Assembly: GCF_019916085.1 (NCBI RefSeq)
Contig: NZ_CP049834.1
Location: 465,501-529,500 of the forward strand
Reading direction: 5' to 3'
Source: Aquirufa lenticrescens
GTDB taxonomy: Bacteria > Bacteroidota > Bacteroidia > Cytophagales > Spirosomataceae
Length of the DNA: 64,000 nucleotides
Part shown: piece after piece, positions 1 to 64,000 of the stretch
How positions within the stretch are numbered: the first letter of the stretch is position 1
How the letters are laid out: every line of letters begins with the position of its first letter
Translations under genes and position numbers: made by a program
The notes under the pieces: model-generated
What the model saw: only the letters and a program-made list of their open reading frames with translations
Databases searched by the model: none
Told to the model about the DNA's origin: nothing

Positions 1-1
1 C

Positions 2-457
2 TTAGGACCAGATCGTTTTGATTATGCTTTTAAAAATTATATTGCCAAATGGGCATTCAAACACCCTACTCCAATGGACTTCTTCCGTGCAATGGAAGAT
101 GGCGCTGGTGAGGATTTAGGTTGGTTCTGGAGAGCTTGGTTCTATGAACTTTGGAAACTAGATCAATCCGTAAAAGATGTAGATTACGTAGAACAAGATC
201 CTGCAAAGGGTGCTGTCATTACGATCGAAAACTTAGACAAGATGGCGATGCCAGCAGTGGTGGAAGTGGAATTAACGAGCGGAGAAAAAGAACGCTTTAC
301 GTTCCCGGTGGAGATTTGGCAGCGAGGTTCTAGCTGGACGTTCCGCACTTCGACCAAGCTTCCGATTAAATCGGTGGTGATTGATCCAGATCATTCATTC
401 CCGGATATGGATTCGAAGAATAATACGTGGAAGCCGCTGAGTGTTCGCTCAAGGTAA
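2..457 (+). CDS. M1-family metallopeptidase, C-terminal part (5' truncated by window edge)
   Basis: The reading frame is open from base 2 of the window to the TAA at 455-457, so only the last ~151 codons are visible and the true start lies outside. The residues resemble the C-terminal region of M1 (gluzincin) aminopeptidases of Bacteroidota: an LGPDRFDYAFKNYIAKW segment, then the helix FFRAMEDGAGEDLGWFWRAW and a short beta-rich tail. In this family that tail follows the catalytic domain and helps close the active site. The zinc motifs (GxMEN, HExxH) would be upstream and cannot be checked, so the family call rests on the tail alone. A good intrinsic terminator follows directly. Confidence 0.75.
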   Translation, partial: LGPDRFDYAFKNYIAKWAFKHPTPMDFFRAMEDGAGEDLGWFWRAWFYELWKLDQSVKDVDYVEQDPAKGAVITIENLDKMAMPAVVEVELTSGEKERFTFPVEIWQRGSSWTFRTSTKLPIKSVVIDPDHSFPDMDSKNNTWKPLSVRSR

Positions 458-461
458 GAAT

Positions 462-490
462 AAAAGACTCTCAGAAATGGGGGTCTTTTT
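462..490 (+). terminator. Intrinsic terminator after the M1 peptidase gene
   Basis: AAAAGAC at 462-468 pairs with GTCTTTT at 483-489. G-T pairs extend the stem inward, the loop is about 10 bases, and an uninterrupted T-run follows. It begins five bases after the stop codon. Confidence 0.75.
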
Positions 491-492
491 TT

Positions 493-508
493 TATCAGTA
501 AACTGATA
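493..508. promoter_or_regulatory. Short perfect palindrome, operator-like
   Basis: TATCAGT and ACTGATA form a 7-bp inverted repeat with a 2-base centre. It sits between the terminator of the upstream gene and the small ORF at 559. The form suits a dimeric repressor site or a small hairpin. No partner protein can be named. Confidence 0.3.
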
Positions 509-558
509 GGTTTGGAGTTGAAATAACATCATCTTAGTGGGAAATAACCCCACTAATC

Positions 559-678
559 ATGAAAATACTATTCCTACAATCCCTTTGGTTCGGAGAGTTA
601 GTCTCTATTTTGATCTATGTGATCCTTATTTTACTCTTAGTGCAGGTCATTCGATGGCTTTACAGAAGACTAAAATAA
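559..678 (+). CDS. Putative 39-residue single-pass membrane peptide
   Basis: An ATG at 559 opens 39 codons ending in TAA at 676-678, two codon-lengths from where the convergent tyrA ends. The peptide begins MKILFLQSLWFGE, has one continuous hydrophobic stretch (about residues 13-32, rich in L, I and V) and ends with the basic tail RWLYRRLK. That gives the usual pattern of a small inner-membrane peptide with a positively charged cytoplasmic end. An 8-bp perfect hairpin (TTAGTGGG 534-541 with CCCACTAA 549-556) ends two bases before the ATG. There is no clear Shine-Dalgarno or -7 box. I do not recognise a family. It could be a regulatory membrane peptide, a type I toxin-like peptide, or a chance ORF. 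Confidence 0.4.
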   Translation: MKILFLQSLWFGELVSILIYVILILLLVQVIRWLYRRLK

Positions 679-1536
679 TTATCCCTTAAGAATCCTCCCG
701 ATATCATTCGCCTTTCCTAATTCTTCTTTCAACTTTTCGTAGCTGCCAGAAAGCATCAGGCCTTTGTATTTCAACAGGGTGTTGATGTATTCGTCCAAAA
801 CGTCGAGCAGATTCTCCTGGTTCTGGTGGAAAATTTGGCTCCAGGTTTCTGGGGAAGATTTCGCTAGACGCACGGTCGATTCGAAACCGGTGGAGGCTAA
901 TTCAAAAATGCGGGCTTCGTTCTTTTCTTTCTCCAGTACGGTATTTGCCAAAGCAAAGGAACAGATGTGCGAGATGTGCGAAATATAGGCCGTGTGCATA
1001 TCGTGTTCGATAGAACCCATATAGATGAGGTTCATCTCTAAGCCACTGCGGTATAAATCTTCGATTAAAGCTACGGCAGTTGGGTCGCTGAGTTCTTTAT
1101 CGCAAATGACGCCTCTTTTTCCCACAAATAAGCCTTGAACAGCTGCTTCAGGGCCAGAGAATTCGGTTCCTGCCATCGGGTGAGTGGAAACGAATTGAGC
1201 TCTTTTCGGGTGATTTTGTAAAGCTTCGAAAACCGGGGTTTTCGTAGAACCTACCTCGATGATCACTTGTCCAGGTTTTAGCGCATCCAACACGGATGGA
1301 ATTAGCGCCACTAACAGATCAACTGGAATCGCGCAAACGAAGACGTCCACTTGATCGATGGCCTCTTGCCAAGTGGCGATGCGGTCGACTAGTCTTAAAG
1401 AGAGAGCCTTTTTCTGGTGTTCTGTATTCGTATCAATACCAATGATTTCGGAAGCCCAGCCACTCTTGCGAAGACCGAGTGCGATGGATCCACCTATTAA
1501 TCCGATACCGATGATGCCTACTTTAGGAGATGCCAT
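679..1536 (-). CDS. tyrA: Prephenate dehydrogenase
   Basis: NAD(P)-dependent prephenate (or arogenate) dehydrogenase of tyrosine biosynthesis, 285 residues, cytosolic. The N-terminus MASPKVGIIGIGLIGGS carries the Rossmann GxGxxG at residues 10-15. The STHPMAGTE motif around residue 120 contains the conserved histidine of the family, and the C-terminal half is the helical dimerisation region. No ACT or chorismate mutase domain is attached, so tyrosine feedback through an ACT domain is not expected. I chose the ATG at 1536; a longer reading from a TTG at 1560 only lengthens the overlap with the upstream gene. It overlaps the aminotransferase by 14 bases, so the two are surely cotranscribed, and both lie behind the tyrosine-rich leader at 2700-2860. 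Confidence 0.92.
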   Translation of the reverse strand: MASPKVGIIGIGLIGGSIALGLRKSGWASEIIGIDTNTEHQKKALSLRLVDRIATWQEAIDQVDVFVCAIPVDLLVALIPSVLDALKPGQVIIEVGSTKTPVFEALQNHPKRAQFVSTHPMAGTEFSGPEAAVQGLFVGKRGVICDKELSDPTAVALIEDLYRSGLEMNLIYMGSIEHDMHTAYISHISHICSFALANTVLEKEKNEARIFELASTGFESTVRLAKSSPETWSQIFHQNQENLLDVLDEYINTLLKYKGLMLSGSYEKLKEELGKANDIGRILKG

Positions 1537-2701
1537 TGCTGTGATTTTTGATGCGATCAATCGCTTGAGAGAAAACGGATTCTTGTGCGCAAAGTGAGAT
1601 GCGGATATAGCCGTCGCCTTGTGTTCCGAAGATTCCGCCCGGCGTAATGAACACCGCGTTTTCGTCTAATATTTTATCTGAGAGCGCGTAGCCGGAGTCG
1701 AATGTAGCTGGGATTTTGGCCCAAACAAACATGCCCGACTGTGCCGGATCATACACGCAATCGAGTAAATCCAATAATTCAAATACGAGTTTTTGGCGCG
1801 AACGGTAAATGCGATTCTGATTTGCAAACCACGCGCTGTCTGCAGAAAGAGCTTTAACTGCCGCCTGTTGCAAAGGCAAGAACATTCCAGAATCCATATT
1901 AGATTTGAACTTCAAAACTGGTGCTAGAAACTCTGCTTTCCCAAAGGCCGCCCCAATTCTCCAGCCCGCCATATTGTGGGACTTCGAAAGGGAATTTAAT
2001 TCGATCGCGACATCTTGCATCCCCGATATCGACAGCATACTCATTGGCTTTTCGTTCAGGATGAAGCTATAGGGGTTGTCATTGACTAATAAGATCGAAT
2101 GGCGAATAGCGAAGTCACGCAACTCCGTGAAGAATTCCACCGTTGCTTGTGCACCGGTAGGCATGTGCGGGTAGTTGACCCACATGATTTTGACTTTGGA
2201 AAGATCACGCTTTTCTAAAGCTTTTAAATCAGGTAACCAACCAGTAGTGGCTGATAACTCATAGCTTTCCACCGTTGCACCCGCTAAAGAACAAGCTGCA
2301 GAATAAGTCGGGTAGCCTGGATTAGGGATTAAGGTCACATCGCCTTGTTCTAAATAGGCCATGGCGATGTGCATGATACCTTCTTTGGAACCAATCAAGG
2401 GTAAAATTTCTGAAGCGGGATTAACCGTTACGCCGTAATGCTTCGCATAAAATGAGGCGAATGCCTCGCGTAAAGCAGGAATACCTTGGTAACCTTGGTA
2501 AGCGTGATGTGAAGGGTTAGCCGCGCTTTCTGTCAAGGCCGTGATGGTCTCAGACGATGGGGCTAAGTCAGGAGATCCGATACCTAGGTTAATGATAGGT
2601 ACGCCGGATTCCTTTAAAGCCGCGATCTGCTTCAGTTTCTTAGAGAAATAGTATTCCTCCACGCTGTTTAAGCGGCTCGCCGCTGTGATGTGTAAGCTCA
2701 T
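1523..2701 (-). CDS. PLP-dependent aminotransferase, probably aromatic amino acid (tyrosine) aminotransferase
   Basis: Fold-type I (class I/II) aminotransferase of 392 residues. The PLP lysine is K240 in SLSKSHNMAGWRIG, with the R248 that follows. N176 in NYPHMPTG, D208 and Y211 are the other expected cofactor contacts. The fold resembles the LL-DAP/aspartate aminotransferase group, so sequence alone does not fix the substrate. The overlap with tyrA and the Tyr-codon leader upstream point to conversion of 4-hydroxyphenylpyruvate to tyrosine (and perhaps phenylpyruvate to phenylalanine). The ATG at 2701 was chosen over a TTG at 2743 because the longer reading would translate through the terminator hairpin. 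The ATG lies two bases after the hairpin's T-run. Confidence 0.85.
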   Translation of the reverse strand: MSLHITAASRLNSVEEYYFSKKLKQIAALKESGVPIINLGIGSPDLAPSSETITALTESAANPSHHAYQGYQGIPALREAFASFYAKHYGVTVNPASEILPLIGSKEGIMHIAMAYLEQGDVTLIPNPGYPTYSAACSLAGATVESYELSATTGWLPDLKALEKRDLSKVKIMWVNYPHMPTGAQATVEFFTELRDFAIRHSILLVNDNPYSFILNEKPMSMLSISGMQDVAIELNSLSKSHNMAGWRIGAAFGKAEFLAPVLKFKSNMDSGMFLPLQQAAVKALSADSAWFANQNRIYRSRQKLVFELLDLLDCVYDPAQSGMFVWAKIPATFDSGYALSDKILDENAVFITPGGIFGTQGDGYIRISLCAQESVFSQAIDRIKNHSNGIS

Positions 2702-2703
2702 AA

Positions 2704-2730
2704 AACAAAAAACCGACGTAAAGTCGGCTG
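2704..2730 (-). terminator. Attenuator terminator of the aminotransferase-tyrA operon
   Basis: On the minus strand CCGAC (2727-2723) pairs with GTCGG (2717-2713) around a TTTAC loop, and G-T/A-T pairs can extend the stem. A T-run (TTTTTTGTTTT) follows immediately and ends at the aminotransferase ATG. It lies between a tyrosine-rich leader ORF and the structural genes, so it terminates the leader rather than the operon. An alternative antiterminator pairing competes for the CCGA arm. Confidence 0.75.
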
Positions 2731-2759
2731 ATATAATTGACAAAAAACTATATAACCGA
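2724..2759 (-). promoter_or_regulatory. Antiterminator hairpin alternative to the attenuator
   Basis: TCGG (2759-2756) can pair with CCGA (2727-2724), and ATATA (2753-2749) with TATAT (2735-2731), leaving a small internal loop. This stem uses the 5' arm of the terminator, so the two structures exclude each other. The TCGG arm begins one base after the leader stop codon. A ribosome that reaches the stop would cover it, whereas one stalled on the Tyr codons would leave it free. Confidence 0.6.
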
Positions 2760-2825
2760 TTAGGCAGCGTTGTAATAACCTGCGTAATAATACCCTGTTG
2801 TATAGTTGATTGCGTGTGATTTCAT
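2760..2825 (-). CDS. Tyrosine-rich leader peptide (attenuation)
   Basis: An ATG at 2825 opens 21 codons closed by TAA at 2762-2760. Six of the 21 residues are tyrosine, clustered in NYTTGYYYAGYYN; there is no phenylalanine or tryptophan. The ATG is four bases after a full-consensus -7 box, so the mRNA may start at the start codon. The stop is followed at once by the antiterminator arm, then the terminator, then the aminotransferase-tyrA genes. The inferred role is to sense charged tRNA-Tyr: fast translation favours the terminator, and stalling on Tyr codons favours readthrough into tyrosine biosynthesis genes. Confidence 0.85.
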   Translation of the reverse strand: MKSHAINYTTGYYYAGYYNAA

Positions 2826-2829
2826 ATGC

Positions 2830-2860
2830 CAAAGGTAGGAAAAAATTACTTTTATGCAAA
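2830..2860 (-). promoter_or_regulatory. Bacteroidota-type promoter of the Tyr leader-aminotransferase-tyrA operon
   Basis: On the minus strand TTTG (2860-2857), 19 bases, then TACCTTTG (2837-2830) is an exact match to the phylum's -33 TTTG / -7 TAnnTTTG promoter. The -33 element overlaps the last codons of recX, so the operon has its own transcription start. The start should fall at or next to the leader ATG at 2825. Confidence 0.82.
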
Positions 2861-3304
2861 TAGAGGCTTCAATAGCTCGCGAACAAGGGAAGATTCATAG
2901 CCTTTTGAGAGGCCAAAGTTATAGCACTTCTGATAGCGCTGCGGCGTAGTACCCGTTTTAATCTCGTCCTTTTTCTTCTGTAAAATAGCGCGGGCTTTCT
3001 CGATATAATCCGCATCATCGATGCCATCCCAAGCGGAGGCTAAAAGTGAGGCGGAAATGCCTCGCTTGCGCAATTCGTAATTGATTTTTGTGCGACCCCA
3101 GCTTTTTTGATTGAATTTTGAACGGACAAAGATCTCGACAAAACGCGCTTCATTCAGGTAGTTATTTTCGCGAAGCCAAGCTAGGTACTCAGAATACTCA
3201 GCAGGAGAAACCTCAAAAGTTTTCATCTTCTGCTCCAGTTCTTGCACGCATCTTTCCTGGTAGGCGCAATAGCGGGCCAGCTTTTGGAGAATCTCGCTAT
3301 TCAT
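2852..3304 (-). CDS. recX: Regulatory protein RecX
   Basis: 150-residue RecX-family protein, an all-helical modulator that binds RecA filaments and limits recombinase activity. The three-helix repeats are visible: a CAYQERCVQELEQKM segment near residues 13-27, the central YLAWLRENNYLNEARFVEIFVRSKFNQKSWG (conserved RF and WG residues, about 40-70), and INYELRKRGIS (about 74-84). Length and motif order are normal for the family. It starts at the ATG at 3304, ten bases after the end of hemA, so it is probably cotranscribed with hemA. Its 3' end carries the -33 element for the downstream Tyr operon. Confidence 0.9.
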   Translation of the reverse strand: MNSEILQKLARYCAYQERCVQELEQKMKTFEVSPAEYSEYLAWLRENNYLNEARFVEIFVRSKFNQKSWGRTKINYELRKRGISASLLASAWDGIDDADYIEKARAILQKKKDEIKTGTTPQRYQKCYNFGLSKGYESSLVRELLKPLFA

Positions 3305-3314
3305 AAAGGAAGAT

Positions 3315-4589
3315 TTAAGATTCGATTTCTTCGAAACTCTCTAGGTTGAACAGATCGTTCAGGACATCCACCATTTTGTCCGAATCGCCACGTTTGCAAG
3401 CGGCTTTTAGGTGGATGATGGGTTGTTTGATGATTTTTTGGACTAGACCAGCTGTAATTTTCTCCAGCTTCTCGGTCTCTTCCTTCGTCAAACCTTTCAT
3501 ATGGCGGTTCATCTCCTCCTTGCGGATTTGCTCCAGCGCATTTTTCAACTTGTGGATGGTAGGCGAAACCTCCATCTCTTTAGACCAATCATTAAAGCTC
3601 ACAATACTCTCTTCGATGATCGTGCGCACATCCGGAATAGAGGCTAAACGAGTGGCCAAAGCCTCATCCGCACGCTCTTTCAAGGTGTCAATGTTATATA
3701 ATAGCACCCCATTAATCTTCTCGATGCCATCCTCGATGCTGCGAGGCACAGAAAGATCGATGAAGTATTTAAAGGATAATAATTGCAATTTCTTAATCTC
3801 TGCCTGCGTGATAATTGGACTATCCGTACGAACAGACGAGATAATGATGTCAGCTGCGGCGATTTCTTTCCACAAGTCAGCGATAGGAGCGACCCTGAAA
3901 AGTTCTTTTCCAGCGGCAATCTTCTCTGCTTTCTCGATCGTACGGTTCATAATCGTGAACTCCGCAAAATCTTTCTCCTCCATATTCTTGCACACATCTA
4001 AACCGATTTCGCCTAATCCAAGGATTAAGACTTTCGGGTTAGGAAGAGCTTGAGAAAGTTCTTCAGCCAAGGCAACGGTCGCATACGAAACGGAAGCTGC
4101 TCCATCTCGGAACGAGGTTTCTTGGGCTACACGCTTGTTAGAGTAGAAGATGGTATGCATCAAACGGTGCAAATATGGACCAGCCATATTTAAATCTGCC
4201 GCTTGTTGGTAGGCTTTTTTGATTTGGTTCGGGATTTGTAAATCCCCCACTACTTTCGACTGCAAGCCGGTTGCTACCTCGAATAAATGGCGCAGAGAAT
4301 CCTCTGTTTCGTCCATTTGCTTGAAATAACCTAAGTATTCAGCGGTGTTCGTTAAGCCTTTTTCGATTAAGAAGGCTTTGATTAAATCGGTCGAGATGTC
4401 GCGATCTGATGTATAATAGAACTCCGTGCGGTTGCAGGTAGAGACAATTAATAATTCATTTAGCTCGAAAAGATCCTTGCACCTCACATAAAATCCTTTG
4501 CTCTCGTCCTCGTTCAACGCTAACATCTCGCGGATGGCGAGTGGCGCTGTACGGTGTGAAAGGCTAACGGATTTAAAAGGTAAAATCAT
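3315..4589 (-). CDS. hemA: Glutamyl-tRNA reductase
   Basis: First committed enzyme of the C5 route to tetrapyrroles: NADPH-dependent reduction of Glu-tRNA(Glu) to glutamate-1-semialdehyde. It has 424 residues from the ATG at 4589; the upstream TTG at 4628 is not needed. The catalytic motif STCNRTE carries C52, and SHRTAP near residue 11 is the usual N-terminal signature. The NADPH-binding segment is LGLGEIGLDV (about 175-185), and the C-terminal helices form the dimerisation domain. HemA of many bacteria is controlled by haem-dependent proteolysis; nothing in the sequence addresses that here. It is first of a hemA-recX pair and is divergent from the SDR gene. Confidence 0.93.
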   Translation of the reverse strand: MILPFKSVSLSHRTAPLAIREMLALNEDESKGFYVRCKDLFELNELLIVSTCNRTEFYYTSDRDISTDLIKAFLIEKGLTNTAEYLGYFKQMDETEDSLRHLFEVATGLQSKVVGDLQIPNQIKKAYQQAADLNMAGPYLHRLMHTIFYSNKRVAQETSFRDGAASVSYATVALAEELSQALPNPKVLILGLGEIGLDVCKNMEEKDFAEFTIMNRTIEKAEKIAAGKELFRVAPIADLWKEIAAADIIISSVRTDSPIITQAEIKKLQLLSFKYFIDLSVPRSIEDGIEKINGVLLYNIDTLKERADEALATRLASIPDVRTIIEESIVSFNDWSKEMEVSPTIHKLKNALEQIRKEEMNRHMKGLTKEETEKLEKITAGLVQKIIKQPIIHLKAACKRGDSDKMVDVLNDLFNLESFEEIES

Positions 4590-4617
4590 TTCTGTCTTAA
4601 GCGTGATTATTAATTCA

Positions 4618-4625
4618 CAAAAGTA
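4618..4625 (-). promoter_or_regulatory. Possible -7 box for hemA
   Basis: TACTTTTG on the minus strand matches TAnnTTTG and lies 28 bases before the hemA ATG. No convincing TTTG is seen 19-20 bases further upstream, so the call is tentative. Confidence 0.4.
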
Positions 4626-4698
4626 CAATGCAAAAGTTTAAAATGTATCTGTCTTTGAAAGAAAATCGTAATTTAGATGAAGAAAAAATAAGAACCAT

Positions 4699-5523
4699 AT
4701 GCACTTCAAAAATAAGACGGTCTTCATCACAGGAGGATCCCGCGGAATTGGATTAGAGATTGCGAAAAAATTAGCTTCAGAGGGCGCAAACATCGTTATT
4801 GCGGCTAAAACTTCTGAGCCACATCCTAAATTACCAGGTACGATTCACACGGCAGCGGCTGAAATTGAGGCGGCTGGCGGAAAGGCTTTGGCTTGTATGG
4901 TAGACATTCGTGACGAAAATCAGGTTTTAGCGGCGGTAAAATTAGCCGTTGATACTTTTGGAGGTATCGATATATTAATTAATAATGCATCTGCGATTCA
5001 GCTCACGGGTACTTTGAGCACGGAGATGAAGAAATACGATTTGATGAATCAGGTGAACACGCGGGGGACGTATTTGTGTGCTCAGGCTTGTTTGCCTTAT
5101 TTGTTGAAATCAGAAAACCCCCAGGTATTAACGCTTTCCCCTCCCTTAAATGTGGAGGCGCGCTGGTTTGAGAATCACGTGGCGTATTCGATTGCCAAAT
5201 TTGGGATGTCTCTTTGTACCCTCGGAATGGCGTCTGAATTTAAGGGAAAAGTGGCTTTTAACTCCCTTTGGCCTAAAACGATCATTGCCACGGCTGCGAT
5301 TGAATTCGCTGTGGGGAATGCGTCGATGATGCAATTAGGACGTAAGGCTACGATTATGGCGGATGCGGCTGCGGCTATTTTACAGAAGGATGCGAAGACG
5401 GTCAGTGGGAATTTCTACATCGACGAGGACGTCCTGCGTGCTGAAGGGGTGACGGATTTCACCGAATACCGTGTGAATCCGAATACACCGGAAAATCAAT
5501 TATTGCCTGACTTTTTCATTTAA
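4699..5523 (+). CDS. SDR-family NAD(P)-dependent oxidoreductase (HSDL2-like)
   Basis: Classical short-chain dehydrogenase of 274 residues. The cofactor motif TGGSRGIG is at 11-18, NNAS at 95-98, and the catalytic residues are S147, Y163 and K167 (AYSIAK). The long insertion after the second beta strand (EPHPKLPGTIHTAAAEIE) and the C-terminal NFYIDEDVLR are typical of the hydroxysteroid dehydrogenase-like 2 group, whose bacterial members are usually annotated only as SDR oxidoreductases. The substrate is unknown. The next gene's ATG overlaps this stop by one base (TAATG), so it forms an operon with the YheT-type hydrolase. Confidence 0.88.
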   Translation: MHFKNKTVFITGGSRGIGLEIAKKLASEGANIVIAAKTSEPHPKLPGTIHTAAAEIEAAGGKALACMVDIRDENQVLAAVKLAVDTFGGIDILINNASAIQLTGTLSTEMKKYDLMNQVNTRGTYLCAQACLPYLLKSENPQVLTLSPPLNVEARWFENHVAYSIAKFGMSLCTLGMASEFKGKVAFNSLWPKTIIATAAIEFAVGNASMMQLGRKATIMADAAAAILQKDAKTVSGNFYIDEDVLRAEGVTDFTEYRVNPNTPENQLLPDFFI

Positions 5524-6479
5524 TGGTAGAAAATTATACCCCGCCACTTTGGTTACCGGACGGGCATACACAAAGTATTTATCCTTCCCTTTTTCGAAAA
5601 GTAACTCTTTCGGAAACGCCACGCCGCGAACGGGTGACGACTCCGGATCAGGATTTCTTAGATATCGATTGGTACGGTGGTGAACTTTCAGAGCGTCCTT
5701 TATTGATTGTGTCCCATGGTTTGGAGGGATCAAGCGATCGTCAATATGTGACGGGATTAATTCACAAGATGAAAGGGATGAACGCGTTGGCTTGGAATTA
5801 CCGAAGCTGTTCGGGGGAGCCCAATAAGAATCTGCGGTTTTACCACAGTGGGGCAACGGATGATTTGGACTTTATTATTAAGTTGGCAATTGAACGCGGG
5901 GCGAAAGAAATCTATCTCGCTGGATTTAGTTTAGGGGGCAACTTAACCTTAAAATGGTTAGGCGAACAAGGCAAAAATCCTCCCGAAATGATTCGAAAAG
6001 CTGTCGCATTTTCCGTACCTTTACACCTTTCATCGAGTAGCAAGCAATTAGCTAAGCGGGAAAACAGACTCTACACTCATCGATTTCTACAAACTCTCAT
6101 TAAAAAAGTCAAGGAAAAGTCCGCGCGCTATCCTCAGGATATTACCGTGGAGATGATTGATTCGATTAAGAGTTTAGTGGATTTTGACGATGTGATCACA
6201 GGGCCTTTACACGGGTTTAAAGACGGGGAAGACTATTACGAAAAGAGTAGCTCCTTGTATTTTTTGGATCAGATTAACGTACCCACTTTAATCGTGAATG
6301 CAAAAAATGACCCATTTTTATCGGCGGAATGTATTCCGGAATCTTTTGTGAAGACCTTGGACTTTGTCCAATTAGACGCACAGGAAAAAGGAGGACATTG
6401 TGGTTTTTATCCGAAGAATTACCAGGGTTATACTTGGTCGGAAAATCGCGCCGAACATTGGTTTAAGAAAAGCGTTTAG
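5523..6479 (+). CDS. Alpha/beta hydrolase, YheT/ABHD1-3 family
   Basis: 318-residue alpha/beta-fold hydrolase. The N-terminal LPDGHTQSIYP is a signature of the YheT/UPF0017 esterase group. The nucleophile elbow is GFSLGGN with S136. NAKNDPFLS near residue 260 supplies the acidic residue and KGGHCGF near 302 the histidine. Members are thought to act on short acyl or lipid esters, but the natural substrate here is not known. There is no signal peptide, so it is cytosolic. The gene overlaps the SDR stop by one base and is followed 11 bases later by the serine-biosynthesis gene. Confidence 0.87.
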   Translation: MVENYTPPLWLPDGHTQSIYPSLFRKVTLSETPRRERVTTPDQDFLDIDWYGGELSERPLLIVSHGLEGSSDRQYVTGLIHKMKGMNALAWNYRSCSGEPNKNLRFYHSGATDDLDFIIKLAIERGAKEIYLAGFSLGGNLTLKWLGEQGKNPPEMIRKAVAFSVPLHLSSSSKQLAKRENRLYTHRFLQTLIKKVKEKSARYPQDITVEMIDSIKSLVDFDDVITGPLHGFKDGEDYYEKSSSLYFLDQINVPTLIVNAKNDPFLSAECIPESFVKTLDFVQLDAQEKGGHCGFYPKNYQGYTWSENRAEHWFKKSV

Positions 6480-6490
6480 AAAATAATAAC

Positions 6491-8401
6491 ATGCCTACAG
6501 CTCAAGCAGAACCTTTAAAAATTGTCATTGATTTCGATAGCACATTCACGAAAGTGGAGGGGCTCGATGAATTAGCGAGAATCGCGCTTCAGGGAAATCC
6601 GAAGCAAGCGGAGATTGTGGGAAAGATTAAGGATATCACCGACCAAGGAATGGTGGGGGCCTATTCTTTCGCAGATTCCTTACGCGATCGTGTCGCTTTA
6701 TTGCCGGCGAATCGTTCGCACGTGGATCAATTGATCGTCTTTTTAAAAGGTAAAATCTCGGAGTCATTTAAGCGCAACAAGGATTTTCTAGAAGAAAATG
6801 CCGCACAAATCTTAATCGTTTCCTCTGGTTTCAAAGACTTTATCGTTCCGGTTGTGAACGAGATGGGCATCCCAGCAGAGAACGTATATGCGAATACGTT
6901 CACGTATGATGCGGAAGGAAATATTACTGGTTACGATGCGGACAATTTATTGTCTCAGGATAAAGGTAAAGTTCGCTTGCTGCAATCATTGCAATTAGAA
7001 GGTGAGGTTTACGTGATCGGTGATGGTATCACGGATTACGAATTACGCGAGTCTGGTTTAGCGAATAAGTTCTTTGCGTTCACGGAAAACGTTTCGCGCA
7101 AGGCGGTGACGGACAAAGCGGATTTTATCGTACCCTCTTTAGATGAATTCTTGTACATTAACGGTTTAAGCCGCGCACAGTCGTATCCTAAATCGCGTAT
7201 TAAGGTTCTTTTATTAGAAAACGTGCACCCAGGTGCGGTGAATGCATTCAAGAAAGAAGGTTTCCAAGTGGAACTTTTGAAAGGCGCTTTGGATGAGGAT
7301 GAATTGATCGAGAAGATCAAAGATGTGTCTATTATCGGTTTGCGTTCGAAAACAAATTTGACGAAAAAAGTATTAGATCATCCGAATGCCTCTCGTTTGA
7401 TGTGCGTGGGTGCTTTCTGCATCGGTACAAACCAAATCGATTTAGTGGAATGTGAGAAACGCGGAATCGCGGTGTTTAATGCGCCGTATTCGAATACGCG
7501 TTCGGTCGTGGAATTGTCGATTGGTTTGATGGTGATGTTAACGCGTAATATCTTCGAGAAATCGACGAAAATGCACGCGGGTGTTTGGGATAAATCAGCG
7601 ACGAATTCGTACGAGATTAGAGGTAAGAAAATTGGTTTATTGGGATATGGAAGTATCGGTACGCAGATTTCCGTGATTGCGGAGGCGCTGGGTATGGAGG
7701 TGTATTTCTATGATATCGTAGATAAATTAGCCTTAGGTAATGCCAAAAAATGCACCAGCTTAAAAGAGTTATTATCTCAGGTGGATTTTGTGAGTTTGCA
7801 CGTTGATGGTCGTAAGTCAAACACGAACATCATCGGCAAGGAGCAATTCTCTTGGATGAAAGATAATGTCATCTTTTTGAACTTATCGCGTGGTCACGTG
7901 GTCGAAATACCGGCTTTAGTGGAGGCGATCAAGTCTGGTAAAGTGTGGGGTGCGGCGATTGACGTATTCCCGCATGAGCCGAAGACGAATGACGAGGAGT
8001 TCATGAGTGAATTACGTGGATTGCCTAACGTGATTTTGACGCCGCACATCGGTGGTAGCACGGAGGAGGCACAGCAAAATATTGGTGAATTCGTGCCAGC
8101 GAAGTTGTTGCAATTTATGAACAACGGTAGCACGTATGGTTCGGTAAACTTCCCAGAATTGCAATTGCCGCCTTTAGAGGATGCGCACCGTTTGTTGCAT
8201 ATTCACCACAATGTGCCGGGGATTTTGGCCCAAATCAACCAAATCTTTGCGAAATACCACGTAAACATCATTGGGCAATACTTAAAGACCACAGAAAATA
8301 CGGGTTATGTGATTACGGATGTGGCCAAAGAATACTCGGATGAAATTGTAAGCGAATTGAAGCTGATCGATAACACCATTAAGTTTAGAATGTTATATTA
8401 A
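6491..8401 (+). CDS. Fused phosphoserine phosphatase-phosphoglycerate dehydrogenase
   Basis: A 636-residue protein in which two serine-pathway enzymes are joined. Residues ~10-220 are a HAD-IB phosphoserine phosphatase: motif I DFDST with D14/D16, E23 at the substrate position, VSSGF (110-114), DKGK (157-160) and GDGITD (177-182). Residues ~235-555 are a D-3-phosphoglycerate dehydrogenase: GYGSIG (385-390), R467 in LSRGHVVE, E496 in PHEP, and H519 in TPHIGGST. Residues ~560-636 are an ACT domain, likely for serine feedback. One polypeptide could thus catalyse the first and last steps (3-phosphoglycerate to 3-phosphohydroxypyruvate; phosphoserine to serine), while the middle step is the next gene, one base downstream. 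No internal stop or frameshift separates the halves. Confidence 0.9.
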   Translation: MPTAQAEPLKIVIDFDSTFTKVEGLDELARIALQGNPKQAEIVGKIKDITDQGMVGAYSFADSLRDRVALLPANRSHVDQLIVFLKGKISESFKRNKDFLEENAAQILIVSSGFKDFIVPVVNEMGIPAENVYANTFTYDAEGNITGYDADNLLSQDKGKVRLLQSLQLEGEVYVIGDGITDYELRESGLANKFFAFTENVSRKAVTDKADFIVPSLDEFLYINGLSRAQSYPKSRIKVLLLENVHPGAVNAFKKEGFQVELLKGALDEDELIEKIKDVSIIGLRSKTNLTKKVLDHPNASRLMCVGAFCIGTNQIDLVECEKRGIAVFNAPYSNTRSVVELSIGLMVMLTRNIFEKSTKMHAGVWDKSATNSYEIRGKKIGLLGYGSIGTQISVIAEALGMEVYFYDIVDKLALGNAKKCTSLKELLSQVDFVSLHVDGRKSNTNIIGKEQFSWMKDNVIFLNLSRGHVVEIPALVEAIKSGKVWGAAIDVFPHEPKTNDEEFMSELRGLPNVILTPHIGGSTEEAQQNIGEFVPAKLLQFMNNGSTYGSVNFPELQLPPLEDAHRLLHIHHNVPGILAQINQIFAKYHVNIIGQYLKTTENTGYVITDVAKEYSDEIVSELKLIDNTIKFRMLY

Positions 8402-8402
8402 T

Positions 8403-9479
8403 ATGAGCACCTTTTTTACCCCCGGCCCTGCGGCCTTGTTTCCTACGGTTCAGTCCCATTATATGGAGGCGTTTCGATTAAACCTCGGTTCGATTTCCCA
8501 TCGTTCCGCGGCTTTCCGTAAGATCTACCAGCACGCAGACGAGCAATTGCGCGAGTTATTCGCCTTGCCTAAGAGCCACGCGGTCCTATTTACGGGATCT
8601 GCGACGGAGGTGTGGGAGCGTATCATCATGAATACAGTGGAACACGAGAGTTTTCACTTAGTGAATGGCTCGTTCTCGAAGAAGTTTTTCGATTTTTCTA
8701 AAGACCTGCACAAGTATGCGAATTCGATGCACAAGCCTTTTGGCGAGGGTTTCGATGCTTCAGAAGTGGAAGTGCCGGAATATGCCGAATTGATTTGCTG
8801 CACGGCGAACGAAACGAGTTCGGGCGTTCAGATGAAGGCTTCAGAGATCCATAAGATCAAGAAAGCGAACAAGGATAAGTTTGTGGCGGTGGATATGGTT
8901 TCCTCTGCGCCTTACCCTAACCTTGATTTTAGTTTAGTAGACTCAGCCTTTTTTAGTGTCCAAAAATCGTTCGGAATGCCTGCCGGTCTAGGTGTTTGGT
9001 TTGCGAATGAGGCGATGCTAGAGAAGTCAGAAAGAATGAAAAAGCACGAAGGAATCGTGGGGACGTATCACTCGTTGCCAAGCCTTTGGGAAAATTACAA
9101 GAATTTCGAAACGCCAGAAACACCTAACGTGATGGCGATTTATGTGTTAGGAAAAGTGGCGGAGGATTTTAACCGAATTGGCGTGGAGAATATCCGCAAA
9201 GAGACGGATAAAAAAGCGAAGGCTTTGTATGATTTTGCGAAGAAATCGGATAACTTCGAAATATTCGTGGAGAATGAAAATCACCGTTCAGCGACCGTTG
9301 TGGTGTTAAACTGCAAGGAAGGTTCGTCTAAAGTGATCAATACAATAAAAGAGAGAAGCGATATGATTATAGGGGCTGGATACGGCAAGTTGAAAGAAAC
9401 CCAAATCCGTATCGCGAATTTCCCAGCAGTAAATATGGACCAGGTTCAGGCTTTAATTACTGAATTAGGTTCACTTTAA
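8403..9479 (+). CDS. serC: Phosphoserine aminotransferase (class V)
   Basis: Class V PLP aminotransferase of 358 residues. It starts FFTPGPAALFP and has the SISHRS segment (about 30-35), TGSATE (64-69) and the PLP lysine K188 in SVQKSFGMPAGLG. It transfers an amino group from glutamate to 3-phosphohydroxypyruvate to give phosphoserine. Other class V enzymes such as alanine-glyoxylate aminotransferase look similar. The position one base after the serA/serB fusion settles the call: together the two genes make the full pathway. The sequence is divergent from the E. coli SerC type. Confidence 0.88.
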   Translation: MSTFFTPGPAALFPTVQSHYMEAFRLNLGSISHRSAAFRKIYQHADEQLRELFALPKSHAVLFTGSATEVWERIIMNTVEHESFHLVNGSFSKKFFDFSKDLHKYANSMHKPFGEGFDASEVEVPEYAELICCTANETSSGVQMKASEIHKIKKANKDKFVAVDMVSSAPYPNLDFSLVDSAFFSVQKSFGMPAGLGVWFANEAMLEKSERMKKHEGIVGTYHSLPSLWENYKNFETPETPNVMAIYVLGKVAEDFNRIGVENIRKETDKKAKALYDFAKKSDNFEIFVENENHRSATVVVLNCKEGSSKVINTIKERSDMIIGAGYGKLKETQIRIANFPAVNMDQVQALITELGSL

Positions 9480-9494
9480 TTTAAACCTAGGACT

Positions 9495-10490
9495 ATGAAA
9501 AATGGAACACCCATTCGGTGGGGTATATTGGCGTGCGGCGGTATAGCTCGCAAATTTGCAGACGATTTAGCCTTCGTTAAGGACGGTTATTTAGCGGCTG
9601 TTTCCTCCAGAGATATTTCCCGTGCAGAAGAGTTTGCATCTCATTATGGACCCGATGTGAAATGTTTTGGTTCGTATGAAGCGATGCTTGCAAGCGGCGA
9701 AATCGATGTGGTGTATATCGCCTCTCCACACGGATTACACCATGAGCATACGTTATTGTGTTTGAATGCGGGACTTCCTGTCTTATGTGAAAAAGCCTTT
9801 GCCATCAATTCGAAGCAAGTGGCGGAGATGATTCAGACAGCGCGTGATAAGAAAATCTTCTTAATGGAGGCTTTATGGACGCGTTTCCATCCCTCTATCG
9901 TGAAACTGCAAGAGATTCTAGCATCGGGTGTGATCGGAGATATCGTTCACCTGGCAGCTGACTTTGGCTTTCACGCACCCTACGATGCGGAGGCGCGTTG
10001 GTTTAATCCTTCTTTGACCGGCGGATCATTATTAGACATCGGTATTTATCCTTTATTTATCTCCAAATTCGTGTTAGGAGAGCCTTTAGAAATGAAGGCA
10101 ACTGGCGTCATGGCGCCTACGGGAGTGGATATGAATACGTCTATCGCCTTGAAATATAGTTCTGGAGCGATAGCCACTTTGTTCTCTACTTTTGCCACAA
10201 AGACGGATACGACCTGTGAAATTCACGGTACGAAAGGCAAGATTCACATGCATTCACGTTTCCACGAAACGAAAGGAATTACGGTGACGATTCATGAAAC
10301 AGAGCAGGAGATGTTCTATGAAACGGAGCGTTTAGGCTGGGGTTATAGTTACGAAGCGGAGGCCGTTCAAGCGGATTTACGTGCGGGTCACACGGAAAAT
10401 GCCTTGATGACGCACGCTTTCAGTACGGAATTAATGGCTTTATTAGATGAAATTCGTTCTCAAATCGGTTTAAAATATCCTAATGAATAA
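9495..10490 (+). CDS. Gfo/Idh/MocA-family oxidoreductase
   Basis: 331-residue NAD(P)-dependent oxidoreductase. The N-terminal Rossmann motif is GILACGGIARKF (about 10-21), followed by SPHGLHHEH (about 77-85) and CEKAFA (about 98-103), where the EK lysine is the family's catalytic residue. The C-terminal part is the usual alpha/beta substrate domain. The ALWTRFHP segment is typical of the dimeric dihydrodiol dehydrogenase/glucose-6-phosphate oxidoreductase-like subgroup. The substrate, probably a sugar or cyclitol, cannot be read from sequence. It follows serC by 15 bases and overlaps the SGNH hydrolase gene by 8, so it belongs to the same plus-strand run. Confidence 0.85.
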   Translation: MKNGTPIRWGILACGGIARKFADDLAFVKDGYLAAVSSRDISRAEEFASHYGPDVKCFGSYEAMLASGEIDVVYIASPHGLHHEHTLLCLNAGLPVLCEKAFAINSKQVAEMIQTARDKKIFLMEALWTRFHPSIVKLQEILASGVIGDIVHLAADFGFHAPYDAEARWFNPSLTGGSLLDIGIYPLFISKFVLGEPLEMKATGVMAPTGVDMNTSIALKYSSGAIATLFSTFATKTDTTCEIHGTKGKIHMHSRFHETKGITVTIHETEQEMFYETERLGWGYSYEAEAVQADLRAGHTENALMTHAFSTELMALLDEIRSQIGLKYPNE

Positions 10491-11130
10491 GATCCTTCTT
10501 TTACTATTTTTGTCCTTTGGCGTATTTGCCCAAAATCGTTTCGAAAAAGAAATTGTGGCTTACGAAAAGCAAGATTCTATTGCTTTGCCGGCGAAAGGAA
10601 TGAAGTTGTTTATCGGCTCTTCGAGTTTCCGTCTGTGGAAAAGTTTCGATGCGGATACGAAAGGAATGAATGCCTTTAACCGCGGTTTTGGTGGAAGTAC
10701 TTTGAAGGATGCCTTGTATTATTTCGATCGCATGGTCGTGAAATACCAGCCCTCTTGGGTGTTCATGTACGAAGGAGATAATGATTTAACCTCTGGTACA
10801 AGTCCGGAAGAAATTGCCTCGCAATTCGAAGAGTTTTCCGCCCGTTTAGCGAAGCAGGTTCCCGGGGCAAAACTTGTTTTCGTATCAGCTCGCCCTAGCT
10901 TAGCTCGCGAGGCATTGAAAGGAAAGCAACAAGATTTGAATCAACGCATCGCGGCGATTGCTGCCAAGAAAAAAGGACATTATGTGATTGATATGCACTC
11001 GCCTTTCTATAATGCGGACGGGACCTTGATGCAAGATATTTTCGTGGCAGATCGTTTGCACCTGAATGAAAAGGGCTATGTTATCTTTGCGAAACAAATA
11101 CAAAACTTCATTCGAGCTTATGCCAAATAG
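10483..11130 (+). CDS. Secreted SGNH/GDSL-type hydrolase
   Basis: 215 residues with an N-terminal signal peptide (hydrophobic LLLLFLSFGVFA, predicted cut near AQ at 16-17), so periplasmic or exported. The SGNH blocks are in order: GSSS at 45-48 with nucleophile S47 (in place of GDS), G70-G71-S72, GDND at 98-101, and DRLHLNEKG near the C-terminus supplying the Asp and His. These enzymes deacylate lipids, sugars or glycans; the target is not known. It overlaps the preceding oxidoreductase by 8 bases and the following regulator by 11, so it is translationally coupled. Confidence 0.83.
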   Translation: MNKILLLLFLSFGVFAQNRFEKEIVAYEKQDSIALPAKGMKLFIGSSSFRLWKSFDADTKGMNAFNRGFGGSTLKDALYYFDRMVVKYQPSWVFMYEGDNDLTSGTSPEEIASQFEEFSARLAKQVPGAKLVFVSARPSLAREALKGKQQDLNQRIAAIAAKKKGHYVIDMHSPFYNADGTLMQDIFVADRLHLNEKGYVIFAKQIQNFIRAYAK

Positions 11131-11866
11131 GGATGTATTAAAGGGTGATTGGTTGCCGAATATTTCGGTGGACTGCGTTATTTTCGGATTTCAAGAGAAT
11201 CAATTAAAGGTGCTTTTATTGAAGTTTAGAAATAACGAAGTTTGGTCGTTGCCGGGTGGATTTATTGGCAAAGAAGAAGATGCAGATGATGCGGCAAAAC
11301 GCATCCTATGGCAGCGTACCGGCTTGGAAAATCTTTATTTGCAACAGTTTCATACGTTTGGCGATCTCAAAAGAAACATCGGTGCCATCGAAAAGCACGA
11401 GGAGATTAATCTAGCGATGGGTCGTTCATTAGAGGATATGAAATGGTTGTCACATCGCTACATTACGATTGGGTATTATGCCTTAGTGGAATATTCAAAA
11501 GTGAAGGTGACTTTAAATGACGTTTCGGACGATTCAGCCTGGATGGATGTTGATCAGATTCCTTCCTTGTTTTTAGATCACAATGTCATCGTAAAGACAG
11601 GTCTTGCTCATTTGCGTGCGTCCATAGATACGAAGTTAGCGGCCTTTAATCTATTGCCGGAGACCTTTACCATGTCCGAATTGCAACAGGTGTATGAGAC
11701 AATTCTTGGGAAAGAATTAGTGCGTACAAATTTCCAGCGTAAAATGTTAAGTTTGGATATTCTAGAGCGTATCGAGAAGAAATATACAGGAGGCGCACAC
11801 AAGGCACCTTATTTATACCGTTTGGACAAGAAAAAAGCGGAGGCTTTTTTGTCCTCCGCTTCTTAA
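11120..11866 (+). CDS. NrtR-like transcriptional regulator with degenerate Nudix domain and winged helix
   Basis: 248 residues from the ATG at 11120; an upstream ATG at 11066 would add an 18-residue tail lying inside the SGNH gene and is less likely. Residues ~10-150 are a Nudix fold starting ISVDCVIFGFQ. The Nudix box (about 50-72) reads GFIGKEEDADDAAKRILWQRTG: the catalytic RExxEE is replaced by KRILWQ, so hydrolysis is unlikely. Residues ~175-240 form a winged-helix domain (LPETFTMSELQQVYETILGK, then RTNFQRKMLSLDILER). This is the architecture of NrtR and of Bacteroidota sugar regulators of the same fold, where an ADP-ribose or sugar ligand releases DNA. The ligand and operator here are unknown. 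Confidence 0.82.
   Translation: MPNRDVLKGDWLPNISVDCVIFGFQENQLKVLLLKFRNNEVWSLPGGFIGKEEDADDAAKRILWQRTGLENLYLQQFHTFGDLKRNIGAIEKHEEINLAMGRSLEDMKWLSHRYITIGYYALVEYSKVKVTLNDVSDDSAWMDVDQIPSLFLDHNVIVKTGLAHLRASIDTKLAAFNLLPETFTMSELQQVYETILGKELVRTNFQRKMLSLDILERIEKKYTGGAHKAPYLYRLDKKKAEAFLSSAS
11835..11861 (-). terminator. yebC terminator embedded in the 3' end of the convergent regulator gene
   Basis: AAGCGGAGG (11835-11843) and CCTCCGCTT (11853-11861) form a perfect 9-bp inverted repeat. On the minus strand the stem is followed by T's, a good intrinsic terminator 12 bases after yebC ends. It lies in the last codons of the plus-strand regulator. On the plus strand the following bases are CTTAATATTA, so it is weaker in that direction. 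Confidence 0.65.
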
Positions 11867-11872
11867 TATTAA

Positions 11873-12589
11873 TTAGCCCATGTTGTGGTAGACGTTCTGC
11901 ACATCGTCGTCTTCCTCTAGACGCTCGATGAGTTTCTCCACATCCGCTATTTGCTCCTCTGTTAGTTCTTTTGTCTCATCTGGGATGCGTTCGAAATCGG
12001 CTCCCATTAATTCAAATCCTTTTTCTTCTAAGAATTTTTGGATCGCTCCAAAAGCAGTAAACTCCCCATAAATATTTATTTGGTTTGTTTCCTCATCTAA
12101 GAATACTTCGTCACCACCTAAGTCAATCAAGTCAAATTCTAATTCTTCTAAATCGATTTCCGGTTTAGCCGCGATTTTAAATACGGATTTACGGGTGAAG
12201 ATGAAATCCAACATCCCCGTTGTTCCTAGGCTACCGCCACATTTCGTGAAAGAGGAACGGATGTTCGCTACAGTACGGTTGATGTTATCAGTTGTTGTTT
12301 CTACCAGGATGGCGATACCATGTTGTGCATATCCTTCGTATACAATCTCTTTGTAATCCTCTTGGTCTTTCGAAGTAGCGCGTTTGATCGCACGTTCCAC
12401 GTTTTCCTTCGGCATATTCACTGCCTTCGCGTTTTGGATGATGGCACGTAAACGGGAGTTAGATGATGGGTCGCCACCACCTGCTTTCACTGCAATCACA
12501 ATATCCTTACCTATTTTGGTAAAGGTTTTGGCCATTTGACCCCAACGTTTGAATTTTCTCGCTTTTCTAAATTCGAAGGCTCTTCCCAT
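11873..12589 (-). CDS. YebC/PmpR-family protein (translation or transcription factor)
   Basis: 238-residue YebC-family protein, cytosolic. It starts MGRAFEFRKARKFKRWGQMAK, the usual Bacteroidota variant, and keeps the family blocks KIGKDIVIAVKAGG, NMPKENVERAIKRA (about 75-88) and YEGYAQHGIAILVE (about 99-112). Three domains are expected: an N-terminal helical bundle and two alpha/beta domains. The family has been described both as DNA-binding regulators and as factors that relieve ribosome stalling, and sequence does not choose between these. It is alone on its strand and convergent with the regulator gene, with six bases between stops. Confidence 0.9.
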   Translation of the reverse strand: MGRAFEFRKARKFKRWGQMAKTFTKIGKDIVIAVKAGGGDPSSNSRLRAIIQNAKAVNMPKENVERAIKRATSKDQEDYKEIVYEGYAQHGIAILVETTTDNINRTVANIRSSFTKCGGSLGTTGMLDFIFTRKSVFKIAAKPEIDLEELEFDLIDLGGDEVFLDEETNQINIYGEFTAFGAIQKFLEEKGFELMGADFERIPDETKELTEEQIADVEKLIERLEEDDDVQNVYHNMG

Positions 12590-12708
12590 AGTTCATTATT
12601 TTGAAATGCAAAAATAAAACAAGCTGATGGAATTCCGCTATCTGAGCTAAAAAAAATCCCCCCACAGAACCGCCTTTCGCGCTAAGGAAATTTGGCTAAA
12701 TTGCAGGA

Positions 12709-14937
12709 ATGAAAAAATATATCGTACTCTTTTTTGTCCTTTTTACCACGTCGCTTTTTGCCCAAAAGAAGAATGAAAATTTCAAAATGCATATTCAGAA
12801 AAGCACGGGTAACATCAAAATTGATGGGGTGCTTGATGAAAATGCTTGGTTTCAGTCTGCGGCGGTCAGTGATTTTATGATGTGTAATCCCTTCGATTCG
12901 CTGTGTGCACAGGTAAGGACTGACGTAAAGATGACCTACGATGATAAATACATTTATATCTCGGCGGAATGTTTCTTGAAAGAACCGGGCGCCTTTGTGG
13001 TGGAGTCGATGAAGCGGGATTTTGGTTTTGGGGTGAATGATAATTTTTTAGTCTTCATCGATACGTTTGAAGATAAGACAACCGGCTTTGCATTTGGTGC
13101 GAATGCAGCCGGCGCTCAGTGGGATGGCCAAATGTCCGAAGGGTCGAAGGTAAATCTGAACTGGGATAATAAGTGGGAATCTGCCACGACCTACAAGCGG
13201 GATTCGTGGATTTTCGAAGCGGCGATTCCGTTTAAGTCGATTCGCTATAAGGGCAATGTAAGTCGCTGGGGGATTAATTTTTCCCGTTATGATTTAAAGG
13301 CCAAAGAAAAATCCGCCTGGGCCCCTGTCCCTCGGCAATTTCCCACTGCCTCTTTAGCTTATGCTGGGGTATTAGTTTGGGATACACCGCCGCCCACGCC
13401 TAAGAAGAATGTTTCTTTGATTCCCTATGTTTTATCGGGTGTGACGGCTAATTACGAGACGAAAGATCCCTCTTCGATGCGCAATCAAATAGGGGGCGAT
13501 ATCAAGGTCGCTATTAATTCGGGTTTGAACCTAGATATGACATTGAATCCGGATTTCTCTCAGGTGGATGTGGATAGACAACAGACGAATCTGGATCGAT
13601 TTGAGCTCTTTTATCCAGAAAAACGGCAGTTCTTTATTGAGAACTCGGATTTGTTTGATGGATTTGGGACAGAAAATATCCGTCCCTTCTTCTCTCGCAG
13701 AATCGGTTTAGCACTGAATACAAAGACCGGTATATATGAGCAAACGCCTATTACTTATGGCGCGCGTTTGAGTGGTAAATTGAACCAGGACTGGAGAATA
13801 GGAGCCTTGAATGTGCAATCAGAAAGAATCGATGCAAAAGGGGTGCCTACCCAAAATTATTCGATGGTTGCGTTGCAGCGAAAGTTATTCGCACGTTCCA
13901 ATTTTGGAGCCTATATGGTCAATAAACAATCCTTCATCGATACTGATTTGCAACGTTCGAATGGTTTTCAGGCCTATAACCGAGATCTGGGATTTGAGTA
14001 TAATCTGGCCTCAGCGGATAACTTCTGGACGGGATCGCTCTTTTATGCGAACACGATTAGTCCGGTGCAAAAGGATCGAAGTTTCTCGCAGGCTGCGTCT
14101 TTGGCCTACAAAGACAATAACTGGGCATTTGGAATTAAAGAATCGTGGGTGGGCGAGAATTACAATCCAGAAACAGGTTATGTTCCGCGTGTGAATTATT
14201 TGCAAACACAGTTTGATGCCGCAAAAAATTTCTATCCGAAAAACAAGTCAACGAATGTGTTTTACACAACACTTTCGGCGATGACAATGAGCTATTGGAA
14301 TAACCAAGGCACTTTTACAGACAATACCTCCTATGTGGCTTATGAAGGAACGATGAAGGATCGTTCTACTTTTGGGAGTTATTTATCGTATGATTATGTG
14401 AAATTATTGTATGATTTCGACGCGACTCGAATGGGGAATACGGCTTTGAAAAAAGGGACGGAGCACGATTGGTATGCCTTGAATGCGCGCTATAGTTCTT
14501 CTCCTATCAAGTTGTTTACGTATACTTTATCGTCTCGTTTTGGTGGTTATTATGGCCAAGGCTGGCGCACAGGAATCACCGCGGATGTAGGGTATCGCTT
14601 CCAACCCTATGGTAGTTTCTCGGTGGCCATCGATTACAATGATATCGTTGATGTGGCCATCCCAGGAACGGATGTGGCAGCAGCGAAGAAAGTTTCCTCT
14701 AATTTCTGGATCATTCGACCTAAAATAGATATCACTTTTTCAAACAAATTGTTCTTTGCCACGTTCTTTCAATTGAATCAACAAACGAAAAATGTGAATT
14801 TAAATGCACGCTTACAGTGGCGTTACAAACCTGCTTCGGATTTGTTCTTAGTGTATACGGACAATTATTTTCCGGAGATTATGCAAATTCGTAACCGTGC
14901 ATTGGTGTTGAAATTGAATTATTGGCTTAATTTGTAA
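12709..14937 (+). CDS. DUF5916 outer-membrane protein with N-terminal CBM9-like domain
   Basis: 742 residues with a signal peptide (YIVLFFVLFTTSLFA, cut before QKK near 20). Residues ~30-215 form a carbohydrate-binding-family-9-like beta domain (IDGVLDENAWFQ, then WIFEAAIPFKSIRY). The rest is a DUF5916 region with VDRQQTNLDRFELFYPEKRQFFIEN near 285-310 and many alternating strands ending in an aromatic-rich C-terminus (LNYWLNL), consistent with an outer-membrane barrel. The function of DUF5916 is not established. A -7-like TAAATTGC (12697-12704) sits four bases before the ATG. The DUF2911 gene follows after 19 bases. Confidence 0.85.
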   Translation: MKKYIVLFFVLFTTSLFAQKKNENFKMHIQKSTGNIKIDGVLDENAWFQSAAVSDFMMCNPFDSLCAQVRTDVKMTYDDKYIYISAECFLKEPGAFVVESMKRDFGFGVNDNFLVFIDTFEDKTTGFAFGANAAGAQWDGQMSEGSKVNLNWDNKWESATTYKRDSWIFEAAIPFKSIRYKGNVSRWGINFSRYDLKAKEKSAWAPVPRQFPTASLAYAGVLVWDTPPPTPKKNVSLIPYVLSGVTANYETKDPSSMRNQIGGDIKVAINSGLNLDMTLNPDFSQVDVDRQQTNLDRFELFYPEKRQFFIENSDLFDGFGTENIRPFFSRRIGLALNTKTGIYEQTPITYGARLSGKLNQDWRIGALNVQSERIDAKGVPTQNYSMVALQRKLFARSNFGAYMVNKQSFIDTDLQRSNGFQAYNRDLGFEYNLASADNFWTGSLFYANTISPVQKDRSFSQAASLAYKDNNWAFGIKESWVGENYNPETGYVPRVNYLQTQFDAAKNFYPKNKSTNVFYTTLSAMTMSYWNNQGTFTDNTSYVAYEGTMKDRSTFGSYLSYDYVKLLYDFDATRMGNTALKKGTEHDWYALNARYSSSPIKLFTYTLSSRFGGYYGQGWRTGITADVGYRFQPYGSFSVAIDYNDIVDVAIPGTDVAAAKKVSSNFWIIRPKIDITFSNKLFFATFFQLNQQTKNVNLNARLQWRYKPASDLFLVYTDNYFPEIMQIRNRALVLKLNYWLNL

Positions 14938-14956
14938 TCTAAATAAAAAACATACT

Positions 14957-15466
14957 ATGAAGAAGTTCTTATTACTATTGACTTGTTTAGTTTCTTTCGG
15001 TGTTTTAGCACAGAAAGCGGCTCCATCACCAGCTGCAGTGGCTTCACAAAAAGTGGGTAACACAGAAGTGATGATTAAGTACGCTCAACCTTCGGTGAAA
15101 GGCCGTTTGGTTTTTGGTACCAAAGAAGCGAAAGCCTTAGTTCCTTATGGCGAAGTTTGGAGAACAGGCGCGAACGAAGCGACTACGATCGAAGTTTCTA
15201 ATGACATCACGGTTCAAGGTAAAACGTTGGCTAAAGGTGTTTATTCTTTATTCACCATCCCAGGTGCGGCAGAGTGGACAATCATCTTTAACAAAGAAGC
15301 TAAAATGTGGGGTGCTTATACCTACAAGGAGGCGAACGACGTTTTACGTGTGAAAGCGCGTGTTAGCGAGCATGCACACACGGAGCAATTCACAATCGGA
15401 ATCACGGCCGCTGGCCAGGTAACGTTAGATTGGGACAAATCTTCAGTTTCTTTTTACTTGAAATAA
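14957..15466 (+). CDS. DUF2911 domain secreted protein
   Basis: 169 residues with a signal peptide (FLLLLTCLVSFGVLA, cut before QKA near 19). The DUF2911 region contains VMIKYAQPSVKGR (about 38-50), YGEVWRTGANEATTIE (about 64-79), GKTLAKGVYSLFTIPG and a C-terminal WDKSSVSFYL strand. The domain is common in Bacteroidota periplasmic proteins and its function is unknown. It is probably cotranscribed with the DUF5916 gene and is closed by a strong terminator. Confidence 0.87.
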   Translation: MKKFLLLLTCLVSFGVLAQKAAPSPAAVASQKVGNTEVMIKYAQPSVKGRLVFGTKEAKALVPYGEVWRTGANEATTIEVSNDITVQGKTLAKGVYSLFTIPGAAEWTIIFNKEAKMWGAYTYKEANDVLRVKARVSEHAHTEQFTIGITAAGQVTLDWDKSSVSFYLK

Positions 15467-15481
15467 AATCAAGATCTTGAT

Positions 15482-15514
15482 AAAAAAGCGGTTCAGCGAT
15501 GGGCCGCTTTTTTT
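15482..15514 (+). terminator. Intrinsic terminator after the DUF2911 gene
   Basis: AAAAAAGCGG (15482-15491) pairs with CCGCTTTTTT (15504-15513) around a 12-base loop and runs into T's. It separates the secreted-protein pair from the response regulator. Confidence 0.85.
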
Positions 15515-15528
15515 ATTGCCAAAATTCG

Positions 15529-15559
15529 TTTGAAATCCACATTCCTTTGGCTATTTTTA
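15529..15559 (+). promoter_or_regulatory. Promoter of the response-regulator gene
   Basis: TTTG (15529-15532), 19 bases, then TATTTTTA (15552-15559) matches the -33/-7 consensus except for the final G. The ATG is 28 bases further on, giving a short 5' leader. Confidence 0.65.
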
Positions 15560-15587
15560 CTCGTAATTGACGATAAAACAAGAATAT

Positions 15588-15956
15588 ATGAAAAAGGTAT
15601 TGATAGCGGAAGATAGCTCAGTGATCCAAAATCTAGCTAAGAAGATTTTAGAATTTCAAAATTTTGAGATCCACGCCGTAAAAAACGGACAACAAGTGTT
15701 AGATGAATTAGCTAAGGCTGATTTTGACATTATCTTATTAGATATCAATATGCCAGTAATGGATGGTATGGATTGCGCTCGTGCGGTTCGTGCATTAGCA
15801 GACGCGAAAAAAGCAGCCATTCCGATGATCGCCATCACAGGAAACGCGCGCAACTATTCGATGGATGATTTTAAAGCAGCTGGATTCAATGATTTCTTAG
15901 CTAAGCCTTTGAACTTCGATTCCTTGGTTTCTCAGGTGAAAGCCTTAACGGAATAA
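15588..15956 (+). CDS. Single-domain (CheY-like) response regulator
   Basis: 122 residues forming one receiver domain and nothing else. The acidic pocket is E8/D9, the phospho-acceptor is D52 in LLDINMPVMDG, the switch threonine is T84 (AITGNA) and the invariant lysine is K106 (LAKPLN). No output domain is present, so it signals by protein contact or passes phosphate in a relay. No histidine kinase lies nearby. A longer reading from a TTG at 15567 is not needed. The MBL hydrolase gene starts four bases after its stop. Confidence 0.9.
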   Translation: MKKVLIAEDSSVIQNLAKKILEFQNFEIHAVKNGQQVLDELAKADFDIILLDINMPVMDGMDCARAVRALADAKKAAIPMIAITGNARNYSMDDFKAAGFNDFLAKPLNFDSLVSQVKALTE

Positions 15957-15960
15957 AGAT

Positions 15961-16731
15961 ATGTCCCCTTCTAAAGTGACGTTTTTAGGAACGGGAACTT
16001 CGCAGGGGATTCCGATGATCGCTTGTGACTGCACGGTTTGTCAGTCCACTGATGAGCGAGATAAGCGGCTTCGTGTTTCGGTACACATCGAAATAGGAGG
16101 GAAGAGTTTCATTATCGATACGGGTCCAGATTTTCGCCAGCAGGTTCTTCGGGCTGGAATTAAGCGTTTGGATGCCGTACTTTACACACACGAACACAAA
16201 GATCATACGGCCGGAATGGACGATGTTCGGGGATTTAATTTCCACCAGCAATCGTCGATTCCTTTGTATGCCCGCGCTCAGGTCATAGAGCAATTGAAGC
16301 GGGAGTTTGCCTATGCTTTTGGCGATAATAAATACCCGGGAGTGCCAGAAATCGATGTCTATGAGATTGATGGAAAGCCCTTCACAGTGCAAGGAATAGA
16401 TATTCAACCCATCTTCGTAAAGCATTATTACTTAGATGTGTTGGGTTTTCGATTTGGGAATTTTGCCTATGTGACGGACGCGAATTCCATCGCCCAGGAG
16501 GAGCAAGATAAGCTACGAAATCTAGACGTTTTAGTCATCAATGCCTTGCGCAAGACAACCCATGTCTCTCATTTTACGCTAGCGGAAGCCCTCGAATTAA
16601 TCGCGAATTTACAGCCTAAACAAGCGTACATTACGCACATTAGTCACCAAATGGGCTTACACTCAACAGTGCAAAAAGAATTACCCCCTAACGTTTTTCT
16701 AGCCTACGACGGGCTTGTCTTAAACTCATAA
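15961..16731 (+). CDS. MBL-fold metal-dependent hydrolase (PhnP-like)
   Basis: 256-residue metallo-beta-lactamase-fold protein. The TGTSQGIP start (about 11-18) and a CDCTVC cysteine group (about 22-27) are typical of the PhnP/Lip-operon phosphodiesterase subgroup. The metal motif THEHKDHTAGMDD is at about 75-87, with YVTDAN and ITHISHQMG supplying further ligands. It probably hydrolyses a cyclic phosphodiester or a related small molecule; the substrate is not known. It is packed between the response regulator and the HAD gene with 4-base and 1-base gaps, so it is part of one transcript. Confidence 0.85.
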   Translation: MSPSKVTFLGTGTSQGIPMIACDCTVCQSTDERDKRLRVSVHIEIGGKSFIIDTGPDFRQQVLRAGIKRLDAVLYTHEHKDHTAGMDDVRGFNFHQQSSIPLYARAQVIEQLKREFAYAFGDNKYPGVPEIDVYEIDGKPFTVQGIDIQPIFVKHYYLDVLGFRFGNFAYVTDANSIAQEEQDKLRNLDVLVINALRKTTHVSHFTLAEALELIANLQPKQAYITHISHQMGLHSTVQKELPPNVFLAYDGLVLNS

Positions 16732-16732
16732 T

Positions 16733-17380
16733 ATGTCCTTCAAAGCGGTTTTATTCGATATGGATGGCGTGATCGTAGATAATCTACCGTATCACGTAGA
16801 AGCTTGGTTGCTTTTTTGCGAGCGAAATGGCATTCCATTAACGAAGGAGATTTTTTACAAGGAGTTAAACGGGATGAATTCGAAGGACACCTTCGAATGG
16901 TTTTATAAAAAGGAAATGACTCGTGCGGAGGTGGAAGTGCTAGAAGAGGAGAAAGAAGTACTTTACCGGGAGTTTTATGCTGAGCATAGAAAGCCGGCGG
17001 AAGGGCTTTTAGCTTTTTTGACCGAGTTGCGTTCTAGAGGAATAAAAACAGCCTTAGCGACCTCTGCGGGTCCAGGTAATATTGATTTTATTGTGGATGG
17101 CCTAGGCATTCGCGATCAATTCGATGCGATTATCGGGGGTGCTGAAGTAACAAAAGGCAAACCTGATCCAGAAATTTATCTAAAAGCGGCGGCCCTGGTG
17201 GGTGTAGATCCAGCCGATTGTTGGGTGATTGAAGACTCCCTACAAGGCATTGCGTCTGGATTAGCCGCCGGTGCGCGTGTGGTAGGAATCACCACCTCGC
17301 ATACCGCAGCAGAATTAGCCCACACCCAAGTGATTGCCCCTCATTTTATTGGTTTATACGATCAAATCGCTTCCCTATGA
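16733..17380 (+). CDS. HAD-superfamily phosphatase, beta-phosphoglucomutase-like
   Basis: 215 residues. Motif I is DMDGVIVDN with D9 and D11, motif II lies in ATSAG (about 110), motif III is the lysine in KGKPDPEIYLKAA, and motif IV is EDSLQGI. The helical cap between residues ~18 and 80 places it in the PGMB/phosphatase subgroup of HAD-IA enzymes. Likely substrates are sugar phosphates. Its stop overlaps the start of the metalloprotease gene by four bases (ATGA). Confidence 0.85.
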   Translation: MSFKAVLFDMDGVIVDNLPYHVEAWLLFCERNGIPLTKEIFYKELNGMNSKDTFEWFYKKEMTRAEVEVLEEEKEVLYREFYAEHRKPAEGLLAFLTELRSRGIKTALATSAGPGNIDFIVDGLGIRDQFDAIIGGAEVTKGKPDPEIYLKAAALVGVDPADCWVIEDSLQGIASGLAAGARVVGITTSHTAAELAHTQVIAPHFIGLYDQIASL

Positions 17381-19980
17381 AAAATCTGCTAGTCTTATTA
17401 TTGTGCATCTGCACCGTCACTTTTGCCCAAAAAGGACGCTTTAAAATGGAGATGGTGCCGGGTAAAATGATCAAAGAATATACGCCCGAGTACATGGGTT
17501 TGAAACGGGATTTACCAGAAGGGTATACCGAAAATATGCGGGCCATTTTAGCGCAAGCGGCAGCGATAAAGTTAGATGCCTCTACCCAAACCAAAGCATC
17601 AGCAAACATCGTTGTCACTTACGAGACGGTTCCGCCAGCGGATGTGAAGACGGTTTTTGAGAAGGCGGCGGCGACTTGGTCTACCGTGTTTTCGTCTGAT
17701 GTGCCTATTAATGTCTATGTGAAATGGGCGTCACTCTCTGCGAATGTATTGGGTAGCGCAGGCGCCTCAGTGAATGTTCGAAATTTTGTGGGGGCGAATC
17801 GGTTGAATACGTTTTATCCCATTGCTTTGGCAGAGAAAATGTCCCATAAGAACTTAAATGGAACAAATCCGGATATCGTAGCGACCTTTAATTCTGATTT
17901 TACCGCTTGGTATATAGGGACTGATGGCGTGCCCACGATAAATCAAATCGATTTGTATTCGGTGGTATTGCACGAGATGGGGCACGGTTTAGGTTTCATT
18001 GGTCAGGTGAATGTAGATAATGGAGAGGCTGGTTATGGTTATCCGGGCATTTTTGACCAGTATATGGTGAACGGGGCTAATGTCGCTCTAATGGATACGA
18101 ACAGCTTTAAGAATCCTTCGGCTGCTTTATATACGCAAATTACCTCAGGTAAAATCAACCTTTCTTCTCCTTCCATTTTACGTGAGAACGGTAGTGCAGG
18201 GAAATTGTACACTCCTGCTACTTATTCGGATGGATCCAGTATTTACCACGTGGATCAAGTGAAATATAAGGTAGGTGATGCAAATGCGTTGATGACTCCC
18301 CAAATCGCGCGCGGTGAGGTAACCCGCAGCATTGGACCCATTGTGACTTCGGCTTTTAATGATTTTGGCTGGTATTCTTCGAATTTGATCGGAGAGGAAT
18401 ATAGCGATACGGAGGATCAGGCTTCAGATAAAGTGTTTTCAGTGCAGGTATATTCGGATACGCTTTGGGATGAATCCTCCTTAAAACTGTATCTAGCAAT
18501 CAATTCTACCACTTTTAATCCAATTTCCACTTTTACAAAAACAGGCAATACCTATTCTTATTCGTTGCCTAAAAGTGCGACGTCCAGAAATATCAAGTAC
18601 TACTGGTATGCGCAGGAGAAGTCTGGAAAGAAATTTGTGACACCGGCGGAGGCACCTGTGATTTCTGGGACACGTTTTGGTAGTTATTTTGAGTTTAATA
18701 TTGCTCCTGATACGACCAAACCGGAGGTGGTTTATTCCAATCCGTTGAAATATATTTTCACTTCGCAGACCACAGTTCCGCTACCTACTTTGCTAGCGGC
18801 GGATAATATCGGGATCGACACGATATATATGGAATATTCCATCAATAGCGGTGCCACAATTCGCAAAGGCTTTAAAAAGGTAGCTGGTTTGAGTTTTAGT
18901 TTTACGAATAGTTTTGATTTTGCGTCCGGATTATTGAAGGCAGGGGATGTCATTAAATACCGGATTATCGTAAAGGATAAGGCCAAAACCACGAATACCG
19001 TCACCCTTCCGGCTACCGGAAACTACGAGTTTGTTGTGATAGGATTACAGGCAGCTGCGGCGAATTACAAACAGAATTTTGACACACCTCCTAACACAGA
19101 TTTCTACCTAAAAGGCTTCAGTTTTACCCAGCCTTCTGGGTTTTCTAGCATTGGTTTGCACAGTGCCCACCCGTATGCGGATGGATCTGAGGAGTCCTAT
19201 AATGGCGCTGGAGGTTCGGACAAGTTTACGAATAATGATGCAGTCTTGTTGAAGCCTATCACGGTTAGAGCAGATACGTCGAGGATTTATTTTGATGAGG
19301 TAGTTTTAGTGGAGCCGGGCGAGTCAGGTGCTTCGTTCTTGAATACGGATGGCTCGGTGAATCGTAGTTTTTATGATTATGTGACGGTTCAGGCTTCGAA
19401 TGATTCCGGAAAAAACTGGTATAATTTAATCAATGGTTGGGATTCGAATTTCTCTACGACTTGGTTAAATGCCTATAATTCGGGATTTGACTCGAAAGGC
19501 AATTCAACCGGGGAGGGTACGTCTGCTTTGGTCAAAAAACGAGAAATTGATATTCTATCCTCAGGTAAATTTAAAGCTGGCGATCAATTGATCTTCCGCT
19601 TCCGTCTTCACGCGGACGTAGGGGCTCACGGCTGGGGCTGGGCGATAGACAATTTGAATATTCAGGGTTCGGTAGCTCCGCCACCGCCACCGTTGGTTTT
19701 AGCGGCAGAACCGTTTACTTTATTGCCAGAATTGAGATTATCTCCTAATCCGTCCTCTCGCCTAGTCCGTGTACAATTAGCTGTAGGATCACAGGAGGAA
19801 GATATAAGAGTAGGGATTCTAGGATTTGCTGGCCAATGGGTTCAGCAGGAAATTGTTTCCGTGAAGGGGGGATATTTGGATAAGCAGCTCGACATTTCAA
19901 CCTTGCCTGCTGGAACGTATTTTGTCCAAGTCATCACGAATAGAAATGTATATAATAAGCGAATTATTGTGGTTCGCTAA
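17377..19980 (+). CDS. T9SS-secreted HExxH metalloprotease with C-terminal sorting domain
   Basis: 867 residues. A signal peptide (LLVLLLCICTVTFA, cut before QKG near 19) is followed by a protease domain with HEMGHGLGF: H199, E200 and H203. The third metzincin position (HExxHxxGxxH) is G209 instead of His, so any third ligand must lie elsewhere. ANALMTPQI near 305 may be the Met-turn. Ig-like and jelly-roll regions follow (about 350-760), then a Pro-rich linker (APPPPPL). The tail LRLSPNPSSRLVRVQL to the basic end RIIVVR is a type A T9SS C-terminal domain. It is expected to be exported across the outer membrane. It is the last gene of the response regulator-MBL-HAD run. Confidence 0.83.
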   Translation: MKNLLVLLLCICTVTFAQKGRFKMEMVPGKMIKEYTPEYMGLKRDLPEGYTENMRAILAQAAAIKLDASTQTKASANIVVTYETVPPADVKTVFEKAAATWSTVFSSDVPINVYVKWASLSANVLGSAGASVNVRNFVGANRLNTFYPIALAEKMSHKNLNGTNPDIVATFNSDFTAWYIGTDGVPTINQIDLYSVVLHEMGHGLGFIGQVNVDNGEAGYGYPGIFDQYMVNGANVALMDTNSFKNPSAALYTQITSGKINLSSPSILRENGSAGKLYTPATYSDGSSIYHVDQVKYKVGDANALMTPQIARGEVTRSIGPIVTSAFNDFGWYSSNLIGEEYSDTEDQASDKVFSVQVYSDTLWDESSLKLYLAINSTTFNPISTFTKTGNTYSYSLPKSATSRNIKYYWYAQEKSGKKFVTPAEAPVISGTRFGSYFEFNIAPDTTKPEVVYSNPLKYIFTSQTTVPLPTLLAADNIGIDTIYMEYSINSGATIRKGFKKVAGLSFSFTNSFDFASGLLKAGDVIKYRIIVKDKAKTTNTVTLPATGNYEFVVIGLQAAAANYKQNFDTPPNTDFYLKGFSFTQPSGFSSIGLHSAHPYADGSEESYNGAGGSDKFTNNDAVLLKPITVRADTSRIYFDEVVLVEPGESGASFLNTDGSVNRSFYDYVTVQASNDSGKNWYNLINGWDSNFSTTWLNAYNSGFDSKGNSTGEGTSALVKKREIDILSSGKFKAGDQLIFRFRLHADVGAHGWGWAIDNLNIQGSVAPPPPPLVLAAEPFTLLPELRLSPNPSSRLVRVQLAVGSQEEDIRVGILGFAGQWVQQEIVSVKGGYLDKQLDISTLPAGTYFVQVITNRNVYNKRIIVVR

Positions 19981-20001
19981 GGCCTAGCAAAGCTTTTTAC
20001 T

Positions 20002-20009
20002 TATCTTTG
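20002..20009 (+). promoter_or_regulatory. -7 box of accD
   Basis: TATCTTTG is an exact TAnnTTTG, 26 bases before the accD ATG. The expected -33 position (19979-19982) reads AAGG, so the upstream element is weak or absent. Confidence 0.5.
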
Positions 20010-20035
20010 TAGACTTAATCATTAAAATTAGCACT

Positions 20036-20878
20036 ATGTCTTGGTTTTCAAGAAAAGAAAAAGGAATTGTCACCCCCACCGCTTCTAAATTAGATGCCCC
20101 TGATGGTTTGTGGTACCAATGTCCTTCTTGCAAAAAAGCGATTCATACGCGCGAACACCGTCTGTTTGCCTACACTTGTTCTGGTTGTAATTACCACGAA
20201 AAAATCGGTTCTCAAGACTATTTTGAGTTGTTATTTGACAATTCCCTTTACACAGAATTAGATCCAATGATGGGTTCAGGTGACCCATTAGAGTTCACGG
20301 ACACGAAAAAATACACTGATCGTATTAAAGCTACGGAATACAACACGGGCTTGAAAGATGCGGTTAGAACAGCTTACGGTGATATTAATGGATTGCCTAT
20401 TTGCATCTCAGCCATGGACTTTAACTTCATTGGAGGATCGATGGGATCCGTGGTGGGAGAGAAGATCACTCGTGGTATGCGCCACTCCTTAGAGACAGGA
20501 AAGCCATTCTTAATGATTTCTCGCTCTGGTGGTGCCCGTATGATGGAGGCAGGTTTCTCTTTAATGCAGATGGCCAAAACCTCTTCCTTAATCGCCCTCC
20601 TCGCAGAAGCTAAGATTCCTTATATCTCCTTAATGACCAACCCAACAACGGGTGGTGTTACCGCTTCTTTCGCGATGCTAGGAGATTTCAATATCGCAGA
20701 GCCCGGTGCTTTAATCGGTTTCGCTGGCCCTCGCGTTATCAAGGAAACCATCGGTAAGGATTTACCTAAAGGATTCCAAAGCGCCGAGTTCGTAGAAGAG
20801 CACGGTTTCTTAGACTTTATCGTCGATCGCAAAGATTTGAAAGACAAATTGAGTTCCTTGTTAGGGATGTTGAAATAG
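20036..20878 (+). CDS. accD: Acetyl-CoA carboxylase carboxyltransferase, beta subunit
   Basis: 280 residues. An N-terminal zinc ribbon with C29, C32, C48 and C51 (CPSC...CSGC) precedes the crotonase-like carboxyltransferase fold, with MDFNFIGGSMGSVVGEK (about 123-139), SRSGGARMMEAG and NPTTGGVTASFA. It works with AccA, not in this window, and with the AccB/AccC encoded at 46.3-48.1 kb to make malonyl-CoA. It is alone between a -7 box and a strong terminator, so it is expressed separately from accBC. Confidence 0.95.
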   Translation: MSWFSRKEKGIVTPTASKLDAPDGLWYQCPSCKKAIHTREHRLFAYTCSGCNYHEKIGSQDYFELLFDNSLYTELDPMMGSGDPLEFTDTKKYTDRIKATEYNTGLKDAVRTAYGDINGLPICISAMDFNFIGGSMGSVVGEKITRGMRHSLETGKPFLMISRSGGARMMEAGFSLMQMAKTSSLIALLAEAKIPYISLMTNPTTGGVTASFAMLGDFNIAEPGALIGFAGPRVIKETIGKDLPKGFQSAEFVEEHGFLDFIVDRKDLKDKLSSLLGMLK

Positions 20879-20903
20879 AAGTAGTTCAGCAATTTAATGA
20901 ATA

Positions 20904-20935
20904 AAAAAAGCCCACTATCTCTAGCGGGCTTTTTC
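20904..20935. terminator. Bidirectional terminator between accD and the zinc-ribbon gene
   Basis: AAAAAAAGCCC (20904-20914 region) pairs with GGGCTTTTT (20927-20935), with A-runs on one side and T-runs on the other. It serves accD on the plus strand and the convergent gene at 20953 on the minus strand. Confidence 0.85.
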
Positions 20936-20952
20936 ATTGTATTTTATTGAAA

Positions 20953-21762
20953 TTACTCAGCAGCAGCTGCTTCTGCTTTTGGTGCAGCTTTAGCGCGCGA
21001 TTTCTTTTCTTTCTCTGGTGCTGGAATCACATCTTCCACACCTGCGAATACGCGTCCGCAATGCTCGCAAACTAAGATTTTCTTCTTGTCTTTGATGTCT
21101 GTTTGACGTTGTGGTGGAACAGAGCTGAAACAGCCGCCACAAGCACCACGCTTCACTAAAACTACGGCTAAGCCGTTACGTGCGTTGTCGCGTAATTTTG
21201 TGTATGATTTGAAAAGACGCTCGTCTACCGTTTTCACCGCTTTCTCACGATCTTTCAATGATTTTTGCTCATCTTCTTCGCTTTCAGCGATGATCACTTG
21301 CAATTCATTTTGTTTGATTTCAAGGTCTTTCTTGCGCTCGAATAAATTCGATTCAACGGAAGCGATTTCGTCGTTTTTGTTCAAAACTTTGAAGTCGATT
21401 TCTTTGATACGCTTGTCAGCAATTTCCATCTCGATTCCTTGCAATTCAATTTCTTTAGAAATCGCATCGAATTCGCGGTTATTGCGCACATTCATTTGTT
21501 GTTCCTTGTACTTTATGATTAAGTTATCAGAGTTTTTCTTTGCGATTCTGTAGTTAGCAATTTGCTCTTCAAAATCAGCTACGTCTTGCTGGAATTTAGC
21601 CAAACGAGTCTCTAAACCCATGATCTCATCTTCTAAATCACGAACTTCTTCGGGTAAATCACCACGAACTTTGCGTATAGAATCTAAGTTTGTATCAATT
21701 GTTTGAAGCTTTAATAGAGCCTCTAACTTTTGGGCAATCGTTGTTTCGGTAACTGTAGCCAT
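20953..21762 (-). CDS. Coiled-coil protein with C4-type zinc ribbon
   Basis: 269 residues. Positions ~10-195 are a long antiparallel coiled coil (heptads rich in E, K, I and L). A C4 zinc ribbon follows, with GACGGC and VCEHCG supplying four cysteines (about 207-240), then a low-complexity Lys/Ala/Glu tail. The family (DUF164/zinc-ribbon, related to chlamydial CdsZ) is widespread, and its role is not settled; nucleic-acid binding or a chaperone-like function has been proposed. It lies 39 bases after the Nif3-family gene, a conserved pairing in Bacteroidota. Confidence 0.85.
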   Translation of the reverse strand: MATVTETTIAQKLEALLKLQTIDTNLDSIRKVRGDLPEEVRDLEDEIMGLETRLAKFQQDVADFEEQIANYRIAKKNSDNLIIKYKEQQMNVRNNREFDAISKEIELQGIEMEIADKRIKEIDFKVLNKNDEIASVESNLFERKKDLEIKQNELQVIIAESEEDEQKSLKDREKAVKTVDERLFKSYTKLRDNARNGLAVVLVKRGACGGCFSSVPPQRQTDIKDKKKILVCEHCGRVFAGVEDVIPAPEKEKKSRAKAAPKAEAAAAE

Positions 21763-21801
21763 TATTCTATTTTATTTGAATTGTCTAAATTCTATCCTTT
21801 A

Positions 21802-22896
21802 TCAGGCGTTGAATACAGGATTTGTATTTGTTTCGCTTTTCAGGAGAACCGCAAAAGTACTAATTTTTTTTGATAAATAGTCATGTATCGCATCAATAAT
21901 CATGACTTCTGACTCGTAATGCCCCACATCGATGATTAAACATTGATTTTCTGCATCAAAAAATTCGTGGTACTTAATATCAGCCGTTATATAGGCGTCA
22001 CAACCTTGTTTTACAGCTTCTTTTATTAAGAAACTTCCAGCTCCACCACAAACAGCCACCTTTGAGATAGGCCTTGAGGGTAATGCCGTGTGCTTGAGGG
22101 CTTTGAGGCCTAGACGTTTTTTGACAAAAGTAATAAAATCCTCAGGTGTCAAGGGTTTTTCCAAAGTTCCTACATAGCCTGAACCTACATCTTGCCACGA
22201 ATTATCGAGCGAATGAATGGAATAGGCCACCTCTTCGTATGGATGGGCAGCTTTGAGCGCGCTCAAAATCTGACCGGAGAGATGGGTAGGGAAAATCATC
22301 TCCACCTTCACTTCGTTCACCTCAGATAAGCTGCCAGCTGATCCCGTATGCGGATTTGCCTGCGAGGAAGGCTGAAAACGTCCTAAACCCTCCTGTGTAA
22401 AGCTACAATTTGAATATTCGCCTATATTTCCTGCTCCAGCGGCATGCAAAGCCTCTCTTACAGCTTTTTCGTGCGAAACAGGAACATAATACTGCAAGGC
22501 TTTTAAGGCATCGCGCATCGGTTTCATCACCTGACCTGAAATGCCTAATTTCGACGCTAAATGATAACTTACCCCTTTAGGAGCATGATCTAAATTCGTG
22601 TGGGAAGCGTATAAGGCAATATTGTTTTGAATAGCCTTTATGACTGTTCGTTCTACGTAGTTCGCGCCAGTTATTCGCTTCAAACCGGAGAAAACGATGG
22701 GGTGGTGGGAGATAATGAGATTGCATCCTTTTTTGATAGCTTCCTCAACCACTTCTTCCGTGCAATCTAGGCTGATTAATACGCCTTTGACTTCCGTAGA
22801 AGCATCACCCACTAGTAACCCTGCGTTATCATAGGATTCTTGCCAGGCTACAGGTGCCCAAGCTTCCATCTGCTTACAAATCTCTCTTATTTGCAT
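21802..22896 (-). CDS. Nif3/YqfO-like dinuclear metal-centre protein
   Basis: 364 residues from the ATG at 22896; upstream starts at 22998 give an unsupported 34-residue extension. The NIF3 halves flank an inserted YqfO-type domain: SYDNAGLLVGD and LIISHHPIVFSGLKRI (metal-binding His pair) at the N-terminus, the insert around residues 150-255 (YVPVSHEKAVREALHAAGAGNIGEYSNC-type), and GDKG-like CGGAGSFLI, ADIKYHEFF and DVGHYESE at the C-terminus. The hexameric protein has been linked to GTP cyclohydrolase-like or metal-related roles without a firm function. It is transcribed with the zinc-ribbon gene. TTTG-N18-TAGATTTC upstream is a possible promoter. Confidence 0.86.
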   Translation of the reverse strand: MQIREICKQMEAWAPVAWQESYDNAGLLVGDASTEVKGVLISLDCTEEVVEEAIKKGCNLIISHHPIVFSGLKRITGANYVERTVIKAIQNNIALYASHTNLDHAPKGVSYHLASKLGISGQVMKPMRDALKALQYYVPVSHEKAVREALHAAGAGNIGEYSNCSFTQEGLGRFQPSSQANPHTGSAGSLSEVNEVKVEMIFPTHLSGQILSALKAAHPYEEVAYSIHSLDNSWQDVGSGYVGTLEKPLTPEDFITFVKKRLGLKALKHTALPSRPISKVAVCGGAGSFLIKEAVKQGCDAYITADIKYHEFFDAENQCLIIDVGHYESEVMIIDAIHDYLSKKISTFAVLLKSETNTNPVFNA

Positions 22897-22969
22897 ACCA
22901 ATACGTTCATTTTGACTGCAATTTAGGAAATCTAATGGTATATTTAACCTTTCAAATTTATCCAATCCT

Positions 22970-23407
22970 ATGCGAATTAGACCAGCTGTGCTCATCATCG
23001 AAAATAATCATGTGCTTTTTATGCGCTATGATTATCCCGGGGGCAGCAAATTTGCTTTGCCAGGGGGTAATGTCGATGCAGGAGAAACATTTCCGGTTTG
23101 CATTGCTCGCGAGTGCGAAGAAGAACTAGGCATTGAGGTAGAGGTGGGTGATTTGATTGCTGTAGGTCAAGTACACGCAACGGCTGATTTCGCAGCTTGT
23201 GCCCACCTGATTTTTGAAGGAGATATTGTGGGCGGAATTCCACAGTTGCATTTAGAAGAAACGACGGCAAATGATTTAGTTTGGGTTCCTGCGGATAAAA
23301 TAGCGGAATTGAATGTCTATCCTGCACTAAATGACGCCATCCTTGATTTTATTCACACGGGGAAGAAAGGTCAATATGTGGGAACGCTTAAGCAGATTTG
23401 GCTTTAA
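22970..23407 (+). CDS. Nudix hydrolase
   Basis: 145 residues with an intact Nudix box: GGNVDAGETFPVCIARECEEELGIEV (about 32-57), so the catalytic RExxEE is retained (as REcEEELG). It hydrolyses a nucleoside diphosphate linked to another moiety; the exact substrate cannot be read. It is divergent from the Nif3 gene. Its 3' end overlaps the convergent symporter gene by 20 bases. This one looks catalytic, unlike the degenerate Nudix domain at 11.1 kb. Confidence 0.88.
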   Translation: MRIRPAVLIIENNHVLFMRYDYPGGSKFALPGGNVDAGETFPVCIARECEEELGIEVEVGDLIAVGQVHATADFAACAHLIFEGDIVGGIPQLHLEETTANDLVWVPADKIAELNVYPALNDAILDFIHTGKKGQYVGTLKQIWL

Positions 23408-24764
23408 TTTGATTTCCCATCAGCAAGCCAATCAATCCGGCCAGTAGACCAAACCATACTGCTGGAATTTCTGACGGGCTGATAAAGTGAAAATAGCCCC
23501 AAAAAACCAATCCCAATACCATACTCAAGTGACTTCCCCAAGGTGTCGTTCTCTTCCACCAAAGTCCTGCATTTAGCGGAATAAAGAGGGAAACGAGGCT
23601 GAAGGCTGAAGCTTCGCCCACGAGTTCGAAGATGTTTTGGCGTTCTATGGCCATAATGATACAAGCCAAAGTCACTAAAACCACCGATACCCGGATAAAT
23701 AGTAACACGATTTTGTCAGAAGGACGGCGCATCAAAGGTTTCAAAATGTTTTCACCCAGAACGGAGGCCGGGGCTAGAATCGCACCCGAAGTCGTACTTA
23801 ATAAGGCTGAAAGTAGCGCCCCTAAAAACAAGACTTGCATCGCCCGTGGAGTAAATTTCATCACTAAAGTAGGGATCAACAAATCGTCTTCAGCCAGTAG
23901 CGAAGGGTATAATCGAACCGCAATAAAAGCAATCAATAAGGGTAATAAGGCAACCGTCAGGTACATCGCGCCAGCGGCAATACTCGCTCTCGCGGCTACT
24001 TTTTCACTCTTCGCGGACATGACACGCTGAAAAATATCTTGCTGCGGAATGGATCCCAAGCCGATTGTAATCCAGGCCGCGCCGTAGACTAGCCAATCTT
24101 TCCACGTGTTTTCTCTGGGGATGGCTCGGAAAAAACCTTTAGGTTGTGAAGAGATGAGTTGGTTGAAATCTGGGACTTTGGCCCATAACAAATAGGCTAA
24201 AAATAACAGCCCAGCAATGAGGATAATGTTGTGGAAAAAGTCCGTCACCGAGATCGACCACATACCTCCTAACAGGGTATAGGCCATCACTAAGAGTGCG
24301 CCTATGATGATTCCCATTTCCACAGAAATAGGCAATAAAAGGTGCATCGTGAGCCCTAGTGCCACTAATTGTGCAGAAATCCAACCGAAATAGGATGGGA
24401 TCATAATCACCGCCGAAAGCTTCTCTGAAAAGGCTCCAAAACGCAAACGGAAATAATCACTAAAGGTCAAAACCGGCAATGGATACAGTTTTCGCGCATA
24501 AATGGCTCCCACTAAAAACAAGCCGACCGCCGCGCCAAAAGGTTCCTCAATAATAGCTAAAACGCCACCGTGCACGAATTCCTTAGGCGCACCTAAAATT
24601 GTTTCAGACCCGAACCAAGTTGCGAAAGTCACCATCGTGGCTAAGGCAAAGGGCAACGAACGACCTGCTAACACGAAATCCTGCGTGGAATTCACCTTTT
24701 TACTAGCCCACCAGCCCACGGCCAGGTTCAAAGCGAGGTAAAAAATGACAAAGCCTACGAGCAT
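23388..24764 (-). CDS. Sodium:solute symporter (SSS family)
   Basis: 458 residues, almost entirely membrane-spanning (about 13 hydrophobic segments). Family markers are the N-terminal VGWWASKKVNSTQDFVLAGRSLP (about 16-38), the ATWFGSETILGAP helix, and GLGSIPQQDIFQRVMSAKSEK (about 236-256), the conserved loop after TM7. It carries a solute (sugar, amino acid or organic acid) with Na+ across the inner membrane. The substrate is unknown and no dedicated catabolic gene is adjacent. It is divergent from the PBP4-type gene. Confidence 0.88.
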   Translation of the reverse strand: MLVGFVIFYLALNLAVGWWASKKVNSTQDFVLAGRSLPFALATMVTFATWFGSETILGAPKEFVHGGVLAIIEEPFGAAVGLFLVGAIYARKLYPLPVLTFSDYFRLRFGAFSEKLSAVIMIPSYFGWISAQLVALGLTMHLLLPISVEMGIIIGALLVMAYTLLGGMWSISVTDFFHNIILIAGLLFLAYLLWAKVPDFNQLISSQPKGFFRAIPRENTWKDWLVYGAAWITIGLGSIPQQDIFQRVMSAKSEKVAARASIAAGAMYLTVALLPLLIAFIAVRLYPSLLAEDDLLIPTLVMKFTPRAMQVLFLGALLSALLSTTSGAILAPASVLGENILKPLMRRPSDKIVLLFIRVSVVLVTLACIIMAIERQNIFELVGEASAFSLVSLFIPLNAGLWWKRTTPWGSHLSMVLGLVFWGYFHFISPSEIPAVWFGLLAGLIGLLMGNQIKAKSA

Positions 24765-24784
24765 TCTTTTGATTAAAATGAGCC

Positions 24785-24792
24785 CAAAAATA
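24785..24792 (-). promoter_or_regulatory. -7 box of the symporter gene
   Basis: TATTTTTG on the minus strand matches TAnnTTTG and lies 20 bases before the symporter ATG. No TTTG is seen at the -33 distance. Confidence 0.42.
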
Positions 24793-24803
24793 CGAAAACC
24801 TTT

Positions 24804-24811
24804 TACCTTTA
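24804..24811 (+). promoter_or_regulatory. -7-like box four bases before the PBP4-type gene
   Basis: TACCTTTA (TAnnTTTG with a final A) ends four bases before the ATG at 24816. If it is used, the transcript would start at the start codon. The -33 position is not TTTG. Confidence 0.4.
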
Positions 24812-24815
24812 TCCT

Positions 24816-26063
24816 ATGAAAAATCTCGCCTTTTTATTCCTGTTCGCTTTAGCAGGTTGCCAAAGCTCCCATTTACAGATCGCCTTTAACGAATCTAGCC
24901 TCGCTCAGCGGGCCAGCGGCGTGATGATCAAGGACCTTTCTTCTGGTAAGGTTTTATTCGAAAAGAATGCAGATCAATATTTCATGCCAGCCTCTAATAT
25001 GAAGCTGCTGACCTTTTTGCAGGCTAATCGAATTCTAGGCAGCCAAATCCCTTCCTTTAAATACCGCGAAACAAAGGATACCCTGTTTTTCTGGGGCACT
25101 GGCGATATTTCTAACCTGCATCCTACCATCAAGAATACTGCCATGCGTGATTTCTTAGCGGCTTCATCGAAAGTTTTAGTGTACGGGGCGCCTTTGAAAC
25201 CACTGCCCATTTTAGGCTCAGGCTGGGCTTGGGATGATTATAATGACCATTATTCGGCAGAAATATCGGATCTGCCATTATATGCGAACTTGGTGAATTT
25301 TTCGGCTTCTGCGAAACGCTGGAAGATTTTGCCTGACGCCTTTGAGGCCGTGGCTAAAACAGGATCTACGCTGGAAGTACGTCGAAATCGCTTGAAAAAT
25401 CAGTTTGAATTACCGGTTTTGACTTCAGAGAAATATGGATCCCAGGACGTACCATTCATTACCTCTCCTGATATGACGACTTTTTTGTTGACGGATACCT
25501 TACATAAATCCGTGGAGACGATGCCGCTCGCGGTACATCCGGATGCCCGTATTTTCTATGCCGGTAAAATGGATAGTTTATACCTGCCTATGTTGCACGA
25601 AAGTGATAATGCGGTGGCCGAACAGTTATTGGTGATGATCGCCGCTGAGAAAGGCTGGGAGCCTTCGCAGGTGATTGAGAATCTGAAAAAAGAGCCAGGC
25701 AATGAATTTTTAAGCGATATTCGCTGGGTAGATGGCTCCGGTTTATCTCGTTATAATTTAATTAGGCCAAAGGATTTCATCCACATACTGGAATTATTAG
25801 CGAAAGAAGTGGCTCCAGATCGTTTACATACCTTGTTGCCTGAAGCGAGTAAAACTGGGACGATGCGTAACGTACAAGACCTAAATCCAGGCGTGCGGAT
25901 GTGGGCAAAGTCAGGTTCTTATGGAAATACCTATGATCTTTCAGGTTATTATCTCACCAAAGACGGAAAGACATTGGCCTTCTCCGTATTATCTAATCTG
26001 GGTAATGCGCCTGTTAGAGATATTAAGAAGTCGGTGGTGGAGTTTTTGAGGGCGATACACTAA
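24816..26063 (+). CDS. dacB: D-alanyl-D-alanine carboxypeptidase/endopeptidase lipoprotein (PBP4, S13)
   Basis: 415 residues. The N-terminus has a lipobox LAGC with C15, so it is a lipoprotein. The penicillin-binding motifs are SNMK (S60 nucleophile, K63), SDN (263-265) and KSG (365-367, variant of KTG). The extra domains inserted between SxxK and SxN are typical of peptidase family S13. It would trim pentapeptides or open cross-links in peptidoglycan in the periplasm. An additional KTG (346-348) 18 residues earlier is probably not the catalytic one, because the segment after KSG (YDLSGYYL) fits the family's conserved strand. Confidence 0.87.
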   Translation: MKNLAFLFLFALAGCQSSHLQIAFNESSLAQRASGVMIKDLSSGKVLFEKNADQYFMPASNMKLLTFLQANRILGSQIPSFKYRETKDTLFFWGTGDISNLHPTIKNTAMRDFLAASSKVLVYGAPLKPLPILGSGWAWDDYNDHYSAEISDLPLYANLVNFSASAKRWKILPDAFEAVAKTGSTLEVRRNRLKNQFELPVLTSEKYGSQDVPFITSPDMTTFLLTDTLHKSVETMPLAVHPDARIFYAGKMDSLYLPMLHESDNAVAEQLLVMIAAEKGWEPSQVIENLKKEPGNEFLSDIRWVDGSGLSRYNLIRPKDFIHILELLAKEVAPDRLHTLLPEASKTGTMRNVQDLNPGVRMWAKSGSYGNTYDLSGYYLTKDGKTLAFSVLSNLGNAPVRDIKKSVVEFLRAIH

Positions 26064-26064
26064 A

Positions 26065-26176
26065 ATAGAGTAGAGATAAGAGAGTATAGATTATAGAGTA
26101 AAGATTCAATATAAACCATCTCTACTCTATTATCTATAATCTATGCTCTATTATCTATGCTCTATTATCTCTACTC
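26065..26176. repeat. AT-rich inverted, partly tandem repeat (AGAGTAGAGATAAtAGAG-type)
   Basis: The left arm (26067-26106) is built from AGAGTAGAGATAA and TATAGATTATAGAGTAAAGAT. The right arm (26117-26176), read on the minus strand, has AGAGTAGAGATAATAGAGC, two copies of ATAATAGAGCATAG and ATTATAGATAATAGAGTAGAG. The arms can fold on each other. The right arm runs into the permease gene and supplies its last eight codons and stop. The composition differs from the surroundings. Confidence 0.7.
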
Positions 26177-27468
26177 TCCATTCTTCGATAAACTAAATAG
26201 CTCACCCCCACAAACCCTACCACATACATCACACTCCCTAGATTTGTCACCAAGGTACCTATCAAGAATAGGGAGGAGATAATCACTAAAATCCACGGTA
26301 AAACGGGATATCCCCAAGCTAAATAAGGCCGATTTAGGTTAGGCTCAGAGACGCGGAGCTTTAATAGTGACGCGAATCCAGCTAAATAACTAGCTACAAA
26401 AAAGAAGGTCGCAATGTCCGAAAGGCGTTCGTTTATTTGTTTGCCGGCTAATAAGAAAATACAGGCAGAGAAAACGGTTAAATGTGTCGCGGTGGTGGGA
26501 GAACCTGCTGCATTTACTTTTTCGGCCTGTTTGAAAAACAATCCATCCCGACTCATCGAATAGATCACCCGCGGAGCGAACATCACTTGCGTGTTCAAGA
26601 TTCCTAAGATACTCAACATTAAAAAGACGGTAATCCAGCGTCCCATATCTGCACCAAACAAGGCTTTCATCGTGTCAGCTGCGGCTAATTTACTGCTTGA
26701 AAGGGTGTCGATTGGAAGACTATACAAGATGCCCACATTGATCAGCAAGTAGATAAATGCGACGATGATGACGCCGATGAACATCGATTTTGGCATGGAT
26801 TTAACAGGATCCTTATTTTCTTCCGTGAAATAACTTGCCGTGTGCCAGCCGTCAAATGCATAAAAGATGGACAACAAAGCTGTCATGATTCCGGTCGTTA
26901 AAGGCAATCCCGTAGGTACATGTGTCTGTTCCGCAAAAACTCCTCCACCACCGTACACAAAGCAGATGGCGATGAAAATCAATAAGGCCAAAGCCTTGAT
27001 GCCACTCAGCCATTCTTGGGATTTACCGGCCATCACCACGCCTAATTGATGGAAAAACCACAATAGGGCAAGGATTCCGATGGCACAATAGACTAAATAA
27101 GGGCTTAAAATGGGGAAAACAATGATGAGGTATTCACTAAAGGTATAGGATCCAAAACCGAGTGCAGTAACTGTTCCAAGCCAGCTCGTTAGCCCCACAA
27201 GGAAACCGATGTAGCGGCCAAAAGCTCGTTCGGCATAGCCATACCAAGAGCCTGCTTTGGGAATGGATAAACTTAATTCCAACACACAGCTCACCCCTAA
27301 TAAGGCATAAATAGCCACTAAAACCCATAAACTGAGGATTAATCCGGGGTCTTGTAAGGAGGCTGCAATGGGTCCAGGTTTACGTAAGATGCCTGTTCCT
27401 ACGGTTCCACCTAACGTGACAGCGATCCCGAAACCGGTGCCTAAAACCTTCCAGAGTTTATTTTCCAT
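26155..27468 (-). CDS. APC-family amino acid permease
   Basis: 437 residues with about 12 transmembrane helices. The N-terminal VTLGGTVGTGILRKPGPIA (about 17-35) is the APC helix 1 substrate-binding motif with its GTGI break. YAFDGWHTASYFTEENKDP (about 203-221) is the conserved helix 6 region. It should be a proton- or exchange-coupled amino acid transporter in the inner membrane; the substrate is not defined. It overlaps the upstream EEP gene by 11 bases. The C-terminal residues RMESRDNRA are encoded by the AT-rich repeat, which suggests that the original stop was replaced. Confidence 0.88.
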   Translation of the reverse strand: MENKLWKVLGTGFGIAVTLGGTVGTGILRKPGPIAASLQDPGLILSLWVLVAIYALLGVSCVLELSLSIPKAGSWYGYAERAFGRYIGFLVGLTSWLGTVTALGFGSYTFSEYLIIVFPILSPYLVYCAIGILALLWFFHQLGVVMAGKSQEWLSGIKALALLIFIAICFVYGGGGVFAEQTHVPTGLPLTTGIMTALLSIFYAFDGWHTASYFTEENKDPVKSMPKSMFIGVIIVAFIYLLINVGILYSLPIDTLSSSKLAAADTMKALFGADMGRWITVFLMLSILGILNTQVMFAPRVIYSMSRDGLFFKQAEKVNAAGSPTTATHLTVFSACIFLLAGKQINERLSDIATFFFVASYLAGFASLLKLRVSEPNLNRPYLAWGYPVLPWILVIISSLFLIGTLVTNLGSVMYVVGFVGVSYLVYRRMESRDNRA

Positions 27469-28576
27469 TCAAGACGTATTGACCCACGGTAGGGAAGTGG
27501 TCGGAATATTTGATGTTGCGCAGGGTTTGGAAATTAATGGCTTTCCATTCCTCGGAGAAGAATTGATCGTCGATGCGCACTAAATAGGGGCTGCGGTTTA
27601 AGGTAAAGCCAAAGCCTGACCCAGCTTCTTCGAAGGAGTTTTTCAGACGTTCCCGAATCGTTCCATAGGCCCAGCCAGAAGGAGTTTCGTTTAAATCTCC
27701 TACGACTAAGATGGGATAGGGGCTTTTTTGGATGAGACGATTGATCTGGCTCATCTCCTTTTTATGTTCAATAAATCCTTTGCGGAGTGAAGAAATGATG
27801 CCTCGGCCTTCTCTTTTGGCATCTTTATATTCTTGAAAGTACAGCTTGGAGGTCATTTTGTTCACTCGAATGCCCATGGACCAAAGTTGAAGATTGATTA
27901 CTCTAATCGTATCTTGATCCTTTACGATATCAGTTAATAAATAGCCATTCGCTGAGTTATCAAATTGCTCTCCTTCCTCGTGTATGATAGGGTATTTTGA
28001 GAAAACGACTAAGCCCATTTTTTCGTGCGAATCAAATAATTGCTTTTTCAGTGGAATGAAGGCGTAATGCGGATATTTTTCTTTTAAGAAAGAGACCGTG
28101 TGGTAGGCCTTTCGATCGGAATGTGAATAAAATTCTTGGAAACATTTAATGTCTGCGTCGTAATCACGCATAAATTTCTTCAGGTCTTCTAATGGCTCTT
28201 TTTTGGCCTCATAGTCATTCGAATACATCCCAAAAACATTATAGCTCATCACCGTCAGCGGTTTAGCTAAACTCGCTACAGGCTGATTAAAACTGATATG
28301 TCTTCCGATAAATCCGTATCCTAGCGCTAGTACAATTAGGGGTAAAAGCGCTCGCTTCGCTCGCTGAAATGTCCAGTAAATCAATGAAAAAAGACAAAGC
28401 AATTGGGCATAGGGCATCGTCATCATGATAAACCCTGCAAACCAATGTTCTACGATGAGCGAATAACTCAAAAGGTAAGTCAAAAGCGTGTATAGGCACA
28501 ATGGCAACGTTCCCAACCAGATCAGGGAAGAGATGATTTTTTTCTTTAGGGGTGCCTTCGTATTGCGCTTAGCCAT
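27458..28576 (-). CDS. Membrane-anchored endonuclease/exonuclease/phosphatase-family protein
   Basis: 372 residues from the ATG at 28576 (a TTG two codons upstream is ignored). Three N-terminal transmembrane helices (about 14-95) are followed by an EEP domain: SYNVFGM (about 110), CFQEFY (about 145), VGDLNETPSGWAY (about 307-319) and SDHFPTV near the end, giving the Glu, Asp-Asn and Asp-His metal and catalytic residues. Family members range from nucleases to phosphodiesterases; a periplasmic- or cytosol-facing phosphodiesterase is possible. A strong promoter lies only three bases before the ATG. It is divergent from rpmB. Confidence 0.83.
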   Translation of the reverse strand: MAKRNTKAPLKKKIISSLIWLGTLPLCLYTLLTYLLSYSLIVEHWFAGFIMMTMPYAQLLCLFSLIYWTFQRAKRALLPLIVLALGYGFIGRHISFNQPVASLAKPLTVMSYNVFGMYSNDYEAKKEPLEDLKKFMRDYDADIKCFQEFYSHSDRKAYHTVSFLKEKYPHYAFIPLKKQLFDSHEKMGLVVFSKYPIIHEEGEQFDNSANGYLLTDIVKDQDTIRVINLQLWSMGIRVNKMTSKLYFQEYKDAKREGRGIISSLRKGFIEHKKEMSQINRLIQKSPYPILVVGDLNETPSGWAYGTIRERLKNSFEEAGSGFGFTLNRSPYLVRIDDQFFSEEWKAINFQTLRNIKYSDHFPTVGQYVLNGK

Positions 28577-28579
28577 ACC

Positions 28580-28610
28580 CAAAGATACACATTGTGAACC
28601 ATTTTATAAA
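28580..28610 (-). promoter_or_regulatory. Promoter of the EEP-permease operon
   Basis: On the minus strand TTTA (28610-28607), 19 bases, then TATCTTTG (28587-28580). The -7 box is an exact match and ends three bases before the ATG at 28576, implying a leaderless mRNA. Confidence 0.6.
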
Positions 28611-28623
28611 TTTTCGAAAGAGG

Positions 28624-28655
28624 TTTGGGTTATTTCAAATTATTTTCTAATTTTG
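28624..28655 (+). promoter_or_regulatory. Promoter of rpmB
   Basis: TTTG (28624-28627), 20 bases, then TAATTTTG (28648-28655). Both elements match, and the ATG lies 40 bases further on. Confidence 0.75.
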
Positions 28656-28695
28656 CAATCCCTTTAGGAAAGAACAATTTTAAATAATAGATACG

Positions 28696-28935
28696 ATGGC
28701 AAAGGTTTGTCAAATTACAGGACGCAAAACTCAAGTAGGAAATAACGTTTCTCACGCTAATAACAAGACTAAGCGTAAGTTCTACCCGAACTTACAGACT
28801 AAGAAATTTTTCTTAGAGTCAGAAGGTGTTTGGGTTCGTATGAAAGTTTCTGCGAAAGCAATTCGCACGATCAACAAAAACGGATTTGAAAAAACTTTAA
28901 TCGCTGCAGCTCGTAAGGGTACGTTAAGCGTTTAG
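28696..28935 (+). CDS. rpmB: 50S ribosomal protein L28
   Basis: 79 residues, normal length for the Bacteroidota L28: MAKVCQITGRKTQVGNNVSHANNKTKR at the start, then the conserved YPNLQ segment and a basic C-terminal region. It belongs to the large subunit near the 23S rRNA exit region. In many Bacteroidota rpmG (L33) follows directly; here a strong terminator does, so rpmB is a single-gene unit with its own promoter. Confidence 0.96.
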   Translation: MAKVCQITGRKTQVGNNVSHANNKTKRKFYPNLQTKKFFLESEGVWVRMKVSAKAIRTINKNGFEKTLIAAARKGTLSV

Positions 28936-28958
28936 TTTTCAAAATATTTATCGAAATT

Positions 28959-28990
28959 AGCCTTCTTGATTTTTCAAGAAGGCTTTTTTT
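28959..28990 (+). terminator. Intrinsic terminator after rpmB
   Basis: AGCCTTCTTG (28959-28968) pairs perfectly with CAAGAAGGCT (28975-28984) around a 6-base loop, followed by T's. Confidence 0.9.
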
Positions 28991-29002
28991 ATTTGTACCT
29001 AC

Positions 29003-29713
29003 ATGTTAAGCGATTTAGAATTTGAGCGTTACCGTAAACAGCTGAATCTTCCCGAATGGCGGAAGGCGCAACAGATGCGCTTGAAAGAATCGAAGATTCT
29101 TGTCGTGGGAGCGGGAGGTTTGGGCTGTGGAGCTTTGCCTTTTCTAGCTGCGGCTGGTGTGGGATCAATCACGATTCTAGATGCGGATGTGATCGAATTA
29201 TCGAACTTAGCACGTCAGGTGTTGTATAAAACGGAAGACGTAGGTGCCTCAAAAGCCTTGAAATCAGCAGAGGCTTTGCAAGCCTTGAATCCAACCATCG
29301 TCATTCAGGGTATTGCAGAGAATTTAACGGCAGATAACGCCTCGAGCTATATAGCGCATCACGATCTGATCATCGATTGTACGGATAATTTCAAAACAAG
29401 GTATTTGATTAATGATACCTGCGTCGCTTTAGAAAAGCCTTTCGTCTATGGGGCCATTCATGCCTGGGAGGGACAGTTTGCCGTATTTCATCCTGCAGGG
29501 CCTACTTATCGATCGCTTTTTCCAGTTGAACCTAGCTCACAGGAAATTCCCGCCTGCGATGAAGTAGGGGTTTTAGGGGTGTTGCCAGGAATCATTGGAT
29601 TGTTTCAGGCCAAAGAAGCCATCTTCTACCTTGCTGGCTTCGAATCGCCAGCACAGCAAGGATTGATGACCTTTGATATACGCGATATGCGTCTCAGTTC
29701 GTTTAGGCTATAA
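29003..29713 (+). CDS. ThiF/MoeB/HesA-family adenylyltransferase (E1-like)
   Basis: 236 residues. The ATP-binding Rossmann motif is VGAGGLGCGALPFLAAAGVG (about 35-54), followed by DADVIELSNLARQ (about 60-72, with conserved Arg) and DCTDNFKTRYLIND (about 124-137). The family adenylates the C-terminal Gly of a ubiquitin-like protein (ThiS or MoaD) in thiazole or molybdopterin synthesis. CDEVGVLGVLPG (about 186) holds a possible catalytic cysteine. The zinc CxxC of MoeB is replaced by TYRS in this region. No thi or moa genes are near, so the partner is unknown. It overlaps rimO tail-to-tail by 11 bases. Confidence 0.82.
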   Translation: MLSDLEFERYRKQLNLPEWRKAQQMRLKESKILVVGAGGLGCGALPFLAAAGVGSITILDADVIELSNLARQVLYKTEDVGASKALKSAEALQALNPTIVIQGIAENLTADNASSYIAHHDLIIDCTDNFKTRYLINDTCVALEKPFVYGAIHAWEGQFAVFHPAGPTYRSLFPVEPSSQEIPACDEVGVLGVLPGIIGLFQAKEAIFYLAGFESPAQQGLMTFDIRDMRLSSFRL

Positions 29714-31025
29714 TATCGCCGTACAAGTCGAATTCTTCGGCTTTATTAATCTTCACCGTTACGAAGTCACCTAAACGTGCGTATTGCTCCGCTGGGATCA
29801 AGACCTCATTATCCACCTCGGGAGAATCGAATTCCGTACGTCCCACGAAGTAACCGCTTTCTTTGCGGTCGACCATCACTTTCAAGGTTTGGCCTACTTT
29901 CGCTTGATTTAACTCTTCTGAAATACCTTGTTGAACCGCCATGATTTCGTCTGAACGGAATTGCTTCACATCTTCAGGCACATCGTCGTTCACTAGGTAG
30001 GCGTGTGTATTTTCCTCGTGGCTATAATTAAAGATCCCTAAACGGTCGAAACGCATCCGCTCCACGAAGGAATAGGTCTCCTCGAAGTCCTCTTCCGTCT
30101 CACCTGGATAACCCGAAATCAATGTCGTTCTCAAGGCGATACCCGGCACTTTCTCGCGAATCGTATGGATCAATTCCTCCGTTTTCTCACGCGTAATTCC
30201 GCGACGCATGTGCTTTAACATCGCGTCAGAACCACTTTGGAGTGGCATATCTAGGTATTTGCAGATATTGTTGCGTTCTGCCATCGTGTCCAAAATTTCC
30301 AAAGGAAAACCTGCCGGATAAGCATATTGCAAACGGATCCATTCGATGCCGTTGACATCGGATAGACGCTCTAATAATTCTTTCAATTTGCGCCCTGATT
30401 TGCCTTCTCCTTTTAAGTCTAAACCGTAAAAAGTGAGGTCTTGGGCGATTAGAATCAGTTCTTTCGTGCCTTTTTTGGCTAAAGAATTAGCTTCCTTCAC
30501 TAACTCCTCCATCGGAGTAGAAACGTGTTTCCCCCGCATCAAGGGAATCGCACAAAAGCTACAAGGGCGATCGCAACCCTCAGCAATCTTCAAATAGGCA
30601 TAGTGTGCTGGCGTTGTCAATAGACGCTCGCCTACTAACTCGTGTTTATAGTCTGCCTTTAAGGCCTTTAATAAGCGGGGTAATTCATTCGTCCCAAAGA
30701 ACGAGTCTACCATCGGGATTTCTCTTTCTAAATCATCTTTGTAGCGGTGCGATAAACAACCGGTTACGTATAACTTATCGATTTTACCTGCTTCTTTTGC
30801 GTCTGCGTAGCGTAAAATGGTGTCGATGGATTCTTGTTTGGCATTATCAATGAAGCCACAGGTATTAATCACGACGATGTTTGCCTTGTCCTTTTTCGCC
30901 TCGTGGGTCACCTCTAATCCATTCCCTTTTAATTGGGTGTAGAGTACTTCTGAATCGACTAGATTCTTGGAACAACCGAGGGTAATGATGTTGATGGAGG
31001 GCTTTGGGGCTACTTTGGTCTTCAT
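29703..31025 (-). CDS. rimO: Ribosomal protein S12 methylthiotransferase
   Basis: 440 residues, radical-SAM methylthiotransferase that modifies Asp88/89 of S12. The N-terminal MTTase domain has C18, C56 and C90 for the auxiliary Fe-S cluster. The radical-SAM motif CDRPCSFC has C151, C155 and C158. A C-terminal TRAM domain (about 375-440) follows. The PLQSGSD motif (about 270) is standard for MiaB/RimO. The N-terminal sequence LGCSKNLVDSE favours RimO over MiaB. It is monocistronic on its strand. Confidence 0.93.
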   Translation of the reverse strand: MKTKVAPKPSINIITLGCSKNLVDSEVLYTQLKGNGLEVTHEAKKDKANIVVINTCGFIDNAKQESIDTILRYADAKEAGKIDKLYVTGCLSHRYKDDLEREIPMVDSFFGTNELPRLLKALKADYKHELVGERLLTTPAHYAYLKIAEGCDRPCSFCAIPLMRGKHVSTPMEELVKEANSLAKKGTKELILIAQDLTFYGLDLKGEGKSGRKLKELLERLSDVNGIEWIRLQYAYPAGFPLEILDTMAERNNICKYLDMPLQSGSDAMLKHMRRGITREKTEELIHTIREKVPGIALRTTLISGYPGETEEDFEETYSFVERMRFDRLGIFNYSHEENTHAYLVNDDVPEDVKQFRSDEIMAVQQGISEELNQAKVGQTLKVMVDRKESGYFVGRTEFDSPEVDNEVLIPAEQYARLGDFVTVKINKAEEFDLYGDIIA

Positions 31026-31137
31026 GGATTTTTATATCAGCCTGCAATTTACAAAGATTTGACGCTAAAATTGCCCGCAACAGATACAATTGTTGTAGAC
31101 TTTTAGTAGTATTGTAAAAATCATAAACCTAATTTAA

Positions 31138-31845
31138 ATGAACAAAATCGTTTTAACCTGCGCGGCGGTCTGCTTCGCATTTGTGTCTTTTGGTCAAGGA
31201 TTGAACCAGTTAACAAAGGCAGAAAAGAAAAATGGAACTCAATTATTATTTGATGGAAAAACCTTCACGGGCTGGCACAGCTACGGAAAAGGAGATAAAG
31301 TAGGATCTTCTTGGACGATCGAAGATGGCGTGATCGGTTTCGACGCAGCGAAAAAAGACGGTGGCGATTTAGTGACTAATGAATCCTTTGATAATTACGA
31401 TTTCTCGGTAGATTGGAAGATCTCTGTGAATGGAAACTCGGGTATTATCTTCAACGTGACAGATGATCCGAAGAAATATTACGCGACGTATGTGACAGGC
31501 CCAGAATTTCAGGTGCTTGATAACGATGGCCATGCGGATGGTAAAATCACGAAACACCGCGCAGGAGATTTATATGACTTAATTAAGTCGTACAAAGAAA
31601 CGGTTAAGCCCGTGGGCGAGTGGAATACAGGACGCATTGTGAACAATAAAGGTTTGTTGCAATTGTATTTAAACGGTACTTTGGTGGTAGAAACTCGTAC
31701 AGACGATCAGAATTGGAAAGATTTAATCGCCGGTTCTAAGTTCAAAGGAATGCCGGATTTCGGAAAGGTAATGCAAGGCCACATCGCATTGCAAGATCAC
31801 GGAAACCAAGTTTGGTTCAGAAACATTAAGATTAGAAAATTATAA
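31138..31845 (+). CDS. Secreted DUF1080 (3-keto-disaccharide hydrolase-like) protein
   Basis: 235 residues with a signal peptide (IVLTCAAVCFAFVSFG, cut before QGL near 20). The DUF1080 jelly-roll contains LFDGKTFTGWHSYGKGD (about 37-53), NGNSGIIFNVTDD (about 98-110) and the C-terminal HIALQDHGNQVWFRNIKIRKL. The domain is related to concanavalin-like lectins, and some members are reported to act on 3-keto-glycosides. Activity here is inferred. It stands alone and is closed by a strong terminator. Confidence 0.85.
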   Translation: MNKIVLTCAAVCFAFVSFGQGLNQLTKAEKKNGTQLLFDGKTFTGWHSYGKGDKVGSSWTIEDGVIGFDAAKKDGGDLVTNESFDNYDFSVDWKISVNGNSGIIFNVTDDPKKYYATYVTGPEFQVLDNDGHADGKITKHRAGDLYDLIKSYKETVKPVGEWNTGRIVNNKGLLQLYLNGTLVVETRTDDQNWKDLIAGSKFKGMPDFGKVMQGHIALQDHGNQVWFRNIKIRKL

Positions 31846-31851
31846 AAAAAG

Positions 31852-31884
31852 AAAGGCCTCGATTTTGCGATCGAGGCCTTTTTT
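31852..31884 (+). terminator. Intrinsic terminator after the DUF1080 gene
   Basis: AAAGGCCTCGAT (31852-31863) pairs with ATCGAGGCCTTT (31870-31881), 12 perfect base pairs with a 6-base loop and a T-run. On the minus strand it could also serve the convergent gene at 31922. Confidence 0.9.
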
Positions 31885-31894
31885 ATGTTGCGCT

Positions 31895-31924
31895 GCGTGG
31901 ATTTGCACGGATTCGCGCGGATTA
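31895..31924. repeat. Three tandem copies of a 10-bp unit (GCGTGGATTT-like)
   Basis: GCGTGGATTT, GCACGGATTC and GCGCGGATTA follow one another without gaps; GC/GG-ATT is constant and the differences are at positions 3, 4 and 10. The array ends exactly on the complement of the stop codon of the convergent gene. Confidence 0.7.
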
Positions 31925-32929
31925 TTTCAGTCCTTTTGTCTTCGTCTTCACGCGCAATAAATTCATCTTCGAAGTGATAAACAAGGTTGAGCCATCCTCT
32001 CCAAAGTTCACATTCGAGTTTGGATTCCCCGTTTCAATGCGTCCTAGTAATTTACCCGCTGGGCTGATGATTAAAATTCCGCCTGGACCTGTTGTCCAAA
32101 TATTGCCTTTTGAATCTAGCTTCATCCCATCATAACCACCACGAATTCCTTGCTTCGCAAGTTCTGCTGCATCAAAAAATACGCTGGGTTCGCCTAAATT
32201 TCCTTTCTTGTCTACCTGGAAGGCTAAAATATGGGATTCTTTCGGCTCTGATGAACCTACATACAAAACGCTTTCGTCTAGGTTCATCGCTAGGCCATTT
32301 GGTCGGGCCATCTTGTCGTATTGCAAACTCAATTCGCCTTTTTTCGATATGCGGTACACTCCTTGATACGCTAATTCCTTTGCCGGTTCTTCTTTCCCGC
32401 GACCTGGTAAACCGTAGGGAGGATCGGTGAAATAGTAGTCACCATTCTTGGCTTGGATGACGTCGTTCGGGCTATTGAGTTTTTTGCCTTCCCATAATCC
32501 AGAGAGGGATTTCTTTAATTCAGGTTTTTCCAAAGGCATTTCAGCAATTCTTCTGTTGCCATGCTCTGCGGAAACAAGGTTTCCTTTTTGGTTAATAATC
32601 AAGCCATTTGCTCCGGGTTCGTATGAATAATATTCCTTACCTGAATAGCCTGATGGCGTTAGATAAAGAACGGCACCTTTCTCTGCGGTCCACTGGTAAA
32701 TCTTATTTTCAGGCACGTCCGAGAACAATAGGTAATTTCCTTTTTTTACCCAAACCGGACCTTCTGACCAAGTATAACCTTCCGCTACAATCTCAATAGG
32801 AGTGGAGGGGTCAATTAATGTAGTCACAGATTCATCATAGACGTGAATCTTGCCCATCGTTTTATATTGCGCATTCACTGCTGAGCTTAATCCCAGGATT
32901 GTGATGAGCGGTAGTATTAATTTTTTCAT
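31922..32929 (-). CDS. Secreted SMP-30/gluconolactonase-family protein
   Basis: 335 residues with a signal peptide (LILPLITILGLSSAVNA, cut before QYK near 21). It is a six-bladed beta-propeller of the SMP-30/LRE type: EGPVWVKKGNYLLFSDV (about 57-73) holds the family metal-binding Glu, followed by NGLIINQKGNLVSAEHG, LNSPNDVIQAKNGDYYFTDPPYG (about 151-173) and PNGLAMNLDES. It probably hydrolyses a sugar lactone in the periplasm. It is convergent with the DUF1080 gene, and both may take part in extracytoplasmic sugar processing (inference). Confidence 0.88.
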   Translation of the reverse strand: MKKLILPLITILGLSSAVNAQYKTMGKIHVYDESVTTLIDPSTPIEIVAEGYTWSEGPVWVKKGNYLLFSDVPENKIYQWTAEKGAVLYLTPSGYSGKEYYSYEPGANGLIINQKGNLVSAEHGNRRIAEMPLEKPELKKSLSGLWEGKKLNSPNDVIQAKNGDYYFTDPPYGLPGRGKEEPAKELAYQGVYRISKKGELSLQYDKMARPNGLAMNLDESVLYVGSSEPKESHILAFQVDKKGNLGEPSVFFDAAELAKQGIRGGYDGMKLDSKGNIWTTGPGGILIISPAGKLLGRIETGNPNSNVNFGEDGSTLFITSKMNLLRVKTKTKGLK

Positions 32930-32978
32930 AGCGTTTTCATCGGTTTATAATTCGTAAATTTACCCAAATTCTCCACAA

Positions 32979-33824
32979 ATGAAATCGATTGCCAGTCCTA
33001 TTCTTATCCAGCAAATTACCGAAGCGATTTCGACGCATTATGAGCCCTCAGAAGCGCGTGCGATTGCCTTTCGTTGCCTGGATTTGGGATGGAATTTGAG
33101 TTCGATGGATATCATCTTGAAAAAAGAGGTGGACTTGCCGGCGGATTGGGATTTGCGTCTGGGGCGTCTATCTGCTGGAGAACCTCTTCAATACGTGATG
33201 GGGAAGACCTATTTCCGGGATCATTTATTTCAAGTGAATACGGATACCCTAATTCCGCGTCCTGAAACGGAAGAATTAGTAGATCTTGTTTTAAGACATG
33301 CACCCGAGAATGCCTCCGTATTAGATGTGGGGACGGGTTCTGGTTGTATTCCTATTTCCTTAAAATTAGAACGGCCATCGCTCACAGTGGAGGCTTGGGA
33401 TATTTCTGCAGGTGCACTTGAAATGGCTCGCCAAAATGCCAATGCATTGAAGGCTGAAGTAGATTTTAAACAACAAGATATTTTCGCCTGGCCTTCTTCT
33501 GAAGGTACTTGGGAGGTGATCGTGTCGAATCCGCCCTATGTGACAGAGGAGGAGAAAAAAGAGATGGCGAATCACGTACTGGACTTTGAACCGAATTTGG
33601 CCTTATTCGTTCCGAATGACGATGCCCTGAAATATTATGAGGCATTAGCAGACTTTGCGCTGGAACGATTGCACACTGGCGGCTACTTGTGTCTAGAAAT
33701 TAATCAATACTTTGGAACTCAAACCGTAGAGCTCTTGTTTAGCAAGGGTTTCCAAGACGTCAAGCTAATAAAGGACTTCAAAGGGAATGACCGGATGATT
33801 GTGGCCCAAAAATCAGGTCTTTAA
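32979..33824 (+). CDS. prmC: Peptide chain release factor N5-glutamine methyltransferase
   Basis: 281 residues. An N-terminal helical domain (about 1-85) includes GEPLQYVMGKTYF. The SAM-binding DVGTGSGCIPISL follows at about 116-128, and the NPPY motif at 184-187 is the glutamine-binding signature. PrmC methylates the GGQ glutamine of release factors. TAAATTTA sixteen bases before the ATG is a weak -7 candidate. The gene is divergent from the SMP-30 gene. Confidence 0.93.
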   Translation: MKSIASPILIQQITEAISTHYEPSEARAIAFRCLDLGWNLSSMDIILKKEVDLPADWDLRLGRLSAGEPLQYVMGKTYFRDHLFQVNTDTLIPRPETEELVDLVLRHAPENASVLDVGTGSGCIPISLKLERPSLTVEAWDISAGALEMARQNANALKAEVDFKQQDIFAWPSSEGTWEVIVSNPPYVTEEEKKEMANHVLDFEPNLALFVPNDDALKYYEALADFALERLHTGGYLCLEINQYFGTQTVELLFSKGFQDVKLIKDFKGNDRMIVAQKSGL

Positions 33825-33835
33825 AAATTAACTCG

Positions 33836-33843
33836 TATTTTTG
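33836..33843 (+). promoter_or_regulatory. -7 box of the lemA-TPM operon
   Basis: TATTTTTG is an exact TAnnTTTG 31 bases before the lemA ATG. There is no TTTG at the -33 distance. Confidence 0.45.
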
Positions 33844-33874
33844 TTTCAACTAAAACCAATTAAAATTTATCAAG

Positions 33875-34468
33875 ATGAATAAGACAGTATGGATTGTTTT
33901 GGGAGTGATTGCTCTCGTGATTTTTTGGGGTGTAGGTTCACGTAATAGCATGGCTACATCGGATCAGGACGTAAAAGCGAAATGGGCGAACGTTCAAAGT
34001 GCGTACCAACGTCGTGCGGATTTAATTCCCAACTTAGTGAAGACGGTTCAAGGTGTGGCTAATTTCGAGAAATCGACATTAACGGCGGTAATTGAAGCGC
34101 GTGCTAGTGCAACACAAATGAAATTAGATTCGAAGGATTTAAGTCCAGAGAATTTGCAAAAATACCAAGCGGCTCAATCTTCTTTAGGGGGTGCTTTATC
34201 GCGTTTGATGGTGGTGGCTGAAAACTACCCACAGTTAAAGGCGACGGAAAACTTCTCTGAATTGCAAGCTCAGTTAGAGGGAACAGAAAACCGTATCAAA
34301 GAAGAACGTGATAATTTCAACACGGCTGTTCAAGGATACAATACGTTAATCGTCACTTTCCCTAACAACTTAATCGCTTCTTTCTCCGGATTTGCAGAGA
34401 AAGGATTCTTCCAAGCGGAAGCGGGCTCAGAGAAAGCACCGGAAGTGAATTTTGACGAAAAGAAATAA
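33875..34468 (+). CDS. LemA-family protein
   Basis: 197 residues. One N-terminal transmembrane helix (about 4-20) is followed by the LemA helical core: VKAKWANVQSAYQRRADLIPNLV (about 33-55), VIEARASA, NYPQLKATENFSELQAQLEGTENRI (about 112-136) and YNTLIVTFPNNL (about 150-161). LemA proteins have a short periplasmic N-terminus and helical bundle; the role is poorly defined. They occur beside TPM-domain genes, as here, two bases upstream of one. Confidence 0.92.
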   Translation: MNKTVWIVLGVIALVIFWGVGSRNSMATSDQDVKAKWANVQSAYQRRADLIPNLVKTVQGVANFEKSTLTAVIEARASATQMKLDSKDLSPENLQKYQAAQSSLGGALSRLMVVAENYPQLKATENFSELQAQLEGTENRIKEERDNFNTAVQGYNTLIVTFPNNLIASFSGFAEKGFFQAEAGSEKAPEVNFDEKK

Positions 34469-34470
34469 GG

Positions 34471-34893
34471 ATGTTGTCAGTAGAACACCAAAACCTGATT
34501 TTGCAAGCCATCCAAGACGCTGAATTACAGACGTCTGGAGAGATTCGCGTACACGTAGAAAGCCATTGCGCCGGACACCCGATTGATCGGGCGAAGGAGG
34601 TATTCTTTCAATTAGGTATGCAGAAGACGGATTTGCAGAATGGGGTTTTGGTGTATCTGGCCCTCAAAGACCGCAAGTTTAGTATCATCGGGGACAAAGG
34701 AATCGATGCGAAAGTGCCGGCGGAGTTTTGGGAAACCATTCGCGATGAAATGCGTGCTTATTTAGCAAAGAATGAATTCGGAGCTGGATTAGCTCACGGC
34801 GTGAAGCGTACCGGAGAGGTCTTAGCAGGCTTTTTCCCTTACGAGGCGGGAGATGTAAATGAATTGTCGAACGAGATCTCCTTTGGGCTCTAA
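34471..34893 (+). CDS. TPM-domain protein, short form
   Basis: 140 residues forming one TPM (TLP18.3/Psb32/MOLO-1) domain without a signal peptide. GEIRVHVESHC (about 23-33), VLVYLALKDRKFSIIGDKGID (about 60-80) and the C-terminal helix around LAHGVKRTGEVL are the recognisable blocks. Some family members bind calcium or act as phosphatases. It is translationally close to lemA (2 bases) and to the larger TPM gene (9 bases). Confidence 0.85.
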   Translation: MLSVEHQNLILQAIQDAELQTSGEIRVHVESHCAGHPIDRAKEVFFQLGMQKTDLQNGVLVYLALKDRKFSIIGDKGIDAKVPAEFWETIRDEMRAYLAKNEFGAGLAHGVKRTGEVLAGFFPYEAGDVNELSNEISFGL

Positions 34894-34902
34894 CTAGTTT
34901 CT

Positions 34903-35646
34903 ATGCGCAAGCTTTTATTTCTACTTCTTTTTAGTGTACGACTTTTTGCTCAAGAAGGCATTCCTGCGAAACCGAATGGCTACATTTTAGATGAGGCCGG
35001 CCTATTAAATCCGGAGGAGGAAAATGCGCTCGAGCAGAAAATGCGCGGTTATGCGGATTCGACTTCCACTCAGTTCGCCATTGTTCTCGTTAATTCGACG
35101 AACGGACGCGATCCTTACGATTATGCCATAGATATTGGTAAAACATGGGGTGTAGGCCAAAAAGGCAAAAACAACGGAGTTGTCATCCTTGCAGCGATGC
35201 AGGATCGCAAACTGCGCATTGTAACGGGACGCGGGATCGAAGATGTCTTGCCAGACGCCATTTGCAAACGTATTATCAATCGTATTCTAAAACCAACTTT
35301 TAAAGGAGGTGCCTATTACCAAGGTTTAGATCAGGCGACCACCGAAATGATGCAGCGCGCCAGCGGTGAGTTTAAGAACGAGGATAGCGGTGAAGAACCA
35401 CAAGGTGTTCCTCCATTTATCATCATCTTCCTTATTTTAGTCATTATCTCGATCATCAAAGCCATTCGCAACCGCGGGGGTGGAGGAGGTCCTGGATCTA
35501 GAGGAGGCGGAATGTTCTTTCCACCTATCTTTTTAGGCGGTGGAGATTACGGCCGTGGAGGCTCTGGCGGTGGAGGCGGAGGATTTGATTTCGGCGGCTT
35601 TGGCGGAGGGGACTTCGGTGGAGGCGGTGCCGGAGGCGATTTTTAA
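34903..35646 (+). CDS. TPM-domain membrane protein with glycine-rich tail (YgcG-like)
   Basis: 247 residues. A signal peptide ([13 protein letters not shown], cut before QEG near 17) leads to a TPM domain (about 25-150) with [33 protein letters not shown] and [15 protein letters not shown] transmembrane helix follows (about 170-187, [14 protein letters not shown]). A tail of about 60 residues consists almost wholly of Gly with Phe, Asp and Ser. This layout is typical of YgcG-type proteins found next to lemA. The DNA of the tail is GC-rich because of the Gly codons, not because of transfer. Confidence 0.88.
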
Positions 35647-35647
35647 T

Positions 35648-35655
35648 TATCTTTG
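35648..35655 (+). promoter_or_regulatory. -7 box four bases before gmhA
   Basis: TATCTTTG is an exact TAnnTTTG directly after the TPM stop codon. The gmhA ATG follows after four bases, so a transcript from here would have no 5' leader. The -33 position lies in the Gly-rich coding region and does not match. Confidence 0.45.
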
Positions 35656-35659
35656 TAAT

Positions 35660-36232
35660 ATGAATAATCTGATCACCCAATCCCTACAAGAGTCTCAGCA
35701 AGTATTAGCTGATTTCTTAGCGAATCCTGCAAAGATTGAAGCCATTGAAAAGGCGGCTGACGTATTAGTGGAGGCCTTAAAGAATGGAAATAAGATTTTG
35801 TCTTGTGGGAACGGTGGAAGTCATTGCGATGCCATGCATTTCGCAGAGGAATTATCTGGTCGTTACCGAGAGAATCGCCCAGCTTTAGCGGCGATGGCGA
35901 TTTCAGATCCATCCCACATTTCTTGTGTGAGCAATGACTTTGGGTATAATTACATCTTTTCTCGCTTCATTGAAGGCTTAGGAAATAAAGGCGATGTACT
36001 AGTAGGTATTTCTACTTCAGGAAACTCAGCCAATATTATGGAGGCAGTGAAGGCCGCTCAAACAAAAGGAATGGAAGTGATTCTCTTAACGGGTAAAGAT
36101 GGCGGCCAATTAGCGGCTTATGGTTGCCATGAAATAAGAGTGGACCACTTTGGTTACGCAGATCGCATTCAAGAAATCCACATCAAAGTGATCCACATAT
36201 TGATTCAGTTAATTGAATCGAAATTATTCTAG
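35660..36232 (+). CDS. gmhA: Sedoheptulose-7-phosphate isomerase (phosphoheptose isomerase)
   Basis: 190 residues from the ATG at 35660; a longer frame from 35540 runs inside the TPM gene and is rejected. It is a SIS-domain enzyme: [26 protein letters not shown] (about 50-75), [27 protein letters not shown] and the C-terminal [23 protein letters not shown]. The sequence closely follows the E. coli GmhA pattern along its whole length. It makes D-glycero-D-manno-heptose 7-phosphate, the first step to ADP- or GDP-heptose for LPS or other glycans. No other heptose genes are near. It ends one base from the convergent ftsA. Confidence 0.93.
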
Positions 36233-36233
36233 C

Positions 36234-37580
36234 TTAATACGAGGCATCGCCACCATCGTCGTCGCCCATTACCACATCCACCATTTTGCGGAATAAGTCG
36301 CCGATACGCGGCGCCGGTTTCGATGACTTTGTTTCCGTATATCCGGATTCTTTCGCCATTTCTTTTACTGGAGCACTCGCCATCGCAGCCTCATCTGCAT
36401 CAGCCGTTTCTTGCTGATCATAATATACCTGCACTAAACCAATAACAGTGGCATACGAAGGATCTTTGATCTCCGTAGCAATGGCTGGATTAGTTGAAGT
36501 GGCATTCGGATCTCCGATGCGGGCATCTAAGCCGGTGAATTTTTGGAACAACTCATCAATGTACGGAAGTTGTGCCCCACCACCGGTTAATACTAAACCT
36601 GCTTTTAATTGCTTACTATCTGTGTGCTTCGAAATTTCAGCCACGACGATCGCTGCTAATTCCTTCAAACGCTCTTCGATGATAATCGCTAAGTTCTTCA
36701 CAGAAACTGGCGTAGCCTTACGTCCTGCGATCCCTGGGATCATCACGACTTCGCTAACCGGAATATCTTTCTGGATCGCTGAACCAAAACGTACCTTCAA
36801 CGTCTCCGCGTGATCACGGGATATTTCTAATCCAGATTGAATATCATCCGTTAATAAATCGCCGCCCCAATTTAATACAGTGGCGTGCTTTAAACGGTTG
36901 TTTTGGAAAATACTAATCTCGGTAGTTCCGCTACCTAAGTCTACTAAAACAACTCCTTCTTGCTTCTCTTCTTTATTCAAGACAGAGCTTGCTGTCGCTA
37001 AAGAACTGAAATAAACGTTTCCTTTCTTCAAGTGCTTCGTCTCCGCTGATTTCAAACACTGCGTTAATAAGTCGTTCTTGCTTGGATTCGCCGAAATGAA
37101 GACGAAATCCGCTTGAATTTTTTGACCGATTTGGCCGATGGGATCCAAAGTTTCCGGTAAATTACCTACTTTGAAACCGATAGGTAAGGTATGTAAAACA
37201 CAAGGGTTTTTATCTGCAAACGTGCGCTTCGCTTCCTCAAACAGGCTCATCACCTCGTTGTTAGAAACGGGCTCTCTTTCGTTCTTACGTAGCTTAGATA
37301 GGCTAAAGGGTTGTACTTTAATATGCGATCCTGACAAGTTCGATGCGAAGAAATGCTCCGAATTCTTGCCGTCTAAGACGTGAGAAATTTGGTTCATTGC
37401 CTCTGAAATGGCAGCGGTCGTTTTATTGATATTAACAATTTCTCCGTTTAAAACATTGTTTGTATTAATGGATGATCCTGTCGCTAAAATCTCTAATCTG
37501 CCTCGGTCGTTTTGCTTCCCTGCAATGGCTCTTACATGAGAGCTACCAATATCTAAACCGATAATTAAGTCGTTACGCAT
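36234..37580 (-). CDS. ftsA: Cell division protein FtsA
   Basis: 448 residues, actin-like ATPase that tethers FtsZ to the membrane. The phosphate motif GLDIGSSHVRA is at 8-18, VLVDLGSGTTEISIF near 212-226 is phosphate 2, and LTGGGAQLPYI near 330 is the adenosine motif. The C-terminus has a charged linker, then an amphipathic stretch (RIGDLFRKMVDVVMG) that fits the membrane-targeting helix, and an acidic end. It is last in the murD-ftsW-murG-murC-ftsQ-ftsA run. ftsZ, its usual downstream neighbour, is not there: the convergent gmhA follows instead. Confidence 0.93.
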   Translation of the reverse strand: MRNDLIIGLDIGSSHVRAIAGKQNDRGRLEILATGSSINTNNVLNGEIVNINKTTAAISEAMNQISHVLDGKNSEHFFASNLSGSHIKVQPFSLSKLRKNEREPVSNNEVMSLFEEAKRTFADKNPCVLHTLPIGFKVGNLPETLDPIGQIGQKIQADFVFISANPSKNDLLTQCLKSAETKHLKKGNVYFSSLATASSVLNKEEKQEGVVLVDLGSGTTEISIFQNNRLKHATVLNWGGDLLTDDIQSGLEISRDHAETLKVRFGSAIQKDIPVSEVVMIPGIAGRKATPVSVKNLAIIIEERLKELAAIVVAEISKHTDSKQLKAGLVLTGGGAQLPYIDELFQKFTGLDARIGDPNATSTNPAIATEIKDPSYATVIGLVQVYYDQQETADADEAAMASAPVKEMAKESGYTETKSSKPAPRIGDLFRKMVDVVMGDDDGGDASY

Positions 37581-37625
37581 TATATTTTTTTTGTAGAACG
37601 GATATTAAATTAAAAATTTTGGTCC

Positions 37626-38399
37626 TTATTCGCAAATAACCTGATTCTTATATTTCAGTTGCACCCAGCTGTACTTGTTCCAGCCTTTATTGGGGATAAC
37701 TTTTTGGTAGAATATGAACAATTTCTTGAATTTGTTTTCAATATTCATCGGTAGGCCAAAGTCAATCCGAGTAGTTCCTAGCGTCGGAATTAACACGATT
37801 CCTCCGTCTTTAGCGACGATGATTTGAGAGATTTGTGCCTTCCAGAATTCATTATTTTCAATGAATTGAAAGAAAGGGATCAAGGTCTTTCCTCTTCTAT
37901 CTTGCAGGTCTCTTTTACCGTCAAAATATGGTCCGCCCGTGACAATAATCCGCGGAGTAAACAAAGGACTAGTTCCGATGAATTTACCATCTTCCGAAAT
38001 ATACTGATCCGGAAAAGGCGAGGTGCCTATCGTGGAACGAACGATACGAGCAATCGGTTTGTATTCTTTTACAGATACGGAAATGACGCCACTGAAATCA
38101 TGGTGCGCCTCGCAGGATTTTACTAAAGGAATACGCTTTACGCGTTCTTCGATTTGACGTAATGAGATTTGAGTGATGGGTTTGTCTAAGAAGTAATCCG
38201 TGCCCTGCTCTGAGACCATCACCTTGATGTCTTTCTTGCTTAATAAGGCCTTTTCATTCTCTGAATCAAGACTCACTTCCACTCCTTTGCAAACAACTTC
38301 GTTAAAGCTAATCTCCGCAAAAACGACAGCAGCTAGGATGAGCGTGAATAAAATCACCATCCCTATTACTTGCTTGATTAACGTTGCGTTTGCCTTCAT
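37626..38399 (-). CDS. ftsQ: Cell division protein FtsQ/DivIB
   Basis: 257 residues, bitopic. There is a short cytosolic N-terminus, one transmembrane helix (about 11-31, VIGMVILFTLILAAVVFAEIS), then a POTRA-like segment (about 35-110, ending HHDFSGVISVSVKEYKPIARI) and a beta domain. The family is weakly conserved, and the call leans on the topology and the position between murC and ftsA. It is part of the FtsQLB complex that activates septal synthesis. Confidence 0.85.
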   Translation of the reverse strand: MKANATLIKQVIGMVILFTLILAAVVFAEISFNEVVCKGVEVSLDSENEKALLSKKDIKVMVSEQGTDYFLDKPITQISLRQIEERVKRIPLVKSCEAHHDFSGVISVSVKEYKPIARIVRSTIGTSPFPDQYISEDGKFIGTSPLFTPRIIVTGGPYFDGKRDLQDRRGKTLIPFFQFIENNEFWKAQISQIIVAKDGGIVLIPTLGTTRIDFGLPMNIENKFKKLFIFYQKVIPNKGWNKYSWVQLKYKNQVICE

Positions 38400-38413
38400 T
38401 TTGAAAAATTATA

Positions 38414-39790
38414 CTAAGATAAGCTCAATTTTAAATCATTCAAAAGAAGATCGATATCTCCTGCCCCCATCGTCACTAAAAGTTTTGGTTTTTTCGTGTC
38501 GATCACTTGCAATAGGTCCGCTTTCGAGATAACCTGTTTGTCTTTTAATTCGATCTTACTTAACAACCAATCTGATGTGACGCCTGCCATAGGCAATTCG
38601 CGTGCTGGATAAATGTCTAATAAATAGAGTTCGTCGGCGATGGCAAGGCTTTTGGCAAAATCATCAATAAAGTCCCTCGTTCTGGAGAATAAATGCGGTT
38701 GGAATACAGCCGTTATTTTTTCGCCTGGATATAACGCTTTCACCGAGTTTAGGCAAGCCGCAATTTCAGTGGGGTGGTGTGCATAATCATCGATCATCAC
38801 ATGCTCATCTGATTCTACGTGGTACTCGAAACGGCGTTTAACTCCTAGGAAAGAAGCAATGCCTATTTTGATCTCTTCACCGGTCACACCTACCTGCATC
38901 GCTAAAGCAGCGGCAGCTAAGGCATTTTCGATGTTATGAAAACCGGGAATTCGCATAGGAATATCGGACACTTTACCACCTGGGTAGCTCATATCAAAAA
39001 TCATTCGGTGATCTTCGATACGGATATTATGTGCCTTAAAATCTCCTGAATCAATTCCAAAAGTCGATCCACCTAAGGCAGATTGTAGACTCAATCCCTT
39101 TTTTTGGATGAAGAAACCGCCGGCTTTGATTTGGTTCACAAACAATTGGAAACTCTCTAAAACCGAATCCCCATCGCCATAGATATCTAAGTGATCCGCA
39201 TCTGTGGAGGTCACCACTGCCGCTTGTGGGTGCAAGGTTAAGAAAGAACGATCGTATTCATCCGCTTCTACCACGCAAACGATGTTTTCTTTCGAATGGT
39301 TTGGGATGAAATTAGTCCCATAATTCACGGTAATGCCCCCTAAAAAGGCGGTTACATTTTTCTTAGCGCTAAGTAGCAAATGAGTTAAAAGCGATGAAGT
39401 CGTCGTTTTTCCGTGGGTTCCAGCTACGGCAAGGGTAGGGATTTGCTGGGTAATCCAGCCCAAAATTTCTGAACGTTTATAAAGACGAATTCCCTTAGAA
39501 AGCAAATAGTTCATTTCTATGTGATCCTTCGGGATGGCTGGCGTATAAATAAATAAGCTGTGTTCTAAGTCTGAAAGGCAAGTCGCTGGAATCAGGTCGA
39601 TGGAGTCCTCGTAGTGAATCACCATTCCCTCTTCCGCTAATTTCTTTGTTAACGGACTCTCCGTTTTATCGTAACCCGCCACTGGAAAGCCATTGTGCAA
39701 GAACCAACGCGCAATGGCCGACATGCCGATGCCTCCTATTCCTAAAAAATAGACTTGTTTCAAATCGCTCAGGCTTAATTCTTTTTTCAT
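38414..39790 (-). CDS. murC: UDP-N-acetylmuramate-L-alanine ligase
   Basis: 458 residues. The N-terminal UDP-binding FLGIGGIGMSAIARW is at about 15-29. The ATP P-loop AGTHGKTTTSSLL lies at about 121-133, EADEYDRSF near 180, and the C-terminal DDYAHHPTEI at about 330. It adds L-alanine to UDP-MurNAc. It overlaps murG by four bases (ATGA), so the genes are coupled. Confidence 0.95.
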   Translation of the reverse strand: MKKELSLSDLKQVYFLGIGGIGMSAIARWFLHNGFPVAGYDKTESPLTKKLAEEGMVIHYEDSIDLIPATCLSDLEHSLFIYTPAIPKDHIEMNYLLSKGIRLYKRSEILGWITQQIPTLAVAGTHGKTTTSSLLTHLLLSAKKNVTAFLGGITVNYGTNFIPNHSKENIVCVVEADEYDRSFLTLHPQAAVVTSTDADHLDIYGDGDSVLESFQLFVNQIKAGGFFIQKKGLSLQSALGGSTFGIDSGDFKAHNIRIEDHRMIFDMSYPGGKVSDIPMRIPGFHNIENALAAAALAMQVGVTGEEIKIGIASFLGVKRRFEYHVESDEHVMIDDYAHHPTEIAACLNSVKALYPGEKITAVFQPHLFSRTRDFIDDFAKSLAIADELYLLDIYPARELPMAGVTSDWLLSKIELKDKQVISKADLLQVIDTKKPKLLVTMGAGDIDLLLNDLKLSLS

Positions 39791-40869
39791 CGGCTTAAAA
39801 TGGATTGGGCTATTTCATGCGCTGCGTTTGGCTTAGCTAAACGAAGGCTATTTTTTTCAAGGGTACTTAAATCAGTTTGAAGCGCTGCTAAAGCTTCTGT
39901 GATTAATTTTTCTTTTACATCGGAGTCACGAACAAGAATGGCTGCGTTTTGGGAAACCAAGCTTTTCGCATTCTCTGTTTGGTGATCTTCTGCGGCACTC
40001 GGAAGCGGCACTAAGATGCTTGCTTTACCGATGAGACAAATTTCGGAAACGGATGAGGCACCGGCTCTAGAAATCACTAAATCGGCCATGGCATACGCTA
40101 AATCCATTTCATAAATGAAAGCAGAAACGAAGGTGCTCGCATTTCCAGCTGCCGCTTGCTTAGCCGTAGCCTCAAAAGCGATACCAGTCTGCCAAATAAC
40201 TTGTACCCCAGCGTTAGTTAATCGATCTAATCCGCCCAAGATTCCTTGGTTAATGCTGCGTGCTCCTTGACTTCCACCAATGATCAAAATCGTTTTTAGA
40301 GCGGGGTCTAAATGGAAATGCGCTGCGGCCTTTGATTTCTTACCCGCCGCATCGATTAAGTCTTTACGGACTGGATTTCCACTCAGGGTGATTTTCTCCG
40401 CTGGGAAGAACTTTTCCATTCCAGGATACGCCACAAAAATATGCTCCGCTTTAGCGGCTAAGGCCTTATTTGTAATGCCCGCAAAGGAATTTTGTTCTTG
40501 AATATAATAGGGGATGCCTAGGAATCGCGCCGCTAATAAAAGCGGTCCAGACGCATAACCTCCTACACCCACCGCCACATCGGGCTTAAAATTTTTGATG
40601 ATTTGGACAGATTGCCAAAGACTCTTGATCAATTTGAATGGAAAAAACACATTCTTCCAAACCTGCGTTCTTTGAATACCCACTATGGGAAGTCCAATAA
40701 TTTCAAAGCCCGCTTTAGGGACTTTTTCCATTTCCATTTTGCCTTCAGCCCCTACAAATAAAAATGCTAAGGAAGGGTCGATTTCCTTCATCGCATTTGC
40801 GATTGAAATGGCTGGGTAAATGTGTCCACCGGTTCCTCCTCCAGAAATAATAACGCGTTTAATCGACAT
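39787..40869 (-). CDS. murG: UDP-GlcNAc:undecaprenyl-PP-MurNAc-pentapeptide GlcNAc transferase
   Basis: 360 residues, GT28 glycosyltransferase at the inner face of the membrane that makes lipid II. The N-terminal loop GGGTGGHIYPAISIA is at about 10-24. VGVGGYASGPLLLAA near 99 and GGSQGARSIN near 199 are the other glycine-rich loops. SRAGASSVSEI near 269 binds the UDP. Its ATG shares one base with the ftsW stop. Confidence 0.95.
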   Translation of the reverse strand: MSIKRVIISGGGTGGHIYPAISIANAMKEIDPSLAFLFVGAEGKMEMEKVPKAGFEIIGLPIVGIQRTQVWKNVFFPFKLIKSLWQSVQIIKNFKPDVAVGVGGYASGPLLLAARFLGIPYYIQEQNSFAGITNKALAAKAEHIFVAYPGMEKFFPAEKITLSGNPVRKDLIDAAGKKSKAAAHFHLDPALKTILIIGGSQGARSINQGILGGLDRLTNAGVQVIWQTGIAFEATAKQAAAGNASTFVSAFIYEMDLAYAMADLVISRAGASSVSEICLIGKASILVPLPSAAEDHQTENAKSLVSQNAAILVRDSDVKEKLITEALAALQTDLSTLEKNSLRLAKPNAAHEIAQSILSR

Positions 40870-42044
40870 TAGGCTACGGTAGGTTGAACAGGTTGATCAG
40901 GGAATTTGTCTCTGCTGACTGCTAGAATTAATCCAATACTAATGGCAGTAAAAATCAAGGAAGTACCACCGGCAGATATCATAGGCATGGGTTGTCCGGT
41001 TACGGGACCCGCATCCACGGCTACTAGCATATTAATGAATGCCTGGAAGACGATGGAGAAGGTTAAACCTGCTGATAATAATCCACCAAAAGGTTTCGTA
41101 CTGTATTGTATCGCTTTTGCCCCGCGGTACATGAAAATGAGAAATAGAACCGGTATAGCTAGTCCACCCACTAGGCCGTATTCCTCAATAATAATGGCAT
41201 ATACGAAATCGGATTCTGCTTGAGAAAGGATATACCGCTGTTGACTTTTTCCTGGCCCTTTCGGGTGAATGGCTCCAGTTGCGATGGCGTAGAGGCTTCG
41301 TGTAATCTGATAATCCTCATTTTTCGCCTTGTTTATTTTCGTTTCGTTTTTGCCAATACGTTGAACATAATTTTCGATACGTGTTTTAACCGTTTGGGCT
41401 CTTTGACCAATCCCTAACGAAACCACGGTAACAGCTAAGACGGCAACGGCCGTTATAATCATAAAAATCTGTTTCGCTGGAACTCGACCAAAAAACATCA
41501 GGATAATACTCGTTAAGAAGATCAAGACACTCGTGGAAAAGTTCGATAACATAATCAAGAAACAGGATACCCCGATTTTGAACAACATGCGAATAAACAT
41601 CACCGTATTATAAGACTCTGGGTCAGCCTGTTTGGAAGAGAAATCCTTCGCAAGGCTCGTAATAAGGCATAATTTCACCATATCCGAAGGCATGAAAGAG
41701 ATAGGGCCTAGTTGAACCCAGCGATTCGCACCCCCTTTAGTTGCCCCAAAAACATAGGCCACCATCACTAATCCCCAGGATAAAAACAGGGCCAAATCAC
41801 TAAATTTAGCCACGCGGCTGTAATTGGATTTGGAAAAATAGGACATCAAATAAAACGAGATGCCTAAAATAACTAAGGTTTTGATAAAGCTTGAAAGCGG
41901 CTCAAAAGGGCCATCCATTGTCAGCTTTGCTTTCGCAGAGAACTGAATCAGTAATCCGAACGCGTTTAAAATAAACACGATCAACCAAATCTTATAATCC
42001 CCTTTCAGGTGTTCTTGAAAGAAGGCTCTGATTTTACTATCCAT
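40869..42044 (-). CDS. ftsW: Lipid II polymerase/division protein FtsW (SEDS family)
   Basis: 391 residues with about 10 transmembrane helices. SEDS features are GGANRWVQLGPISFMPSDMVKLCL (about 109-132, with the conserved Arg and PS.-K), the loop before SDFVYAIIIEEYGLVGG (about 275) and the C-terminal GQPMPMISAGGTSLIFT (about 345). It is the septal glycosyltransferase. The FtsW rather than RodA assignment follows from its place between murD and murG. It overlaps murD by 8 bases. Confidence 0.93.
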   Translation of the reverse strand: MDSKIRAFFQEHLKGDYKIWLIVFILNAFGLLIQFSAKAKLTMDGPFEPLSSFIKTLVILGISFYLMSYFSKSNYSRVAKFSDLALFLSWGLVMVAYVFGATKGGANRWVQLGPISFMPSDMVKLCLITSLAKDFSSKQADPESYNTVMFIRMLFKIGVSCFLIMLSNFSTSVLIFLTSIILMFFGRVPAKQIFMIITAVAVLAVTVVSLGIGQRAQTVKTRIENYVQRIGKNETKINKAKNEDYQITRSLYAIATGAIHPKGPGKSQQRYILSQAESDFVYAIIIEEYGLVGGLAIPVLFLIFMYRGAKAIQYSTKPFGGLLSAGLTFSIVFQAFINMLVAVDAGPVTGQPMPMISAGGTSLIFTAISIGLILAVSRDKFPDQPVQPTVA

Positions 42045-43362
42045 GAATCAAGCGTTTAACAGTGTTTTTAAATTGATCTCCTCGATCTTCGTAATTCTTA
42101 AATAAATCGAAACTAGCACAAGCAGGTGAGAGTAAAATTACATCACCAGAGGCAGCCCATTCCATCCCTTTTTTGACAGCATTTTCTAAAGAGTCTGTCG
42201 CAAAAAGTTGCGGTACGATAGTTCCGAAATGCTGCTCTAGTTTCGAGTTATCCGTTCCTAAGCAAATCAATCCCTTTACTTTTCCCTTCACTAAAGGATC
42301 TAATACTTCGTATTCATTCCCTTTATCCACTCCGCCCAAGATTAAAATCAACGGTTGCTTGTAACTGTTTAAGGCATAATAGACGGCATCGACATTCGTG
42401 GCCTTCGAGTCATTGATAAATTCCACTCCATTCCAAACACCACAAGGTTCTAAACGATGTGGGGCATTTTCAAAGAAGGGTAAGGACTTTAGCATTTGCT
42501 CGAATGATACACCTGCCTCGTGTGCCGCTAACATAGCCACCGCCATATTGATGGCATTATGAGGGCCCTTTAGCGGCGCATCAGCTAAAGCTAGTATTGC
42601 TCCATCAAATTGTATGGAATCAGCTGTAATATGCGCGTCAGCTTTTGTGTTGAAACTAACCGTTTTTAATTGGGCGCTGGCGGCGATTTTAGTTAGGTTC
42701 GCTTTTAGTACCTCGTCATCTGCCCAAAAGACACAGCTCGTAGAGGCATCCGCATTTTGGAAAATGCGAAACTTCGATGCGATGTAATTCTCAAATTTAT
42801 ATTCGTAGCGATCTAAGTGATCTGGAGTGATGTTCAATAATACGGCCACATCAGGTTTAAACTGAAAGCAACGGTCTAATTGAAAGCTGGAAATCTCCAG
42901 GACATATATATCGTGTTGATCTTCCATGACCTGCTTAGCAAAGCTTTGGCCTATATTTCCCGCTAAACCCACTTTAAGGCCAGCAGATTTCAAGAAATGA
43001 TACGTCAGTAGGGTAGTAGTCGTTTTTCCATTTGATCCCGTGATGGCTACGATTTTCGCTTTCGTATAACGAGCCGCAAATTCGATTTCCGATACGAGGG
43101 AAATTCCTTTCGCCTTGATGGCTTTTACGATGTCTGTTTTTTCTGGGATTCCTGGACTGATGATGATCTCAGTAGAGCCCAATATGCGCTCTACATTGTG
43201 GCCACCCGTTTCAAATTCAATCTCGTTTTCTCGTAAGGTTTGTTGGTAGTTTTCTTTTAGTATACCGGCGTCAGATAAAAACACGGCAAAACCTTTTGAT
43301 TTAGCCAATAGAGCGGCTCCTACACCACTTTCTCCCCCACCTAAGATGCTGATTACTGCCAT
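42037..43362 (-). CDS. murD: UDP-N-acetylmuramoylalanine-D-glutamate ligase
   Basis: 441 residues from the ATG at 43362; an upstream TTG at 43395 is not needed. The N-terminal GGGESGVGAALLA binds the UDP sugar. The ATP P-loop ITGSNGKTTTTLL is near 105-117, LEISSFQLD near 150, NITPDHLDRY near 178, and NDSKATNVDA near 310. It adds D-Glu to UDP-MurNAc-L-Ala. It is the first visible gene of the division/wall cluster, preceded by a possible promoter and then the tsf terminator, so murE, mraY and ftsI are not upstream. Confidence 0.94.
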   Translation of the reverse strand: MAVISILGGGESGVGAALLAKSKGFAVFLSDAGILKENYQQTLRENEIEFETGGHNVERILGSTEIIISPGIPEKTDIVKAIKAKGISLVSEIEFAARYTKAKIVAITGSNGKTTTTLLTYHFLKSAGLKVGLAGNIGQSFAKQVMEDQHDIYVLEISSFQLDRCFQFKPDVAVLLNITPDHLDRYEYKFENYIASKFRIFQNADASTSCVFWADDEVLKANLTKIAASAQLKTVSFNTKADAHITADSIQFDGAILALADAPLKGPHNAINMAVAMLAAHEAGVSFEQMLKSLPFFENAPHRLEPCGVWNGVEFINDSKATNVDAVYYALNSYKQPLILILGGVDKGNEYEVLDPLVKGKVKGLICLGTDNSKLEQHFGTIVPQLFATDSLENAVKKGMEWAASGDVILLSPACASFDLFKNYEDRGDQFKNTVKRLIHG

Positions 43363-43370
43363 TCGTACGT

Positions 43371-43401
43371 TGAAATTATCGGAAATTGAATTCAACTACA
43401 A
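43371..43401 (-). promoter_or_regulatory. Possible promoter of the murD-ftsA cluster
   Basis: On the minus strand TTG (43401-43399), 20 bases, then TAATTTCA (43378-43371), eight bases before the murD ATG. Each element is one or two bases from consensus. Confidence 0.38.
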
Positions 43402-43461
43402 GTTAGAAAATGTCCCGCATTCTATCAACTGAAAATGAGCATCTGGTTGGAATTTTACTGA

Positions 43462-43495
43462 CAAAAAAAAGACCCACCGTTTCGGGTGGGTCTTT
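43462..43495 (-). terminator. Intrinsic terminator after tsf
   Basis: On the minus strand AAAGACCCACC (43495-43485) pairs with GGTGGGTCTTT (43478-43468), an 11-bp stem with a 6-base loop and a long T-run. It closes the rplM-rpsI-rpsB-tsf operon. Confidence 0.9.
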
Positions 43496-43514
43496 CCTAT
43501 GCATTCGAGTGGAA

Positions 43515-44348
43515 TTAAACCAAAGCAATACGTTTGAACGAAGAAATCGTTAAACCTTTTTGCGTTTGCTCTAATAGTTGACGAATCGTGATCGATGAGT
43601 CTTTTACGAATTGTTGGTTCAATAGAGTAGATTCTTTGTAGAACTTCTCTAATTTACCTACCGCAATTTTCTCTAACATCGCTTCAGGCTTACCTTCTTG
43701 ACGTGCTTGATCTTTTCCGATTTCGATTTCTCTTTCAATCGTTTCTGCATCTACGCCATCCTTGTCTAAAGCGACAGGTTTCATAGCCGTGATTTGCATC
43801 GCGATATCTTTTCCTACTTCTGATACATCTACTCCTTGAACGTTTTCGAATGCTACTAAAACACCGATTTTGTTGTTCGAGTGAATGTAAGAAACCACTT
43901 TCTCAGCCGATACGTTTTCGTAAGCTGCTAACGTGATTTTCTCTCCAATTTTACCAGTTAAGTCGATGATGTGACCTTCTACTGAACGTCCATCTGCTAA
44001 CGGCTCCGCTAATAAATCATGCGCTGAAGGAGCGTGAGACGCTGCTGCTTTGTCAATGATTGATTTCGCTAAGTTATTGAAATCTGCTACTTTAGAAACT
44101 GGTTCAGTTTCACAAGCTAAAGCGATCAATTTACCGTTCGAGTGATCTGCATTAAGTGCTACTAATACAACACCTTCATTTGTTTCATTGTCCGCACGTT
44201 TCGCTGCTACTTTTTGACCTGCTTTACGAAGGATATCAACTGCTGCTTCGAAGTCACCATTGGCTTCAGTCAAAGCTTTCTTGCAATCCATCATTCCGGC
44301 ACCTGTCATTTGACGTAACTTGTTAACGTCTGCTGCTGTAATTGACAT
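43515..44348 (-). CDS. tsf: Elongation factor Ts
   Basis: 277 residues, the guanine nucleotide exchange factor for EF-Tu. The N-terminal UBA-like segment VNKLRQMTGAGMMDCKKALTEANGDFEAAVDILRK is at about 8-42. The core contains the ETNEGVV and ACETEPVSK blocks, and the C-terminal helix has KFYKESTLLNQQFVKD. It lies 12 bases after rpsB, the usual pairing. Confidence 0.96.
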   Translation of the reverse strand: MSITAADVNKLRQMTGAGMMDCKKALTEANGDFEAAVDILRKAGQKVAAKRADNETNEGVVLVALNADHSNGKLIALACETEPVSKVADFNNLAKSIIDKAAASHAPSAHDLLAEPLADGRSVEGHIIDLTGKIGEKITLAAYENVSAEKVVSYIHSNNKIGVLVAFENVQGVDVSEVGKDIAMQITAMKPVALDKDGVDAETIEREIEIGKDQARQEGKPEAMLEKIAVGKLEKFYKESTLLNQQFVKDSSITIRQLLEQTQKGLTISSFKRIALV

Positions 44349-44360
44349 ATGTATGAATAT

Positions 44361-45170
44361 TTATTCTTGTTCTGCTTCTTTTTCGTATTTAGCCGCTACC
44401 TTAGCTGCCTCTTGTGAATCGTCGTCTGCTGCTTTTTTAGCTTCTACTTCTTCCGCCTCACGAGCGTCATCCTTATCTTGCTTTCTTTCAGCTAAACCTT
44501 CTTCGATTGCTTTAGAAATAGCTGTGATGATGATAGAGATAGACTTGTATGCATCATCATTCGCTGGGATTGGATAGTCAACTAAATCTGGGTTAGAGTT
44601 TGTATCACACATAGCGAAAACTGGGATACCTAATTTCTTAGCCTCAGAAACCGCGATGTGCTCACGCTTAACGTCTACTACGAACAAAGCCGCTGGAAGA
44701 CGAGTTAAGTCAGTGATACCACCTAACACACGCTTTAATTTTTCTTCTTCACGAGTTAACATTAAACGCTCACGCTTAGCGATTGTCTTCACGATAACTT
44801 CGTCTTTTAACATTTTATCAATGCTAGACATCTTCTTGATGGACTTACGTACAGTCGCGAAGTTAGTCAACATACCACCTAACCAACGGTCAGTTACGTA
44901 TGGCATTTTTAATTTATCAGCTTCTGTAGTCACAATTTCTTGTGCTTGTTTCTTTGTTGCAACGAACATTACCTTACGGCCTGAACGTACAATAGAACGA
45001 AGAGCTGCTGAAGCTTCTTCTAAAGAAGAGATAGTTTTATTTAGATCAATGATGTGGATACCATTTTTCTCCATAAAGATGTATGGAGCCATTTTAGGAT
45101 CCCACTTACGAGTCAAGTGACCGAAGTGAACGCCTGCGTCAAGCAAGTCGTTGTAGCTTAATTGTGCCAT
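44361..45170 (-). CDS. rpsB: 30S ribosomal protein S2
   Basis: 269 residues. [24 protein letters not shown] (about 9-32), [12 protein letters not shown] (about 91-102) and the coiled insert [11 protein letters not shown] are standard S2 features. The last ~37 residues are an acidic and Lys/Ala-rich tail ([17 protein letters not shown]-like) beyond the core fold, often seen in Bacteroidota S2. It is followed by tsf. Confidence 0.96.
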
Positions 45171-45248
45171 TTTGGTTGTTTAAAAATGTGAATAATAAAA
45201 AGGTGGAAAAGGCATCGGCAACAGACAAGCCTTTTCCACGAACAAATC

Positions 45249-45638
45249 TTAACGCTTCGAGAACTGGAATCTCTTACGAGCTTTCGCACGTCCTGGTTTC
45301 TTACGCTCCACCATACGTGGGTCACGAGTTAAGAAGCCTTCTTTTTTCAAAGGAGAACGTAATTCTGCATCTTGCGTTTGAAGTGCACGTGAAATCGCCA
45401 TACGAAGCGCTTCAGCTTGCCCTTTGATACCACCGCCATCTACGTTAGCTGTTACATCAAATGAACCTACTGTGTTCGTTAAAGCGAAAGGTTGATTAAC
45501 AACAATCTGAAGAATTTCAGATGGGAAGTAATCAGCTAATACACGGCCGTTGATTTTAATCTGGCCTTTACCTGGTGTCATCGAAATACGAGCTACTGCC
45601 GTCTTTCTTCTACCGATTTTACTTGTTATTTCTGCCAT
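45249..45638 (-). CDS. rpsI: 30S ribosomal protein S9
   Basis: 129 residues, normal length. It starts [15 protein letters not shown] and ends [18 protein letters not shown], the basic tail whose last Arg/Lys reach the P-site t[22 protein letters not shown] is in the middle. It follows rplM by 14 bases, the universal L13-S9 pair. Confidence 0.97.
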
Positions 45639-45652
45639 TTTCTTAGTGTCCG

Positions 45653-46096
45653 TTAAAACTTAATTTCTTTTGGTTGTTGAGCTGCGTGAGGATGTTCTGA
45701 TCCTGCATAAACGAATAAGTTGTTGAATAATTCACGACCTAAACGATTTTTAGGTAACATACCTTTCACCGCTGATTCTACAACACCTCTTGGGTTTTTT
45801 GCTAAAACCTCACGTGGAGTTGCGAAACGTTGACCACCTGGGTAACCCGTGTGACGGATATACACCTTGTCTGTCATTTTCTTACCAGTTAAGCGAATTT
45901 TGTCCGCGTTGATAACGATAACTTGATCGCCACAATCAACGTGTGGAGTGTAAGAAGGCTTGTGCTTTCCACGAATGATTTTCGCAATTTCAGAACAAAC
46001 ACGTCCCAAAACTTGATTTTCAGCATCTACAACAAACCAAGCTTTCTGTACAGTAGCTTTGTTTGCGGAGATGGTTTTGTAACTTAAAGTATCCAC
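45653..46096 (-). CDS. rplM: 50S ribosomal protein L13 (GTG start)
   Basis: 147 residues. [20 protein letters not shown] is the normal start of the family in this phylum, and here the start codon is GTG (46096-46094). No in-frame ATG lies upstream before the leader structure. Conserved parts are [25 protein letters not shown] (about 22-46), [16 protein letters not shown], and [10 protein letters not shown] (about 114-123). It is first gene of the rplM-rpsI-rpsB-tsf operon, behind a leader of about 110 bases with two nested helices. Confidence 0.94.
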
Positions 46097-46206
46097 TTGT
46101 TTATAATTTAACTGTTTGAATCGTTTCCACCTAGACCACGGAATTTGTCTAAAGGAATTGATTATGACCTATTTTATCTTTCAAACGGGCATTCAATCGA
46201 AAAATG
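46097..46206 (-). promoter_or_regulatory. Structured 5' leader of rplM (candidate ribosomal-protein autoregulatory RNA)
   Basis: On the minus strand GTTTGAA (46186-46180) can pair with TTCAAAC (46120-46114), enclosing a second stem in which TTTAGAC (46153-46147) pairs with GTCTAGG (46136-46130) around a 10-base loop. The outer stem ends 17 bases before the GTG start. A long, folded leader before a ribosomal operon is the usual form of autogenous control by the encoded protein. Binding of L13 is inferred. Confidence 0.5.
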
Positions 46207-46212
46207 GGAGTG

Positions 46213-46243
46213 CAAATTTATAAAATCTTGATTTGATATGCAA
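46213..46243 (-). promoter_or_regulatory. Promoter of the rplM-rpsI-rpsB-tsf operon
   Basis: On the minus strand TTGC (46243-46240), 19 bases, then TAAATTTG (46220-46213). The -7 box is exact and the -33 keeps TTG shifted by one base. Transcription would start near 46206. Confidence 0.6.
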
Positions 46244-46270
46244 GTGTCTAAAAGAAAATGTTTTAGAACA

Positions 46271-46299
46271 AAAAAAGGAGGCCATCGAGCCTCCTTTTT
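46271..46299 (-). terminator. Intrinsic terminator after accC
   Basis: On the minus strand AAAAAGGAGGC (46299-46289) pairs with GCCTCCTTTTT (46282-46272), with a 6-base loop and a T-run. It closes the yceD-to-accC operon about 20 bases after the accC stop. Confidence 0.88.
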
Positions 46300-46319
46300 C
46301 AAAACCTTTTTAGGTCAAA

Positions 46320-47663
46320 TTATAAATCACTCAAATCGAAACTTTCCATGAAAGCTGTCGTGAATTGACCTGACTTAAACGTCGGATCATCCATCAATTT
46401 GATGTGGAAAGGAATCGTGGTTTTGATACCCTCGATGACGAATTCTTGCAAGGCACGCTTCATGCGAAGTAAAACTTCTTCACGGCTTTGGCCTGAAACG
46501 ATCACTTTCGCAATCATTGAATCGTAATTCGGTGGAATCGTGTAGCCAGAATACACGTGAGAGTCAATACGAACCCCGTGACCACCAGGAAGGTGAAGAT
46601 TCGTAATCTTACCAGGAGATGGACGGAAACCGTTCGCAGGATCTTCCGCGTTAATACGGCATTCTAAAGCATATAATTTAGGGAAGTAGTTTTGGCCCGA
46701 AATTGGAATGCCCGCTGCTACCTTAATTTGTTCCTTAATTAAATCGAAATCAGTTACCTCTTCTGTGATCGGGTGCTCTACCTGGATACGGGTATTCATC
46801 TCCATGAAGTAGAAATCCCCGTTTTTATCCACTAAGAACTCGATCGTACCTGCGCCTTCGTACCCGATGGCGGTAGCACCTGCGATCGCTGCTTCACCCA
46901 TTTTCTTGCGCAATTCTTCCGAAAGGGCAGGAGATGGCGTTTCTTCGCATAATTTTTGGTGACGACGTTGAATCGAGCAATCGCGTTCTGATAAGTGACA
47001 AGCTTTGCCAAATTTATCTCCTACGATCTGAATCTCAATGTGTCGAGGCTCTTCCACGAATTTCTCCATGTACATCGCATCATTCCCAAAAGCCGCTGCT
47101 GATTCCATCTTCGCATCTTCCCATAATTTGTCAAATTCTGACTCCTCACGGATGATACGCATTCCGCGGCCACCACCACCAGCTGTAGCCTTGATGATTA
47201 CCGGGTATTTGATGGCTTTCGCTAATTCTTTTGCTTCTTCTACGGTGTCGATTAAGCCGTCAGAACCCGGAATAACCGGAACACCTGCACGCTTCATCGT
47301 TTCTTTCGCTGTCGCTTTGTCTCCCATCGAATTAATCATGTCTGCCGAAGCACCGATGAATTTAATCCCATGTTCAGAACAAATACGCGAGAATTCTGCA
47401 TTCTCAGATAGGAAACCGTAACCCGGGTGAATTGCATCTGCTCCAGTCACTTCTGCAGCCGAAATAATCGCCGGAATACTCAAATAAGATTGTCTGCTGG
47501 GCGGAGGTCCGATACAAACGGCCTCATCCGCAAAGCGAACGTGTAAACTGTCGCGATCGGCGGTAGAGAAAACGGCCACCGTTTTGATGCCCATCTCCTT
47601 ACAAGTCCGAATAATACGCAAGGCAATTTCCCCGCGATTCGCTATTAATATCTTTTTAAACAT
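46320..47663 (-). CDS. accC: Acetyl-CoA carboxylase, biotin carboxylase subunit
   Basis: 447 residues, ATP-grasp enzyme. It starts [19 protein letters not shown]. The glycine-rich loop [11 protein letters not shown] is at about 160-170, the biotin carboxylase signature [24 protein letters not shown] at about 275-298, and the C-terminal domain ends normally. It carboxylates the biotin on AccB with bicarbonate and ATP. It lies three bases after accB. Confidence 0.96.
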
Positions 47664-47666
47664 AGA

Positions 47667-48131
47667 TTACGCTTTTTCAACCAAGAATAAAGGTTGATCA
47701 AATTCTACAGGACTTGCATTATCAACTAAGATTTTAACGATCTTTCCAGAAATCTCTGAATCGATTTCGTTAAACAATTTCATCGCTTCGATCACACAAA
47801 CCGTTTTTCCTGGAGCGATTTCCGTTCCTACTTCTACGAAGTTATCTTTATCTGGACCTGGAGCACGGTAGAATGTACCGATCATAGGGGACTTAACTGT
47901 ATATAAGTTATCTGCTACGGGGGCCGGTGCAGCTGGCGCCGCAGGTGCTGCCGCTGCCGGAGCTGCTGCTACTGGAGCCGCTGCTGGTGCTGCAGAAACC
48001 ACACTTACTACCGGTGCTGCTTCTCCGTGTTTCTTAACAGAAACTTTTAAACCTTCTGTTTCGATGCTAACCTCAGCTAATGGAGATTTAGCGATATAAT
48101 CGAGTAATCGTTGAATTTCTTTAGTATCCAT
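47667..48131 (-). CDS. accB: Acetyl-CoA carboxylase, biotin carboxyl carrier protein
   Basis: 154 residues. An N-terminal segment (1-38) is followed by an Ala/Pro/Val-rich flexible linker (about 39-72) and the biotinyl domain with VIEAMKLFNEI, K118 being the biotinylation site. The thumb-like residues around PGPDKDNF are typical of AccB. The low-complexity linker DNA is a coding feature, not a separate repeat. Confidence 0.95.
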   Translation of the reverse strand: MDTKEIQRLLDYIAKSPLAEVSIETEGLKVSVKKHGEAAPVVSVVSAAPAAAPVAAAPAAAAPAAPAAPAPVADNLYTVKSPMIGTFYRAPGPDKDNFVEVGTEIAPGKTVCVIEAMKLFNEIDSEISGKIVKILVDNASPVEFDQPLFLVEKA

Positions 48132-48166
48132 TCTTTTTGTTAATTAAACGCTACAAAGGTAGCTAA

Positions 48167-48730
48167 TTATTTTACACGCTCAGCGTATGAATAGGTTCTT
48201 GTATCTACTTTAATCACTTCATCTTGTTCGATGAAAATAGGCACGGTAATCGTTGCTCCTGTTTCTACCGTTGCTGGTTTCTTAGGAGAGTTAGCCGTAT
48301 CGCCACGAACACCTGGTTCTGTGTAAGTTACCTTCAATTCTACGAATGGAGGCAATTCGCAAGATAAAGCAGCATCGTTTTCTGTATTGATCAAAATCTC
48401 TACCTCTTGTCCTTCTTTCATCAAATCTGCCATCACACAAAGGTTTTCACCTAATAGGATTTGCTCAAATGATTCTTGGTCCATGAAGTTGTATCCAAAC
48501 TCATCTTTGTAGATGAATTGGAATTTTCTACGCTCCACACGAACTGGATAAATCGCCACACCTGAGTTGAACGTGTTATCGATTACTTTTCCTGAAGTCA
48601 AAGAACGCAATTTCGTCCGAACGAAAGCCGGGCCTTTTCCTGGTTTTACGTGAAGGAATTCAATGATCGAGTATAAGTCGTCATTGTATTTAATCACCAT
48701 CCCATTTTTAATGTCTGCTGTAGTTGCCAT
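48167..48730 (-). CDS. efp: Elongation factor P
   Basis: 187 residues with three beta-barrel domains. The tip loop is VKPGKGPAFVRTK with K32 at the position modified in many species; no modification enzyme is seen in this window. DQESFEQ and the C-terminal RTYSYAERVK are conserved. It relieves ribosome stalling at polyproline. It is placed between fabH and accB in this operon, a frequent order in Bacteroidota. Confidence 0.95.
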   Translation of the reverse strand: MATTADIKNGMVIKYNDDLYSIIEFLHVKPGKGPAFVRTKLRSLTSGKVIDNTFNSGVAIYPVRVERRKFQFIYKDEFGYNFMDQESFEQILLGENLCVMADLMKEGQEVEILINTENDAALSCELPPFVELKVTYTEPGVRGDTANSPKKPATVETGATITVPIFIEQDEVIKVDTRTYSYAERVK

Positions 48731-48736
48731 TTCTAA

Positions 48737-49738
48737 TTATTTAGGGTCGTATGCCCATTTAACGTAAGCTGATCCCCATGTGAAGCCTCCACCGAAGGCC
48801 GCTAAGATCAGATTATCTCCTTTTTTTAGTTTGTTTTCGTAATCCCAAAGACAAAGCGGAATCGTCGCCGCCGTCGTATTTCCATATTTCTGGATGTTCA
48901 ACATCACCTTATCATCGCTCACACCCATCCGATTTGCTGTCGCATCGATGATACGTTTGTTTGCTTGATGTGGAACTAGGTATTTAATATCGTCACCAGT
49001 CAAGTGATTGCGTTCCATGATTTCTGCCGAAACATCTGCCATACGTGTCACCGCAAATTTAAATACGGATTGACCTTCTTGGCGAATGTAATGCCATTTT
49101 GATTCCACAGATTCTACCGTAGGAGGGTAAGCGCTACCGCCCCCTTTTTGCATTAAGGATTCGCATCCTTCTCCATCCGATTTCAAGATAAAGTCTTGGA
49201 CTCCTAAACCTTCGAAATTAGGCTCTAACATCACCGCTGCCGCGCCATCCCCAAAAAGAATGCACGTCGTACGATCCGTATAATCCACAATCGAAGACAT
49301 TTTGTCCGCACCCACTACGATGATTTTCTTGTAACGACCTGATTCGATGAAGGCGGTACCCGCACCTAAGGCGTTTAAGAAACCAGAACAAGCTGCTGCT
49401 AAGTCAAAGGAAGCCGTTTCACGGATGCCTACTGCCTTGCAAATCAAGTTAGAAGCAGAGGGGAAAAAGTAATCTGGAGTCACCGTCGCACAGATCAGCA
49501 TGTCTACTTCTTCTGGCTTGGTATTCGTTTTCTTCAAGAGATCCTCCACCGCTTTAGCCCCCATAAAAGACGTTCCTAGGCCTTCGCCTTTCAAAATACG
49601 TCTTTCTTTGATGCCGGTGCGAGAAGTGATCCACTCGTCGTTTGTATCAATGATTTTTTCTAATTCTTGATTCGTCAGCACATAATCCGGTACATATCCT
49701 GCGACTCCGGTGATGGCTGCACTTATTTTTTGGCTCAT
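48737..49738 (-). CDS. fabH: 3-oxoacyl-ACP synthase III (KAS III)
   Basis: 333 residues, thiolase-fold initiating enzyme of fatty-acid synthesis. The catalytic residues are C117 (AAACSGF), H257 (PHQANKRI) and N287 (YGNTTAA). The N-terminal [15 protein letters not shown] (about 33-47) and the [11 protein letters not shown] end are typical. It condenses acetyl- or branched acyl-CoA with malonyl-ACP. It is six bases after plsX and six before efp. Confidence 0.95.
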
Positions 49739-49743
49739 ATTAA

Positions 49744-50688
49744 TTATTGGTTCTCGATGGCGGCCTTAATCTTACCGCAAACATCTGATTCTACGACGGA
49801 TCTACAAAGTTTGATCATGTTTTTGATTGCCAAAGGACTAGAAGCTCCATGTGCAATAATTACATTTCCATTTATCCCGATGATCGGGCTACCGCCGTAT
49901 TTTTCGTAATTCGTATTCTCGACAAAGTCATTCGTGATGCCTTGGTCCTTCATGATCTTGTAGATAGATTCCCCCATCTTCAAAATAATGTTTCCCGTAA
50001 ATCCATCTGTCACAATAACGTCTGCTTTGTTCTTGAAGAAGTCTTTCCCCTCGATGTTACCGATGAAGTTGATCTTCTTGTTCTCTTTCAAAAGGGCGTG
50101 AGTCGCTAGCGAAAGGATATTTCCTTTTTGTTCTTCTTCGCCTATGTTCATCAAACCTACGCGTGGAGCTTTCTTGCCAGTTGTCGCTTCAAAGTACACA
50201 GAGCCTAACACTGCAAATTGATCTAGCATCTCCGGCTTGCAATCCGCATTCGCGCCTATATCCAGCATTAAAGCATAGGTGCCATCCTCTTGTGGAACGA
50301 AACCTGCAATTGCTGGGCGAGAAATTCCTTCGATAGTTTTGACAGAAAATAAGGAACCGACCATCATAGCGCCGGTATTTCCTGCTGAAGCAAATACGTC
50401 TGCTTTGCCTTCTTTTAAAAGATGAAACCCAACTCCTATGCTGGAATTGGGTTTTTGAGATAGTGCCTTGGTCGGATGTTCACCCATTTCAATTACTTGA
50501 TCCGCTGGAATGATGGCAATTTGCTTGCCTGCATACCCGTGTTTCGCTAATAATTGCTCGATGGTGTCCTGTGGACCTACGGCTAATATAGTGTCGTCGT
50601 TTGAAAGACTAGATAACGCTAAAAGTATTCCTTCAATTACAGCTTCTGGGGCATAATCCCCGCCCATCACATCAACGGCTATTTTCAT
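49744..50688 (-). CDS. plsX: Phosphate acyltransferase PlsX
   Basis: 314 residues. The N-terminal [11 protein letters not shown] is at 4-14, [10 protein letters not shown] at about 101-110, and [11 protein letters not shown] at about 144-154. It makes acyl-phosphate from acyl-ACP at the membrane; PlsY, which uses it, is encoded at 61.2 kb. The 126-base gap to rpmF holds a weak hairpin with a T-run (CAGC/GCTG at 50787-50799) and a -7 box, so plsX to accC may be partly transcribed apart from yceD-rpmF. Confidence 0.95.
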
Positions 50689-50718
50689 TTAATTATGTTT
50701 AATTACTAAAGCTTTTGG

Positions 50719-50726
50719 CAAAAATA
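50719..50726 (-). promoter_or_regulatory. -7 box upstream of plsX
   Basis: TATTTTTG on the minus strand is an exact TAnnTTTG 30 bases before the plsX ATG. It lies inside the downstream copy of a directly repeated 13-14-base element. No TTTG is seen at the -33 distance. Confidence 0.48.
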
Positions 50727-50754
50727 GCATTAAATTTAGTCAAAAAATAGCATT
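50719..50754. repeat. Direct repeat in the plsX upstream region
   Basis: CAAAAATAGCATT (50719-50731) and CAAAAAATAGCATT (50741-50754) are near-identical and 22 bases apart, about two helical turns. They may be paired operator half-sites or duplicated -7 regions. Confidence 0.45.
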
Positions 50755-50814
50755 TTAACGGGATTTTTTCAGTTTTTCTGAAAAAACAGCGTAAAGCTGC
50801 AGTCTACCAGGGAA

Positions 50815-51006
50815 TTACTTAACCGAGAATCCTTCTACGATCATTTTTCCTTTGTAGAACAAGTTACCTTCATGTACGTGAGCACGGTGATAAAGGTGAG
50901 TTTCGCCTGTTTGTGGATCAACTCCTAAATGTCTTGGAGTTCCGAAATCATGCGCTCTTCTTGTATCACGACGAGTAGTAGAGATTTTTCTTTTAGGATG
51001 TGCCAT
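50815..51006 (-). CDS. rpmF: 50S ribosomal protein L32
   Basis: 63 residues. It starts MAHPKRKISTTRRDTRRAH, the basic N-terminus of L32, and lacks the CxxC zinc pair found in some homologues, as is usual in this phylum. It lies 14 bases after the DUF177 gene, the widely conserved yceD-rpmF-plsX-fabH order. Confidence 0.94.
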   Translation of the reverse strand: MAHPKRKISTTRRDTRRAHDFGTPRHLGVDPQTGETHLYHRAHVHEGNLFYKGKMIVEGFSVK

Positions 51007-51020
51007 TGTATTGTTATTTA

Positions 51021-51560
51021 TTAATTATTGTCTGTTAATTTTTTTAATGCTGCCCATCTCGGATCCATTTCTGGCTCCTGATCGGCTTTATTTTCGTCTT
51101 CTGGGTCTGTTGTATAAATCAACTCGCCATCTACATGCTCTTCTAGAGGTTTCACAAACCTAGGGTGCAACTTCTTCATGGGCACCTGCAAGGCAATGAA
51201 ATCAAATAAATCTTGCGATAAATCTAATTTAGGCGACTTTCTGTCAAACAAGAATAAATTGTCTCCCATATCTTCATTGTGATCCGAATATTTGTAAATA
51301 ATCTTCTCGTCAATGTGGATGGGGAATTCAAACTCCTCATTTGATCGATCGCAAATTAATTTCAAATGGCCGTCTATGATTAGTCTTACCTGAATCATGG
51401 TAGCCGATTTATCTAACGTCGCTTTTGCGTTAAATTCGCCCTTTTGGACCCATTCCTGCTCGAAAGCAGCGAAAAATTCGTCGTTCCCGGTGAAGGAATA
51501 CGGGTATACTTTATCTTCTAAAGAAAGTATCGGTATCTGGTATGCTTCTAGGACGTTCAT
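51021..51560 (-). CDS. DUF177/YceD-family protein
   Basis: 179 residues from the ATG at 51560 (a GTG two codons upstream is possible). The recognisable block is LKLICDRSNEEFEFPIHIDEKIIY, in which the family's CxRC motif keeps only one cysteine (CDRS). The C-terminus is acidic and ends in DPRWAALKKL. YceD proteins are linked to ribosomal RNA accumulation in plants and bacteria. The position before rpmF supports the call. Confidence 0.83.
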   Translation of the reverse strand: MNVLEAYQIPILSLEDKVYPYSFTGNDEFFAAFEQEWVQKGEFNAKATLDKSATMIQVRLIIDGHLKLICDRSNEEFEFPIHIDEKIIYKYSDHNEDMGDNLFLFDRKSPKLDLSQDLFDFIALQVPMKKLHPRFVKPLEEHVDGELIYTTDPEDENKADQEPEMDPRWAALKKLTDNN

Positions 51561-51585
51561 TTTCACTCTTGGGTAAAAAAGAATG

Positions 51586-51616
51586 CGAAATTACGAAAAT
51601 ATTCGAAAACAGCAAT
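51586..51616 (-). promoter_or_regulatory. Promoter of the yceD-rpmF operon
   Basis: On the minus strand ATTG (51616-51613), 19 bases, then TAATTTCG (51593-51586). Each element is one base from consensus, and the ATG is 25 bases downstream. Confidence 0.48.
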
Positions 51617-51644
51617 AGTAGCGCTGAACAAATTCGTAATTTCG
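51586..51644. repeat. Perfect 12-bp inverted repeat in a divergent promoter region
   Basis: CGAAATTACGAA (51586-51597) and TTCGTAATTTCG (51633-51644) are perfect complements separated by 35 bases. Each arm contains a -7-like TAATTTCG facing outward, one toward yceD and one toward the PAP2 gene. Confidence 0.6.
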
Positions 51645-51648
51645 AGGC

Positions 51649-52266
51649 ATGAAGCATTGGAGTCCGGCTGTAAAAGCGTTTTTAGGGATCTTTATTTTTT
51701 ACGAAGTAGGAGGCTGGCTTTTTGTCAGCGCCTACCAGCGTCTCGATCAGCTTCAGCTCATCAACGGTAATAACTCCCCTCTAGCAGACATGACCTTTCA
51801 GGTGTTAACTGCTACGGCTGAAGTCGTTTTACCCGTTTTGCTTTTGATTTACTTGTTTCGTTTTCAGAAAGTCTACGCTTTGCCTTATGTGTATTCCTAT
51901 GCCTTATCTACCGGTTTGATTCAGGGATTAAAGCATTTGGTGTTCACTGACGCGCTTCGCCCCTTGGCTTATTTTGCCAGCTCAGGCATTAAATGGCATA
52001 TCGTTCCAGGGTTATTAATTAGTGAATACAATTCAATGCCCTCTGGCCATACAGGGGCGGCTTTTTTCATGTTTTTTTGGGTGGCGGTGCTGTTGCGTCG
52101 CTGGTTTTGGGGGCTATTCGCCGGTTTGCTAGCCGTAGGCGTTGCCTATTCCAGAGTCTATTTATTTCAACATTTTCCGGTGGATACCCTCGTAGGGGCG
52201 GCCATCGGAGTAGGCTCATCTGCCTTATTTTATTCGATTCACTATGCTAAAAGCAGTTCAAAATAA
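51649..52266 (+). CDS. PAP2-family phosphatase (membrane)
   Basis: 205 residues with about six transmembrane helices. The three phosphatase motifs are present: KHLVFTDALRP (about 96-106), PSGHTGA (about 129-135) and SRVYLFQHFPVD (about 167-178). It hydrolyses a lipid phosphate or pyrophosphate (undecaprenyl-PP, phosphatidic acid or lipid A-type). A -7-like TAATTTCG ends four bases before the ATG. It overlaps the GT39 gene by 23 bases. Confidence 0.88.
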   Translation: MKHWSPAVKAFLGIFIFYEVGGWLFVSAYQRLDQLQLINGNNSPLADMTFQVLTATAEVVLPVLLLIYLFRFQKVYALPYVYSYALSTGLIQGLKHLVFTDALRPLAYFASSGIKWHIVPGLLISEYNSMPSGHTGAAFFMFFWVAVLLRRWFWGLFAGLLAVGVAYSRVYLFQHFPVDTLVGAAIGVGSSALFYSIHYAKSSSK

Positions 52267-53857
52267 ACCTTACCTTTTCTGGGCGCTCGTGGGAGCGGCG
52301 GTCTACATACCTTTTTTAGGGTCGACCCATTTGTTCGATTGGGATGAGGTAAATTTTGCGGAGTCTGCCAGGGAGATGATTGTGACGGGGGATTTTTTAA
52401 GCGTCCAAATCAACTTTCAACCTTTCTGGGAGAAGCCACCTTTGTTCCTTTGGCTGCAGGCATTGAGTTTTATGACCTTTGATTCGTTCTCAGGTCAATC
52501 GGATATTTCGATGGAATTTGCCGCGCGTTTTCCCAATGCGATCATTGGGATTGCCACCCTTTGGTCACTATATGCGATAGGGAAGAAGACCTGGGGTGCG
52601 AATTTTGGGAACCTATGGGCCTTCTCTTATCTGGTCGCGATTACACCGCATGTGTATGCGAGTTCCGGGATTATCGATCCGCTTTTCAATTTATTGATAT
52701 TTTTAGGAGTCTATTTCTTTTCGGAGTTCTTTCAAGATTCGACTCGTTTCAGAAATGTCGTATTTGCTGGGATTTCGATTGGCTTGGCCTTATTGACCAA
52801 AGGTCCCGCAGCTTTGCTCCTCTGGGCTTTAACCCTTTTGTTCGTAGGAATTTTATACCGTTCACGTATCAATGGCCGTTTGTTTACAGGCGCCATCGTA
52901 GCGGGATTGATCTCTGTGTTTTTCTTTGTGGCTTGGTATGGTCTAATAGCCTATAAATTCGGATGGCAGATTATTGAAGACTTCTTTAGCTATCAGGTGC
53001 GATTAATGACGACCGGAGATGCGGGACACGGGCAGCCCTTTTACTATCATTTTATTGTTTTGTTGATTGGATGTTTCCCGGTATCGATTTGGGCGGGAGC
53101 TCGTTTGTTTCGCTGGAAGCGGGAGGAATTGGACTTTTCGAACTGGATGAAAGTCTTGTTTTGGGTGGTTTTGATTCTGTTCAGCATCGTGAAGACGAAA
53201 ATTGTACACTATTCGTCCATGTGCTGGATACCGTTGACCTATTTCTCGGCGGAGGTTTTGCAAGAATGGCAGGCAGGAGGATTTCGCTTTAACTGGAAAT
53301 ACAATACGGCGATAGGCTTTGTGGGATTATTATTAGCCACGGTGTTGACGGCGGTTCCATTGATAGGCCAAAACGCGGGCCTCATCGCTCCCTACATACA
53401 AGACGTATTCGTGCAAGGTAATTTGCAAGCACCCGTGTATTGGGCTGGTTGGGAGTTTTTGATTGGTTTGGTATTTGCTGTAGCTGTAATTTATTACCTG
53501 TTCACAAAGAAGTTACATACCTTAATGGCAGCGTCACTGGTGACGATTATGGCCTATATGGCGATAGTGGTACCTAAAATAGAGGGGTATACTCAGGCAA
53601 CGGTGATTGATTTTTATATCGCCAAATTGGGCCAAAAAGTCTATATCGAGCCTGTCGGGTTCAAGTCCTACGCGCAGCTCTTGTATTTTCAAAAGCCCGC
53701 AGGAAGTCCCGCGGGCGATGAATTATTAGCTGCGAAAAAGCTGGATAGACCGGCTTATTTCATCCTGAAAGCAGATGCAGAAGATAAGTTTAAATACCAT
53801 CCGAACTTGATCTTCCTAAAAGAAGAGAACGGATTTCTTTTCTACAAGCATCGCTAA
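52244..53857 (+). CDS. GT39/ArnT-like glycosyltransferase (GT-C fold)
   Basis: 537 residues with about 12 transmembrane helices. The first periplasmic loop DWDEVNFAESAREM (about 32-45) contains the acidic pair of the GT-C/PMT/ArnT family, and FWEKPPLFLWLQA (about 61-73) is the second conserved block. It should transfer a sugar from a polyprenyl-phosphate donor to lipid A or another acceptor in the periplasm. The acceptor is not known. The 23-base overlap with the PAP2 gene suggests coupled action on lipids. Confidence 0.85.
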   Translation: MLKAVQNKPYLFWALVGAAVYIPFLGSTHLFDWDEVNFAESAREMIVTGDFLSVQINFQPFWEKPPLFLWLQALSFMTFDSFSGQSDISMEFAARFPNAIIGIATLWSLYAIGKKTWGANFGNLWAFSYLVAITPHVYASSGIIDPLFNLLIFLGVYFFSEFFQDSTRFRNVVFAGISIGLALLTKGPAALLLWALTLLFVGILYRSRINGRLFTGAIVAGLISVFFFVAWYGLIAYKFGWQIIEDFFSYQVRLMTTGDAGHGQPFYYHFIVLLIGCFPVSIWAGARLFRWKREELDFSNWMKVLFWVVLILFSIVKTKIVHYSSMCWIPLTYFSAEVLQEWQAGGFRFNWKYNTAIGFVGLLLATVLTAVPLIGQNAGLIAPYIQDVFVQGNLQAPVYWAGWEFLIGLVFAVAVIYYLFTKKLHTLMAASLVTIMAYMAIVVPKIEGYTQATVIDFYIAKLGQKVYIEPVGFKSYAQLLYFQKPAGSPAGDELLAAKKLDRPAYFILKADAEDKFKYHPNLIFLKEENGFLFYKHR

Positions 53858-54268
53858 TTAAACTCCTGGGAAGAAGAATGCGCCTTCGATGGCTGCATTC
53901 TCGTCAGAATCCGATCCGTGAATGGCGTTAGCCTCCAAAGATTTGGCAAATTGCTTACGAATTGTGCCTTCCGCTGCTTCAGCCGGATTCGTGGAACCGA
54001 TGAAGGTACGAAAATCAGCTACCGCGTTTTCTTTCTCCAAAATCATCGGGATAATCTCACTCTTCGACATGTAGTCGCAAAGGCTTTGATAAAAAGGACG
54101 CTCGCTGTGAACAGCATAAAATTGACCCGCTTGCTCTGGGCTCATTTTTAATTTCGTGATGGCTACGATTTTGTAACCAGCTTTTTCGATTTGTTGAATG
54201 ATGGGACCTGTGTGACCGTCTGCGACCGCATCCGGCTTAATCATGGTAAAAGTTCTATTTGTTGACAT
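53858..54268 (-). CDS. ndk: Nucleoside diphosphate kinase
   Basis: 136 residues from the ATG at 54268 (an ATG two codons earlier is equally readable). It begins [12 protein letters not shown]. The phosphohistidine is H117 in NAIHGSDS, and VHSERPFY (about 53-60) is the nucleotide-binding region. It equalises NTP pools. It ends one base from the convergent GT39 gene and is divergent from the NrnA-type gene. Confidence 0.95.
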
Positions 54269-54283
54269 TGGCATAATTTTGAA

Positions 54284-54315
54284 CAAATTTATCTCTAACT
54301 TTGCGTTTGCCCAAA
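54284..54315 (-). promoter_or_regulatory. Promoter of ndk
   Basis: On the minus strand TTTG (54315-54312), 20 bases, then TAAATTTG (54291-54284). Both elements are exact, and the ATG is 15 bases further. Confidence 0.68.
54296..54303 (+). promoter_or_regulatory. -7 box for the NrnA-type gene, inside the ndk promoter
   Basis: TAACTTTG is an exact TAnnTTTG on the plus strand, 35 bases before the ATG at 54339. It lies in the spacer of the divergent ndk promoter, so the two polymerase sites overlap. Confidence 0.45.
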
Positions 54316-54338
54316 TTTATTTCCGGCACACCTATTTT

Positions 54339-55367
54339 ATGACCTCCATTTCTGAGTTAACAGCCCAACTAATTCCAGGCACAAAAGCTGTGATCACTGC
54401 CCATTACAATCCGGATTCGGATGCGATTGGTTCGACGCTTGCTTTCCAGGGATATTTGGCAAAAAAAGGGATTCTCGCAACGGTGGCGGTACCCTCTGCA
54501 GTATCAGCTAACTTGAAATGGATGCCTGGAGCGGCCGATATTTTAGCCTATGACGACATACTTCACAAGGTGCAAATCGATGCGCTGGTGGAGGAAGCTG
54601 ATTTTATTTTTTGCCTAGATTTTTCGGGTATTCAAAGGCTGCACAACATGGCGCCTTTAGTACGCAAGTCGCGGGCTAAGAAAGTGGTGATTGATCATCA
54701 TTTGGATCCGGAAGACTTTGGTGATTATTATTACCACCGAACGATTGCGGCGTCTACCTGTGAATTAATTTATGATTTGATTCTGGAGTGGGGTGATGAA
54801 AATCTGCTAGACCCAGCGATTGGATCGTGTTTGTATTCGGGCATTATGACGGATACCGGCTCATTTCGCCATCCGAACACCACGGCTCACGTGCACACTG
54901 TTGTCGCTGCTTTGATTGAATTAGGGGTGATTACGAATGAGGTACATCGCAAGGTATTCGACTCGTCTAGTATCGATCGTTTGAAGTTTATTGGTCATGT
55001 TTTAGGCCAAAGAATGGACTACTTACCCGAGTTTCACCTCGCATTCATGTGGATTACGGCGGAAGATTTAACAAAATTTAATTCTCAAGCAGGTGACACA
55101 GAAGGCATCGTAAATTATGGTTTGCAAATTACCGGTTGTGTGTGGTCTATCTTGATGATTGAGCGCCCAGACGGCGTAAAGCTCTCTTTTAGATCTATCG
55201 AACCTTTTGCAGTGAATGAATTTGCCTCGAAATACTTTGAAGGCGGTGGTCATAAAAATGCCTCCGGCGGACGTTTTTCAGGGGGAAGTTTAGAAGATGC
55301 GAAGAAAAAACTAATGGAAGTGTTACCTTTGTATCTTTCTGAAATAAATCGAGTTAAAAATTTATAA
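54339..55367 (+). CDS. DHH-family phosphoesterase (NrnA-type nanoRNase/pAp phosphatase)
   Basis: 342 residues from the ATG at 54339; the longer frame from 54243 has no support. DHH domain: HYNPDSDAIGS (about 22-32, metal-binding D26 and D28), FCLDFS near 88, VIDHHLDP near 116 and DTGSFRH near 170. The DHHA1 domain ends with GGGHKNASGGRF. NrnA enzymes degrade nanoRNA dinucleotides and 3'-phosphoadenosine 5'-phosphate. A DHH gene next to a GldI-like PPIase is a known Bacteroidota arrangement, as here. Confidence 0.9.
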   Translation: MTSISELTAQLIPGTKAVITAHYNPDSDAIGSTLAFQGYLAKKGILATVAVPSAVSANLKWMPGAADILAYDDILHKVQIDALVEEADFIFCLDFSGIQRLHNMAPLVRKSRAKKVVIDHHLDPEDFGDYYYHRTIAASTCELIYDLILEWGDENLLDPAIGSCLYSGIMTDTGSFRHPNTTAHVHTVVAALIELGVITNEVHRKVFDSSSIDRLKFIGHVLGQRMDYLPEFHLAFMWITAEDLTKFNSQAGDTEGIVNYGLQITGCVWSILMIERPDGVKLSFRSIEPFAVNEFASKYFEGGGHKNASGGRFSGGSLEDAKKKLMEVLPLYLSEINRVKNL

Positions 55368-55377
55368 AATCAAAATC

Positions 55378-56217
55378 ATGCGTAAACAACTAGCAGTAAT
55401 TTTAGTAGCGGCAATGGCACTAGCTTCGTGTAACAATGTCGAAGTAGTAGACGGAGTTAAAATCCAAAAGCACGAACATGATGATAGCGCCGCTAAATTA
55501 AAAGAAGGTGATATCATTACGTTTGATTTAGTGATCAAAAACGATGCCGATTCTACCATCAAAGATTCCCGTAAAGAAGGAAAGCCTTTACAAGATTTAG
55601 TTCCTCCAGCTGCACCAGCAGGAGCATTCAAAGGTTCTTTTGAGAACGGTTTACGTTTATTATCCGTAGGAGATAGCGCAACGATTTTCGTTCCTGTAGA
55701 TAGTTTGTTTAAAGACGCGAATCAACCTGTTCCTCCATTCTTGAAGCGTGGTACAGATGTTCGTTTCATCGTTAAAATCAAGAAATCTCAATCTCGTGCA
55801 GAATTCGAAAAAGAGATGACGAAATTATCTGCTGAGCAAACAGGCAAAGACGCTAAATTAATCGAGGCGTATGTAGCTAACTCAGGCAAGCAATTCACTA
55901 AGACTTCAACAGGACTTTATGCCTCCATTACAAATCCAGGCGCGGGCGAAGGTCCTCAAATGGGAGAGTCATGGGTAGTTAACTACATCGGTACGTTCTT
56001 GGACGGAAAAGAATTTGACAAAGGTGCAGGTGTTGCGATGCCTCCAGTAGGTCAATTGGTTCCAGGCTTTAACGAAGCATTAATGTTATTGAAAAAAGGA
56101 GGCAAAGGTACTTTTGTGATCCCATCAGCGTTAGGCTATGGTGCGCAAGGAGCTGCTCCACGTATCCCTGCAAATGCTATTTTAGTATTTGAATTAGAAG
56201 TATTGTCTAAGAAATAA
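55378..56217 (+). CDS. FKBP-type peptidyl-prolyl isomerase lipoprotein 1 (GldI-like)
   Basis: 279 residues. The lipobox LASC puts the lipid on C18. Residues ~40-140 form an FKBP-like domain that looks divergent, and ~165-279 form a canonical FKBP domain (GESWVVNYIGTFLDGKEFDKG, LVPGFNEALMLLKKGGKGTFVIPSALGYG). In Flavobacterium, GldI, an FKBP lipoprotein, is needed for gliding motility and T9SS function. This is the best GldI candidate because it directly follows the DHH gene. The call as GldI itself is an inference. Confidence 0.87.
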   Translation: MRKQLAVILVAAMALASCNNVEVVDGVKIQKHEHDDSAAKLKEGDIITFDLVIKNDADSTIKDSRKEGKPLQDLVPPAAPAGAFKGSFENGLRLLSVGDSATIFVPVDSLFKDANQPVPPFLKRGTDVRFIVKIKKSQSRAEFEKEMTKLSAEQTGKDAKLIEAYVANSGKQFTKTSTGLYASITNPGAGEGPQMGESWVVNYIGTFLDGKEFDKGAGVAMPPVGQLVPGFNEALMLLKKGGKGTFVIPSALGYGAQGAAPRIPANAILVFELEVLSKK

Positions 56218-56221
56218 TTGA

Positions 56222-57067
56222 ATGAAAGTTTTCGGATTCCTATTTATTGCCTTTTTTACGTTTTCATGTCTTTCTGATATTGCATTGGAAGATGATGTGA
56301 AGGCGAAAGAAAATAAAACACAAATTCTAGCCTATTTTGCTAGTCAAAATCAAACGCCATCTGCCTTGTCTGATGGTGGCTACTATTTTGTGACTAAATC
56401 GAATCCATCGGGGGAATTAGCGACGAAGGGTGATTCACTCTATGTACATTATGAGTTCTCAAACCTGGCAACAGGTAAGGTGCTAGATAGTACAAATCGG
56501 GCCACTAATTCTCCTTATTTTTTAAAGTACGGTGGCGGAAATCCTGTATTTGTCAGTTTGTTTACGGCCTTGCGTGAAGGTGAGCAAGCGACTTTGGTCA
56601 TCCCAGGTACAGCCCAGGCGTTTCCAGATTTGCCAGCTTACACACCCATGAAGGTGAAAATTAAGTCGTATGTGGTTCGTACACAAGATGATTTGATTCG
56701 AGAATTCATCACCCGAAATGGATATGCAGTGACGGAAACGCAGACAGATGGACTTCGTTATATTCGTTTAAAGGCCGGAACGGGAGATATCCCTGCCCAA
56801 GGTAAGGTGGTGAAAATTAAATATACGGGACGTTTCTTAAGTTCCAAAGCCTTCGATGGTAATATGGCTCGTACGGATAGTTTGAGTGTAACCATCGGTG
56901 GAACGCAAACCGTTCCTGGTTTTCAAATGGGAATTGAGAAAATGCGTTTAGGCGAGAAAGCCGTTATTGTTTTCCCTTCAGCGCTTGGTTATGGAGTGAA
57001 TGGTAATTCAAGCATTCCGGGTTATACTCCTTTGAGTTTTGAAATTTACGTGGCTAAAATTGAATAA
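56222..57067 (+). CDS. FKBP-type peptidyl-prolyl isomerase lipoprotein 2
   Basis: 281 residues with a lipoprotein signal (FFTFSC, C16). Two FKBP-like halves: ~65-160 (GDSLYVHYEFSNLATGKVLDS, LREGEQATLVIPG) and ~185-281 (GKVVKIKYTGRFLSSKAFDG, VPGFQMGIEKMRLGEKAVIVFPSALGYG). It starts four bases after the first FKBP gene and is clearly paralogous to it and to the third. It is likely a periplasmic, membrane-anchored folding factor. Confidence 0.87.
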   Translation: MKVFGFLFIAFFTFSCLSDIALEDDVKAKENKTQILAYFASQNQTPSALSDGGYYFVTKSNPSGELATKGDSLYVHYEFSNLATGKVLDSTNRATNSPYFLKYGGGNPVFVSLFTALREGEQATLVIPGTAQAFPDLPAYTPMKVKIKSYVVRTQDDLIREFITRNGYAVTETQTDGLRYIRLKAGTGDIPAQGKVVKIKYTGRFLSSKAFDGNMARTDSLSVTIGGTQTVPGFQMGIEKMRLGEKAVIVFPSALGYGVNGNSSIPGYTPLSFEIYVAKIE

Positions 57068-57069
57068 GT

Positions 57070-57948
57070 ATGCTTAAGTATTTGGTTTTATTTTTCGCGA
57101 TAGCGTTAGGTATATCAAGCTGTTCTGTTGAGAATCCTGTTGAACAGGAGGTTTCTAAGAATAATACGGATATACAAAACTATTTAAAGCAACGTAATCT
57201 AACCTATCAAAGCACAGCAGATGGAATGTATTATTCGATCGCATCTACTGCTACTACTTCGACTCCTTCCGTGGCAGATTTAGTTACATTGCACTATAAA
57301 TTAACTTTATTAGATGGCACTTTCGTTGATTCTACATCGAAATCAGCTAACCAGTCTAAGTCCATCGTTTTTGGGGTTTCTCAAAGCTTATTCACCTTAC
57401 CCGTATCATTAATGAAAGCAGGGGACAAAGGCACTTTTTTGTTGCCTTCCTCTTTGGCTTTTGGGGCTAATACGTTTGGAAACGTACCGGCCTATGCCGT
57501 GATTAAAGCGGAAGTAGAAGTAGTTTCTATTAAGAACCAAGCCGATCAAATTACGGCTATGCAGACCACTTATGGATTCACAACACCTGAAAAAACCACT
57601 TCAGGCTTAGTTTTTCAAAAGACGGTAGAAAATCCAACGGGAGCAGCCATCGTGACCGGCCAACTAGTGAAAGTGAATTATGTGGGTCGTTTAGGCTATG
57701 GGTACATCCAAACGGATGCTTCGAACAAGGTTATATATGATTCTAAATTCGGTTCAGGCACCTTGTCTTTTACTGCAGGTGCAGGACAGTTAATTTCTGG
57801 GTTTGAGGAAGCTGCCTTAAAATTAAAAGTGGGTGAAAAAGCCAAAGCTATTCTACCTCATACAAGTGCTTATGGCGCTACTGGTAATTCAACAATCCCA
57901 GGCTATTCTCCTTTGTATTTTGAAATCGAAGTAGTTTCAGCTCAATAA
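57070..57948 (+). CDS. FKBP-type peptidyl-prolyl isomerase lipoprotein 3
   Basis: 292 residues with a lipoprotein signal (GISSC, C18). N-terminal FKBP-like half ~65-155 (LVTLHYKLTLLDGTFVDST, LMKAGDKGTFLLPSSLAFG), C-terminal half ~185-292 (GQLVKVNYVGRLGYGYIQTD, ISGFEEAALKLKVGEKAKAILPHTSAYG). The first loop of the second half has an insertion. Its stop overlaps the rdgB start by one base. All three tandem copies share the two-domain layout, pointing to local gene duplication. Confidence 0.86.
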   Translation: MLKYLVLFFAIALGISSCSVENPVEQEVSKNNTDIQNYLKQRNLTYQSTADGMYYSIASTATTSTPSVADLVTLHYKLTLLDGTFVDSTSKSANQSKSIVFGVSQSLFTLPVSLMKAGDKGTFLLPSSLAFGANTFGNVPAYAVIKAEVEVVSIKNQADQITAMQTTYGFTTPEKTTSGLVFQKTVENPTGAAIVTGQLVKVNYVGRLGYGYIQTDASNKVIYDSKFGSGTLSFTAGAGQLISGFEEAALKLKVGEKAKAILPHTSAYGATGNSTIPGYSPLYFEIEVVSAQ

Positions 57949-58547
57949 TGCTCCCCATTCTTTATTTAGCCACCCAAAACAAGCACAAAGTCGAAGAACT
58001 TAGCGCCTTGCTACAGGACCACTTTGACGTTCGGGATTTAAGCACATTAGCGCTCACGGAGGAGATTCCAGAAACGGGTTCAACCTTAACAGAGAACTCT
58101 CTCCAAAAAGCCCGATACATCGCGGAAAAATTCCAAGTTTCTTGTTTAGCAGATGATTCAGGTTTAGAAGTAGAAGCCTTAGGTGGCGCTCCAGGCGTCT
58201 ATTCGGCCCGTTACGCAGGTGAACCTAAGGATGATCAAGCAAATCTCCAATTATTGTTACAAAACCTTCAGGGAAAGTCAGATCGCAATGCTCGCTTTGT
58301 CACTGTTTTGACTTATTATTCAGAGGGTTCTTACCATTTTTTCGAAGGGGAGATAAAAGGCAACATCGTGGAGGTGCCCAGGGGTACGCAAGGTTTTGGG
58401 TATGATCCTATTTTTCAGCCTGAAGGAGAGCGAAGGACTTTCGCTGAAATGACTTTGGCAGAGAAGAATAAAATAGCCCATAGAGCGCGTGCTTTGGAGA
58501 AATTCAAAAACTTCTTAGACGAAACACAGAAATGTGCCGACGTATAG
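57948..58547 (+). CDS. rdgB: Non-canonical purine NTP pyrophosphatase (RdgB/HAM1)
   Basis: 199 residues. The N-terminal LATQNKHKVEEL (about 7-18) is the substrate loop, followed by ETGSTLTENSLQKARY (about 42-57), LADDSGLEVEALGGAPGVYSARYAG (about 67-91) and GFGYDPIFQPEG (about 149-160). It hydrolyses ITP, dITP and XTP to monophosphates. It is coupled to the third FKBP gene by a TAATG overlap. Confidence 0.94.
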   Translation: MLPILYLATQNKHKVEELSALLQDHFDVRDLSTLALTEEIPETGSTLTENSLQKARYIAEKFQVSCLADDSGLEVEALGGAPGVYSARYAGEPKDDQANLQLLLQNLQGKSDRNARFVTVLTYYSEGSYHFFEGEIKGNIVEVPRGTQGFGYDPIFQPEGERRTFAEMTLAEKNKIAHRARALEKFKNFLDETQKCADV

Positions 58548-58568
58548 CGAAATATTCGCTTAGCTTGC

Positions 58569-58576
58569 TATTTTTG
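58569..58576 (+). promoter_or_regulatory. -7 box of the DUF5686 gene
   Basis: TATTTTTG is an exact TAnnTTTG located 27 bases before the ATG at 58604. There is no TTTG at the -33 distance. Confidence 0.48.
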
Positions 58577-58603
58577 TAACGTTTGCATCATAAAACCCCC
58601 ACC

Positions 58604-61123
58604 ATGAAATTGAAATTCAGCATTTTGCTGGCTTTTTTCTTATACTTTGCGGTTTTTCCCTCTCTCGGTCAATTTGTGATTAAGGGACGTGTTACGGATG
58701 CAAAGAACGGGGACCCCATTCCATTTGCATCGGTAGGACTTGTAGGCGTAAGTCAAGGTGCTACGACGAACTTTCAAGGGGAGTTTACGTTAAATTCAAA
58801 ATATTCAGCGGATAGTCTTTTTGCCTCCTTTGTAGGCTATAAAAAGCGTGTAAAGAAAATAACGCGTGGGTCTAAATTACAGGAAGTCGAATTTCAGTTA
58901 GAACCTACCGGCCGCGAAATGGCAGAGGTAATTGTGTATTCGGGCGAAAATCCGGCTTTTAAAATCTTACGTGGAGTAATTCGCAACCGGGCGAAGAACG
59001 ATCGTTCGAAGCTTTCTGCCTACGAGTATGACTCCTATGCAAAGATGGAGCTTGATGTGGATAATATCTCAGAGAAGTTCAAGGAGAAAAAGGTGATGAA
59101 AGACATCGCACAGGCGATTAAGAAGTTTGAGAAGATCGCCGGAGAGGATGGGAAACTTGTTATACCTACCTATATCTCGGAGTCCGTGGGTAAGTTTTAT
59201 TATTTAGAAAGCCCACAACGTAAGAAGGAAACCATCACAAAAACGAATATTAAAGGAGTAGGAGTGAAGGATGGGTCCTTGATTTCGCAGTTAGTGGGCG
59301 GTAATTTGGTGGCGAATTATAATTTCTACCAAAACTATGTCGGCTTTTTTGGAAAGGATTTTGCGAGCCCGATCGGTGATAATTGGAAAGGGAATTATAG
59401 TTATTTCCTAGGGGATACGGTCAATGTGGATGGCCATGTTTGCTATCAAATGGATTTTGATCCCAAGAATCCAATGGACTTGGTATTTAGGGGCCAAATG
59501 TGGATTGACACCACCTCCCTTGCCTTAGTACAAATCGATGCGGCTGTAGATAAAGGGGCTAATTTGAACTTTATCGATAAGATTAAAATCTCTCAGGAAT
59601 TAGAACAAACCAGTTCGGGCGCTTGGCTTCCGGCTAGAACCCGATTCCTGATTGACTTAGAAGAAATCACGAAAGGTAGTGCCGGGATGTTATTGAAGAT
59701 GTACATCTCAAATAAAGATTTTGTGGTAAATAAACCGCACGAATTAGGCTTCTATGATTTAACAACGGAAGTGGCAGAGGATGCGATGCAGCCTAATCCC
59801 GAGTTTTGGAAATATGCCCGACACGAACCACTAAGTACACAAGATTTGATGGCCTCAGCTTTGATAGATTCGGTTCAAAATCTGCCTGTTGTTCGAACCT
59901 ATGTGGAAATTGCAGAGATTGTTTTGAGTGGATATAAGAAGTTCAATGACATTGAAGTAGGTCCTTATGTATCCAGTTTTGCAGTCAATAAAATTGAAGG
60001 GGCTAGATTTCGTTTAGGTTTTAGAACGAATGCAAACTTTGATAAACATTGGATCTTGCGTGGAAATGTCGGTTTTGGGACGAAAGATTTAGTGCCTAAG
60101 TATGCTGCAGAAGTGAATTACCTCTTCTCTAAAAAGAAATGGACCGTGGCTGGTTTACGGCATTCGTATGATATTGAACGTGTAGGTTTAACGCCTGAAC
60201 TGATAGGAGATAATAAATTATTCTATTCGTTTACGCGGTGGGGCGCCTTCTCTGGAGCCTTCTTTAGACGCGAATCCGAAGCCTTTTTCTCGTCAGAAAT
60301 ACAAAAAGGATTAACGGTCACGACTTCTTTGAATACGCGTTCATTTGATCCTTTATTTCGTTTTCAATTCCGACTAAATCCAGAGTTAGGACGTGCGTCT
60401 GCGGTTCAGGATTATTACCAAGAAACATTCGCGACGGTAGAGTTGCGTTTTGCTAAAAACGAGACTTTCATTATGAATGGCAACGAGCGAATTACGTTAG
60501 CTACGAAACGTATTCCTGTCATCACGTTGAAATACCAACATGGATTCAAGGGATTTTTAGGCGGTGATTTTACCTACGACCGCGTTACCTTAAAGGCATA
60601 CCAAACCTTCCGCTTAGGTACTATGGGTCGCTCGGATTATACGTTTACCGCCGGTTATACGCCATCGAATTTACCAGCACCATTGTTGTTTCCTCACTTA
60701 GGAAATGAGACGTTCTTCTTTGTTCGTTCAGCCTATTCCACGATGAATTACTTTGAATTCGTGAGTGATCAGTATGCTTCGATTCAGTACAATCATAATT
60801 TTGAGGGTTTATTATTTAATCGAATCCCATTGATTAAGAAGTTAAAGTGGCGTTTCATTGCTTCGGGTAATATTTTGATGGGTAGTCAGCGATCTGCAAA
60901 TCGAGAAATAATGAAAGATGTGAATAGTCCGTTACGGTCTAAATTTTTAGATCAATACTCCTTTGATTCCTTAGATCCGAACAAGCCATTTGCTGAAGTC
61001 GGTTATGGTATTGACAATATTTTCAAGATTTTACGCGTGCAAGCCTTCCATCGATTGACCTATTTAGATCATGGTAATCCACAGCGATTTAGGTTGATGG
61101 CCTCTGTTAATTTCTCATTTTAG
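58604..61123 (+). CDS. DUF5686 outer-membrane protein with carboxypeptidase-regulatory-like N-terminal domain
   Basis: 839 residues from the ATG at 58604 (a TTG seven codons upstream is ignored). A signal peptide ends near SLGQ (about 23). A CarboxypepD_reg-like domain spans ~25-105 (IKGRVTDAKNGDPIPFASVGL), as in TonB-dependent receptors, and the rest is DUF5686 with a predicted C-terminal barrel ending in MASVNFSF (terminal Phe). No TonB plug is seen, so it is not a standard SusC protein. The function is unknown. Confidence 0.86.
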   Translation: MKLKFSILLAFFLYFAVFPSLGQFVIKGRVTDAKNGDPIPFASVGLVGVSQGATTNFQGEFTLNSKYSADSLFASFVGYKKRVKKITRGSKLQEVEFQLEPTGREMAEVIVYSGENPAFKILRGVIRNRAKNDRSKLSAYEYDSYAKMELDVDNISEKFKEKKVMKDIAQAIKKFEKIAGEDGKLVIPTYISESVGKFYYLESPQRKKETITKTNIKGVGVKDGSLISQLVGGNLVANYNFYQNYVGFFGKDFASPIGDNWKGNYSYFLGDTVNVDGHVCYQMDFDPKNPMDLVFRGQMWIDTTSLALVQIDAAVDKGANLNFIDKIKISQELEQTSSGAWLPARTRFLIDLEEITKGSAGMLLKMYISNKDFVVNKPHELGFYDLTTEVAEDAMQPNPEFWKYARHEPLSTQDLMASALIDSVQNLPVVRTYVEIAEIVLSGYKKFNDIEVGPYVSSFAVNKIEGARFRLGFRTNANFDKHWILRGNVGFGTKDLVPKYAAEVNYLFSKKKWTVAGLRHSYDIERVGLTPELIGDNKLFYSFTRWGAFSGAFFRRESEAFFSSEIQKGLTVTTSLNTRSFDPLFRFQFRLNPELGRASAVQDYYQETFATVELRFAKNETFIMNGNERITLATKRIPVITLKYQHGFKGFLGGDFTYDRVTLKAYQTFRLGTMGRSDYTFTAGYTPSNLPAPLLFPHLGNETFFFVRSAYSTMNYFEFVSDQYASIQYNHNFEGLLFNRIPLIKKLKWRFIASGNILMGSQRSANREIMKDVNSPLRSKFLDQYSFDSLDPNKPFAEVGYGIDNIFKILRVQAFHRLTYLDHGNPQRFRLMASVNFSF

Positions 61124-61145
61124 AACATTACAAAGACGAAAGTTT

Positions 61146-61166
61146 AAACATTTCAAGAATGTTTTT
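61146..61166 (+). terminator. Weak terminator-like hairpin after the DUF5686 gene
   Basis: AAACATT (61146-61152) pairs with AATGTTT (61158-61164) around TCAAG, followed by two T's. The stem is AT-rich, so the call is weak. Confidence 0.35.
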
Positions 61167-61172
61167 GATGTA

Positions 61173-61204
61173 TTTGATTTCATAAACTCGTCGCCCTATA
61201 TTTA
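61173..61204 (+). promoter_or_regulatory. Promoter of plsY
   Basis: TTTG (61173-61176), 20 bases, then TATATTTA (61197-61204), one base from TAnnTTTG. The ATG is 21 bases further. Confidence 0.55.
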
Positions 61205-61225
61205 CAAGGTTACAACCAATCAATT

Positions 61226-61870
61226 ATGCTTTTCATACTCGTGGGCCTATCTTTACTAAGCTACCTGTTGGGATCTATCCCGACAGCGATTTGGTATGGC
61301 GATCGTTACCATGGTATCGATATTCGCCAGCATGGAAGCGGTAACGCAGGGGCCACTAACACGTTTCGCGTATTAGGAAAAAAAGCGGGCTCCATTGTTT
61401 TATTTGTGGATGCTTTAAAGGGCTTTGCAGCAGCGAGTTTAGCGACTGTCTTGTATACGTTTGGATTAGTGGATTGGGAATCGTGCGTAAGCTTGAAGAT
61501 ACTATTTGGTTTCTTGGCCATTATTGGTCATTTATTACCTGTTTTCTGTGATTTCAAAGGAGGAAAAGGGGTCGCAACTACATTAGGAATGGTTATTGCC
61601 TTGCATCCGCAAGCGGCCTTCGCTAGTAGTCTGGTCTTTTTGCTCGTTTTCGCGATTTCACATTATGTTTCATTAGGTTCGATGGTAACCTCTTTAGTCT
61701 TTCCTTTATTGCTTCAATTGGGGGTGTTTGGGAAAGAATTACCCATTTTGATTTATTTCGGATTTATCATTTCCTTTTTAGTGATCTTTACGCACCGTAA
61801 AAATATCGGTCGAATCATTTCAGGAACCGAAAATCGGATGTATCTTATTCCTCGAAAAGGACGTTTATAG
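61226..61870 (+). CDS. plsY: Glycerol-3-phosphate acyltransferase PlsY
   Basis: 214 residues with about five transmembrane helices. The three PlsY motifs are present: LLGSIPTAIWYG (about 14-25), GSGNAGATNTFRVLG (about 37-51) and the cytosolic loop DFKGGKGVATTLG (about 109-121). It transfers the acyl group from the acyl-phosphate made by PlsX (49.7 kb) to glycerol-3-phosphate. The dipeptidase gene follows after 20 bases. Confidence 0.95.
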   Translation: MLFILVGLSLLSYLLGSIPTAIWYGDRYHGIDIRQHGSGNAGATNTFRVLGKKAGSIVLFVDALKGFAAASLATVLYTFGLVDWESCVSLKILFGFLAIIGHLLPVFCDFKGGKGVATTLGMVIALHPQAAFASSLVFLLVFAISHYVSLGSMVTSLVFPLLLQLGVFGKELPILIYFGFIISFLVIFTHRKNIGRIISGTENRMYLIPRKGRL

Positions 61871-61890
61871 CCTTTCTATCTTCATTTATT

Positions 61891-63261
61891 ATGCAATCAA
61901 CACACGAATTTATTGCCGCTCACAAGGATCGGTTTTTAGCGGAGCTTTTGGACTTATTACGTATTCCTTCGATTTCGGCGGATCCAGCTTATGCAGGAGA
62001 TGTACGCAAGGCGGCGGAATGGGTTGCTAACAATTTGCGCGCTGCTGGAGCAGACCACGTTCGATTAGAAGAAACACCAGGTTATCCAATTGTATATGGA
62101 GAGAAAATGGTGGATCCGTCTGCGCCTACTGTTCTAGTCTATGGTCATTATGATGTGCAGCCAGCAGATCCGTTGGACCTTTGGGATAATCCTCCTTTTG
62201 AACCGGTCATTAAAGAGGAGGTCATTTACGCACGTGGTGCTTGTGATGATAAAGGACAGGTTTTTATGCATTTAAAAGCATTTGAAGCGATGCTAGCCTC
62301 CGGTAATTTGACTTGTAATGTGAAATTCATGATCGAGGGAGAGGAAGAAGTGGGCTCCGATAATTTAGGCAATTTTGTTGCGGCGAATAAAGAGCTGCTG
62401 AAAGCAGATGTCATTTTGATCTCTGATACCGCTATTATTGCGAATGATATTCCGTCTATCGACGTGGGATTACGTGGATTGAGCTATATGGAAGTAGAAG
62501 TTCAAGGCCCTAACCGGGATTTACACTCCGGTGTGTATGGCGGTGCAGTGGCGAATCCGATTAATATTTTATGCCAAATGATTTCCTCGATGCACGATGA
62601 ATTCAATCATATCACTATCCCTGGATTCTATGATGGAGTAATGGAAGTGAGTGCAGCGGATAGAGCAGCAATGGCACAGACACCTTTTGATTTAGAAGCT
62701 TACCAAAAAGATTTAGGCATCGACACCGTTTATGGGGAGAAAGGGTTCACGACAATTGAACGTGCCTCGATTCGCCCAACGCTAGATGTCAACGGAATTT
62801 GGGGAGGATATACAGGAGAGGGAGCAAAGACGGTATTGCCTTCAAAGGCGTATGCTAAAATCTCGATGCGCCTGGTGCCTAATCAATCTTCGGCTGAAAT
62901 TACGCGTCTATTTACGGAACACTTTAAAGCGATTGCGCCTAAAGGAGTGAAGGTAAAAGTGACTGCTCACCACGGTGGAGAGGGTTATTTGATGCCTACT
63001 GACAGCATTGCTTTCCAAGCAGCCTCAGAGGCAATGACGACCACTTTTGGGAAAGAACCCGTGCCTACAAGAGGTGGCGGTAGTATTCCGATTGTAGCCT
63101 TGTTCGAGAAAGAATTAGGGATTAAGTCGATTTTGATGGGCTTTGGTCTAGATTCTGATGCGATTCATTCTCCTAATGAGCATTATGGTCTATTTAATTT
63201 TTACAAAGGGATAGAGACGATTCCTCATTTCTTTAAAAACTTCGCGTCATTATCGAAATAA
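61891..63261 (+). CDS. M20-family dipeptidase
   Basis: 456 residues. The metal motif is VYGHYDVQP (about 82-90), then RGACDDKGQ (about 114-122), the catalytic EGEEEVGS (about 149-156) and SDTA. RDLHSGVYGG (about 208-217) is the dimerisation-domain histidine region typical of the CNDP/DUG1-like subgroup. It hydrolyses dipeptides with one or two zinc ions. There is no signal peptide, so it is cytosolic. It sits between plsY and murQ with 20-base and 1-base gaps. Confidence 0.9.
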   Translation: MQSTHEFIAAHKDRFLAELLDLLRIPSISADPAYAGDVRKAAEWVANNLRAAGADHVRLEETPGYPIVYGEKMVDPSAPTVLVYGHYDVQPADPLDLWDNPPFEPVIKEEVIYARGACDDKGQVFMHLKAFEAMLASGNLTCNVKFMIEGEEEVGSDNLGNFVAANKELLKADVILISDTAIIANDIPSIDVGLRGLSYMEVEVQGPNRDLHSGVYGGAVANPINILCQMISSMHDEFNHITIPGFYDGVMEVSAADRAAMAQTPFDLEAYQKDLGIDTVYGEKGFTTIERASIRPTLDVNGIWGGYTGEGAKTVLPSKAYAKISMRLVPNQSSAEITRLFTEHFKAIAPKGVKVKVTAHHGGEGYLMPTDSIAFQAASEAMTTTFGKEPVPTRGGGSIPIVALFEKELGIKSILMGFGLDSDAIHSPNEHYGLFNFYKGIETIPHFFKNFASLSK

Positions 63262-63262
63262 T

Positions 63263-64000
63263 ATGTCTGAAAATTTAAGTGCTTTAGCAACAGAATCTAG
63301 CTCTACGTATGATAATCTGGAGCAACAAACGGTAGATACGATCTTGCGTCAAATTAACGCAGAGGATAAAACGGTTCCTGTGGCCGTCGAAAAAGTTATT
63401 CCAGCGATCGAAGCTTTAGTGCACGAAATCGTTAAGCGAATGAAGCAAGGTGGTCGTCTATTTTATATCGGTGCCGGAACATCAGGTCGATTAGGTGTGG
63501 TCGATGCGTCTGAATGCCCACCCACCTATGGTGTACCACACGACTGGGTTATCGGATTAATCGCAGGTGGCGATTCAGCCATTCGCAAGGCAGTAGAGAA
63601 TGCGGAAGATGATGAGAAACAGGCTTGGCTGGATATGGAAGCTTATGGTATCGACGAACTAGATACGGTGGTAGGTATAGCCGCTTCGGGTAGAACGCCT
63701 TACGTAATCGGTGGTTTGCGCGTTGCAAATGCCCGTGGAATCCTAACAGGTTGTATTGTTTGCAACGCCGGGAGTGCAGTGGCTGCTGAAGCTAAATACC
63801 CTATCGAAGTGGTAGTGGGTCCTGAGTACGTCACAGGAAGCACCCGAATGAAATCTGGAACGGCCCAAAAACTCGTTTTAAACATGCTGTCGACCGCCGT
63901 TATGATCCAATTAGGTCGCGTGAGAGGGAACAAAATGGTGGATATGCAGTTAAGTAATCACAAGTTAGTCTTACGTGCCATTCGCATGGTTCGCGAGGCA
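63263..64000 (+). CDS. murQ: N-acetylmuramic acid 6-phosphate etherase, 5' part (cut by window edge)
   Basis: 246 codons are visible and the frame is open at the window end. SIS-domain enzyme: an N-terminal SENLSALATESSSTYDNLEQQ, then IGAGTSGRLGVVDASECPPTYG (about 73-94), GIAASGRTPYV (about 137-147) and GPEYVTGSTRMKSGTAQK (about 190-207). It cleaves the lactyl ether of MurNAc-6-phosphate to GlcNAc-6-phosphate in peptidoglycan recycling. The upstream dipeptidase gene, one base away, could supply a matching peptide-degrading activity (inference). Confidence 0.94.
   Translation, partial: MSENLSALATESSSTYDNLEQQTVDTILRQINAEDKTVPVAVEKVIPAIEALVHEIVKRMKQGGRLFYIGAGTSGRLGVVDASECPPTYGVPHDWVIGLIAGGDSAIRKAVENAEDDEKQAWLDMEAYGIDELDTVVGIAASGRTPYVIGGLRVANARGILTGCIVCNAGSAVAAEAKYPIEVVVGPEYVTGSTRMKSGTAQKLVLNMLSTAVMIQLGRVRGNKMVDMQLSNHKLVLRAIRMVREA

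Follow-up and report, generated by a model that had tools for sequence, protein, structure and literature searches.

The short Tyr-rich open reading frame (ORF) upstream of the aminotransferase and tyrA genes belongs, in all likelihood, to a ribosome-mediated transcription attenuator that is specific for tyrosine, and it very probably serves as a tyrosine gauge for these two tyrosine-making genes. The element lies in the window, i.e. the whole 64-kb stretch of DNA that was analysed, in a 2.5-Mb Spirosomaceae genome. Its parts, their conservation and covariation, and the switch geometry were computed.

Architecture of the element

The element has a size of about 120 nt, most of which is ORF (Table 1). 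As the preliminary description had claimed, the minus strand carries a promoter of the form TTTG-N19-TACCTTTG, followed by a 21-codon ORF with six Tyr codons and neither Phe nor Trp codons. The first base of arm 2 (2759) directly adjoins the stop codon of this leader, and an intrinsic terminator is present between the leader ORF and the first structural gene. Likewise in agreement with the earlier reading, the CCGA of arm 3 doubles as the 5' arm of the terminator. The T run of the terminator ends five bases 5' of the aminotransferase ATG (2701-2699). Folding gave -10.6 kcal/mol for the antiterminator formed by arms 2 and 3, and the fold of 2701-2829 was more stable than that of shuffled sequences (z -2.3).

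Table 1. Positions of the attenuator parts and the neighbouring genes in the window.
Feature	Position	Strand	Remarks
recX	3304-2852	minus	directly upstream, same strand as leader
-33 promoter element TTTG	2857..2860	minus	overlaps recX 3' end; Bacteroidetes sigma-A consensus as in PMC7366714
-7 promoter element TACCTTTG	2830..2837	minus	ends 4 bases before leader ATG
Leader peptide ORF MKSHAINYTTGYYYAGYYNAA	2760..2825	minus	21 codons, stop TAA 2762-2760; sequence; kept in 58/58 orthologues
Arm 2, antiterminator 5' arm, TCGGTTATATAGTT	2746..2759	minus	begins TCGGTTATATAG; folding; covariation
Arm 3, antiterminator 3' arm, AATTATAT-C-AGCCGA	2724..2738	minus	folding; covariation
Intrinsic terminator CCGAC-TTTAC-GTCGG (2727-2713), then T6 (2712-2707)	2707..2727	minus	sequence, folding, covariation
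Class I/II aminotransferase, 392 aa	1523..2701	minus	probably the aromatic aminotransferase acting in tyrosine synthesis
tyrA, prephenate dehydrogenase lacking an ACT domain	679..1560	minus	overlaps aminotransferase gene

TyrA consists of the PDH_N and PDH_C domains only, which bears out the earlier statement that it has no ACT domain. The aminotransferase is 97% identical to its counterpart in Aquirufa antheringensis; of the protein models, only those for LL-diaminopimelate aminotransferase matched it, and they did so below the cut-off.

Conservation of the leader peptide

We compared the regions upstream of 58 orthologous aminotransferases with more than 60% identity, which came from about nine genera including Aquirufa, Flectobacillus, Arcicella, Pseudarcicella, and Siphonobacter. 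The leader was kept in all 58 cases, with 4-8 Tyr, 0-2 Phe, and no Trp codons, and so was an arm 2 that competes with the terminator. The Tyr codons were TAT (190) and TAC (161), and in 48 of the 58 leaders the last of them starts 12-15 nt before the stop codon. Examples are MNSHAINYLTGYYYAGYYNAA from Aquirufa, MNNSANTYRTYYYYYAQ from Arcicella, and MATILYTASYYYYYANA from Siphonobacter, and the range ends with MSFFNNSYRYYYSIK. Synonymous versus amino-acid substitutions numbered 14 versus 23 in the Tyr columns and 31 versus 103 in the other columns, counts that are too small to lean on. No leader was found upstream of the Spirosoma-type orthologues, which share about 50% identity.

The same attenuator could in principle respond more broadly, either to the general supply of aromatic amino acids or to the translation rate near the stop codon. 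Ancestral leaders carry both Phe and Tyr codons, and one or two Phe codons persist in about half of the Tyr-only leaders, mostly near the N terminus. Nevertheless, Phe is absent from 30 of the 58 leaders and Trp from all of them, and the control run near the stop codon is nearly pure Tyr, so that we regard such a broader sensor as improbable.

Direct sensing of tyrosine or of uncharged tRNA-Tyr by a T-box, a riboswitch, or a protein-binding leader, with the ORF being incidental, is very unlikely. This possibility derives from the tyrosine genes of Firmicutes, which use T-boxes, as listed for tyrosine in a 2005 survey (PMC1262725). At the gathering score, however, no Rfam family matched the window or 12 related loci, neither the T-box with its consensus and fold nor the amino-acid leader families (Phe, Trp, His, Leu, Thr, and others), and a permissive threshold applied to 2600-2900 yielded only sub-threshold chance matches. 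Moreover, the small element is mostly coding, and its 5' half conserves Tyr codons and not a fold.

We give hardly any weight to the view that the hairpin is the plain terminator of recX and that the Tyr-rich frame arose by chance. It is true that recX is the next gene upstream in the window and most relatives, with the same orientation, and that the hairpin is a standard terminator, but a promoter is situated between recX and the hairpin, and in several orthologues in which recX is not adjacent, leader and hairpin are still found before the aminotransferase gene. Chance also does not account for Tyr codons and arm 2 being retained without exception. The window contains one ATG-initiated ORF that is 10-30 codons long and includes five or more Tyr codons, compared to an expected 0.1 per 64 kb in Markov simulations with the same dinucleotide make-up, and a Tyr-rich ORF followed by a terminator occurred in none of 60 simulations. 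The two other matches to the Tyr-codon pattern in the genome are both inside long proteins. A small functional protein that is co-expressed with the tyrosine genes is just as hard to believe: the reading frame as such is retained from genus to genus, but the Tyr run near the stop is its one constant feature, while length (15-21 amino acids), N terminus, and non-Tyr residues are free to vary, and the Phe/Tyr leaders of other families are unrelated in sequence, though similar in composition and place.

In the Arcicella group, tyrA is encoded elsewhere. A scan of the region upstream of the relocated tyrA found no leader there; the leader had remained with the aminotransferase gene and, by its position, would govern this gene alone. 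This counts against the main reading. That the leader stayed with the aminotransferase gene after tyrA had moved speaks for a role of the enzyme in tyrosine synthesis. The attenuator also supports the assignment of the enzyme to this pathway.

Covariation of the three arms

The arms were aligned in 22 distinct rows that were anchored by hand, since MAFFT applied to full leaders put the arms out of register. In these 22 arm sets, the antiterminator core was paired to 88.6% and the terminator to 90.9%, each with compensatory changes at 4 of 6 pairs, and on most measures only 0-3 of 500 shuffles matched this pairing and compensation. All three arms change together: they read TCGG/CCGA/GTCGG in the window, AATCGG/CCGATT/AATCGG at locus L053, and AGTAGG/CCTGCT/AGTAGG at locus L061. 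In an Aquirufa subgroup (L033-L038), the register is shifted such that GGCT pairs with AGCC, and this subgroup was scored partly unpaired in the pairing table. The antiterminator and the terminator are thus mutually exclusive structures with support from covariation, and the alignment that the preliminary description had proposed for aminotransferase-tyrA orthologues yielded both the conserved Tyr runs and the compensatory changes in the two hairpins.

Folding models of the switch

In the proposed mechanism, transcription would start at the leader ATG or one or two bases from it. With sufficient charged Tyr-tRNA, the ribosome would reach the stop codon and cover arm 2, arms 3 and 4 would form the terminator, and the aminotransferase gene and tyrA would remain untranscribed. 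When Tyr-tRNA is scarce, the ribosome would stall on the final Tyr codons and leave arm 2 free, which would then capture arm 3 while arm 4 is still to be made, so that RNA polymerase would read through.

We modelled these states with a ribosome footprint of 14 nt at the stop codon. In equilibrium folding, the terminator was the minimum-energy state in 58/58 cases with the ribosome at the stop. With a stalled ribosome and the whole free RNA, it still was in 55/58 for the last Tyr codon, decreasing to 25-26/58 for the third and fourth Tyr codons from the end. Equilibrium folding was not discriminating as a switch test, and a co-transcriptional snapshot was used instead, in which arm 3 has been made but arm 4 has not, with a threshold of at least 0.5 for the antiterminator probability. 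In this snapshot, the antiterminator formed in 57-58 of the 58 cases when the ribosome was stalled on one of the four final Tyr codons, whichever it was, and in only 11 when the ribosome had reached the stop codon. A point against the proposed switch is an Aquirufa subgroup whose arm 2 continued to pair in this model with the ribosome at the stop.

The snapshot model therefore suggests that the ribosome position decides which helix forms; the equilibrium model is less clear in this respect. As the terminator often wins at equilibrium despite a stalled ribosome, the order in which the helices arise during transcription must play a role, and read-through would rely on the antiterminator forming first. 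Such a dependence on the order of events is also known from other attenuators. The earlier proposal that tyrosine is sensed through the translation of Tyr codons stands with respect to the parts, the covariation, and the footprint model, which switches as predicted; the response to tyrosine itself is what we infer from them.

Start of the leader mRNA

Of 57 scorable Spirosomaceae leaders, 45 have a gap of 4-5 nt between the -7 box and the start codon, and five more reach a 4-base gap by means of an in-frame upstream ATG. In a second family, 8 of the 10 Tyr leaders have a gap of 4-5 bases as well, and the gap is variable in mixed Phe/Tyr leaders. Since the sigma-A -7 box spans -12 to -5 (PMC9723704), a 4-base gap places the start codon at +1. 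The start codon is thus probably positioned at +1 or +2, and the leader mRNA would be leaderless. Leaderless mRNAs are rare in the phylum, with 5.5% in one study (PMC9723704), and 5' UTRs of less than 10 nt amount to about 3.7% in another (PMC7366714). With the predicted 5'-terminal start codon, initiation on a leaderless mRNA would be one component of the sensor.

Relation to mixed Phe/Tyr leaders

The usual operon of the Bacteroidia has the order leader-pheA-aminotransferase-tyrA-DAHP synthase/chorismate mutase, and the leader of this undivided operon mixes Phe and Tyr codons, as in MKTTRFYFSFYFYPSHRGLAE. Such a mixed leader was present in 28 of 34 sampled aminotransferase-tyrA loci, with two more farther upstream, and in about 45 of 80 named loci, including those of Chitinophaga, Hymenobacter, Lewinella, and Flavobacteriaceae; the scan of named loci found no leader in Sphingobacteriaceae. 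The mixed leaders that were checked against Rfam had no match there. Across the Bacteroidia, these mixed leaders lie about 1 kb upstream of the aminotransferase gene, before pheA (loci L074-L113 and L189-L254). At one locus (L096, 7971 of the oriented locus), a Phe/Tyr leader SFYFYWFYF directly precedes a DAHP synthase-like gene and not pheA.

In Spirosomaceae, pheA is separate from the aminotransferase gene and longer (about 360 codons), with an N-terminal part resembling chorismate mutase. No leader was found before pheA among the nine Spirosomaceae loci listed, including that of the window's genome, or before the DAHP synthase-chorismate mutase gene in a scan of Spirosomaceae DAHP synthase loci. 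Tyr-only leaders occur where pheA has left the operon, and in a phylogenetic tree the corresponding aminotransferases form one clade (99/98) that is nested among the aminotransferases of Phe/Tyr operons, with the leader-free Spirosoma-type aminotransferases as a separate deep clade. The simplest reading of this pattern would be that the operon lost pheA once and the leader then lost its Phe codons. Read in this way, the Tyr-only leader descends from the Phe/Tyr leader that is widespread in the Bacteroidia, and has been respecialised.

In the family of genome G211, a second set of Tyr leaders, of YYY type, was found before a stand-alone tyrA at 10 of 30 loci. Several YYY leaders at these loci (L255-L284) start with GTG, four bases 3' of the -7 box. 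We lean towards the view that Tyr-specific leaderless attenuators represent a new specificity class with at least two origins in the Bacteroidia, one of them being the shedding of Phe codons from an ancestral Phe/Tyr leader upon the departure of pheA. If true, this would be a natural evolutionary experiment in which the sensor loses its Phe codons when the Phe branch leaves the operon. The codons of a leader would then follow the gene content of the operon that it controls, and could be used to read it.

Comparison with known attenuators

Leader-peptide attenuators are classically known from trp, his, leu, ilv, thr, and phe operons. The element described here resembles them in having a short ORF with cognate codons, an antiterminator and a terminator that compete, and read-through as the predicted consequence of stalling; it differs from them in its Tyr codons, its occurrence in Bacteroidota, its TAnnTTTG promoter, and the lack of a match to Rfam leader families. 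With the trp attenuators of Corynebacterium and Streptomyces (PMC1262725), which use Trp codons, it shares three mutually complementary arms that are used alternatively and lie 3' of a short ORF with regulatory codons. In the same survey, no RNA structures were found before actinobacterial tyrosine operons. As in the trpL attenuator of Sinorhizobium meliloti (PMC7298713), the RNA is predicted from the promoter spacing to begin with the leader ATG, whereas trpL responds through Trp codons and its actual 5' end has been reported.

Two studies touch on the same phylum. One of them (PMC1173090) lists in its Table 7, as a prediction by Merino, a putative attenuator before pheA-hisHb-aroA/aroQ-tyrA of Bacteroides thetaiotaomicron, i.e. 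at the orthologous, undivided operon; no leader peptide or amino-acid specificity is stated there, whereas our case concerns a split operon with a Tyr-only leader. For Flavobacterium psychrophilum, structured 5' regions were described, and leader-peptide attenuation was suggested upstream of amino-acid operons, but the main text names no tyrosine leader (PMC9723704). An incomplete literature search found no description of a tyrosine leader. The mechanism is a known one, of which this specificity and history seem to be undescribed, and tyrosine appears to join the amino acids that are sensed by leader-peptide attenuation. Our data also suggest that leader-peptide attenuation is widespread in Bacteroidota, where, with no Rfam model matching, it is hardly annotated.

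Other leaders

As a positive control for the leader scan, we considered Trp and Ile/Leu/Val leaders. A Trp leader MTKATYNKNWWQG with a terminator precedes trpE in the window's own genome (L292 1317; G000:C1, about 261367), and relatives have the Trp leaders MTKTTYNKNWWQG (L290) and MTTNFKNTAWWWQLTNVG (L291) before trpE. Leaders rich in Ile, Leu, and Val, also with terminators, were found before ilvD in two related genera (MLQNSVNIIVVLILLC at L293 1179 and MAQFVLNISVIILLVLIRTSV at L296 1105). No leaders were detected before hisG or thrA in the four genomes scanned. The presence of Trp and Ile/Leu/Val leaders indicates that attenuation is an ordinary tool in Spirosomaceae. As a side aspect, a second tyrA homologue (L311; G052:C16, near base 1) is located just 3' of a short ORF MKNQEIELTEGLFTIEAEERLETIQMATDVAESCCVDDNGDIGFSLL, which is flanked by the near-repeated AACTTCTGGGG; the whole arrangement resembles a peptide natural-product cluster.
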